NCBI GenBank assembly: GCA_947626785.1
Contig: CANQTO010000025.1
Span: forward strand, 1-35,980
Length of the DNA stretch: 35,980 nucleotides
Direction: 5' to 3'
Origin: an uncultured Oscillospiraceae bacterium
Lineage (GTDB): Bacteria; Bacillota; Clostridia; Oscillospirales; Oscillospiraceae
The translations under genes and the position numbers were made by a program. Positions 1-35,980 of the stretch are shown here, piece by piece (the stretch's first letter is position 1; each line of letters starts with the position of its first letter). Under the pieces are notes generated by a model that saw nothing but the letters and a program-made list of their open reading frames with translations, searched no databases and was not told the DNA's origin.

Positions 1-516
1 TCCTCCATTCTGGGGATTGACTTTTAATAGTTAATCTTCTCAAACCGAAACATGTGTTTCGGTTTGAAGAGGCGGCATAGTGGAACGGACGAGCCTTCCC
101 GTATACGGGGAGGCTCGGGATGTGGAACTTATGCCGACGACGTGGACCGAAGAGAAAGGCGCCCGAAGTCTCCCCGGGATCCCTCCAGGAAGAAGACACA
201 ACAGACCTCTTCTTAGGTCGCCCGTAGTCTATCCTTCCGGTATACCCCGGTGCAGACACTGGCAGAAACTGCTCCTTCCGGATGCACGCACAAGACGAAC
301 GAGGCTCGCTGGGTGCTCGTTTAACTGCGTCCTTAGCCTCGCAGAGTTTCGCCGCCGGAGCGGCGAAATCAGTCCAATCGTTTTTGGCGGCGGCGTGTAC
401 GTCGCCAAAAACTCTTCTCAGGCTGTAAGTGTGCGAGTTGGCCGCTTTTGCGGCCAACGAGTGCGCGCAACAGCCTGTATCCCCTTGCCTGAAAAGGGCT
501 TTGCCCTTTTCAGGCA
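1..516. other. Gene-free region rich in hairpins; candidate large structured RNA
   Basis: I find no convincing gene here; the one long open frame reads as low-complexity Arg/Pro/Ser and has no good ribosome site. Inverted repeats are dense. CGGCATA at 73-79 pairs with TATGCCG at 130-136 around a 26-nt palindrome at 91-116, and GTGGAAC occurs on both sides of that inner hairpin (80-86, 122-128). GACCGAAGAG at 145-154 can pair with 207-219. Further perfect or near-perfect hairpins lie at 347-368, 381-411, 419-477 (nested, inner stem 438-457) and 486-516 (14-bp stem, 3-nt loop). The sequence does not match RNase P, tmRNA, SRP or 6S RNA as I know them. The strand is undecided; the regularity could also reflect DNA-level repeats. 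Confidence 0.4.
41..66. repeat. Perfect 26-nt palindrome
   Basis: CAAACCGAAACA, a TG centre and TGTTTCGGTTTG form an uninterrupted inverted repeat in the gene-free region. It could end an upstream transcript, start the structured region or bind a dimeric regulator. No long T run follows on either strand, so a classical terminator is not well supported. Confidence 0.6.
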
Positions 517-520
517 GTTG

Positions 521-549
521 AAACAAAGAACCCCGCGCAAAGCGCGGGG
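521..549 (-). terminator. Rho-independent terminator of the htrA-type gene
   Basis: CCCCGCGC, loop AAA, GCGCGGGG (531-549). Read on the minus strand the hairpin is followed by the U-rich run TTCTTTGTTT (530-521), about 70 nt beyond the stop codon at 618. The plus strand has no comparable T run, so this serves the minus-strand gene. Confidence 0.75.
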
Positions 550-617
550 CCCTTCGTTTGGGAGAAAAGAGAGGATTTATAGGAGTAGAAAAGTAGCAAA
601 TTAAGATGGGGGAGGCC

Positions 618-2042
618 TCAGCTCCGGCCGTTGGCGGAGGATTCGTCCGGGCCCTCCTCGTCGAAGACGACGCTCAGCTCCAGACTCTCCCCGGCCCGGT
701 AGAGGCCGACGGAGGCGCTGTCCCCGGCGGAGAACTGCCTGAGGGCGGCGCGCAGCTCGTTGTAGCTGCTCACGTCCTCATCCCCCAGGCGGGTGATGAT
801 GTCCCCGGCCTGGATGCCGGCATTCTCGGCGGCGCTGCCCCGCTCCACCGAGTACACATAGGCCCCGATGGGCATCCCGTAGTACTGGCTGTACATGGAG
901 TTGTAGCGCTCGTCGATCCGCAGGCCCAGACTGGCCTTGCCGGACACATAGCCCTGGGTGATCAGGTCGCTGGCGATGGCGTAGGCCTCGTTGATGGGGA
1001 TCGCGAAGCCCAGGCCCTCCACGCCGGTGTCGCTGTACTTGGCGGTGACCACGCCGATCACCTGGCCCAGGCTGTTGTAGACGGGGCCGCCGGAGTTGCC
1101 GTGGTTGACGGCCGCGTCGATCTGAAACATATTGATGGCCTCGGAATTGGCGTCGGTGGTGATGAGCCGGTCCAGGGCGCTCACATGGCCGGTGGTCATG
1201 GAGAACTCCAGCTCGCCCAGGGGATTGCCCACCACATAGGCGTCGTCCCCCACGCTGAGGCTGTCGCTGTCGCCCAGAGTCACGGGGCTCAGCCCGGCCG
1301 CGTCGATCTTCAGCACGGCCACGTCGCTCCCGTCGTCCTCCACGCCCACGATCTCCGCACTGTACTGGGAGCCGTCGTGGAGCATGACCGTCACGTTCTG
1401 GCGGTTCTGGTAGGCGCTCTCGATCACGTGGTAATTGGTGAGGATATAGCCGTTTTCCGAGAGGATGAAGCCGGAGCCGCTGACGGGGGAGGAGCTGGTC
1501 AGCCCGAAGATGTTGGTATAGGTCACCTCGGTGCGGACGCCCACGGTCTGCCTACAGGCCTGGCTGTAGATCTGCCCGGCGGACAGGCTCGCGCTCACCG
1601 GACCGGAGGCGGCGGCCTGGCTGGCGGGGAGAGGGGCCTTCTCCGCCTGCTGGCGAAGCTCAGTCAGTTCCGTCTCCATCTCGCCCAGCCGCCCGCTGAA
1701 CCGGGCCCCCATGGCTCCGGCGCCAACGGCGCCGCCCAGCAGAGCACAGAGCAGGCACGCGGCCAGGACCCGGCCCCAGGGAAAACGGGCTTTCCGCTTC
1801 CGGGGAGGCTTGGGCTCCCGGACCGGCTTCTCGGGAGGGGTGTAGTATCGGGGCGGAGCGGTGTTCTCATCCATGGGGACATAGTGGGCGTCGGAGTAGA
1901 TCTTCTGGGTGTAGCCGTTTTTATAGTGGTACTCCCCGTTGACCCGGTCGGTCTCGCCTGTGAAGTTATAGCCGCCGAAGCTCTCCCGGAGGGAGGGACC
2001 CTCTCCGCTGTCCTTCGGCTGAAAGTCCTCCGGCTCAAACAT
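618..2042 (-). CDS. HtrA/DegP-family membrane-anchored serine protease with PDZ domain
   Basis: Trypsin-like protease of the HtrA family, 474 aa, expected to degrade or process misfolded proteins outside the membrane. Residues 1-85 are a hydrophilic cytoplasmic part ending in a Pro/Lys/Arg patch, followed by one membrane segment (about 90-112), a short helical linker, the protease domain (about 155-365) and a PDZ domain (about 370-462). The triad is visible as His205 (TNYHVI), Asp240 (GSDVAVLKI) and Ser317 (GNSGGP). The start is set by AGAGG a few bases before the ATG. It is transcribed alone, divergently from rnf. The long N-terminal cytoplasmic part recalls Bacillus HtrA/HtrB. The family assignment is firm; which paralogue it is cannot be told. 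Confidence 0.93.
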   Translation of the reverse strand: MFEPEDFQPKDSGEGPSLRESFGGYNFTGETDRVNGEYHYKNGYTQKIYSDAHYVPMDENTAPPRYYTPPEKPVREPKPPRKRKARFPWGRVLAACLLCALLGGAVGAGAMGARFSGRLGEMETELTELRQQAEKAPLPASQAAASGPVSASLSAGQIYSQACRQTVGVRTEVTYTNIFGLTSSSPVSGSGFILSENGYILTNYHVIESAYQNRQNVTVMLHDGSQYSAEIVGVEDDGSDVAVLKIDAAGLSPVTLGDSDSLSVGDDAYVVGNPLGELEFSMTTGHVSALDRLITTDANSEAINMFQIDAAVNHGNSGGPVYNSLGQVIGVVTAKYSDTGVEGLGFAIPINEAYAIASDLITQGYVSGKASLGLRIDERYNSMYSQYYGMPIGAYVYSVERGSAAENAGIQAGDIITRLGDEDVSSYNELRAALRQFSAGDSASVGLYRAGESLELSVVFDEEGPDESSANGRS

Positions 2043-2083
2043 CCCGCAAACCTCTTTTTGCCTCGATTTCCTTTTCGCTTGCT

Positions 2084-2112
2084 ATGATAGCCGGGATTTG
2101 TGTCCCTGACAT
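2084..2112 (-). promoter_or_regulatory. Possible promoter of the htrA-type gene
   Basis: On the minus strand, ATGTCA (2112-2107), 17 nt, TATCAT (2089-2084), about 40 nt before the start codon. The -35 matches the sigma-70 consensus at four of six bases and the -10 at five of six. Plausible only. Confidence 0.4.
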
Positions 2113-2358
2113 GAACAAAGTCCCAAAAATTTTTAAACAAACCGAGAACAAATTTTAACTGTATTCAAATATCGAAGGAATGAACGATATACGAACCGTT
2201 CAAATTTCCGTCATATATTCATTGTTATACAAATAACATGCAGACTTTTCCAGAATAAGGAATCGGACAAAAATAAACGATTTTCTATCATTGGAGGGGA
2301 TAAAATACGTTTGTTAATAACTTGTCTCGGCAAAATGCCCATTTGGACCGGAACGGAC
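2113..2358. other. AT-rich intergenic region between htrA and rnf
   Basis: About 245 bp, much richer in A/T than the flanking genes, with no credible open frame. It holds an inverted repeat TGAACG (2181-2186) / CGTTCA (2197-2202) with a 10-nt spacer, which could be an operator for the divergent genes. No Rex-like or other named binding site was recognised. Confidence 0.5.
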
Positions 2359-2388
2359 TGGACATTTTACGGCCGATTGTGATACAAT
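2359..2388 (+). promoter_or_regulatory. Sigma-70-type promoter of the rnf operon
   Basis: TGGACA (2359-2364), 18-nt spacer, TACAAT (2383-2388). Transcription would start near 2395, giving a leader of about 70 nt before rnfC. The same pair of hexamers occurs before thyA with a 17-nt spacer. Confidence 0.7.
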
Positions 2389-2403
2389 TTGCATAGAAAG
2401 TCA

Positions 2404-2433
2404 CCGGGGGAAGCGGCGCGCCGCTTCCCCCGG
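2404..2433 (+). repeat. Perfect 30-nt palindrome in the rnf leader
   Basis: CCGGGGGAAGCGGCG followed by its exact reverse complement. It lies just after the inferred transcription start and about 18 nt before the ribosome site of rnfC. In RNA it could fold as a very stable hairpin at the 5' end, protecting the message or controlling translation; in DNA it could be a dimer-binding site. Confidence 0.7.
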
Positions 2434-2463
2434 AAAGGTGAAACTAACATCGAGGTGAAGCTT

Positions 2464-3828
2464 ATGTCCCACACGTTTAAAGGCGGCGTGCATCCAAATT
2501 ATATGAAAGCACCGCAGATCCCGGTGACTGTGATCGCTCCGCCTGCCCAGGTCGTTATCCCCATGGCTCAGCACATAGGCGCTCCCTGCAAGCCCCTCGT
2601 CAGCGTCGGGGACTATGTGAAGATGGGCCAGAAGGTCGGGGAGAATCCGGCCCCTGTCTCCGCCCCGGTCCACGCCTCTGTCTCCGGCAAGGTGGTGGCC
2701 GTGGAACCCCGTCCCCACCCCCTGGGGGACATGATCCTGTCTGTGGTCATTGAAAACGACTATCAGGACACCCCCTGCGAGGATCTGGCGCCTCTGACTC
2801 CGGAGGAACTGAAGGATCCTGACGCTATCCTTGACCGGATCCGCGAGGCCGGCGTGGTGGGCATGGGCGGCGCCATGTTCCCCACCGCCTTCAAGATCCG
2901 CGGCGGCATCGGCAAGGTCGATAAGCTCATTATCAACGGCGCCGAGTGTGAGCCCTATCTGAACGGCGACCATCTGACCATGCTCAACTTCCCCGAGCAG
3001 CTGCTGAAGGGCATCGAGCTGGTGCGCATCGCCAGCGGCGTGGAGAAGGCCTACTACGGTATCGAGAAGAACAAGCAGGACGCTATTGACCTGCTCAACT
3101 CCCTCCACCCGGAGAAGTACGGCATCGAGATCGTCCCCGAGGAGGTCAAGTACCCCCAGGGCGGCGAGAAGATGCAGGTCAAGGCCGTCACCGGCCGGGA
3201 GGTCAAGCCCGGCGGGCTGCCCTCCGGCGTGGGCTGCAACGTGGTCAGCACCCGGACCTCCTACGCCGTCTACCAGGCCTGCTACGAGGGCAAGCCGGTG
3301 ATCGAGCGTATCGTCACCGTGGCCGGCAGCGCCCTGAAGGCCCCGGTCAACGGCCTGACCCGGGTGGGCACCCCCTTCGGCTATCTGGCCGAGCAGTGCG
3401 GCGGCTTCGTGAAGGACCCACGCAAGATCGTCCTGGGCGGCCCCATGATGGGCATCTGCGCCACCAGCTTTGACGCGCCCACCATCAAGGGCACCGCGGG
3501 CGTGCTGTTTTTCACCGAGGAGGAGGACCGGCACGTGGAGCACCCCACCTGCATCCGCTGCGGCAAGTGCATCACCGTCTGTCCCATGAACCTGGAGCCG
3601 GTGTTCATGTACATGTACTACTCCAAGGGCGACTTCGCCAATATGGAGAAATACCATATTCTGGACTGCTTTGAGTGCGGCAGCTGCGCGTTCAACTGCC
3701 CCGCCCGCATGCCTCTGACCCACGCCTTCAAGACGGCCAAGCTCATGTTCCAGGCCAAGGCGGCGAAGGAGAAGGCTGCGGCCGAGGCCGCGGCCGCAGC
3801 CGCGGCGGCAAAGGAGGTTAAGGTATGA
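2464..3828 (+). CDS. rnfC: Rnf complex subunit RnfC (NADH-facing Fe-S subunit)
   Basis: Peripheral subunit of the ion-translocating ferredoxin:NAD+ oxidoreductase, where NAD(H) reacts. The N-terminus (MSHTFKGGVHPNYMK) is typical of clostridial RnfC. It is followed by a Gly-rich nucleotide/FMN-binding region (GVVGMGGAMFPT) and two ferredoxin motifs at Cys363/366/369/373 and Cys402/405/408/412. The 454-aa length is normal. The ATG at 2464 is chosen because GAGGTG lies seven bases upstream; the open frame extends to 2389 from a TTG, but that overlaps the -10 box and palindrome. The C-terminus is an Ala/Lys/Glu-rich tail. The stop overlaps rnfD by four bases (ATGA). Confidence 0.96.
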   Translation: MSHTFKGGVHPNYMKAPQIPVTVIAPPAQVVIPMAQHIGAPCKPLVSVGDYVKMGQKVGENPAPVSAPVHASVSGKVVAVEPRPHPLGDMILSVVIENDYQDTPCEDLAPLTPEELKDPDAILDRIREAGVVGMGGAMFPTAFKIRGGIGKVDKLIINGAECEPYLNGDHLTMLNFPEQLLKGIELVRIASGVEKAYYGIEKNKQDAIDLLNSLHPEKYGIEIVPEEVKYPQGGEKMQVKAVTGREVKPGGLPSGVGCNVVSTRTSYAVYQACYEGKPVIERIVTVAGSALKAPVNGLTRVGTPFGYLAEQCGGFVKDPRKIVLGGPMMGICATSFDAPTIKGTAGVLFFTEEEDRHVEHPTCIRCGKCITVCPMNLEPVFMYMYYSKGDFANMEKYHILDCFECGSCAFNCPARMPLTHAFKTAKLMFQAKAAKEKAAAEAAAAAAAAKEVKV

Positions 3829-4853
3829 GCGAGAAAAAAGAGAGAATCGTGCTGGACGTAGCGTACCAGCCCCAGGTCCGCACCGGGACCGATACGCGGC
3901 GCATCATGCTGGACGTGATGATCGCCCTGCTGCCCGCCGTAGCGGTCTCCGTGTGGCAGTTCGGCGTCTATCCCCTGGCGGTCATCGCCGTGTCCATGGC
4001 CTCCGCCGTCTTCTTCGAGTGGGGCTACCGGAAGCTCATGAAGAAGACCAACACCGTGGGCGACCTGTCCGCCTGCGTCACCGGCCTGCTGCTGGCCCTG
4101 ACCCTGCCCCCCACGGCGCCCCTGTGGCTGCCCCCCATCGGCACCTTCTTCGCCATCGTGGTGGTCAAGCAGCTCTACGGCGGCATCGGCAAGAACTTCC
4201 TGAACCCCGCCCTGGCGGCCCGGGCCTTCCTGCTGGCCTCCTACGCGCTGCTGATGGGCCAGTACGCGGTGCCCTCCTCCCTGGCGGGCATCGACGGCGT
4301 CAGCTCCGCAACGCCCCTGTCCTATCTGTATGACGCCGGCGCGTTTCCCGCGTACATAGACCTCAAGGGCCTGTTTTTGGGCACCATCCCCGGCAGCATC
4401 GGCGAGATCAGCGCCCTGGCGCTGCTCATCGGCTTTGCCTATCTGCTCATCCGCAAGGTGATCTCCTGGCGCATCCCCACGGCCTTTGTGGGCACGGTGG
4501 CGGTGCTGACCCTGATCTTCGGCGGCTCCGGCTTCGGCCGGGTGGAATGGATGCTGGCAAACGTCCTCTCCGGCGGCCTGATGCTGGGCGCCATCTTCAT
4601 GGCGACTGACTACGCCACCAGCCCCGTCACCCTCAACGGCCAGCTGCTCTTCGGCGCCGGCTGCGGCGCGCTGACGGTGCTCATCCGCTATTTCGGCGGC
4701 TTCCCCGAGGGCGTCAGCTACGCCATTTTGATCATGAACCTCTGCTCCTGGGCTATTGACAAGCTCTTCCACCGCCACCAGTTCGGTGTCACCAAGGAGG
4801 ACATCGAGGCTGAGAAGGCGGCCCGGAAGGCGGCAAAGGAGGCGGCAAAATGA
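3825..4853 (+). CDS. rnfD: Rnf complex subunit RnfD (membrane flavoprotein)
   Basis: Integral membrane subunit of the Rnf complex (NqrB/RnfD family), 342 aa with many hydrophobic helices. The covalent FMN site is recognisable as SSATPLS, with Thr163 the probable phosphoester acceptor, by analogy with NqrB. The GGIGKNFLNPALAARAF segment is characteristic of the family. The C-terminus carries a short charged Ala/Lys tail. Overlaps of four bases with both rnfC and rnfG imply translational coupling. Confidence 0.96.
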   Translation: MSEKKERIVLDVAYQPQVRTGTDTRRIMLDVMIALLPAVAVSVWQFGVYPLAVIAVSMASAVFFEWGYRKLMKKTNTVGDLSACVTGLLLALTLPPTAPLWLPPIGTFFAIVVVKQLYGGIGKNFLNPALAARAFLLASYALLMGQYAVPSSLAGIDGVSSATPLSYLYDAGAFPAYIDLKGLFLGTIPGSIGEISALALLIGFAYLLIRKVISWRIPTAFVGTVAVLTLIFGGSGFGRVEWMLANVLSGGLMLGAIFMATDYATSPVTLNGQLLFGAGCGALTVLIRYFGGFPEGVSYAILIMNLCSWAIDKLFHRHQFGVTKEDIEAEKAARKAAKEAAK

Positions 4854-5392
4854 ATAAGATCTTAAAGCTCACCCTGATTTTGTTCCTGGTCTGCGCCATC
4901 ACCGCCGGCATCCTGGGCGTGGTCAACGAGATCACCTACCAGCGGATCGAGGAGCAGCAGCGCATCAAGACCGAACGGGCCTACGCCGCGGTGCTGCCCG
5001 CCGAGGGCTACGAGGAAGTGGCCTTCGACCAGGACGCCTTCCCCACGGTGGACCTGATCAACCGCTGCACGGACGGGGCCGGCTGGGTGGTGACCACCAC
5101 CTTCTCCGGCGCTCAGGGCAGCATCACCATGGCCGTGGGCGTGGACCCCGACTATAAGTGCACCGGCATCTCCATCATCAAACATTCCGAGACCTCCGGC
5201 CTGGGCGCCAACGCCGCCAGCTCCTCCGAGAAGGGCGTCAACTGGCGGGCCCAGTTCGTGGGCGAGGATGAAAATGTCGCCATCACCAAGATGGGCGGCC
5301 ATATCGACGCGCTGGCCGGCGCGACGATCACTTCCCGCTCCGTGGCCAACGCCACCGGCGTTGCCATCCGCGCGGTGAGATCCCTGGGTTAA
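4850..5392 (+). CDS. rnfG: Rnf complex subunit RnfG (covalent FMN protein)
   Basis: Single-pass membrane subunit, 180 aa. One N-terminal hydrophobic helix (about 5-25) anchors an extracytoplasmic FMN-binding domain. The flavinylation motif appears as AGATIT, with Thr161 the expected FMN-phosphate acceptor, compared with the NqrC/RnfG consensus SGATxT; the first Ser is Ala here. KHSETSGLGA, also conserved in the family, precedes it. Covalent attachment normally needs ApbE, which is not in this window. Confidence 0.95.
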   Translation: MNKILKLTLILFLVCAITAGILGVVNEITYQRIEEQQRIKTERAYAAVLPAEGYEEVAFDQDAFPTVDLINRCTDGAGWVVTTTFSGAQGSITMAVGVDPDYKCTGISIIKHSETSGLGANAASSSEKGVNWRAQFVGEDENVAITKMGGHIDALAGATITSRSVANATGVAIRAVRSLG

Positions 5393-5407
5393 GGAGGAAA
5401 AGGCTGC

Positions 5408-6106
5408 ATGAATATCAAGAAACAGTTTACGGAAGGCCTGATCACCAACAACCCCGTCCTGGTGCAGCTCATCGGTATGTGCGCCACCATGGCCATCACC
5501 ACCACCCTCTTCAACGGCGTGGGCATGGGCCTGTCGGTGCTGATCATCCTGACCTGCTGCAACGTGGTGGTCTCCGCCATCCGCAAGATCATCCCCAACG
5601 AGATCCGCCTGGCTATCTTTGTGGTCATCATCGCGGGCTTCGTCACCATCGTGGACCTGCTGCTCCAGGCCTACATCCCCGCCCTGAGCGACGCGCTGGG
5701 CGTGTTCATCCCCCTGATCGTGGTCAACTGCATCATCATCGGCCGGGCCGAGGCCTTCTGCCAGAAGAACACCGTGGGCGCCTCGTTCTTTGACGGCATC
5801 TTCCAGGGCCTGGGCTACACGCTGGTGCTGATCGTCATGTGCGTGTTCCGCGAGCTGCTGGGCAGCGGGCGCTTCGGCGGCGGCCTGATCGACATCGCCA
5901 ACGGCTTCCGCCTCACCCTGGACGGCACCGGCGCGGGCATCCAGATCTTCCCGGAGGACTTCGGCGCCTCCATCCTGACCCTGCCCTTCGGCGGCTTCAT
6001 CACCCTGGGCCTGCTGATCGCCATTATGCAGTACGCGCTGAAAAGGTCCGCCAAGAAGAAAGAGGCGGCCGAAAAGGCGCAGAAGGAGGCTGAGGAAGTA
6101 TGCTGA
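5408..6106 (+). CDS. rnfE: Rnf complex subunit RnfE
   Basis: Multi-spanning membrane subunit (NqrD/RnfE family), 232 aa. It begins with the family pattern FTEGLITNNPVLVQLIGMC. Conserved membrane features include LTCCNVVVSAIRK and IVVNCIIIGRAEAF, whose Cys residues hold the intramembrane iron centre shared with RnfA in solved Rnf/Nqr structures. AAGGAGG lies before the ATG. The tail is Lys/Glu/Ala-rich, as in RnfC and RnfD here, and overlaps the start of rnfA by seven bases. Confidence 0.95.
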   Translation: MNIKKQFTEGLITNNPVLVQLIGMCATMAITTTLFNGVGMGLSVLIILTCCNVVVSAIRKIIPNEIRLAIFVVIIAGFVTIVDLLLQAYIPALSDALGVFIPLIVVNCIIIGRAEAFCQKNTVGASFFDGIFQGLGYTLVLIVMCVFRELLGSGRFGGGLIDIANGFRLTLDGTGAGIQIFPEDFGASILTLPFGGFITLGLLIAIMQYALKRSAKKKEAAEKAQKEAEEVC

Positions 6107-6687
6107 CGAACATCATTTCGATCTCCCTTGGCGCTATTCTGATCAACAACTTCATTTTCTCCCAGTTCCTGGGCTGCTGCCCCTTCCTGGGCTGCTCCAG
6201 CAAGGTGGACACCGCCACCGGCATGGGCCTGGCCGTGGTCTTCGTCATGGGCCTGGCCTCCGCCATTTGCTGGGTGATCGATCAGTTCATCCTGGTGCCC
6301 CTGGGCCTGGAATTTTTGCAGACGCTGGCCTTCATCCTGGTCATCGCCTCTCTGGTGCAGTTCGTGGAGATGTTCCTGAAGAAGTCCGTCCCCTCCCTGT
6401 ACTCCGCCCTGGGCATCTACCTGCCCCTGATCACCACCAACTGCGCGGTGCTGGGCGTGGTGCTGCTGAACGTGCAGAACGACTACAACTTCATCGAGTC
6501 CGTGGTCTACGGCGTCACCGGCGGCCTGGGCTTCATGCTGGCCATCGTCCTCTTCGCCAGCGTCCGGGAGCGGGTCCAGTTCTCCGAGTACCCCGAGTGC
6601 TTTGAGGGCTTCCCCATCTGCCTGGTCTCCGCCGGCCTGGTGGCCCTGGCCTTCATGGGCTTCAGCGGCATGCAGATCTTCGCGTAA
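6100..6687 (+). CDS. rnfA: Rnf complex subunit RnfA
   Basis: Membrane subunit (NqrE/RnfA family), 195 aa, six hydrophobic segments, homologous to RnfE but inverted in the membrane. Signature parts are NNFIFSQFLGCCPFLG near the N-terminus and LGIYLPLITTNCAVLGV in the middle. Their Cys residues are the expected ligands of the intramembrane iron centre. The start overlaps rnfE, and a GAAGGAGG-like site lies within the rnfE tail. Confidence 0.96.
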   Translation: MLTNIISISLGAILINNFIFSQFLGCCPFLGCSSKVDTATGMGLAVVFVMGLASAICWVIDQFILVPLGLEFLQTLAFILVIASLVQFVEMFLKKSVPSLYSALGIYLPLITTNCAVLGVVLLNVQNDYNFIESVVYGVTGGLGFMLAIVLFASVRERVQFSEYPECFEGFPICLVSAGLVALAFMGFSGMQIFA

Positions 6688-6702
6688 AGGAGGGCCTGGA
6701 AA

Positions 6703-7527
6703 ATGACGATTTTGTATTCGATCTTAGTCCTTGGCCTGCTGGGCGGCGTCTTCGGCGCGGTCCTGGCCTTCGCCTCCAAGATCTTCTATGTGGAAGTGGA
6801 CCCCAAGCAGGAGGCCGTCCGTGCCTGCCTGGCCGGCGCTAACTGCGGCGGCTGCGGCTATCCCGGCTGTGACGGCTACGCCGCCGCCGTAGCGGCGGGG
6901 GAGGCCCCCACCAACCGCTGCGTGGCGGGCGGCCCCGAGGCCGCGGCCAAGATCGCCGAGATCATGGGCGTCTCCGCCGGCGCCGCCGAGAAGATGGTGG
7001 CCTTCGTGCCCTGCTCCGGCACCACCGGCCACGCGGAGCTGCGCTTCAACTACTCCGGCCCTGTGGACTGCCGGGCCGCCATGCTCTTCGGCGGCAAGAG
7101 CAACAAGACCTGCACCTTCGCCTGCATCGGCCTGGGCAACTGCACCCGCGCCTGCCAGTTCGACGCCATCCACATCGTGGACGGCGTGGCCAAGGTGGAC
7201 CGGTCCAAGTGCGTGGGCTGCGGCGCCTGTGCCGACGCCTGCCCCAAGAGCATCATCAAGCTGCTGCCCGAGAGCCAGAAGATCATGCCCGCCTGCTCCA
7301 ACCGGGACAAGGGCGCTAAGGTCATGAAGATGTGCGACTTCGGCTGCATCGGCTGTATGCGCTGCCAGCGGGAGTGCCCCGCCGACGCCATCACGGTCCA
7401 GGACAACCTGGCCGTGGTCAACATGGACAAGTGCGTCCAGTGCGGCCACTGCGCGGAGATCTGCCCGAGGAAGATCATCACCAGCTTCTATCCCCAGGTA
7501 AAGGTCCCCGCCGCCGCGGGCAAGTGA
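6703..7527 (+). CDS. rnfB: Rnf complex subunit RnfB (ferredoxin-facing polyferredoxin)
   Basis: Subunit that takes electrons from reduced ferredoxin, 274 aa. One N-terminal membrane helix (about 3-25) is followed by the four-Cys cluster domain (Cys48, 51, 56, 73). Several [4Fe-4S] motifs follow: Cys137/141/147/151, Cys170/173/176/180, Cys211/215/218/221/225 and Cys244/247/250/254. This multi-cluster architecture is the clostridial form, longer than enterobacterial RsxB (about 190 aa). It is the last gene of the operon; order C-D-G-E-A-B is the usual Firmicute order. GGAGG lies before the ATG. Confidence 0.96.
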   Translation: MTILYSILVLGLLGGVFGAVLAFASKIFYVEVDPKQEAVRACLAGANCGGCGYPGCDGYAAAVAAGEAPTNRCVAGGPEAAAKIAEIMGVSAGAAEKMVAFVPCSGTTGHAELRFNYSGPVDCRAAMLFGGKSNKTCTFACIGLGNCTRACQFDAIHIVDGVAKVDRSKCVGCGACADACPKSIIKLLPESQKIMPACSNRDKGAKVMKMCDFGCIGCMRCQRECPADAITVQDNLAVVNMDKCVQCGHCAEICPRKIITSFYPQVKVPAAAGK

Positions 7528-7551
7528 TCCTGCCGCGAAAGCGATCATATA

Positions 7552-7590
7552 CTGAAAGAAGCAGCCTTTCGCAAGGCTGCTTCTTTCAGC
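7552..7590 (+). terminator. Terminator after rnfB
   Basis: CTGAAAGAAGCAGCCTT, loop TCGC, and the exact complement (7552-7589), 25 nt past the rnfB stop. The U-rich bases are within the 3' arm rather than after it, so termination strength is uncertain, but the hairpin is perfect. Confidence 0.65.
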
Positions 7591-7645
7591 TTGTAGATAA
7601 GTAGATAAAGTCCAGCGAAACTCATTACGAAGTCCAGTGGAGGAG

Positions 7646-7853
7646 GAATCAAATTTGTTTTTGAGGCAGCTTTGCCGCCTCAAAACACCCTAAGGCGAGC
7701 AAAGCGAGCCCTCGCTCCGACCAAACGGGGCGCAGCCCCTGCGATAAGCGCGAGTTCCTCAAATGCGAGCCCAGCGTTGTGCCCTTAGGGCACACGCGGG
7801 TCGCATTTGACATTCAAAAAACTCTTGCGCATGTGCGCAAGGGCTGATATAAT
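7646..7853 (+). repeat. 208-bp structured element, copy A
   Basis: Begins GAATCAAATTTGTTTTTGAG and ends with a -10 box; copy B (16296-16503) has the same length, order and ends. A constant hairpin comes first (TTGAGGC/GCCTCAA). Then come GACCAAACGGGGC with a GGGGC/GCCCC hairpin, GATAAGCGCGAG that can pair back with CTCGC, and a long stem (CAAATGCGA at 7760-7768 with TCGCATTTG at 7801-7809). The inner helix of that stem (TGTGCCC/GGGCACA) is replaced by a different but still paired sequence in copy B. It ends AAAAAACTCTTGC, which supplies the -35 of a promoter. It could be an RNA, an upstream promoter module or a small mobile repeat. Confidence 0.7.
7825..7853 (+). promoter_or_regulatory. Promoter at the end of element copy A
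   Basis: TTGCGC (7825-7830), 17-nt spacer, TATAAT (7848-7853). The -35 sits inside a perfect hairpin, CTTGCGC/GCGCAAG (7824-7841). It would drive the secreted-protein gene through a leader of roughly 310 nt. Confidence 0.75.
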
Positions 7854-7859
7854 ATCCGC

Positions 7860-8156
7860 GAGGCAATGAAAGGCAGGGCGCAGGATGGGCGAACATCCTA
7901 CGCCCCTATGCAGGAGCTTCCCCTCCCACACAGCAGATCACTGCGCCGCTCTCATTATAACCGGTCCGTCTCTTTTTTACAAGAGGCGCTCCCAACTTTC
8001 AAATGGGAGTCTGTTGTAGCCATTTTGCGGTGTAGGGAAGTCTGTCTACCCTGCGCCGCTTTTGTTGTCTCTGCGGCAGATTCCCGGAGGGAAGTCCGCC
8101 ATCTTCTCTCCGGGGCTGCTGTCAGAGAGCCCAGCGATCCAAAATCTGTGTAAAGA
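7860..8156 (+). promoter_or_regulatory. Long folded 5' leader of the secreted-protein gene
   Basis: About 300 nt without a credible gene between promoter and ribosome site. Hairpins: 7876-7905 (11 paired positions around GGCGAA), 7989-8009 (CTCCCA/TGGGAG), 8027-8059 (11-bp stem with two G-U pairs) and 8081-8093 (TTCCC/GGGAA). None is followed by a T run. I recognise no riboswitch class. It could be a cis-regulator, a stabilising leader or a separate small RNA. Confidence 0.45.
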
Positions 8157-8171
8157 AAGGAGAGCGACACA

Positions 8172-11100
8172 ATGAAGAAATTTTTGAGTATTCTTCTGAC
8201 GGTTTCTATGCTGCTGTCCCTGTCCCTGACCGCGTTTGCGGACGAGGCCGGCGAGGCGGCGGAGCTGCCCGCTGACACGGCGGAACCGGAAACGGTCCTG
8301 GCGGCGGAAGCGCCGGCAGAAGAGGAAGTGCAGCCTGCGGCCCCGGCCCAGGAGGAAGAACCGTCTGCCCCAGCCTCCGAGGAGGAAGCTGCCCCGGTGG
8401 AAGAGCCGGCGGCGGACCCTGAGGAGCAGCCTGCGGAGGGACCCGCGGAAGAGGCAGAAGAGGAAGCCGCAGAGGAGCCTGCTGTTGGAGAGCCTGAGGA
8501 AGAGCCTGTGGCGGCGATCATGGGGATCGCCCCGATATTCATCGATAGCCCCGATCTGGAGCTCAAGGATGTCCAGGACCCCGGCGAGCTGGAAGATCCA
8601 AACCCGGGCAAGGACAAGGAGGGGCAGGGTGTCTGGCTCCATGTGGTCAACGGCAATTTCACCGACAGCTATGCCCAGCAGTCCTCCGTCTGGGTCGATT
8701 TTGCGGACGCGGAGGCCCGTACCCTCCCCGACGATATGAGGCAATATGTGCCCACCCGCACCAACGGGACCTTCCTGGGCTGGTATACCGAGCCCCCCAA
8801 AGAGACCCATGTGACCACGGATACCTATGATGTCTGGAAGACCGTGGCGGTCAACGGCACCGAGATCAAGGCCGGCGGTATCGTCCCCGATGGGGTCCAG
8901 ACCCTCTATGCCGCTTTTACGGACAAAGAGGCACCCGAGGAGCCGGATAAGCTCGTCACCTACTACCTGGACTGGAACGGCATCGGCGGGATGTGGGGGC
9001 ACTGCCTGACCTCCACCCGCAAATTTGACGCCGACGCAAACGGCTACCCGCTCAAGGCCGAAGATCTGGCCGTCCGCTACCTGAACTGGGACGGCGCGGC
9101 GGACGTCAGCGCCATGGACGCGCTGAGAGCCCACTGGGCGGCCAACACCTTCGGCGACGGCTATACCTTCAAAGGCTGGGCCACCGCGCCGGGCGCAACT
9201 GTGCCCGATGTTGAGGCCGGTCACGTGGTCAAGAGCGGCGACAGCCTCTATGCCGTGTGGGCCAAGGGCGACACCCAGAGCAAGGACTTTGACCGGACCG
9301 ACCCCGCCGCCGGCCCTGTGGAGAGCCTGCGCGTGGATACCGCCAGCGGCAGCCACACCACCGGCACCATGACCTGGTCCACCCACCAGAGCGCGGGAAG
9401 CGCCCTTCAGTTCAACGCGGCCGTCTTCCCTGTCCGGGCTACCTTCGCGGCCCTGACCTGGACCGTCAGCGACGGGAAGCAGAGCGTAGAAGTCAGCTAT
9501 GAGCCCCAGAAGGCGGGGGCCGTGAGCGGCAGCAAGACCTTGGGCGACGTGAAGCTGACAGCTACGGGCAAGTCCCTGACCATCGAGTACACGGGCGCGG
9601 ACGATAACGCCACGCCGGTCAGCCTCTCGGTCAACGTCAGCGCCGTCAGAGAGGATGGCAGCGCCGTCAAGGCTACCAATATAGACGCCACCGCCATCTT
9701 TACCCACAGCTGGAAACTCGTGGGCGAGACCACGGCTACGGCCTGCGGAGAATATTCCGTGTCGAAATATAGCTGCGCGGTGGACGGCTGCCACGCGGCG
9801 AGGGAGACAAAGGTGAGGCTGGAGCACGTCTACAATTCCCTCGTGACCTCCGGCGTTGAGATCCTCAGGGAGCCCAGCTGCACCGAGCCGGGCGCGAAGC
9901 AGCTCAAGTGCCTGCGCTGCGGCGCGCTGAAGGACAACGGCGAACAGTACCCCATCCCCGCCCTGGGCCATGTATGGGAAGTGGAGTCTGTTACGCCTGC
10001 CAGCTGCAACAAAAACGAGGTCGTTGAGAAGTGCACCCGCGAGGGCTGCTCTGCCAAGCAGAGCTCTCTGGTCCCCGCCAGCAACCCGGATCTGCATGTC
10101 TGGGTGACCTATGACAGCTACCACAGCTCCTGCAGCACCGACACCCAGTACCAGAGCTGCACGACCTGCGGCGCCCAGCGGACCATTACCGTGAGCGCCA
10201 AGAACGAGCACGCTTTCCAGTATACCGGCAGTATGCGCTATGACTGCCAGCACGTTCTCTATTCCTTTGAGTGCGCCTACGGCTGCGGCGCGAAGAAGAC
10301 CGAGCTGCGGCAGGAAGTCGGTCATGTCTACCGCTTCACCGATAAGATGCACTATGACTGCCAGCATGTTCTTTACTCCTATGAGTGTATCTATGGCTGC
10401 GGCGCGAAGAAGACCGAGCTGAAGAGAGAGGTCAACCATCTGTGGACAGACTGGACGCCCGGCCCCTCTACCATGTCCGGCGTGACGCAGATGGTCCGGA
10501 CCTGCAAGGACTGCGGCGCGACGGAGAGCAAGACCACCGCATCGCTGACTGTGAACGGAGGCGTCAGCACGCCTCAGCCGTCGGTCACTCCTGAGTCTAC
10601 CGTGGTTCAGGCCGCTATCAGCGGCGGCGCGGCCGGCTTGGGCGGCGCTGCCAATACCAAGACCTTCTACACCGAGGGCAGCAACGTCGGAAACGTCAGC
10701 TATGCCATGCTGACCGCCGCCGCTCCCGTATATGCCAAAGGTCCCGTGCTGGCCGCCGCGGTCAATATGACCGAGAGCGCTCCCGCCGCCCCTGTCAACA
10801 AGGTCTATGCCAGAAGCACCGTCGCCTCCGCCGCCAGCCATAAGTCGGCTGTGTCCAACTACGCCATGGAGAGCCCGGAGCTCACCGCCGCTCAGAGCGG
10901 GGAGGACGGCATCACGGTCAGCTGGAACAAGGTGGCCGGAGCCGCCCTGTACCGGGTGTTCTGCAAGGTCGACGGCGGCAGCTGGGTCAAGCTGGCCGAC
11001 ACCAAGGGCAGCAGCTACACCTGGGAGGACGCCCAGGAGGGGACCAATTACTCCTTTACCGTGCGCTGTGTCAGCGCGGACGGCAGGTCCTACACCAGCA

Positions 11101-11387
11101 GCTATGACGCCGACGGGCTGGCCGTGGCCAACTCTCTGGCGGTCCCGGAGCTCATCCGGGTCCGGGAGACCGGCAGCGGCATCCTGCTCAACTGGAGCCA
11201 GGTGGCCGGAGCCGATAAGTATCAGGTGCTCTGCAAGGTCGACGGCGGCAGCTGGGTCAAGCTGACTGACACCGCCGGCACCAGCTACACCTGGACCGAC
11301 GCAGGGAAAGAGACCGGCTACACCTTCACCGTCCAGGGCGTCAGCGCCGAGGGCGGCGCTCCCGTCACCTTAAGCGCCGGCAAATAA
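8172..11387 (+). CDS. Large secreted multidomain protein with Cys-rich repeats and two fibronectin type III modules
   Basis: 1071 aa. A clear signal peptide (cleavage after AFA, residue 23) is followed by a Glu/Pro/Ala-rich stretch to about 118, then beta-rich segments with FLGWYTE and FKGWAT motifs resembling Listeria-Bacteroides (InlB B-type) repeats (about 120-375). Residues about 510-790 carry many CxxC or CxxxC pairs, including two adjacent near-identical units with YGCGAKKTEL. Two fibronectin III-like modules (about 898-980 and 991-1071) share KVDGGSWVKL. No LPXTG anchor or membrane tail is seen, so it is probably released or held non-covalently. An AAAGGAG site sets the start. Function is unknown; adhesion or carbohydrate binding is a guess from domain style. 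Confidence 0.85.
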   Translation: MKKFLSILLTVSMLLSLSLTAFADEAGEAAELPADTAEPETVLAAEAPAEEEVQPAAPAQEEEPSAPASEEEAAPVEEPAADPEEQPAEGPAEEAEEEAAEEPAVGEPEEEPVAAIMGIAPIFIDSPDLELKDVQDPGELEDPNPGKDKEGQGVWLHVVNGNFTDSYAQQSSVWVDFADAEARTLPDDMRQYVPTRTNGTFLGWYTEPPKETHVTTDTYDVWKTVAVNGTEIKAGGIVPDGVQTLYAAFTDKEAPEEPDKLVTYYLDWNGIGGMWGHCLTSTRKFDADANGYPLKAEDLAVRYLNWDGAADVSAMDALRAHWAANTFGDGYTFKGWATAPGATVPDVEAGHVVKSGDSLYAVWAKGDTQSKDFDRTDPAAGPVESLRVDTASGSHTTGTMTWSTHQSAGSALQFNAAVFPVRATFAALTWTVSDGKQSVEVSYEPQKAGAVSGSKTLGDVKLTATGKSLTIEYTGADDNATPVSLSVNVSAVREDGSAVKATNIDATAIFTHSWKLVGETTATACGEYSVSKYSCAVDGCHAARETKVRLEHVYNSLVTSGVEILREPSCTEPGAKQLKCLRCGALKDNGEQYPIPALGHVWEVESVTPASCNKNEVVEKCTREGCSAKQSSLVPASNPDLHVWVTYDSYHSSCSTDTQYQSCTTCGAQRTITVSAKNEHAFQYTGSMRYDCQHVLYSFECAYGCGAKKTELRQEVGHVYRFTDKMHYDCQHVLYSYECIYGCGAKKTELKREVNHLWTDWTPGPSTMSGVTQMVRTCKDCGATESKTTASLTVNGGVSTPQPSVTPESTVVQAAISGGAAGLGGAANTKTFYTEGSNVGNVSYAMLTAAAPVYAKGPVLAAAVNMTESAPAAPVNKVYARSTVASAASHKSAVSNYAMESPELTAAQSGEDGITVSWNKVAGAALYRVFCKVDGGSWVKLADTKGSSYTWEDAQEGTNYSFTVRCVSADGRSYTSSYDADGLAVANSLAVPELIRVRETGSGILLNWSQVAGADKYQVLCKVDGGSWVKLTDTAGTSYTWTDAGKETGYTFTVQGVSAEGGAPVTLSAGK
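10233..10440 (+). repeat. Tandem in-gene repeat, 114-nt period
   Basis: Two adjacent copies begin at 10233 and 10347. Both encode YDCQHVLYS, a short variable piece and YGCGAKKTEL. Third-position changes between them show that the duplication is not very recent. The second copy is slightly truncated. Confidence 0.75.
10867..11384 (+). repeat. Duplicated fibronectin III-like modules, 270-nt period
   Basis: The block starting GTGGCCGGAGCC at 10932 recurs at 11202. The stretch coding KVDGGSWVKL is almost base-identical in both, while the module edges differ, which suggests recent duplication or gene conversion of the central part. Confidence 0.75.
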
Positions 11388-11408
11388 ACCAAGTGGATCG
11401 ATTCCCGA

Positions 11409-11437
11409 CAGGGCCGCTTTCGCGGCCCTGCTTTTTT
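11409..11437 (+). terminator. Terminator of the secreted-protein gene
   Basis: CAGGGCCGC, loop TTTC, GCGGCCCTG (11409-11430) followed by CTTTTTT. A classical intrinsic terminator 22 nt past the stop. Confidence 0.9.
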
Positions 11438-11451
11438 CTTCTATATGCCTC

Positions 11452-11480
11452 TTGACAAATACCCCATAGGGGTATATAGT
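11452..11480 (+). promoter_or_regulatory. Promoter of the copper operon
   Basis: TTGACA (11452-11457), 17-nt spacer, TATAGT (11475-11480); a near-consensus sigma-70 promoter. Its spacer is almost wholly occupied by the CsoR-type operator. Confidence 0.88.
11459..11475. promoter_or_regulatory. CsoR operator
   Basis: ATACCCCATAGGGGTAT, a perfect palindrome around a central T, matches the known CsoR site type (TACCC...GGGTA with a G/C-run dyad). Located between -35 and -10, it would let apo-CsoR block polymerase, and Cu(I) binding release it. Confidence 0.85.
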
Positions 11481-11509
11481 AGGCGTAGAATAAAAAAGGA
11501 GGGTGAGAC

Positions 11510-11824
11510 ATGGGAGAGAATTGCTGCTGTCAGGAAAAGGACTGCTGCCGGACCAAGGAGCGCTCCCCGGAGGAGTACCGGAAGCTCTACAACCGGCTCA
11601 GCCGGGTGGAGGGGCAGATCCGGGGCCTGAAGGGCATGCTGGAGAAGAACGCCTACTGCCCGGACATCCTGGCCCAGTCCGCCGCCGCCGCCGCGGCCCT
11701 GAACGCCTTCAGCCGGGAGCTGCTGGCCAGCCACATCCGCAGCTGCGTGGTGGAGGACATCCGGGCCGGAAAGGACGAGACGGTGGAGGAGCTGCTGCTC
11801 ACGCTGCAAAAGTTCATGAAATAA
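11510..11824 (+). CDS. csoR: Copper-sensing repressor CsoR
   Basis: All-helical DNA-binding repressor of the CsoR/RcnR family, 104 aa. It carries the W-X-Y fingerprint as Cys50, His75 and Cys79 (AYCPDIL, SHIRSC), the Cu(I) ligands in CsoR. RLSRVEGQIRGLKGML is the family's conserved first helix. It sits directly under its own operator and before copA, so it should autoregulate the operon. Unusual: an N-terminal extension with five cysteines in the first 13 residues (CCC at 5-7, CC at 12-13). AAAGGAGGG precedes the ATG. Confidence 0.92.
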   Translation: MGENCCCQEKDCCRTKERSPEEYRKLYNRLSRVEGQIRGLKGMLEKNAYCPDILAQSAAAAAALNAFSRELLASHIRSCVVEDIRAGKDETVEELLLTLQKFMK

Positions 11825-11872
11825 GCGGGGAGCGGATCGGAAAAACTAAACGGGTTCCAGAGGTGGTAAATT

Positions 11873-14404
11873 ATGCGACAATTCAACGTCACGGGCATGA
11901 GCTGCGCCGCCTGCTCGGCCCGGGTGGAAAAGGCCGTGTCGGCGGTGCCGGGGGTGACGGCCTGCGCCGTCAGCCTGCTGACAAACTCCATGGGCGTGGA
12001 GGGCGGCGAGGACGCCGCCATCGTGGCCGCCGTGGAGGCGGCGGGCTACGGGGCCAGCCCCAAGGCCCCGGCGGGCGGCGCTGCCGCCGCGCCGGCGGAG
12101 GACGCTTTGACGGACAAGGAGACCCCCAAGCTGAAAAAGCGGCTCTGGACCTCCCTGGCCTTTCTGGTCGTGCTGATGTATGTGTCCATGGGGCACATGA
12201 TGTGGGGCTGGCCGCTGCCCGCCTTCTTTGAGGGGAACCATGTGGCCGTGGGCCTTGCCCAGCTGCTGCTGGCGGGGATCATCATGGTGCTCAACCAGAA
12301 GTTCTTTATCAGCGGCTTCAAGGGTCTGATCCACCGGGCTCCCAACATGGACACCCTGGTAGCCATGGGGGCCGGGGCGGCCTTTATCTACAGCACCTAC
12401 GCCCTCTTCGCCATGACCGGGGCCCAGGCCGCCGGGGACCACGCGGCGGTGATGCGCTGGATGGACGAATTCTACTTTGAGTCCGCCGGCACCATCCTGA
12501 CCCTCATCACCGTGGGCAAGACCCTGGAGGCCCGCTCCAAGGGCAAGACCACCGACGCTTTGAAGAGCCTGATGAAGCTGGCCCCCCAGACGGCTACGCT
12601 GCTGGTGGGTGGCCAGGAGAAGACCGTCCCCATCGCCCAGGTGAAGAAGGGGGACGTGTTCGTAGTCCGGCCGGGGGAGAACATCCCCGTGGACGGCCTG
12701 GTCCTGGAGGGGCACAGCGCCGTGGACGAGTCGGCCCTCACCGGGGAGAGCATCCCCGTGGACAAAGCCGAGGGGGACGCGGTCTCCGCCGGCACGGTGA
12801 ACCAGGCGGGCTATATCCGCTGCCAGGCCAGCCGGGTGGGGGAGGACACCACCCTCAGCCAGATCATCCGCATGGTCAGCGACGCGGCGGCCACCAAGGC
12901 CCCCATCGCCAAGATCGCCGACAAGGTCTCCGGCATCTTTGTGCCCACGGTCATCGCTATCGCCACAGTCACCGCCGCCGTCTGGCTGCTGCTGGGCCGG
13001 GGCGTGGGCTTTGCCCTGGCCCGGGGCATCTCCGTGCTGGTCATCAGCTGCCCCTGCGCCCTGGGCCTGGCGACGCCGGTGGCTATCATGGTGGGCAGCG
13101 GCATGGGCGCCAAGCAGGGCATCCTGTTCAAGACCGCCGCCGCTTTGGAGGAGACGGGCCGCATCCGGGTGGTCGCCCTGGATAAGACCGGCACCATCAC
13201 CGCCGGCACCCCCCGGGTGACGGACATCCTGCCTGCCGGTGGCTTGAGCGAGACGGAGCTGCTGACCCTGGCCGCCGCCCTGGAGAGCCGCAGCGAGCAC
13301 CCCCTGGCCAAGGCCGTGCTGGACTGCGCCGCCGGGAAGGGCCTGGAGGGCCCGGAGGTGGAGGACTTTGCCGCCCTGCCCGGCAGCGGGCTCAGCGCCC
13401 GGCTGGCGGGGGCGGAGCTGACCGGCGGCAACCGGAGCTTTATCGGGAGCAAAACGACTCTGCCCGCCCAGGCGGCAGCCAGGGCGGAAGAGCTGGCCGC
13501 CCAGGGGAAGACGCCCCTGTTCTTCGCCCGGGACGGGGCCTATCTGGGCCTGATCGCCGTGGCGGACGTCATCAAGCCCGACAGCCCCCAGGCCGTGCAG
13601 GAGCTGAAGGGCATGGGCATCCGGGTGGTCATGCTCACCGGGGACAACGAGCGCACCGCCAAGGCCATCGGCGAACAGGCGGGGGTGGACGAGGTCATCG
13701 CCGGCGTGCTGCCCCAGGGGAAGGAGAGCGCCGTCCGGCGGCTCTCCCAATGCGGCAAGGTGGCCATGGTGGGCGACGGCATCAACGACGCCCCGGCTTT
13801 GACCCGGGCCGATGTGGGCATCGCCATCGGCGCGGGGGCCGACGTGGCCGTGGACGCGGCGGACGTGGTGCTCATGGGCGGGAGCCTTTTGGATGTCTCC
13901 GCCGCCGTGCGCCTGAGCCGGGCCACCCTGCGCAACATCCACGAGAATCTGTTCTGGGCCTTCTTCTATAACAGCGTGGGCATCCCCCTGGCCGCGGGGC
14001 TCTTTGTGGGCCTGGGCCTGACCCTGAACCCCATGTTCGGCGCGGCGGCCATGAGCCTGTCCAGCTTCTGCGTGGTGACCAATGCCCTGCGCTTAAATCT
14101 GTTTGACCTGCGCGACGCGAGCCATGACCGGGCCCTCAAGCCCGCTCATAATAAAAACGAACTGCCGGAGGAACCGGCAAAGGAGGAGACGACTATGACA
14201 AAGACTATGAAGATCGAAGGTATGATGTGCGGCCACTGCGAGGCCCGGGTCAAGAAGGCTCTGGAGGCCGTGGAGGGCGTGGAGAGCGCCGAGGTGAGCC
14301 ACACCGCCGGGACGGCGGTGGTCACCGCCGCCGCCACCGTCACGGACGAGGCCCTGAAGGCCGCCGTGGAGGCCCAGGATTACGCGGTGCTTGGGATCGA
14401 ATAA
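11873..14404 (+). CDS. copA: Copper-exporting P1B-type ATPase CopA with C-terminal CopZ-like domain
   Basis: Pumps Cu(I) out of the cytoplasm using ATP, 843 aa. An N-terminal metal-binding domain (GMSCAACS, Cys11/Cys14) is followed by membrane helices, the actuator (TGES), the CPC transport motif (Cys393-Pro-Cys395), the phosphorylated Asp437 in DKTGTIT, SEHP of the nucleotide domain and GDGINDAP. After the last helices (about residue 745) a Lys/Glu linker leads to a second metal-binding domain (GMMCGHC, Cys786/Cys789) at the very C-terminus, an added position relative to classic CopA. GAGGTGG precedes the ATG. It lies 48 nt after csoR in the CsoR-controlled operon. Confidence 0.95.
14195..14404 (+). 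CDS. Possible internal start giving a free CopZ-like copper chaperone (in frame with copA)
   Basis: Within copA, AAAGGAGGA (14179-14187) lies eight bases before an in-frame ATG at 14195, better than the ribosome sites of many genes here. Translation from it would give a 69-aa protein, essentially an HMA domain with GMMCGHC, the size of stand-alone CopZ. Either the site is a relic of a former separate copZ gene whose upstream stop was lost, or both a fused and a free form are made. The double product is inference. Confidence 0.5.
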
Positions 14405-14415
14405 CAGCCAGACGC

Positions 14416-14453
14416 AAAAAACGCTTTCGGGGAAATTCCCGAAAGCGTTTTTT
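14416..14453. terminator. Bidirectional terminator between copA and alr
   Basis: AAAAAACGCTTTCGGG (14416-14431), six-base loop, CCCGAAAGCGTTTTTT (14438-14453). T runs follow the stem on both strands, so it can end the copper operon and the convergent alr operon. Confidence 0.9.
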
Positions 14454-14464
14454 GTTATCGAAGC

Positions 14465-15592
14465 CTATTTATACACCCTGGGGACCCGCTTGGATACGGA
14501 GCAGAGCAGCTCGTAGGGGATGGTCTGGGCGGCGTCGGAGAGCTTGTAGATGTCATTCTTCTCCCCGAAGAGCTCGATCTCGCTGTCCACGTCCGTCTCC
14601 GGCAGCTCGCTCAGGTCCACCATGCACATATCCATGCACACGGCCCCCACCTGGGGGGCGTAGCCGCCGGGGGCGGCGAAGGAGCAGCGGCCGGACAGCA
14701 GCCGGGGCAGCCCGTCGGCATAGCCCACGGCCAGCACCCCGATGCGGGAGCGCTTTTGAGTGGTGAAGCGGCGGCCGTAGCTGATGCAGGTCCCCGGCTC
14801 GTAGAATTTGATGGTGCTGACGGTGGTCACCAGGCGCATGCAGGGCCGCAGGCCCAGCCGCCCGGAGGGGTCCCCGTAGCCGTAGAGCAGCAGGCCGGGG
14901 CGCACCATGTCCAGCGCCGTCTCCGGGAAGCGGACCACCGCGCCGCTGTTGGCGCAGTGCCGCAGGGAAAATTCCACGCCGCCCCGCTCCTTCACCGCCC
15001 CGATCACCCGCAGGAACAGGGCGAACTGCTCCCGGGTGTAGGCCTCGGCCTCGGGGCCGTCCTCGTCGGAGGAGGAGAAGTGGGTGTAGATCCCCTCGGG
15101 CAGCAGGCCCGGCAGCCGGGCGGCCCGGATCAGGTTCTCCACGCCCTCCTCAAAATAGCTCCCCGCGCAGAGAAAGCCCAGACGGGACATGCCCGTGTCC
15201 AGCTTGAAGTGGGTCTTCAGCTCCCGGCCCAGCCGGACGGCCTGGGCGGAGTACTCCAGGGCCTTGGCAAGGCAGGTGACGGTCTGGGTCAGGTCCTCCT
15301 CAATGAGCTGTTCCGTGTACTCGCAGGGGGTGTGCCCCAGGATCAGGATGGGCATGCGGATGCCCTCCCGGCGCAGCTCCAGGGCCTCGTCCAGGCAGGA
15401 GACGGCCAGATAGTCCGCCCCCTCCTCCTGAAGAAGCCTTGCCACCGCCGGGGCCCCGTGGCCGTAGGCGTCGGCCTTCACGATGCCCATGAAGCGGCAG
15501 CCGCCGGGCAGGGAGGCGCGGATGGCGCGGTAATTGTGGCGGATGTTCTCCAGGCTGACCTCCGCCCAGGTCCTCTTTTGCAGTTCGTTCAT
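14465..15592 (-). CDS. alr: Alanine racemase
   Basis: PLP enzyme converting L- to D-alanine for peptidoglycan, 375 aa, normal for the family. The PLP lysine is Lys39 in VKADAYGHG and the opposing catalytic tyrosine is Tyr272 in CISYGRRF. RLGF, HCANSGA and MVRPGLLLYG are further family motifs. It is the second gene of a two-gene operon, starting three bases after the lipoprotein stop. A racemase with this fold can act on other amino acids, but the motifs fit Alr best. Confidence 0.95.
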   Translation of the reverse strand: MNELQKRTWAEVSLENIRHNYRAIRASLPGGCRFMGIVKADAYGHGAPAVARLLQEEGADYLAVSCLDEALELRREGIRMPILILGHTPCEYTEQLIEEDLTQTVTCLAKALEYSAQAVRLGRELKTHFKLDTGMSRLGFLCAGSYFEEGVENLIRAARLPGLLPEGIYTHFSSSDEDGPEAEAYTREQFALFLRVIGAVKERGGVEFSLRHCANSGAVVRFPETALDMVRPGLLLYGYGDPSGRLGLRPCMRLVTTVSTIKFYEPGTCISYGRRFTTQKRSRIGVLAVGYADGLPRLLSGRCSFAAPGGYAPQVGAVCMDMCMVDLSELPETDVDSEIELFGEKNDIYKLSDAAQTIPYELLCSVSKRVPRVYK

Positions 15593-15595
15593 TTT

Positions 15596-16171
15596 CTATT
15601 CCCTCTGTTCGCCGGGGGCGCTCAGCTCCCAGCCCTCGATCTGGCAGGCGACGCGCAGATGCCCGTCGCTGAGCAGCTCCGCCTCCTGAGGCGTCATAGT
15701 CTCCGGCTCAAAATACACCGTGGCGGAGAGATGGTCGTCCGCGATGAGCTGAAAGGCCTCCTGCCCCGCCTCGGTCCAGCAGCTCTCCAGGTGCCCGCCG
15801 GCCAGGGTCTCCAGCAGCCTGGGCAGGGCGTTGACCGGCGTCAGCCCGTAGGCGTCCAAGTCCCCGGTGTCGATCACCAGGCCCTCGTAGGCCAGGGTGG
15901 AGCTGCCCTCCGTGAGCCGGGCCCGGATGCCCGCCATGGTCTCCGGGGCCAGAACGCTGACGGTGCAGCCCTCCCCGTCCCTCTCGCAGCGCAGGCGGAA
16001 CTCCAGGGTCCGGTCCTCATACTCGGCCCGGAGCCCGGCCTCAAAGGAGAGCGTGTCCGCCTCCGAGACGGACCGGGCAAATTCGGCGTAGCGCTCCTCC
16101 TCGGAGCGGTCTCCGCAGGCGGAGAGCAGCAGGCAGCAGATCAGCAGCACAGGCAGGCACAGGCGTTTCAT
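15596..16171 (-). CDS. Small predicted lipoprotein upstream of alr
   Basis: 191 aa. The signal peptide ends in the lipobox LSAC (Cys19), so it should be lipid-anchored on the outer face of the membrane. The rest alternates beta-strand-like segments (DTLSFEAGLRAEYED, TLEFRLRCERD, CTVSVLAPE), somewhat like LolA/LppX-type lipoproteins; that resemblance is only impressionistic. GGGAGG lies five bases before the ATG. It shares a promoter with alr, with only three bases between the genes. I do not recognise a named family. Confidence 0.8.
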   Translation of the reverse strand: MKRLCLPVLLICCLLLSACGDRSEEERYAEFARSVSEADTLSFEAGLRAEYEDRTLEFRLRCERDGEGCTVSVLAPETMAGIRARLTEGSSTLAYEGLVIDTGDLDAYGLTPVNALPRLLETLAGGHLESCWTEAGQEAFQLIADDHLSATVYFEPETMTPQEAELLSDGHLRVACQIEGWELSAPGEQRE

Positions 16172-16219
16172 GGCATCCTCCCAAAAATGTGGATGTCCCA
16201 GTCTATGCGCCCAAGCCCT

Positions 16220-16248
16220 ATTATAATACCACCGGGCCGAAAGGTCAA
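16220..16248 (-). promoter_or_regulatory. Promoter of the lipoprotein-alr operon
   Basis: On the minus strand, TTGACC (16248-16243), 17-nt spacer, TATAAT (16225-16220), about 50 nt before the start codon. Near-consensus sigma-70 promoter. Confidence 0.85.
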
Positions 16249-16295
16249 ATGTGAACCCGTAGACGGGGCCTTTGAGTTCTCAATGAAACAGCAAA

Positions 16296-16503
16296 GAATC
16301 AAATTTGTTTTTGAGGCAGCTTTGCCGCCTCAAAAACTCCCTAAGCCCGCCCTGGGGCGGGCTCTCGCGCCGACCAAACGGGGCAAAGCCCCTGCGATAA
16401 GCGCGAGTCCCTCAAATGCGAGCCCAGCTTGCGCTCTCAGGCGCAAGCGGGTCGCATTTGATATGAAAAAACTCTTGCCAAGCGGGGCAGAATATGGTAT
16501 TAT
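16296..16503 (+). repeat. 208-bp structured element, copy B
   Basis: Same ends and block order as copy A (7646-7853). Differences cluster in helices and loops. A GCCCGCCC/GGGCGGGC hairpin (16345-16362) replaces a differently folded segment. CTCGCGC can pair with GCGCGAG over seven bases where copy A has five. The inner helix of the long stem is GCTTGCGC/GCGCAAGC. The flanking blocks GACCAAACGGGGC, TGCGATAAGCGCGAG, CTCAAATGCGAGCCCAGC and GCGGGTCGCATTTGA are unchanged. It ends in the promoter for the pheST T-box leader. Confidence 0.7.
16475..16503 (+). promoter_or_regulatory. Promoter at the end of element copy B (pheST)
   Basis: TTGCCA (16475-16480), 17-nt spacer, TATTAT (16498-16503). The -35 TTGC is the conserved right end of the repeated element. 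Transcription would begin near 16510, at the 5' edge of the T-box leader. Confidence 0.75.
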
Positions 16504-16509
16504 CAGCCT

Positions 16510-16742
16510 GCTGTGAACGGGAAAATAGTCCGTGAGCGCGGTTTGGCAGAGAGTGGGGGCCGCCGGCTGGAAGCCTCCTGGGCCGCAGGACTTGGTTCGC
16601 CCGGGAGCTCCGGCCAATCCCCGGCGTGAGATACGCGTTAAGTTCGTCAGAGCGCGGCGCTTCGGCGCCGAACGTGGGTGGTACCGCGGAAGCTTGGCTT
16701 TCGTCCCTCGTCCCGGATGACCGGGAGAGGGGCTTTTCTTTT
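16510..16742 (+). promoter_or_regulatory. T-box leader controlling pheS-pheT
   Basis: Senses uncharged tRNA-Phe and permits read-through. The conserved T-box sequence AACGTGGGTGGTACCGCGG is at 16671-16689, followed by a terminator that the antiterminator would compete with. A TTC at 16597-16599 is a candidate Phe specifier codon, although I did not fold stem I fully, so that assignment is tentative. Position directly before pheS agrees. Confidence 0.92.
16705..16742 (+). terminator. Conditional terminator of the T-box
   Basis: CCCTCGTCCCGG (16705-16716), loop ATGA, CCGGGAGAGGGG (16721-16732), then CTTTTCTTTT. This is the stem that forms when tRNA-Phe is charged. Confidence 0.88.
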
Positions 16743-16775
16743 GGGAAATATGTTTTCTGATGAGAGGAGAACTTT

Positions 16776-17801
16776 ATGAAAGAGAAGATGCAGGCTTTGA
16801 GGGAGAGCTCCCTGAAAGCGATCGTGGACTGCTCCAGCGCGGAGCTGTTGGAGGACCTGCGGGTCAAGTACCTGGGCAAGAAGGGCGAGCTGACCGCCAT
16901 CTTGCGGCAGATGGGCGCCCTCTCCGCCGAGGAGCGGCCCGTCATGGGCCAGCTGGCAAACCAGCTGCGCGCGGACATCGAGCAGGCCGTGGCCGCCCGG
17001 CGGGCGGAGCTGGCCGCCGGAGCCCTGGAGGCGAAGCTGGAGAAGGAGACCCTGGACGTGACCATGCCCGGCGTGAAAAAGCGCCTGGGCCACAAGCACC
17101 CCATGTACAATGTCCTGGACCAGATCAAGGACATCTTTATCGGCATGGGCTTTGAGATCGAGGACGGCCCGGAGGTGGAGCTGGCGGACTACAACTTCAC
17201 CAAACTGAACATCGACGAGAGCCACCCCTCCCGGGACTGGACGGACACCTTCTACTTCACCCCGGACAGCCGCATCCTGCTGCGGACCCAGACCTCGCCC
17301 ATGCAGATCCACGCCATGGAGCGCCGCAAGCCCCCCATCCGCATCCTGGCCCCCGGCCGGGTCTACCGGAAGGACGAGGTGGACGCCACCCATTCCCCCA
17401 TGTTCCACCAGATCGAGGGACTGGTGGTGGACAAGGGCGTCACCATGTCGGACCTGAAGGCCACCTTGAACCTGGTGGTGGAGAAGATCTACGGCAAGGG
17501 CACCGTCACCCGCTTCCGGCCCCACCACTTCCCCTTCACCGAGCCCAGCTGCGAGCTGGATATCCAGTGCCACAAGTGCGGCGGCAAGGGCTGCCCCACC
17601 TGCAAGGGCGAGGGCTGGATCGAGGTCCTGGGCGCGGGCATGGTGCACCCCAAGGTACTCTCCGGCTGCGGCATCGACCCGGACGTGTACTCCGGCTGGG
17701 CCTTCGGCATGGGCCTGGAGCGTCTGGCCCTGGGCGAGTACAAGATCACGGACATGCGCCTGATCTTTGAAAACGACGTGCGGTTCCTGGAGCAGTTTTA
17801 A
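16776..17801 (+). CDS. pheS: Phenylalanine-tRNA ligase alpha subunit
   Basis: Catalytic subunit that activates phenylalanine and charges tRNA-Phe as an alpha2beta2 enzyme, 341 aa. An N-terminal coiled-coil (about 1-90) binds tRNA; the class II core carries motif 2 (APGRVYRKDEVDATH) and motif 3 (GWAFGMGLERLAL). The alanine in GWAFGMG corresponds to E. coli Ala294, the residue that sets side-chain size tolerance. A small insertion with paired cysteines (CHKCGGKGCPTC) replaces a loop before motif 3 and could bind zinc; I believe such insertions occur in other clostridial PheS. The start fits the GAGAGGAG site upstream. Confidence 0.97.
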   Translation: MKEKMQALRESSLKAIVDCSSAELLEDLRVKYLGKKGELTAILRQMGALSAEERPVMGQLANQLRADIEQAVAARRAELAAGALEAKLEKETLDVTMPGVKKRLGHKHPMYNVLDQIKDIFIGMGFEIEDGPEVELADYNFTKLNIDESHPSRDWTDTFYFTPDSRILLRTQTSPMQIHAMERRKPPIRILAPGRVYRKDEVDATHSPMFHQIEGLVVDKGVTMSDLKATLNLVVEKIYGKGTVTRFRPHHFPFTEPSCELDIQCHKCGGKGCPTCKGEGWIEVLGAGMVHPKVLSGCGIDPDVYSGWAFGMGLERLALGEYKITDMRLIFENDVRFLEQF

Positions 17802-17815
17802 GGGAGGGCGATGAG

Positions 17816-20509
17816 ATGAAGCTTTCAAGAAAATGGCTGACTGAATTTGTGGACCTGAGCCTGGCCGAGTGCGGCGACCGGGAGTTTGCCGAGCGGATGA
17901 GCGTCTCCGGCTCCAAGGTGGAGAGCACCGAGGATCTGAGCGAAAGCATGCACGGTGTGCTGGCCGGCCGGCTCCTGTCCATTGAGAAGCACCCCAACTC
18001 GGACCATATGCTGGTGACCCAGGTGGACGTGGGCCGGGCCGAGCCCGTGCAGATCTGCACCGGCGCCTGGAACGTGCACGCGGGGGACCTGGTGCCCGTG
18101 GCTCTGCACAACTCCCTGCTGCCCGGCGGCGTGAAGATCACTAAGGGCAAGCTCCGGGGCGTCCTGTCCGACGGCATGCTCTGTTCCCTCAAGGAGCTGG
18201 ACCTGACCGTCCATGACTACGCCTACGGCGTCATCAAGGCCGCCGCCATCCTGGGCGACTACCACCCCCTGGACCCCCAGAAGCCCTCTATCCCGGCGGA
18301 CATCCGGGCCGGAGACAAGATCTACGGAAAAGTGATCGCGGCGCAGGTCACCGGCGTTGAAAACGCCGGGGTCAACCTCTGGCGCTGCGCCCTGGAGACC
18401 GGCAAGGGCCCGGCGGAGACCGTCTCCGACTGCCAGAACATCCACGTGGGCGACCTGGTCGCCTACGACACGGGGAAGGACAGGATCTGCTCCCTGGAGG
18501 ACCTGCGGGCCCAGCAGGCGGAGTTCCCCCACTGCATCCCCGACGGCATCTTCATCATGCACGAGGATGTGCGGCCCGGGGACGATATCCGGACCCTCCT
18601 GGGCCGGGACGACCACGTGGTGGAGTTTGAGATCACCCCCAACCGGCCCGACTGCCTGTGCGTCATAGGCCTTGCCCGGGAGACCGCCGTCACCTTCGGC
18701 AAGCCCCTGAAGCTGCACACCCCCGTGGTGGAGGCCAAGGCCGGCGGAGACATCCACCAGCTTGCCAAGATCATCGTGGAGGAGCCGGAGCTCTGCCCCC
18801 GCTACACCGCCCGCATGGTCAAGAACGTGAAGATCGCCCCCTCCCCGGAGTGGATGCGCGAGCGCATCCGCAACGCGGGGATGCGGCCCATCAACAACAT
18901 CGTGGACATCACCAACTACGTGATGATCGAGTACGGCCAGCCCATGCACGCCTTTGACTTCTCCTGCGTGGACGAGCGGGAGATCCATGTGCGCCGGGCC
19001 CGGGAGGGCGAGGTCATCCGCACCCTGGACGGAACCGAGCGGAAGCTGAGCAGCAGCATGCTCTGCATCTGCGACACCCACAAGCCCGTGGGCGTGGCCG
19101 GCGTCATGGGCGGCGAGAACAGCGAGATCGTGGGCGACACGGCCATGGTCCTCTTCGAGAGCGCCAACTTCAACGGCGCCTCCATCCGCCGCACCGCCAC
19201 CGCCCTGGGCATGCGCACCGACGCCTCCTCCCGCTATGAGAAGGGCCTGGACCCGGAGAACACCTACAAGGCCGTCCAGCGGGCCTGCGAGCTCATCGAG
19301 CTGCTGGGCGCCGGCGAGGTGGTGGACGGCGTCATCGACGTGTACCCCAAGAAATACGAGCCCGCCGTCTTGAAGCTGGAGCCGGAGAAGATCAACGCCC
19401 TGCTGGGCACGCAGATCAGCCGGGGCACCATGCGGCATATTCTGATGAGCCTGGGCTTCACGCTGGAGGGGGATCAGGTGAACGTGCCCTCCTGGCGCTC
19501 CGACGTGTCCCACTACTCGGACCTGGCCGAGGAGGTGGCCCGCTTCTACGGCTACAACGAGATCCCCACGGAATTCACCGGCAGCGTCACCACCTGCGGC
19601 GGCTTCAACGAGAAGCAGCTCTGCGAGCGGGAGATCGGCGCTGTCTGCCGGAGCCTGGGCCTGGATGAGATCATCACCTACTCCTTCATCAGCCCCTCCT
19701 ACTACGACAAGATCCGCCTGCCGGCGGACTCCCCACTGCGGGACAGTCTGCGCATCCTCAACCCCCTGGGGGAGGACACCTCCATCATGCGCACCACCGT
19801 CCTGCCCTCCATGCTGGAGATCCTGACGAGGAACTACAACTTCCGCAACAAGGCCGCCGCCCTCTACGAGATCGGCCGGACCTATCTCAAGCGGCCCGAC
19901 GGCCTGGCTGATGAGCCCCGGGTCGTCTCCATCGGGGCCTACGGCCCGGAGATGGACTTCTTCGTGCTGAAGGGCTGGGTGGAGGAGCTGGCGGAGAGCC
20001 TGGATGTGGGCGCCCTGCGCTTTGAGGCGGAGCGGGAGGACCCCTCCTATCACCCGGGCCGCTGCGCCAAGGTGTACGCCGGGGAGCGCTGCCTGGGCGT
20101 TCTGGGCCAGATCCATCCGGCGGTAGCGGAGAACTACGGGGTGGACACGGAGCTGTACTGCGCGGAGCTGAGCTTTGAGGCCCTGTTCGAGGCCAAGGGC
20201 GGCATCCCGGTCTACAAGCCCCTGCCCCGCTTCCCGGCGGTGACCCGGGACATCGCCGTGGTCTGCGACGAGAAGACGCCCGTGGGCCATCTGACGGACT
20301 GCATCCGCCGGGCCGGCCGGCCCTACCTGGCCGATTGCGCCCTCTTCGACGTGTACACCGGCCACCACATCGCCGCCGGCAAGAAGTCCGTGGCCTTCTC
20401 CCTGACCATGCGCTCCGAGGAGCAGACCCTCACCGACGAGCACGCCGAGGAGACGGTGAAGAAGGTGCTCCAGGCTCTGGAGAAGGACTTCGGCGCCGTG
20501 ATGCGCTGA
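17816..20509 (+). CDS. pheT: Phenylalanine-tRNA ligase beta subunit, enlarged N-terminal region
   Basis: Beta subunit with editing and tRNA-binding domains, 897 aa against about 800 usually. Order: start segment, tRNA-binding OB-fold (about 43-130), an extra segment (about 133-240), B3/B4 editing core (about 280-400), B5, catalytic-like core and a C-terminal anticodon-binding FDX-ACB domain (about 800-895, PLPRFPAVTRDIAVV). The extra segment looks like a degenerate second OB copy: NIHVGDLVAYD resembles NVHAGDLVPVA and RICSLEDL resembles MLCSLKEL. It starts 14 nt after pheS with GGGAGGG before the ATG. No clear terminator follows. Confidence 0.96.
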   Translation: MKLSRKWLTEFVDLSLAECGDREFAERMSVSGSKVESTEDLSESMHGVLAGRLLSIEKHPNSDHMLVTQVDVGRAEPVQICTGAWNVHAGDLVPVALHNSLLPGGVKITKGKLRGVLSDGMLCSLKELDLTVHDYAYGVIKAAAILGDYHPLDPQKPSIPADIRAGDKIYGKVIAAQVTGVENAGVNLWRCALETGKGPAETVSDCQNIHVGDLVAYDTGKDRICSLEDLRAQQAEFPHCIPDGIFIMHEDVRPGDDIRTLLGRDDHVVEFEITPNRPDCLCVIGLARETAVTFGKPLKLHTPVVEAKAGGDIHQLAKIIVEEPELCPRYTARMVKNVKIAPSPEWMRERIRNAGMRPINNIVDITNYVMIEYGQPMHAFDFSCVDEREIHVRRAREGEVIRTLDGTERKLSSSMLCICDTHKPVGVAGVMGGENSEIVGDTAMVLFESANFNGASIRRTATALGMRTDASSRYEKGLDPENTYKAVQRACELIELLGAGEVVDGVIDVYPKKYEPAVLKLEPEKINALLGTQISRGTMRHILMSLGFTLEGDQVNVPSWRSDVSHYSDLAEEVARFYGYNEIPTEFTGSVTTCGGFNEKQLCEREIGAVCRSLGLDEIITYSFISPSYYDKIRLPADSPLRDSLRILNPLGEDTSIMRTTVLPSMLEILTRNYNFRNKAAALYEIGRTYLKRPDGLADEPRVVSIGAYGPEMDFFVLKGWVEELAESLDVGALRFEAEREDPSYHPGRCAKVYAGERCLGVLGQIHPAVAENYGVDTELYCAELSFEALFEAKGGIPVYKPLPRFPAVTRDIAVVCDEKTPVGHLTDCIRRAGRPYLADCALFDVYTGHHIAAGKKSVAFSLTMRSEEQTLTDEHAEETVKKVLQALEKDFGAVMR

Positions 20510-20564
20510 GGCCGCCATCAGGAAAAATTTAAGAAATTTTAAGCCTTTTCCCACAAATTTCGCC

Positions 20565-20592
20565 TTTACATGTCAAAAACTTTTGATATAAT
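20565..20592 (+). promoter_or_regulatory. Promoter of ireB
   Basis: TTTACA (20565-20570), 16-nt spacer, TATAAT (20587-20592), in an AT-rich gap after pheT. Confidence 0.8.
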
Positions 20593-20644
20593 AGGGGCAT
20601 GAAAAGGAAACGCGCCGAGAGCGCGGAGAAAGGAGGGGAGAGCC

Positions 20645-20887
20645 ATGGAAGACGCCACAAGAAAATTCACCGCCCTGGACAGCCGGGCGGAGATGCGGGA
20701 GATCCTGTCCTCCGTGTATAACTCCCTGATGGTGAAGGGCTACAATCCCATCAACCAGATCGTGGGCTATATCCTCTCGGAGGACCCGACCTACATCACC
20801 AATTACAACAACGCCCGTTCACTGATCTGCCGTCTGGACCGGGATGAGTTGCTGCAGGAGCTGCTGCGCAACTATCTGGACAAATAA
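20645..20887 (+). CDS. ireB: IreB family regulatory phosphoprotein (UPF0297)
   Basis: Small cytoplasmic protein, 80 aa, of the family named for Enterococcus IreB, a target of the Ser/Thr kinase IreK linked to cephalosporin tolerance. The diagnostic core is clear: [22 protein letters not shown], then [19 protein letters not shown]. Threonines near the N-terminus (ATRKFTALD) are where phosphorylation occurs in the relative. GGAGGGGAG precedes the ATG. In most Firmicutes the gene lies between alaS and ruvX; here it stands alone with its own promoter and terminator. Confidence 0.93.
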
Positions 20888-20913
20888 CGGTGCGAAAGCG
20901 GCAAACAAAAAAT

Positions 20914-20945
20914 ATCTCCCACCTCGAATGGTGGGAGATGTTTTT
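20914..20945. terminator. Bidirectional terminator between ireB and dpaB
   Basis: ATCTCCCACC (20914-20923), loop TCGAAT, GGTGGGAGAT (20930-20939), then GTTTTT. On the minus strand the stem is followed by ATTTTTTGTTTG, so it also ends dpaAB. Confidence 0.9.
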
Positions 20946-21522
20946 ATGCCTGCCTTAAGACCGGCTGGAGCTGGCGGCCCTCCAGGGCCGCCTCCACCGC
21001 CGCCCCTAAGCGGGAGAAGTCCGCCTGGAGGGAGCAGGGCTTTTTCTCCGGGTCGTCCTGGCCGAAGGGCACGAAGTAGACGTTCTTCCGGTTCAGGAGC
21101 CTTGCGATGTTCTCCGCCGAGCCGGAGAGCCCGTCGTTGGTGGACAGGGCGATCACCACCGGCCGGCCGTTTCGCAGATGGGCCTTGGCCGCCATGGTGA
21201 CGGCGCTGTCGGTGATGCCGTGGCTGAGCTTTGCCAGGGTGTTGCCCGTGCAGGGGGCGATCAGCAGCGCGTCCATGGGCTGGGTGGGGCCCAGGGGCTC
21301 CGCCTCCACGATGGTGGTCACCACCATCCGCCCGGTCAGCTGCATCAGTTGCCGGATGTGCTCCGCGGCGGTGCCGAAGCGGCTGTCCGTCTCGGCGGCG
21401 GTCTCGCTCATGATGGGTACCAGGTCGTAGCTCTCCGCCAGGGCGGGCAGCGCCCCGAACAGCTTCTCATATGTACAGTAGGAGCCGCAGAGCGCCAGCC
21501 CCAGTTTTTTCTTTTCGCTCAT
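20944..21522 (-). CDS. dpaB: Dipicolinate synthase subunit B
   Basis: Flavoprotein-like subunit of dipicolinate synthase (SpoVFB), which makes dipicolinic acid in the mother cell for the spore core. 192 aa. KLGLALCGSYCTYEKLF at the N-terminus and PLGPTQPMDALLIAPCTGNTLAKLSHGITD are signature stretches of this flavoprotein-family subunit. The frame extends 12 codons further, but the ATG at 21522 has AGAGGA just before it and gives the usual N-terminus. It starts seven bases after the dpaA stop. Confidence 0.95.
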   Translation of the reverse strand: MSEKKKLGLALCGSYCTYEKLFGALPALAESYDLVPIMSETAAETDSRFGTAAEHIRQLMQLTGRMVVTTIVEAEPLGPTQPMDALLIAPCTGNTLAKLSHGITDSAVTMAAKAHLRNGRPVVIALSTNDGLSGSAENIARLLNRKNVYFVPFGQDDPEKKPCSLQADFSRLGAAVEAALEGRQLQPVLRQA

Positions 21523-21529
21523 TCCTCTC

Positions 21530-22390
21530 TTATTCCTCCTGCTCACGGATGATGTCATAGACGGCCTGCCGCATCAGCAGGGCCGCCGCGTAGGGGGCAC
21601 TTTTCCCCGGCAGCCCGGGCGCGGCCAGGGCCTGTAGGCCGATGTTCTCCGCCAGGCTCCGGTCAAAGCCCCCCGGCGGAGAGGCCAGCTCCAGCAGCAG
21701 CGCCTCCGGGCTCACGCAGCAGAGCGCGGCCTCGCTGAGGACCCGCGCCGGGACGGTGTTGACGATGAAGTCAAAGTCCCCGATCTCCCCCTCCAGCCGG
21801 TCAAAGCGCAAAGCCCGGCAGCCCAGAGCCCCGGCCAGGGCCCGGTCCGCGCTCCGCCGGGCGGCCACCGCCACCTCCGCCCCCAGGGCCCGCAGCCGCA
21901 GGGCCAGCAGCTTGCCGACCCGGCCGAAGCCCAGCACCAGGGCCGAGCCGCCCCAGAGGCTTCGTTCACTCCCGGAGATCAGCAGCTCCAGAGCCCCCTC
22001 CGCCGTCAGGGCCGCGTTGCCGGTGACGAAGTCCGGCCGCTCCATCAGATCCTCCAGCAGCAGCGCCCCCCGGATGGCAGCCCGGCTGCTCTCGTCGCTG
22101 AACTGGCCGCCGATGACGATCTGCCCCTTCCACAGGGCCTCCATCAGGGGCTTCATCCGCAGAGTCTCTGCGGACAGGGGCGCGTTCAGCAGCCCGCCCC
22201 GCTCTGCCGGCGTGGGCAGGATCACGCAGTCCGCCCCGTAGACGCAGCCCTGGAGGCAGCCCGCCCGGGGGATCTCCTCCGGCAGCTCCGCCCCCTCCAG
22301 GGCAAAGCTCTGCACCCGGTGTCCGTCCCGGTGCAGCATCTGGCAGAGCAGCGCCGAGCGCCGGTCTCCGCCGAGAACCGCAAATCTCAC
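21530..22390 (-). CDS. dpaA: Dipicolinate synthase subunit A
   Basis: NADP-binding subunit of dipicolinate synthase (SpoVFA), 286 aa from the chosen start. VRFAVLGGDRRSALL opens the chain; the dinucleotide-binding loop is GFGRVG (about residues 154-159). The frame runs open to 22450, but a GTG at 22390 preceded by GGAGG at nine to ten bases gives the length and N-terminus expected for DpaA. The pair dpaA-dpaB is the norm; here asd and dapG, which follow them in B. subtilis, are absent. I could not identify a sporulation sigma-factor promoter. Confidence 0.92.
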   Translation of the reverse strand: MRFAVLGGDRRSALLCQMLHRDGHRVQSFALEGAELPEEIPRAGCLQGCVYGADCVILPTPAERGGLLNAPLSAETLRMKPLMEALWKGQIVIGGQFSDESSRAAIRGALLLEDLMERPDFVTGNAALTAEGALELLISGSERSLWGGSALVLGFGRVGKLLALRLRALGAEVAVAARRSADRALAGALGCRALRFDRLEGEIGDFDFIVNTVPARVLSEAALCCVSPEALLLELASPPGGFDRSLAENIGLQALAAPGLPGKSAPYAAALLMRQAVYDIIREQEE

Positions 22391-22422
22391 ACCTGCATCA
22401 CCTCCGTGCCATTCTATTCGGA

Positions 22423-22451
22423 TGGACAAACGGCGGTGCTTATGGTACAAT
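22423..22451 (+). promoter_or_regulatory. Promoter of thyA-folA
   Basis: TGGACA (22423-22428), 17-nt spacer, TACAAT (22446-22451), about 50 nt before thyA and divergent from dpaA. Confidence 0.8.
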
Positions 22452-22503
22452 GATCGGGAAAAATGAAAAGAGCCGCCCGGAAGGGGCGGCGGAAAGGGAC
22501 CAT

Positions 22504-23334
22504 ATGAGCAGAGCCGACGAGATCTTCATTCAGAACTGCCGGGACATCCTGGATAACGGCATCTGGGATACCGACCGGGAGGTCCGCCCCCGCTGGGAGG
22601 ACGGCGCCCCGGCCCACACCATCAAAAAATTCGGCATCGTCAACCGCTACGACCTGTCCGAGGAGTTCCCCATCCTCACCATCCGGCGCACCTTCTGGAA
22701 GTCCGCCGTAGATGAGCTGCTGTGGATCTGGCAGGCCAAGAGCAACAACGTCCACGACCTGCGCACCCGGGTCTGGGACGCCTGGGCCGACGAGAACGGA
22801 TCCATCGGCAAGGCCTACGGCTATCAGCTGGGCGTGAAGCACCACTACCCGGAGGGGGACATGGACCAGGTGGACAAGATGCTCTGGGATCTGAAGCACA
22901 ACCCGGCCTCCCGGCGCATCATGACCAATATCTACAACTTTGCAGACCTGTCGGAGATGGCCCTGTACCCCTGCGCCTATTCCATGACCTTCAACGTCAC
23001 CGGAAAAAAGCTCAACGCCATCTTGAACCAGCGCTCCCAGGACATGCTGGCCGCCAACAACTGGAACGTGGTGCAGTACGCCATCCTGACTATGATGGTG
23101 GCCCAGGTCAGCGGCTTTGAGCCCGGCGAGTTCGTCCACGTGATCGCCGACGCCCATATCTACGACCGGCACGTGCCCGCCATCGAGGAGATCATCCAAA
23201 ACGAGCCCAAGCCCGCCCCCAGCTTTAAGATCGACCCCACGGTGGACGACTTCTACAAGTTCACCCGGGACAGCTTCACCATCGAGAACTACGAGTATTC
23301 CGAGTTCAACGGGAAGATCCCGGTGGCCCTGTGA
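22504..23334 (+). CDS. thyA: Thymidylate synthase ThyA, divergent active-site type
   Basis: Methylates dUMP to dTMP with methylene-tetrahydrofolate, producing dihydrofolate; 276 aa. The nucleophile is Cys157 in ALYPCAYS, and the substrate-binding NQRSQD (176-181) and DAHIY (His218, Tyr220) are present. The residue after the cysteine is Ala where the E. coli type has His, and the usual GxPFN is AANNWN. B. subtilis ThyA, as I recall it, also departs from PCH at this site, so this is probably the same broad subtype and active. The start at 22504 follows GGAAAGGG; the frame's first ATG at 22450 overlaps the -10 box. Confidence 0.93.
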   Translation: MSRADEIFIQNCRDILDNGIWDTDREVRPRWEDGAPAHTIKKFGIVNRYDLSEEFPILTIRRTFWKSAVDELLWIWQAKSNNVHDLRTRVWDAWADENGSIGKAYGYQLGVKHHYPEGDMDQVDKMLWDLKHNPASRRIMTNIYNFADLSEMALYPCAYSMTFNVTGKKLNAILNQRSQDMLAANNWNVVQYAILTMMVAQVSGFEPGEFVHVIADAHIYDRHVPAIEEIIQNEPKPAPSFKIDPTVDDFYKFTRDSFTIENYEYSEFNGKIPVAL

Positions 23335-23816
23335 TGGAGGCTGTTGTCGCGGTCTACGCCGACTGGGGCATCGGCTGCCGGGGCACCCAGCCGGTGGTGC
23401 TGAAGGCCGACCGGGCCCATTTCCGGGAGCTCACCGCCGGGGCGGCGGTGATCGTGGGCCGGAAGACCCTGGCCGATTTCCCCGGAGGCCGGCCCTTGAA
23501 GGGGCGGCACAATATCGTCGTCACCCGGCAGGACCTGAGCATCGACGGGGCCCAGGTGGTCCACAGCACGGAGGAGGCTCTGGCCGCCGCCGGGGAGCAT
23601 GAGCGCTGCCTGGTCATCGGCGGGGCCAGCGTCTACCGGCAGTTCTTCCCCTGGATGGACACGGTGCATCTGACCCAGATCGACCTGACCCCGGTCTCGG
23701 ACAGCTTCTTTCCCGACCTGGACGCCGACCCGGCCTGGCGCTGCGCCGGGGCGGGCCCCTGGCAGGAGGAGGACGGCGTCCGCTACCGCTTCTGCACTTA
23801 CAAGAAGGTCAACTAA
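23334..23816 (+). CDS. folA: Dihydrofolate reductase
   Basis: Reduces dihydrofolate made by ThyA back to tetrahydrofolate with NADPH, 160 aa. WGIGCRG near the N-terminus, VIVGRKTLADFPGGRPLKGR and LVIGGASVYRQFFPW are the family's substrate and NADPH loops. The ATG overlaps the thyA TGA (TGATG), so the two are translationally coupled; a GTG one codon earlier is also possible. Its end overlaps the convergent spoIID-like gene by eight bases. Phe-Pro replaces the usual Leu-Pro after the GRKT helix, a mild divergence that could affect antifolate binding. Confidence 0.93.
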   Translation: MEAVVAVYADWGIGCRGTQPVVLKADRAHFRELTAGAAVIVGRKTLADFPGGRPLKGRHNIVVTRQDLSIDGAQVVHSTEEALAAAGEHERCLVIGGASVYRQFFPWMDTVHLTQIDLTPVSDSFFPDLDADPAWRCAGAGPWQEEDGVRYRFCTYKKVN

Positions 23817-24855
23817 GTTCAGTTCCTGGATAATAGTGGGCCAGGATCTCGGCGTAGCCGGCGCCGTTTTTCGCCAGCACCTGGGCCCCGTATTGGCTCA
23901 TGCCCACCCCATGGCCGCTTCCTGTGACGGTAAACAGGAAGCGGCCTTCGCTGTAGCTGAGCTCAAAGGCCGTGGAGCGCAGGGAGAAGAGGCTGCGCAG
24001 TTCCGTGCCGGAGAAGTCCGCGCCCCCTAAGCGGGCGGTCTTCACCCGGCCGCTGCCGTCCCGGACGATCTCCCCGATCCAGCCGCTCTCGTCCCCGCTG
24101 AAGTCCGCCTCCGGCCGGGCCGAGAGGAGCACGTCCCTAAAGTCCAGGGCCGCGCAGTCCAGGGTGCTGACGTAGTTGGGCACGTCCCCGGCGGTCTCCG
24201 GACTGTCCACGCTGACGAGATAGGGCACCGGGTTCCAGATCTCGCCGCTGGCCTCGGTGGCCCCGGCGGAGGAGGCGTGAAAGGCGGTGAAGGCCGGCTG
24301 ACCCTGATAGCGTAGGACCTGTCCCGCCGTCGCCTCCGCCGCGGCCCGGAGCTTCCGCTCGTACTGTTCAAAGTCCCCGCCCCACTTGTCCCGCCGGGCC
24401 TGCTCGTCCTGCCAGGCCTGGCAGCAGCTGAAATCGGCGCAGACGTCGGCCCCGACCCCGGCGTGCTTGTTCCCCGCCGCGCAGTAGAGGGCGTAGCTGG
24501 CCGCCGCCACCGCCTGGGCCTTCAGGGCCTCCGGCTCAAAGGAGGCGGGCATCTCCGCCGCTAAGACCCCGGTGATGTAGTCCGGCATCTCCAGCTCCAG
24601 TACGGTCCCGTCTGCCGTCAGCAGGCGGATGGTCTCCACGGGGGCGGAGGCTGTCAGAGGCCGGGCCTCTGCCTCCGCCGCGGGCCCTTCCTCCGGCTCC
24701 GGCGAGGTTTTTGCTTCCGGGGCCGCTTCTGTCCCCGCCGTGGAGCCCTCCGGGGGCGGAGGGATTGCCTCCGCCTCCGGCCCCGGGAGGGGGACAAAGG
24801 GCAGCAAAAAGCAGATCAACAGCGCAAGATAGGCCAAAAACAGGGTCTTTTTCAC
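23809..24855 (-). CDS. spoIID: SpoIID-like lytic transglycosylase
   Basis: Peptidoglycan-degrading enzyme of the SpoIID family, which acts at engulfment of the forespore. 348 aa: an N-terminal membrane segment (about 5-22), a Pro/Glu/Ala-rich linker to about 70, then the SpoIID domain. The catalytic glutamate should be Glu101 in VLAAEMPASFEPEALKAQAV; cysteines in ADVCADFSCCQAW fit the zinc-binding region. GHGVGMSQYGAQVLAKNG near the C-terminus is the family signature. The linker is longer than in B. subtilis SpoIID. It could be the vegetative paralogue (LytB/AmiB-modifier type); the sporulation role rests on family and on nearby dpaAB. No sigma-E promoter could be called. Confidence 0.88.
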   Translation of the reverse strand: MKKTLFLAYLALLICFLLPFVPLPGPEAEAIPPPPEGSTAGTEAAPEAKTSPEPEEGPAAEAEARPLTASAPVETIRLLTADGTVLELEMPDYITGVLAAEMPASFEPEALKAQAVAAASYALYCAAGNKHAGVGADVCADFSCCQAWQDEQARRDKWGGDFEQYERKLRAAAEATAGQVLRYQGQPAFTAFHASSAGATEASGEIWNPVPYLVSVDSPETAGDVPNYVSTLDCAALDFRDVLLSARPEADFSGDESGWIGEIVRDGSGRVKTARLGGADFSGTELRSLFSLRSTAFELSYSEGRFLFTVTGSGHGVGMSQYGAQVLAKNGAGYAEILAHYYPGTELS

Positions 24856-24875
24856 GGCGTCTCCTTTTCTTATGC

Positions 24876-24904
24876 TTGACTGAATGTGTAAATAAGGGTA
24901 AAAT
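24876..24904 (+). promoter_or_regulatory. Promoter of the membrane protein-rarA group
   Basis: TTGACT (24876-24881), 17-nt spacer, TAAAAT (24899-24904). A small GCCCG/CGGGC hairpin follows at 24913-24928 in the leader. Confidence 0.75.
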
Positions 24905-24963
24905 CATATAAGCCCGTTCCTGCGGGCGCCTCAAACTATAGCTATGGAAACGGGATCAGAATT

Positions 24964-25833
24964 ATGCAGCATAAAACCATCGAAGAAAAGCACCATACTC
25001 TGGAGATCGTCTGCTACGTAGCCGGCGCGGGCGCTTTCGGCGTCTTTGTCCGCTGGCTCCAGGACCAGTTGGCCTTTGACGACGCGGGCTTGGCCGAGCC
25101 GAGCTTTTTCCATGTGTTTGTGGTGCTCTATATGTTGGGCGTCGCCTTCCTCTTCCTGCGCTTTATCGACCGGGAGCGGGGCCGGCGGCGCTATCTGCCG
25201 GAGAACTTCTGCGAGGCCCTGGCCAACCCGGGCAGGCTGTACCCCATCCTGCGCTGGGCCGCCGGCGGGCTGATCTGCCTGGGGGCCCTGGTGCTCTTTT
25301 TCAGCTGCGAGACCGATGAGGACGTGGTCCTGCTGCGCATCCTCTCCGGCCTGGGCCTGCTCTACGGGCTGAGCTATCCCTGGCTCCTCTCCCAGGCCAA
25401 CAAGCCCCCCGTCCGCCGGCAGAACCGGCTGTGCCTGGCAGCCTGTGTCCCGCTGCTGTTCTTCGCCCTGTGGCTGGTCATCAGCTATAAGGAGAACTCC
25501 ATCAACAGCGTGGTCTGGTCCTACGCCATCGAACTGGTGGCGATCATCCTGGCAATCAACGCCTTTTTCCGCCTGGCCGGCTTCTGCTTTGATGCGCCAA
25601 ACGCCTGGCGCTGCATCTTCTTTACCATGACCGGCTGCACCGCCTGCGTCATGGCTCTGGCGGACGAGCGCTATCTGGGCATGCAGATCATGTTCCTGGG
25701 CACGGCGGCGCTGCTGCTGCTGTGCGTGTGGATCCTGTTCGCCAACCTCCAGCAGGGCGAGGTCCCGGCCAAAGCCAAGCCGGACGACGGCTTCGAGCGG
25801 CTGGTAACAGAGGTCCCGCACTACCAGGATTGA
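24964..25833 (+). CDS. Multi-spanning membrane protein of unknown function
   Basis: 289 aa with about seven or eight hydrophobic segments (for example 49-67, 96-113, 122-142, 156-175, 184-205, 213-233 and 238-258) and a short hydrophilic tail. The segment between the second and third helices (RFIDRERGRRRYLPENF) is strongly basic and so probably cytoplasmic. No transporter or enzyme motif is evident and I do not recognise the family. A weak site precedes the ATG (GGGATC). It lies 23 nt before rarA and probably shares its promoter, but a functional link is not implied. Confidence 0.8.
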   Translation: MQHKTIEEKHHTLEIVCYVAGAGAFGVFVRWLQDQLAFDDAGLAEPSFFHVFVVLYMLGVAFLFLRFIDRERGRRRYLPENFCEALANPGRLYPILRWAAGGLICLGALVLFFSCETDEDVVLLRILSGLGLLYGLSYPWLLSQANKPPVRRQNRLCLAACVPLLFFALWLVISYKENSINSVVWSYAIELVAIILAINAFFRLAGFCFDAPNAWRCIFFTMTGCTACVMALADERYLGMQIMFLGTAALLLLCVWILFANLQQGEVPAKAKPDDGFERLVTEVPHYQD

Positions 25834-25856
25834 ATCGAGAATGATGAGGTTTTGAG

Positions 25857-27107
25857 ATGTATAAACCCCTCGCGGATGAAATTCGGCCCGACCGTCTGGA
25901 GGACGTGGTGGGGCAGAGGCATATCCTGGGCCCCCAGGGCCTGCTGCGCCGGATCGTGGAGGGCGGGCAGATCCCCAACATGATCTTCTACGGCCCCTCC
26001 GGCACCGGCAAGACCACGGTTGCCCGGATCATCGCCCAGCGCACCAACCGAAGCCTGCGCAAATTGAACGCCACTACCGCCGGCATCGCGGACATCAAGC
26101 GCATCATCGATGAGCTGGACACCCTGCTGGCCCCCGGCGGCGTGCTGCTGTACCTGGACGAGATCCAGTACTTCAACAAAAAGCAGCAGCAGTCCCTGCT
26201 GGAATTCATCGAGGACGGGCGCATCACCCTCATTGCCTCCACCACGGAGAACCCCTATTTCTGCGTGTTCAACGCCATTTTGAGCCGGTCCACGGTCTTT
26301 GAGTTCAAGCCCGTCTCCGCCGCCGACGCGGAGCAGGCGGTGCTCCGGGCGGTGGATATCCTCAACAGCCGCCGGGACGCGCCTTTGGTCTTAGAAGCGG
26401 GGGTCACGGGCCGCATCGCCGCCGCCTGCGGCGGCGATGTGCGCAAGGCCGTCAACTCCGTGGAGCTGCTCTTTGCCGCCGCCGGGGACCGGGAGCGGGT
26501 CACTTTGGAGGACGCGGTGGCCGTCTCCCAGCGCAGCGCCATGCGCTACGACCGGGATGGGGACGAGCACTTTGACATCCTCTCGGCCCTGATGAAGTCC
26601 CTCCGGGGCTCGGACCCGGACGCGGCCATGCACTATCTGGCCCGGCTTTTGGAGGCGGGGGACCTGCTGGGGGCCTGCCGCCGGATCCTGTGCTCGGCCA
26701 GCGAGGACATCGGCCTTGCCTATCCCCAGGCGGCGGCCATCGTGAAGGCCTGCGTGGACTCGGCCCTCCAGCTGGGCCTGCCGGAGGCCCGGCTGCCCCT
26801 GGCGGAGGCCTGCCTGCTGCTGGCCACCGCGCCCAAGTCCAACACCGCCTGCGTGGCCATCGACCGGGCCTTGGCGGATATCCGGGCCGGACGCTCCGGC
26901 CCCATCCCCCGGGAGCTCCAGAACGTCCACGCAGACGGGACGGGCTTTGAGCGGGAGCAGGGCTACAAGTACCCCCACGATTTTCCCCACCGCTGGGTCA
27001 AGCAGCAGTACCTGCCCGACGAGCTGAAGGATGCCCGCTACTATGAGTACGGGGACAACAAGACCGAGCAGGCCGCCCGGCGCTACTGGGAGGAGATCAA
27101 GAAGTAA
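25857..27107 (+). CDS. rarA: Replication-associated recombination protein A (RarA/MgsA AAA+ ATPase)
   Basis: AAA+ ATPase that acts at stalled replication forks, 416 aa. It begins PLADEIRPDRLEDVVGQ, typical of the clamp-loader-related family. Walker A is GPSGTGKT (46-53), Walker B LLYLDEI (Asp101, Glu102) and sensor 1 STTENP. The C-terminal half (RILCSASEDIGLAYPQA, then the KYPHDFPHRWVKQQYLP segment) is specific to RarA and distinguishes it from RuvB or DnaX. The stop overlaps the next ATG by one base (TAATG). Confidence 0.96.
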   Translation: MYKPLADEIRPDRLEDVVGQRHILGPQGLLRRIVEGGQIPNMIFYGPSGTGKTTVARIIAQRTNRSLRKLNATTAGIADIKRIIDELDTLLAPGGVLLYLDEIQYFNKKQQQSLLEFIEDGRITLIASTTENPYFCVFNAILSRSTVFEFKPVSAADAEQAVLRAVDILNSRRDAPLVLEAGVTGRIAAACGGDVRKAVNSVELLFAAAGDRERVTLEDAVAVSQRSAMRYDRDGDEHFDILSALMKSLRGSDPDAAMHYLARLLEAGDLLGACRRILCSASEDIGLAYPQAAAIVKACVDSALQLGLPEARLPLAEACLLLATAPKSNTACVAIDRALADIRAGRSGPIPRELQNVHADGTGFEREQGYKYPHDFPHRWVKQQYLPDELKDARYYEYGDNKTEQAARRYWEEIKK

Positions 27108-27283
27108 TGGACATTCAGGTGGGCGACCGGCTCCATATGAAAAAGCCCCACCCCTGCGGCAGCAAAGACTGGCTGGTGCTGCGCACGGGGGCGGACTTTC
27201 GTCTGCGCTGCCTGGGCTGCGGGCGCGAGGTGCTGGGGCCCAGGAGCAAGTTTGAGAAAAATATCCGGCAGGTGAGCCGGTGA
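27107..27283 (+). CDS. DUF951 family small protein
   Basis: 58 aa, too short to be listed by many gene callers. Starts MDIQVGDRLHMKKPHPCGSK, then DWLVLRTGADFRLRCLGCGR and a basic tail with RSKFEKNIRQV. This is the DUF951 pattern: GD...MKKxHPCGxxxW...C..CGR. Cys17, Cys35 and Cys38 could bind a metal. The ATG overlaps the rarA stop and the stop overlaps the next gene's GTG (GTGA), so three genes are read in a coupled chain. Function unknown; DUF951 genes often accompany small housekeeping genes in Firmicutes. Confidence 0.88.
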   Translation: MDIQVGDRLHMKKPHPCGSKDWLVLRTGADFRLRCLGCGREVLGPRSKFEKNIRQVSR

Positions 27284-27534
27284 ACTATGTCTATATGCTC
27301 CGCTGTGCCGACGGCAGCCTGTACACCGGCTGGACCACGGACCCGGAGCGCCGCCTGAAGGCCCACAACGCGGGCCGGGGCGCAAAATACACCCGCTCCC
27401 GCCGGCCGGTGGAGCTGGCGTACCTAGAGCGGTGGGATACGCCCCGGGAGGCCATGCGCCGGGAGTGGCAGCTCAAGCAGCTGAGCCGGGCGGAGAAGCT
27501 GGCGCTGATCGAAAATAAGAATACGGAAGCATGA
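27280..27534 (+). CDS. GIY-YIG nuclease superfamily protein (UPF0213/YhbQ-like)
   Basis: 84 aa, the single-domain GIY-YIG type. The two signature strands appear as YVYMLRC and YTGWTTD, followed by the conserved RRLKAHNAGRGAKYTRSRRPV and a C-terminal helix (EAMRREWQLKQLSRAEKLALI). Family members are small DNA-repair or nucleic-acid-binding proteins of uncertain activity. A GTG start is used, overlapping the DUF951 stop by four bases; a strong terminator follows. Confidence 0.93.
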   Translation: MNYVYMLRCADGSLYTGWTTDPERRLKAHNAGRGAKYTRSRRPVELAYLERWDTPREAMRREWQLKQLSRAEKLALIENKNTEA

Positions 27535-27560
27535 AAAAAGAGCCGTTTCCGGCTCTTTTT
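27534..27560. terminator. Bidirectional terminator between the GIY-YIG gene and the CotH operon
   Basis: AAAAAAGAGCCG, loop TTTC, CGGCTCTTTTT. T runs on both strands; it ends the rarA group on plus and can end the convergent beta-helix gene on minus. Confidence 0.9.
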
Positions 27561-27577
27561 GTCATATATTTTGCTTT

Positions 27578-29011
27578 TTACGGCAGCTGGGCGGTGACGT
27601 CGATGGCGCCGGCGCCCTTGGAGAAGCGGTAGCTCTCCCCGGCCTGGAGCTGGGGGCTGGAGAGCAGGACTGTGCGGTAGGGATAGCTGGCGGTGAGAGA
27701 CAGCAGAGCCTCATCGGAGGCGCCCAGCAGCGCCGTCTCATCCCCGGCGGCCCCGTTCCAGCCAGCCTGGATAAAGGGCTGGGCTCCGGAGGCGGGGACC
27801 GTCACCTTGTCCGAGCCGCCCAGGGCGATCAGGGAGCCGCCCTCCAGGGCAAAGCCGCCCCGGGCGTTGAGGGCCCGGCCCTTGGCGCTGATTTTTATGT
27901 CCCCGCCGCTGAGGGTCACCGTGCCCCGGCCGGTGTTGGCCTCGCCGGCCTGGAGCCCGTCGTCCCCGGCGGCCAGCGTCACCGTGCCGCCGCTGAGGAG
28001 GATGTCCCCCGGCGTCTCGATCCCGTCGTCCAGGGCGCTGAGGCTCAGCTCGCCGCCGCTGATCTCGATGTTCCCGTGGGCGGCCAGAGCTTTGCCCTGG
28101 CTGGACTGGGCCTGGACCGTGCCGCCGCTGACCGTCAGGGTGCCGCCGCTGTGCAGGGCGTGGTCGGCGGAACTGAGGCTCAGCTCGCCGCCGCTGACCG
28201 TGAGCCCGGTCCCGGCTTTGGCGGCCTTGCTGCTGACCTGGGCCGGGTCGCCGGTGGCGGTGACCGTCACCGTGCCGCCCTCCAGGCGCAGCTCCGTCTC
28301 GGCGGAGATCCCGTCTCCCGCGGCATTGACCGTCAGGCCGCCGCCGGAGATGAGGACATAGCCCTTGCCCTCCTTATCGGCTTCCGTGGACTTGACGCCG
28401 TCGTTGCCCGCCTCCACGCTCAGCTCGCCGCCCTTGAGCTCCACCGAGTCGGAGCCCCGGACGCCGTTGTTGACGGCCAGGACCGCGATGCTGCCGCCGT
28501 TGATGTCCAGGTCGTTCTTGCAGGCGATGCCGTTGTTGATATAGCCCCGGACCTCCAGGGAGCCGGGCCCGTCGATATCCAGATCGTCCTCCGCGTAGAG
28601 GGCCGCGCCGCTGGCGTCGGGATCCGCCGCGCTCCCCTCCGTCCCAGAGCAGAGCCGGTTGACGCTGCCCTCGGCCAGCTGGAGGCGGGTGTTCTCGGCC
28701 TGGCGGATGTGGATGGCCGGGCCGCTCAGGCAGCTGATGTCCGCGCCGTCCAGAATGAGCGTCACGTCCATGGCGTCGTCCCCGGTGTCCACCACGATCT
28801 GCCCGTCGCTGAGGCTGCCGGAGACGGTGTAGCTGCCCACGGCGGAGATCAGCACGCTGCTTCCGCTGGCTTTCGCGCCGCCGCCCTTGATCTCGATGCC
28901 GCTGTCGCTCAGAACGATCTGGGTGGAGCCGCCCTCCGCTGTGCCGGAGCCGCAGCCGGCCAGCAGGGCCATGGCCAGCAGCAGGCTCAAAAGAACGCCG
29001 TATTTCTTCAT
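27578..29011 (-). CDS. Carbohydrate-binding-domain lipoprotein with repeated beta-helix rungs (Cthe_2159/DUF4353-like)
   Basis: 477 aa. The signal peptide ends in lipobox LAGC (Cys20), so it is lipid-anchored outside the cell. The rest is a string of short repeats such as ISGGEL/VSGGTV/LEGGSL, each followed by DDGI, NDGV or DHAL-type turns, the pattern of a right-handed parallel beta-helix. Clostridium thermocellum Cthe_2159, the namesake of the family, binds cellulose and pectin-like acids. It ends with a small beta domain (SLTASYPYRTVLLSSPQL). Last gene of the CotH operon, 30 nt after the DUF4956 gene. Confidence 0.88.
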   Translation of the reverse strand: MKKYGVLLSLLLAMALLAGCGSGTAEGGSTQIVLSDSGIEIKGGGAKASGSSVLISAVGSYTVSGSLSDGQIVVDTGDDAMDVTLILDGADISCLSGPAIHIRQAENTRLQLAEGSVNRLCSGTEGSAADPDASGAALYAEDDLDIDGPGSLEVRGYINNGIACKNDLDINGGSIAVLAVNNGVRGSDSVELKGGELSVEAGNDGVKSTEADKEGKGYVLISGGGLTVNAAGDGISAETELRLEGGTVTVTATGDPAQVSSKAAKAGTGLTVSGGELSLSSADHALHSGGTLTVSGGTVQAQSSQGKALAAHGNIEISGGELSLSALDDGIETPGDILLSGGTVTLAAGDDGLQAGEANTGRGTVTLSGGDIKISAKGRALNARGGFALEGGSLIALGGSDKVTVPASGAQPFIQAGWNGAAGDETALLGASDEALLSLTASYPYRTVLLSSPQLQAGESYRFSKGAGAIDVTAQLP

Positions 29012-29041
29012 GCCGCCTCGTCTCCTTCTTCGGTCAACGTT

Positions 29042-29704
29042 TCACATCAGCTCCAGGTCCGCTTCCCGGCCGCAGATGATGTTCAGGTTCCCGTTGCGGC
29101 AGCGGATGGCGTCGATAAACTCCTTACTGATCTGGGTGTCCTTGAGCCGGATGTCGTAGGTCAGCTCGTAGAGGGTGCCCATGTTGGTGGTGCGTACCTT
29201 GACCAGTTCATGGCTGGCGGTGTACTTCTCGAACAGATCGTCAAACAGGTCCTCGTAGTCCAGATTCTCCGGGATGGTGATCTTCAGCTGCCGGTGGGCC
29301 CGGCCCGTCTCTCCGAAGCGCAGCTTTCCCAAAACGAAGACCAGCACGGCCATGACAGCGAAGAAGATGCAGGCGCAGCCCAGATAGCCCATGCCGCAGG
29401 CAAGGCCGATGGCCACGGTCATAAAGAGGCCCACGATCTCCTTGGCGCTGCCGGGCACACTGCGAAAGCGCACCAAAGCAAAGGTGCCCGCCACAGCCAG
29501 GCCCGCGCCGATGTTGCCGTTGACCATCATGATCACCAGGGTGACCACGGGGGGCAGCAGGGCCAGGGACTGGGCCCAGGAGCCGCTGTGGCGGCTGCTG
29601 GCGATGAACACCAGAGAGGTGAGGATGCCCAGGACGATGGCCGTCAGCAGGCAGGCCAGAAAAGCGGTCACGGTCATGACCGGGGGGATGATACTGTTAA
29701 GCAC
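29042..29704 (-). CDS. DUF4956 membrane protein
   Basis: 220 aa. About four hydrophobic helices in the first 130 residues, including the conserved MMVNGNIGAGLAVAGTFALVRFRS stretch with an FRS just after a Gly/Ala helix; then a soluble C-terminal domain of about 85 residues (ITIPENLDYEDLFDDLF onward). This is the DUF4956 layout. These proteins often neighbour VTC-domain genes; a role as membrane partner of the VTC protein is inference. Its start overlaps the VTC gene by eight bases. Confidence 0.88.
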   Translation of the reverse strand: MLNSIIPPVMTVTAFLACLLTAIVLGILTSLVFIASSRHSGSWAQSLALLPPVVTLVIMMVNGNIGAGLAVAGTFALVRFRSVPGSAKEIVGLFMTVAIGLACGMGYLGCACIFFAVMAVLVFVLGKLRFGETGRAHRQLKITIPENLDYEDLFDDLFEKYTASHELVKVRTTNMGTLYELTYDIRLKDTQISKEFIDAIRCRNGNLNIICGREADLELM

Positions 29705-30419
29705 TGAAAATCACTCCGTCTGTAAAGTCTTTCAGGATCTTTTCCTGATAGCAGGTGCCGTATTTGGAAAAGCTGGTGGGGTAGAGGGCCAGCTCGCTGA
29801 ACATATGGGCCAGCCACAGGGGCGCGGCCCCGGGGATCTTGACCTCCATCAGCACCTGGCCCGGCCCCAGGAGGGGTTCCCCCTGGCTGCCGGCGGTCAG
29901 GCTCAGCTCCGTCTCCCGGCAGCGGATATTCTTGTCGAAGGTGACCCGCAGCTCCGGGTCCTCCTTGCTTCGCCAGGCCTCCCGGTCGCAGGCGATGAAG
30001 GCCTGGGGCCGGGGCTCGTTCATTTTGATGAACCAGTCGATCTCCCGGATCATCTGGCTGTCCTCCGGGGCGGGGGCGCGGCCGGACAAATAGTCCTCCG
30101 CCTGCCGGGCGGTCATACCCACCCGGCGCTTGTACACCACGCCCTTGTACTTCTTCTTCAGCTCCACGAAGACCGTGTCCTCCGGGCCCGGCACATTGTA
30201 GGCGCGAAGGCGGAGCTTCTCCTTGTACACCGGGGCCTCGATGGAGTGCCGGATCAGGCGGTAGTCGGCGCTGTCGTAATAGACGCTGCACACGGTGCTC
30301 CTGAAATACTCGTCCGGCTCGATGTAGGGGTCCAGCCGCTGCCGGAGCCGGGCGTAGGCCTCCGGAGAGAGCAGATATTTTTTTTCGTAGCGTTTGAAGG
30401 TGAGTTTTGTCTCTCCCAT
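29697..30419 (-). CDS. VTC-domain (polyphosphate polymerase-like) protein
   Basis: 240 aa, a single VTC/triphosphate-tunnel domain like the catalytic part of yeast Vtc4. Basic residues that line the tunnel are visible in KRYEKKYLL, YKEKLRLRAYN, ELKKKYKGVVYKRR and FIACDREAW; the acidic metal-binding side is in ELKKK and LMEVKIPG. Yeast Vtc4 makes polyphosphate from ATP; bacterial stand-alone versions are mostly untested. The ATG at 30419 is chosen over a longer frame because that would overlap cotH by about 95 nt and GGAG lies nine bases before this ATG. Confidence 0.9.
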   Translation of the reverse strand: MGETKLTFKRYEKKYLLSPEAYARLRQRLDPYIEPDEYFRSTVCSVYYDSADYRLIRHSIEAPVYKEKLRLRAYNVPGPEDTVFVELKKKYKGVVYKRRVGMTARQAEDYLSGRAPAPEDSQMIREIDWFIKMNEPRPQAFIACDREAWRSKEDPELRVTFDKNIRCRETELSLTAGSQGEPLLGPGQVLMEVKIPGAAPLWLAHMFSELALYPTSFSKYGTCYQEKILKDFTDGVIFSA

Positions 30420-30423
30420 AGCT

Positions 30424-32823
30424 TCAGGCTCCAAAGTAGTGTTCTGCCTCCTGCCCGGACAGAGAAAAGATCTGGCAGAGGTGATCCACGGCGGCCTCAC
30501 GCCAGCCGGGCGCGGCAAAGATCCCCTTCAGGGACTCGATCCGTTTTTCCCAGTCCCCCGTGCTCATGCCGAAGCGGCCGTAATCCCGCTCCAGCTCCGC
30601 TCGGATCTCCCCGGCCAGCCGGTCGATCTGGGCGCAGAGGTTCTCCTCGGTGAATACGCTGTTCAGGGCCTCGCCCGCCCGGGTGAGGAAGGCGTCCTTA
30701 AACTCCGCGTTTTTCATCAGCGGCAGCACCATATAGGACAGCTGCCGCCTGCCCAGCCAAAAGTCGGAGAGGAGGTCGTAATACAGGTGCTCCTCGCTGT
30801 AGAAGCAGCTGTCCAGGTCGTAGAACATCAGCCGCCACCGGCCGTCGTTTTCCGTGGAGCGGCAGTAGCGCAGGTTGCCGGAGGTCAGGTCTCCGTTGCC
30901 CATAAAGCCCTCCAGCACCAGCCAGTCGATCAGGCTGTCCATATCCACCATCTGGCAGAGCCGCTCGTAGTTGGCCGGGTCCGCCAGGTCGCTGTATATA
31001 CAGAAGGTGAACACGTCCTTCCAGAGGGACGAGTTCTGGGACACGGTGGCCTCCAGTACCGTGACGCTCTTCCGGCTGACCCCAGCCAGGGAGGCGTAGT
31101 GCTGCTCGTTGGATTTCTCCATCAGGGCGTAGATGCCCCGGTATTTCCCGTCTATATAGAGCACGCAGTAGCGGTTGCGCAGGGCCATGACCTTATCGGA
31201 AAACTGGAGGGCCAGGTCCTGGCACAGCTCGTCGCGGATGACGGTCCCAAAATAGTCCGGCCCGGCCCGGAGCACCAGATTGGTAAACTCCGTCACGCCG
31301 CCGCCAAACAGATCGTAGTCCAGCTTGTCCTGCCCGTAGGCCCCCCGGAAACGCAGGCTCAGGTTCTTCTTCTCCAAAACCAGGCTGGTCTCCCCGTACA
31401 GCTTCACGCCGCAGGGGATGCGGAAGGAGCCCTCCGGACTGTAAAAGGCCAGGCTGCCCGGCGTCTCGACGCCCTTCATCTGGTTGGCATAGACCCGGTT
31501 GAACTGCCCGGCACTGTCGGTCACCAAGCTCACCACCGGCAAGCTGTGGTCTTGGTTGAGAATATAGCTCAGGGTCAGCGTCCGGCTGGGCAGCGCGTCC
31601 TCTTCAAAGCAGACTGCCCGGACGATGCCGCTCTCCGTCAGCGTCAGGGGTCCCTCGTAGACCGGGCTCGCCCCGGTGGGGACCGTGCCGTCCAGGGTGT
31701 AGCGGATGAGGCCCGGCCCGCTCAAGTGCACGGTCACAGACGGGACATCTTCAAAAACGCCGTCCGGCTCCAGCGCCTCGGGCATGGCGGACACCCGGCG
31801 GAAGCCCTGGCCGTTCTCCCGGCCCGGCGTGGGCACGGCAAAATAGAACCAGCCGCCCCGATCTTCCGTCCGGCCATAGCTGCCCAGATAGGGGATGCCC
31901 CGCAAAAGGGCGTAGTCCACAAGCTCGTAGTCCGGCCCGGACAGATACAGGGTCTCGCTCATAGAGTCCAGAGAGAAGGGGGCCCGGACACCGCCGGAGG
32001 CCTCCTCCGTGTTGCCGCAGCGGACCAGCAGCCGCTCGCCCGCCTCCAGCACCTGGTCCGGAAGGGCCCAGAGCCGGTAATCCTGCCGGTCGTCGGACAG
32101 ATAATAGCTGCCCAGCTGCACCGGGCCGCCGGAGATGTTTTGGATCTCCACCCAATCGCAGTCCTCCCGGCCCAGCTCCGGAAAGCTTCCAAAGTTGGCC
32201 GTGGCGGCCTCGCTGATGACCAGCGGGCCCGCCGGGCGCAGGCTCTCCTGCCAGGCCTCATAGCCCGCCGTGTCGTTGGGATAGCCCGGCGTGGGGAGGA
32301 GGCTCTCCTCATACAGGCCCTTCGGGCTCCGGCAGAGGCTCACATCCGCCTCCAGCTCCGGGCAGGCCAGGCTCTGGACCAGGGTCCCCCGGGCGGTATA
32401 CAGACTCAGTGTCTCCCCCTCGGACAGGGAAAAGTCCGCGTGCAGGCCGCTCTGGCTCTCCTTCCCCGAGGCAAAGACCAGCAGCCGCTCCCCGGGTCCC
32501 AGCCGGGCCTCCGGAAAGCTCCAGCCCCGGGAGCCCTCCTTGTCCGACAGGCTCCAGCCGGTCAGCTCCACCGCCTCGCCGGAGATGTTCTCCAGCTCGA
32601 TCCAGTCGGGAAAATCCCCGTCCCCGTCCGGGAGGGTGGCCCGGTTCTTTCTCATTAGCTCGGAGATGACCAGCTTCTCCGCATCCGGGTCCGGCGCCTC
32701 GGCCGGCAGCCCCGGCGGGGGGCTGCTCTCCGTCTCCGGTGCGCCGGTACAGCCGGCCAGCAGCAGGCAGAGGGCCAGAAGCACCCAGAAAAAGCCTCTT
32801 CTTTTTCTCTTCTCTGTGTGCAT
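30424..32823 (-). CDS. CotH-type kinase lipoprotein with two lamin-tail domains
   Basis: 799 aa. Lipoprotein signal with LLAGC (Cys25). Two lamin-tail-like domains follow (about 51-150 and 198-310, each opening LVISE and containing DW(I/V)E(L/I)xNISG). A chitobiase C-terminal-like module (about 374-420, RYTLDGTVPTGASPVYEGPL) precedes the CotH kinase domain (about 428-760). That domain has NRYCVLYIDGKYRGIYALMEK, GDLTSGNLRYCRS and the metal-binding YDLDSCF near 668. B. subtilis CotH phosphorylates spore coat proteins; this copy is lipid-anchored and not obviously a coat protein. GGAGG five bases before the ATG fixes the start. First gene of the four-gene operon. Confidence 0.9.
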   Translation of the reverse strand: MHTEKRKRRGFFWVLLALCLLLAGCTGAPETESSPPPGLPAEAPDPDAEKLVISELMRKNRATLPDGDGDFPDWIELENISGEAVELTGWSLSDKEGSRGWSFPEARLGPGERLLVFASGKESQSGLHADFSLSEGETLSLYTARGTLVQSLACPELEADVSLCRSPKGLYEESLLPTPGYPNDTAGYEAWQESLRPAGPLVISEAATANFGSFPELGREDCDWVEIQNISGGPVQLGSYYLSDDRQDYRLWALPDQVLEAGERLLVRCGNTEEASGGVRAPFSLDSMSETLYLSGPDYELVDYALLRGIPYLGSYGRTEDRGGWFYFAVPTPGRENGQGFRRVSAMPEALEPDGVFEDVPSVTVHLSGPGLIRYTLDGTVPTGASPVYEGPLTLTESGIVRAVCFEEDALPSRTLTLSYILNQDHSLPVVSLVTDSAGQFNRVYANQMKGVETPGSLAFYSPEGSFRIPCGVKLYGETSLVLEKKNLSLRFRGAYGQDKLDYDLFGGGVTEFTNLVLRAGPDYFGTVIRDELCQDLALQFSDKVMALRNRYCVLYIDGKYRGIYALMEKSNEQHYASLAGVSRKSVTVLEATVSQNSSLWKDVFTFCIYSDLADPANYERLCQMVDMDSLIDWLVLEGFMGNGDLTSGNLRYCRSTENDGRWRLMFYDLDSCFYSEEHLYYDLLSDFWLGRRQLSYMVLPLMKNAEFKDAFLTRAGEALNSVFTEENLCAQIDRLAGEIRAELERDYGRFGMSTGDWEKRIESLKGIFAAPGWREAAVDHLCQIFSLSGQEAEHYFGA

Positions 32824-32874
32824 ACGCGCCTCCGGACTTCCTCTCCGACCGCAAAGTACATAAAAATACATGCT

Positions 32875-32904
32875 ATTATACTTCAAAAGGGCCGCTTCTG
32901 TCAA
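32875..32904 (-). promoter_or_regulatory. Promoter of the CotH operon
   Basis: On the minus strand, TTGACA (32904-32899), 18-nt spacer, TATAAT (32880-32875); both hexamers are perfect consensus. The start codon is about 50 nt downstream. A vegetative sigma-70 promoter argues against strictly sporulation-specific expression. Confidence 0.88.
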
Positions 32905-32934
32905 CGCCGCCAAAGCTTAATTTCCGCGCCGCCC

Positions 32935-32963
32935 TTGCGCCGCCGGGCCCCGCTTGGTATAAT
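32935..32963 (+). promoter_or_regulatory. Promoter of the flavoprotein pair
   Basis: TTGCGC (32935-32940), 17-nt spacer, TATAAT (32958-32963), 32 nt before the start codon. Divergent from the CotH promoter. Confidence 0.8.
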
Positions 32964-32995
32964 GATGAAAACAGTTTTTTCAGCGAGGTTTTCTT

Positions 32996-34207
32996 ATGAG
33001 GCAAGTGATCGTGATCGGCGGCGGGGCCGCCGGGATGATGGCGGCCATCACCGCCGCTGAAGATAAAAACAACCGGGTGGTGCTGCTGGAGCGGCAGCAG
33101 CGGCTGGGCCGCAAGCTGCTCTCCACCGGCAACGGCCGCTGCAATCTGAGCAATCTGAACGCCTCCCCCGCCCATTACCACGGGGAGGACGCCGCCTTTG
33201 CCGTCCCGGTTTTGAAGCGGCTGCCCCCGGAGGCTGTTCTGGACTTCTTCCGCTCTCTGGGGCTGGTGACGGTGACGGAGCCGGACGGGCGGGTCTATCC
33301 CCTGTCCGATTCGGCCAACAGCGTGCTGGACGTGCTGCGCTTCACCCTGGAGCAGCGGGGCGTGGAAGTGCTCTGCTCCTGCCCCGTGCGGGAGCTGCGG
33401 CGGAAGGGGGCGGGCTTCCAGGTGCTCACCGACCAGGCCCTCATCTCTGCCGACGCGGTGATCGTGGCCTGCGGCGGGGCCGCCGGGGCCCGGCTGGGGG
33501 GCGTGTCCGACGGCTATAAGCTCCTGGACGCCCTGGGCCACGGCCGGACCCGGCTCTACCCCGCCCTGAGCCCGCTGCTGACCGCGCCGGACTACCCCCG
33601 GGCCCTGAAGGGGGTCCGGGCGGACGGGGCCCTGCGCCTGATGCAGGGCAAGCGTCTGCTTGGCCAAAGCGCGGGGGACATCCAGTTTACCGAGCGGGGC
33701 GTCTCCGGCCCCGCCGCCTTCGACCTGTCCCGGGCCGCCGCCCTGGCGGAGGGGGAGCTGAGCTTGCGGATGGACTTCCTGCGGGCCTGGCCGGGACCCC
33801 AGACGGAGGAGCTGCTCCGGGCCCGGCGGGCCGCCCTGCCCGCCCTGGAGGCGGGCCAGCTCTTCACCGGCATGGTCCACAACCGGCTGGGCCGGATGCT
33901 GGTGAAGTACGCCGGGGTGGACGCCGCCCGGCCCCTGCGGGAGCTGAGCCAGGCGGAGCTGCGCCGCGCCGCGGAGGCGGTGAAGGACTTCCGGCTGCCG
34001 GTCACGGGCGTGGAGGGCTTCGACAGCGCCCAGGTCACCGCCGGCGGCGTCCGGACCCGGGATTTTGACCCGGAGACCCTGGAGAGCCGCCGCTGCCCTG
34101 GGCTCTTCGCCTGCGGGGAGCTGCTGGACATCGACGGGGACTGCGGAGGCTACAACCTCCAGTGGGCCTGGGCCAGCGGCATGGTGGCCGGGAGGCTGGG
34201 CAGATGA
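32996..34207 (+). CDS. BaiN/RdsA-family NAD(P)/FAD-dependent oxidoreductase (HI0933/YhiN-like)
   Basis: 403 aa flavoprotein. FAD is bound by IGGGAAGMMAA at the N-terminus; RLGRKLLSTGNGRCNLSN is the diagnostic second stretch of this family. The chain ends with the typical LFACGELLDIDGDCGGYNLQWAWASG. BaiN from Clostridium scindens reduces bile-acid intermediates, but most family members are widespread housekeeping-type proteins of unknown substrate, so no bile-acid role is claimed. GAGG precedes the ATG. The stop overlaps the next start (ATGA). Confidence 0.92.
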   Translation: MRQVIVIGGGAAGMMAAITAAEDKNNRVVLLERQQRLGRKLLSTGNGRCNLSNLNASPAHYHGEDAAFAVPVLKRLPPEAVLDFFRSLGLVTVTEPDGRVYPLSDSANSVLDVLRFTLEQRGVEVLCSCPVRELRRKGAGFQVLTDQALISADAVIVACGGAAGARLGGVSDGYKLLDALGHGRTRLYPALSPLLTAPDYPRALKGVRADGALRLMQGKRLLGQSAGDIQFTERGVSGPAAFDLSRAAALAEGELSLRMDFLRAWPGPQTEELLRARRAALPALEAGQLFTGMVHNRLGRMLVKYAGVDAARPLRELSQAELRRAAEAVKDFRLPVTGVEGFDSAQVTAGGVRTRDFDPETLESRRCPGLFACGELLDIDGDCGGYNLQWAWASGMVAGRLGR

Positions 34208-35790
34208 TCTTAGTGCGGAATTTACGGTTGGAGCCCGGAGAGGAGCCGGAGCTCCTGCGGCAGAAGGCCGCGAAAAAGCTCCGGGTGGCCCCGAAGCGGA
34301 TCGCGGACTTCAAGCTGGTGAAAAAATCTTTGGACGCCCGCCGGAAGGGGGACATCCACTACAACTGCTCCGCCGCCCTGGCCCTGAAGGGGGACGAGGC
34401 CCGGCTTTTGGAGCGGGACCGGAGCGGGGATGTCGGCCCCTACGCGCCGCCGGTGTATGCCATCCCCCATGTGGAGGCCGCCCAGCGGCCCCTGGTGGTG
34501 GGCTTTGGCCCGGCGGGGATGTTTGCGGCCCTGGTGCTGGCCAAGGCCGGAGCCCGCCCCCTGGTCCTGGAGCGGGGCCTGGACGCGGTGAGCCGCCAGG
34601 CGGCGGTGGAGGCCTTCCGCTCCGGCGGAAAGCTGGACCCGGAGTGCAACAGCCTCTTCGGCGAGGGCGGGGCCGGCACCTTCTCCGACGGGAAGCTGAA
34701 CACCGGCATCCACGACCCCCGGCTCCACTGGGTGCTGGAGCAGTTTGCCGCCCACGGGGCCCCGGAGAGCGTGCTCTACGACGCCAAGCCCCACATCGGG
34801 ACGGACATCCTCATCCACGTGGTGCAGAGCTTCCGCCGGAGCATCCTGGAGCTAGGCGGGGAGGTGCGTTTTTCCGCCCGGCTGGAGCGGCTGAAGATCG
34901 AAAACGGCGTCCTGACCGGGGCCCTGGTCTCCCAGGGGGGCGAGCTTCTGGAGCTGCCCTGCCGGCAGCTGATCCTGGCCGCCGGGCACTCGGCAAGGGA
35001 CCTGATGAGGACCCTGTATGAGCAGGGCATCCCTATGGAGCGCAAGCCCTTCTCCATGGGCCTGCGCATCGAGCACAGGCAGGCGGACATCGACCTGGCC
35101 CAGTACGGCCGGCCCCGGGGGGAGCTGCCCCCGGCGGACTACTCCCTGCACGTGCACCTGCCCGGCGGCGGCAGCGCCTATACCTTCTGCATGTGCCCCG
35201 GAGGGGAGGTCTTCGCCTCCGCCTCGGAGGAGGGCGGCGTGGTCACCAACGGGATGAGCCGCTCCGACCGGGCGGGGGAGAACGCCAACGCGGCGCTGTT
35301 GGTGGGCCTGGAGCCGGAGGACTTCCCCGGCGAGGGGCCTCTGGCGGGCATGGTCTGGCAGCGGGAGATCGAGCAGCGGGCCTTCGCCTACGGCGGCGGG
35401 GACTACCGGGCCCCGGCCCAGCTGGCGGGGGATTTCCTGGCCCACAGGCCCAGCGCGGGCCCCGGCTCTGTCGCCCCCAGCTACCGGCCCGGCGTGGTCT
35501 GGGGCGAGCTGCGGCAGGTGCTGCCGGAGCGGATCTGCTCCGTGCTGGAGCGGGCCCTGCCGGAGCTGGACAAGAAGCTCCGGGGCTTTGCCGCCCCGGA
35601 CGCGGTGCTCACCGCGCCGGAGACCCGCTCCTCCTCCCCGGTGCGCATCCTCCGGGGGCCGGACCTCTGTTCCCCGGCCGCGGCGGGGCTCTACCCCTGC
35701 GGCGAGGGCGCGGGCTACGCCGGCGGCATCAGCTCCGCCGCCGTGGACGGCATGCGCTGCGCCGAGGCAGTGCTGAAGGCGCTGATGTAA
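34204..35790 (+). CDS. FAD-dependent dehydrogenase (COG2509-like)
   Basis: 528 aa from the ATG that overlaps the preceding stop. A small N-terminal domain (about 1-95, VRNLRLEPGEE..., AAKKLRV, FKLVKKSLDARRK) is followed by an FAD-binding core starting VVGFGPAGMFAALVLAKAGA. NSLFGEGGAGTFSDGKLNT and the C-terminal LYPCGEGAGYAGGISSAAVDGM are hallmark stretches of this uncharacterised dehydrogenase family. Coupled to the BaiN-like gene; both are flavoproteins of related superfamilies but distinct families. Substrate unknown. A terminator follows. Confidence 0.92.
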   Translation: MILVRNLRLEPGEEPELLRQKAAKKLRVAPKRIADFKLVKKSLDARRKGDIHYNCSAALALKGDEARLLERDRSGDVGPYAPPVYAIPHVEAAQRPLVVGFGPAGMFAALVLAKAGARPLVLERGLDAVSRQAAVEAFRSGGKLDPECNSLFGEGGAGTFSDGKLNTGIHDPRLHWVLEQFAAHGAPESVLYDAKPHIGTDILIHVVQSFRRSILELGGEVRFSARLERLKIENGVLTGALVSQGGELLELPCRQLILAAGHSARDLMRTLYEQGIPMERKPFSMGLRIEHRQADIDLAQYGRPRGELPPADYSLHVHLPGGGSAYTFCMCPGGEVFASASEEGGVVTNGMSRSDRAGENANAALLVGLEPEDFPGEGPLAGMVWQREIEQRAFAYGGGDYRAPAQLAGDFLAHRPSAGPGSVAPSYRPGVVWGELRQVLPERICSVLERALPELDKKLRGFAAPDAVLTAPETRSSSPVRILRGPDLCSPAAAGLYPCGEGAGYAGGISSAAVDGMRCAEAVLKALM

Positions 35791-35813
35791 ACTTCCCCGA
35801 TAAGATAAAAACG

Positions 35814-35841
35814 CCCGGAGCAGCGCTCCGGGACATTTTTT
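35814..35841. terminator. Terminator after the flavoprotein pair
   Basis: CCCGGAGCAGCGCTCCGGG (35814-35832) followed by ACATTTTTT. The preceding GATAAAAACG on plus gives CGTTTTTATC on minus, so it can also end the convergent partial gene. Confidence 0.85.
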
Positions 35842-35980
35842 AAAGGATCGCGTTGATCTCGTTCTCGATCTTCTTGGCTACGTCTTCTGGGACGATCTTC
35901 TTGCTGACCACCAGGTCAAAGATCTCGCCGCAGGACTTGCTGTTGAAGAGCTTGATGGGGTACTTCATGATGTTGGGGGC
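35840..35980 (-). CDS. C-terminal fragment of an unidentified protein (cut by window edge)
   Basis: The minus strand codes 46 residues and a TAA. The visible part reads APNIMKYPIKLFNSKSCGEI, continuing FDLVVSKKIVPEDVAKKIEN and ending EINAIL. The amphipathic, Lys/Glu-rich C-terminal helix and codon use match the surrounding genes, and the adjoining bidirectional hairpin supports a real gene end. The N-terminus is outside the window and I do not recognise the family from this piece. Confidence 0.7.
   Translation of the reverse strand, partial: APNIMKYPIKLFNSKSCGEIFDLVVSKKIVPEDVAKKIENEINAIL

Follow-up and report, generated by a model that had tools for sequence, protein, structure and literature searches.

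A strongly conserved folded core in a short mobile element from gut bacteria, present in two copies in a contig of an uncultured Oscillospiraceae bacterium

Copies A and B and their boundaries

The window, by which we mean the whole analysed stretch of 35,980 nucleotides from an uncultured Oscillospiraceae bacterium, carries two related intergenic elements, copy A and copy B. Copy A stands after the gene of a ferredoxin-type protein, presumably rnfB, which ends at position 7527, and to its right lies the gene of an fn3-domain protein of 1071 aa (8172–11387). In at least two relatives (G004 and G011), the counterpart of the stretch near 11.5–14.4 kb of the window comes next instead, starting no more than roughly 300 bases from the gene that here precedes copy A. 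Downstream of copy B are genes with matches to PF01409 and PF17759. What we take to be a T-box-like leader of pheS and pheT (16520–16740, with GGGTGGTACCGCG at 16676–16688) lies directly downstream of this copy; it gave no Rfam match at the gathering threshold.

The first-pass annotation described two 208-bp elements at 7646–7853 and 16296–16503. Their places and the order of their blocks proved correct, and the two copies are alignable over about 165 common bases; the last 42–43 bases of both intervals, however, lie outside the element, and the common core stops at 7810 in copy A and at 16461 in copy B. Beyond these points, as far as 7853 and 16503, the DNA is promoter-like, with TTGCGC-17-TATAAT at 7825–7853 (+ strand) beyond copy A and TTGCCA-17-TATTAT at 16475–16503 (+ strand) in the presumed pheST leader. 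The A-rich stretch and promoter-like site 3′ of copy B have native counterparts in relatives, and a similar stretch is found at the empty sites of relatives lacking the element, which indicates that this DNA is native; we infer the same for the promoter-like stretch after copy A. The 13-mer AAAAAACTCTTGC, which overlaps the start of the promoter-like site at 7825–7853, was found in two of 288 loci, both of them the window copies.

On its left side copy A begins further upstream, at 7587, where the end motif CAGCTTGTAGATAAG (7587–7601) immediately follows a terminator-like hairpin (7555–7586, + strand) that is the likely insertion target. By eye, a hairpin stands 3′ of the preceding gene in all six relatives compared, and the element is at that site in none of them. 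The motif resembles the left ends of other copies and the ends of insertion sequences (IS). It is followed, all on the + strand, by a variable left arm (7602–7656, where identity among copies of the same genome is low), hairpin A (7657–7686, one A shorter than in copy B), stem B (7694–7710; GGCGAGC AAA GCGAGCC, with tandem G.A mismatches), stem C (7711–7754; internal loop CGACCAA/GCGATAA and one broken pair) and the last hairpin D (7758–7810), which bears an optional tip and forms the right end of the conserved part. In copy B the core with the last hairpin occupies 16296–16461 (+ strand), comprising hairpin A (16307–16337), stem B (16344–16363), stem C (16364–16407) and hairpin D (16411–16461), and the left end is uncertain within about 16240–16296. 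A right end repeat was not recognisable in either copy, and neither had duplicated flanks; both scored 7, where the controls averaged 7.9. No listed ORF of at least 80 aa lies wholly within 7587–7810, and the element is too short to hold a transposase ORF.

The inner helix TGTGCCC/GGGCACA of copy A and its counterpart GCTTGCGC/GCGCAAGC in copy B, put forward in the first-pass annotation as a compensatory exchange, are present as stated. The swap is real, but it concerns the optional tip of the last hairpin, which by eye is absent from many copies, and taken alone it is therefore weak evidence of compensation. The second pairing, CTCGC/GCGAG in copy A and CTCGCGC/GCGCGAG in copy B, also occurs as described, apart from one broken pair in stem C of copy A (CTCGCTC/GCGCGAG).

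The family and its conserved fold

Instead of two copies, the genome holds dozens: blastn gave 45 matches spread over many contigs of the 2.75-Mb assembly (98 contigs), some matches being fragments of the same copy. Among the 60 genomes searched, 20 had matches, namely the own genome, 18 of 36 relatives of the same genus and one weak case outside the genus. A covariance model of the core matched 10 of the 117 genomes of the order at an E-value of 0.001 or better (own included, two weak); with no more than 30 candidates scored in each genome, there were at least 30 matches in the own genome, at least 28 in G072 and at least 26 in G074. The spread through the order is patchy. An exact pattern was found in at least 98 stretches of named genome contigs; the records of the 80 loci listed belong to Oscillospiraceae, Ruminococcaceae, Clostridiales or Clostridia, and many of them carry names that point to sheep, goats, rabbits or other animals as the source. 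Copies A and B are two representatives of this family of short mobile elements from gut bacteria, whose folded core is strongly conserved.

The element measured about 211–227 bp in the four copies whose two ends could be located (10 tried). Read 5′ to 3′ on the + strand of the window, it consists of the left end motif, the variable arm, hairpin A, a linker, stem B, stem C and hairpin D, followed in some copies by a right end hairpin (AGCGTGTCGAC...GTCGACACGCT). Judged by eye, the left end CAGACTGTAGACAAAG and the right end hairpin read outward, AGCGTGTCGACAAAG, look alike. Hairpin A has the form GTTTTTGAGGCAGC TTT GCCGCCTCAAAAAC in copy B, and the commonest form of the linker between it and stem B is ACCCTGA. 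Stem B is commonly GGC GA GC NNN GC GA GCC, with tandem G.A/G.A mismatches in 80 of 104 rows, and stem C (CTCGCGC ... GCGCGAG) is built around the loop CGACCAA ... GCGATAA, present as an exact pair in 78 of 104 rows, and a variable inner stem. Among 31 copies of the own genome, mean pairwise identity was 0.86 in the core, 0.61 in the 50 bases before it and 0.58 in the far flank.

Several variants occur. In some copies stem B or stem C is enlarged, by eye, by roughly 200 bases rich in palindromes; in the long versions L103, L105–L108 and L063–L068 these begin near GTCGNCA/GACGTCAG and in several cases end near TTCTGACG, and they sit in stem B in one species and in stem C in another. The extra bases may be another element that lies inside this one. 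Solo hairpins like the end repeat alone (TGTAGACAAAG...CTTTGTCTACA) occur without the core in L099 (around 2765, − strand) and L100 (309–370). At five loci of G072, a member of another genus of the same family (L139, L147, L152, L156 and L160), a hairpin like hairpin A is kept and the region of stem C is quite different.

Copies A and B folded better than all 200 shuffled sequences (z −8.6 and −6.6), as did the opposite strand of copy A with respect to its shuffles (z −7.8). The first-pass annotation had read the two copies as a sign of selection on a folded structure, and the homologues strongly support this, mainly through stems other than the one it had chosen. Across the family the stem positions mostly keep pairing as they vary: in an alignment fitted to the model, and hence leaning towards it, 95.7% of the cells were paired against 77.4% in shuffles (113 distinct rows), two-sided changes occurred in 29 of 29 pairs, and cells with double changes numbered 450 against 99. 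None of 500 shuffles reached any of five measures, and when the structure was slid along the alignment, pairing fell to 30–58% of cells; relatedness is kept in these slid controls and not in the shuffles. The covariation count covered 115 rows; 11 of these, antisense or secondary hits, were dropped for the 104-row counts. Eight of the loci in the covariation count were also among the sequences from which the model was built. An unfitted MAFFT alignment of 44 seeds still gave two-sided changes in 21 of the 29 pairs. This comparative evidence shows that the fold is genuine and that selection on it acts at lineage level. Selection on each copy after insertion has left little sign, because five of the nine deviations in stems A and C of the own copies break a pair (three are compensated and one is a G-T).

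Stem cells with other than Watson-Crick pairs, read on the + strand, were G.T in 65 and A.C in 15 cases; counted per column, the figures were 16 and 8, a difference that is not significant (p 0.15). One A.C mismatch is fixed in hairpin A (49 of 104 rows; 76 of 86 copies of the genus) and points to the opposite strand, where it would be G.T. The tandem G.A pairs are best explained on the + strand of the window. We lean towards the + strand as the folded one, and towards RNA more than single-stranded DNA.

Insertion sites and the candidate mobiliser

Orthologous sites in relatives were empty at all three copies compared. At one copy of the own genome (G000:C4:45088) the element was absent from 15 of 15 relatives, in which, by eye, a terminator-like hairpin stands after the stop codon with a short spacer between them; the own copy adjoins that hairpin. 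At the copy B site it was found in none of seven alignable relatives (nine fetched), and at the copy A site in none of six. Family members stand elsewhere in the genomes of 11 of 15, 3 of 7 and 3 of 6 of these relatives, respectively; in the other 4, 4 and 3 the emptiness is trivial because they contain no family member at all.

Flanking repeats were evaluated in the 96 of 97 anchored copies that were long enough, a set that includes 39 from the own genome, 12 from G018 (the nearest relative) and some pieces of one copy. In seven of them the left and right flanks resembled each other above all swapped controls (scores 15–29; control maximum 13), four in the own genome (L006, L007, L010 and L030) and three in G018 (L069, L070 and L078). 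All seven repeats stand directly at the element ends; six are whole terminator-like hairpins of 21–41 nt (imperfect in L006), and that of L078 is the 3′ half of one. In 127 copies from genomes other than these two, exact flank repeats of at least 9 nt were present in 11 against 0.9 expected, and the repeats of L180, L215 and L233 are hairpins. Many copies of relatives carry a second type of end, YAG N C RATTGCGAAA, and in L193, L052, L032 and L036 this goes with ordinary non-palindromic repeats of 10–15 bp.

Of 28 anchored copies (173 looked at, copy A being outside the set), 14 had a hairpin adjoining their left end, against 155 of 1604 control windows (9.7%), which are probably mostly coding DNA. 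The narrow end pattern had given 7 of 10 and was widened with that result known; at least four of the 28 anchors (L032, L051, L171 and L229) look false and were retained. The element is short, multi-copy and dispersed, has target site duplications in a minority of copies and carries no transposase gene, as in MITEs. Given the end motifs, the minority of duplicated targets and the empty sites, it is a transposable repeat, and we hold with high confidence that it is a MITE, a non-autonomous mini-transposon. The choice offered in the first-pass annotation, a folded RNA or DNA rather than repeat decay, is accordingly a false one: the conserved fold stands, and the element that carries it is a transposable repeat as well.

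Candidate mobilisers were sought through PF13751, a domain that we take as the mark of the IS1182 family. Such transposases were found in 9 of 37 genomes searched; no IS1182-type transposase was found in the own genome (PF13751 at E up to 0.001; L122 protein at E up to 1e-60), and in G018 only one, cut by a contig end. The match to the domain had E-values of 7.7e-25 for L122 and 2.3e-23 for L123. L122, whose reading frame is broken near its start, has the ends CAGCTTGTCAAAAAAC/CAGCCTGTCAAAGAAC and an exact 32-nt hairpin repeat at both flanks; it was the only one with such a repeat among the first seven IS loci checked. A search with its protein gave 18 matches in 11 of 245 genomes (E up to 1e-60).

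Ends and repeats were then scored in 29 of the 31 transposase loci (all except L125 and L126). An end pair was recognised in 14 and none in another 14. In 12 of the 14 end-paired loci a stem-loop of 20–35 nt was directly repeated at both ends, exactly in 11 and, in L304, with about 33 of 35 bases agreeing; some of these stem-loops are off-centre hairpins judged by eye. With L310, which was found through its repeat, whole stem-loops flank 13 of the 29 loci, six of which are copies of one IS in one genome. L309 and L129 have an end pair and no repeat, and L129 has the IS end most like that of copy A. The ends of IS1182-type elements of related genera follow CAG N Y TGT, similar to the ends of the element; CAGCTTGTAGAAAAAC (L129) and CAGCCTGTAGAAAAAC (L308) may be compared with CAGCTTGTAGATAAG of copy A, although the likeness between MITE and IS is short. 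The element core was not found in 20 IS loci (best E 0.48).

Since both the ends and the target repeats are alike, elements of the type found in the own genome are probably mobilised in trans by an IS1182-type transposase. In the mechanism that we propose for this species and several relatives, the DDE transposase would recognise its target by shape, the element ends would be joined to both 5′ feet of a terminator stem-loop that has been extruded, and repair of the gaps would then duplicate the whole hairpin, so that the genes on both sides could keep a terminator. More weakly, we suggest that the + strand folds as a single-stranded nucleic acid, most likely RNA made by read-through from neighbouring genes, and that the fold helps the element itself to spread or persist and does not serve the host gene. 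Taken as a whole, the reading of a MITE with a fold-conserved core, moved in trans by a shape-recognising IS1182-type transposase, appears to us quite likely to be right.

Rival readings and relation to known elements

A functional RNA, either a cis-regulator or a small RNA, might be kept by the host with its dispersal being secondary. The very strong covariation and fixed loops would suit such an RNA, as would a core that is kept while the left arm varies and that is combined with at least two kinds of ends; the empty orthologous sites and the presence of the family in only 18 of 36 same-genus relatives speak against it. So does the placement, which is not leader-like and is unlike that of a riboswitch. 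With ORFs picked by length and not by a gene finder, 45 of the 124 copies with clear neighbours were antiparallel to both, 38 lay between convergent genes, only 22 were co-directional with both neighbours and 19 lay between divergent genes, and the right-hand gene pointed at the element in 83 of the 124. We consider this explanation unlikely. The fold might instead act as DNA, its hairpins or cruciform being bound by the transposase in the manner of the stem-loops in IS1182-type target choice. The same kind of transposase selects targets by stem-loop shape (IS1272, in the available text of PMC5678879; IS loci here), and the opposite strand folds well too. A cruciform, however, needs both strands, whereas the tandem G.A pairs and the G.T excess favour one of them (the fixed A.C mismatch excepted), and the core was not found in the IS loci searched. 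A DNA role is possible, though we would not bet on it.

Palindromes of the REP/BIME type, moved by a Y1 (RAYT) transposase, are likewise intergenic and numerous. Target duplications on insertion are not expected of the Y1 mechanism, and the own genome gave no Y1_Tnp match in a search that was positive in 5 of 14 control genomes; this reading is highly improbable. Equally little credence is due to plain repeat decay without structural selection, which would account for degenerate copies, such as copy A in its stem C, and is contradicted by the shuffles and by the collapse of slid structures. Within the reading as a mobile repeat, the core may help the element to spread or persist by way of RNA, may act as DNA during transposition or may be of use to the host. 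As a tentative proposal, less likely to be true than false, the core may be a structured RNA that is itself the selected unit, riding on at least two sets of transposon ends, one of which places it at terminators while duplicating them.

No named family had been known to fit, and this holds for Rfam and for searches of the open-licence literature. Rfam 15 gave no match in the window, and none of 24 weak matches in six related loci attained the gathering score. Viral contigs (searched with one exact pattern) and phages and plasmids (blastn with 166 bases of copy A) gave no match either. The element was not found in searches of open-licence papers by title and abstract; the candidate structured RNAs of human microbiomes in PMC8040213 may include the motif. 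The nearest kinds are YPAL of Yersinia, the bcr repeats and IS1272. YPAL/RU-2 is, like the present element, intergenic and folded (168 bp), has no TA at its ends, shows variable target duplications (3–26 bp) with targets at or next to dyad symmetry, and is known from empty and filled sites (PMC2229807). Compared by description only, it differs in that its inverted repeats are internal; the present element appears to have repeats at its ends, and there is an IS whose ends resemble them. The repeats bcr1–bcr18 of the Bacillus cereus group are also MITE-like and intergenic, and some have a conserved RNA structure; according to PMC3446304, about half (84/165) or 40% (62/155) of them lie within mRNA in two strains. 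They belong to other hosts and were likewise compared by description only. Correia/NEMIS, ERIC and RUP are small mobile repeats with stem-loop transcripts as well, but they form long end-to-end stem-loops, mostly with TA ends, according to PMC2229807, whereas the present element is built of several distinct stem domains whose internal loops are fixed.

IS1272 of the IS1182 family resembles the proposed mobiliser, as it has a DDE transposase and targets stem-loops without sequence preference (PMC5678879, available text). It replaces the stem-loop without duplication, whereas the ISs found here carry the stem-loop on both sides and the window element has no transposase. In pathway b of Fig. 13 of that paper, joining at the 5′ feet would duplicate the whole stem-loop, and the stem-loop-flanked IS loci look like products of this sketched pathway. 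The same text cites Siguier et al. for other palindrome-targeting members. Stem-loop duplication would not be a habit of the whole IS1182 family, because two other members are tabulated with 4-bp duplications in PMC3196728 and PMC3281130.

The element joins in one unit a mobile repeat and a covarying RNA-like fold, which are usually described apart. The IS loci provide natural examples that look as if IS1182-type elements had duplicated a whole stem-loop; the IS1272 paper (PMC5678879) proposed this pathway, and its available text reports no observation of it. If the tentative proposal of a selected structured RNA is true, every insertion would add a folded RNA to a 3′ end with termination kept. 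Insertion that duplicates a terminator would explain how dozens of intergenic copies can be present with little harm, and it makes the element a clean setting in which to study the role of the folded core.
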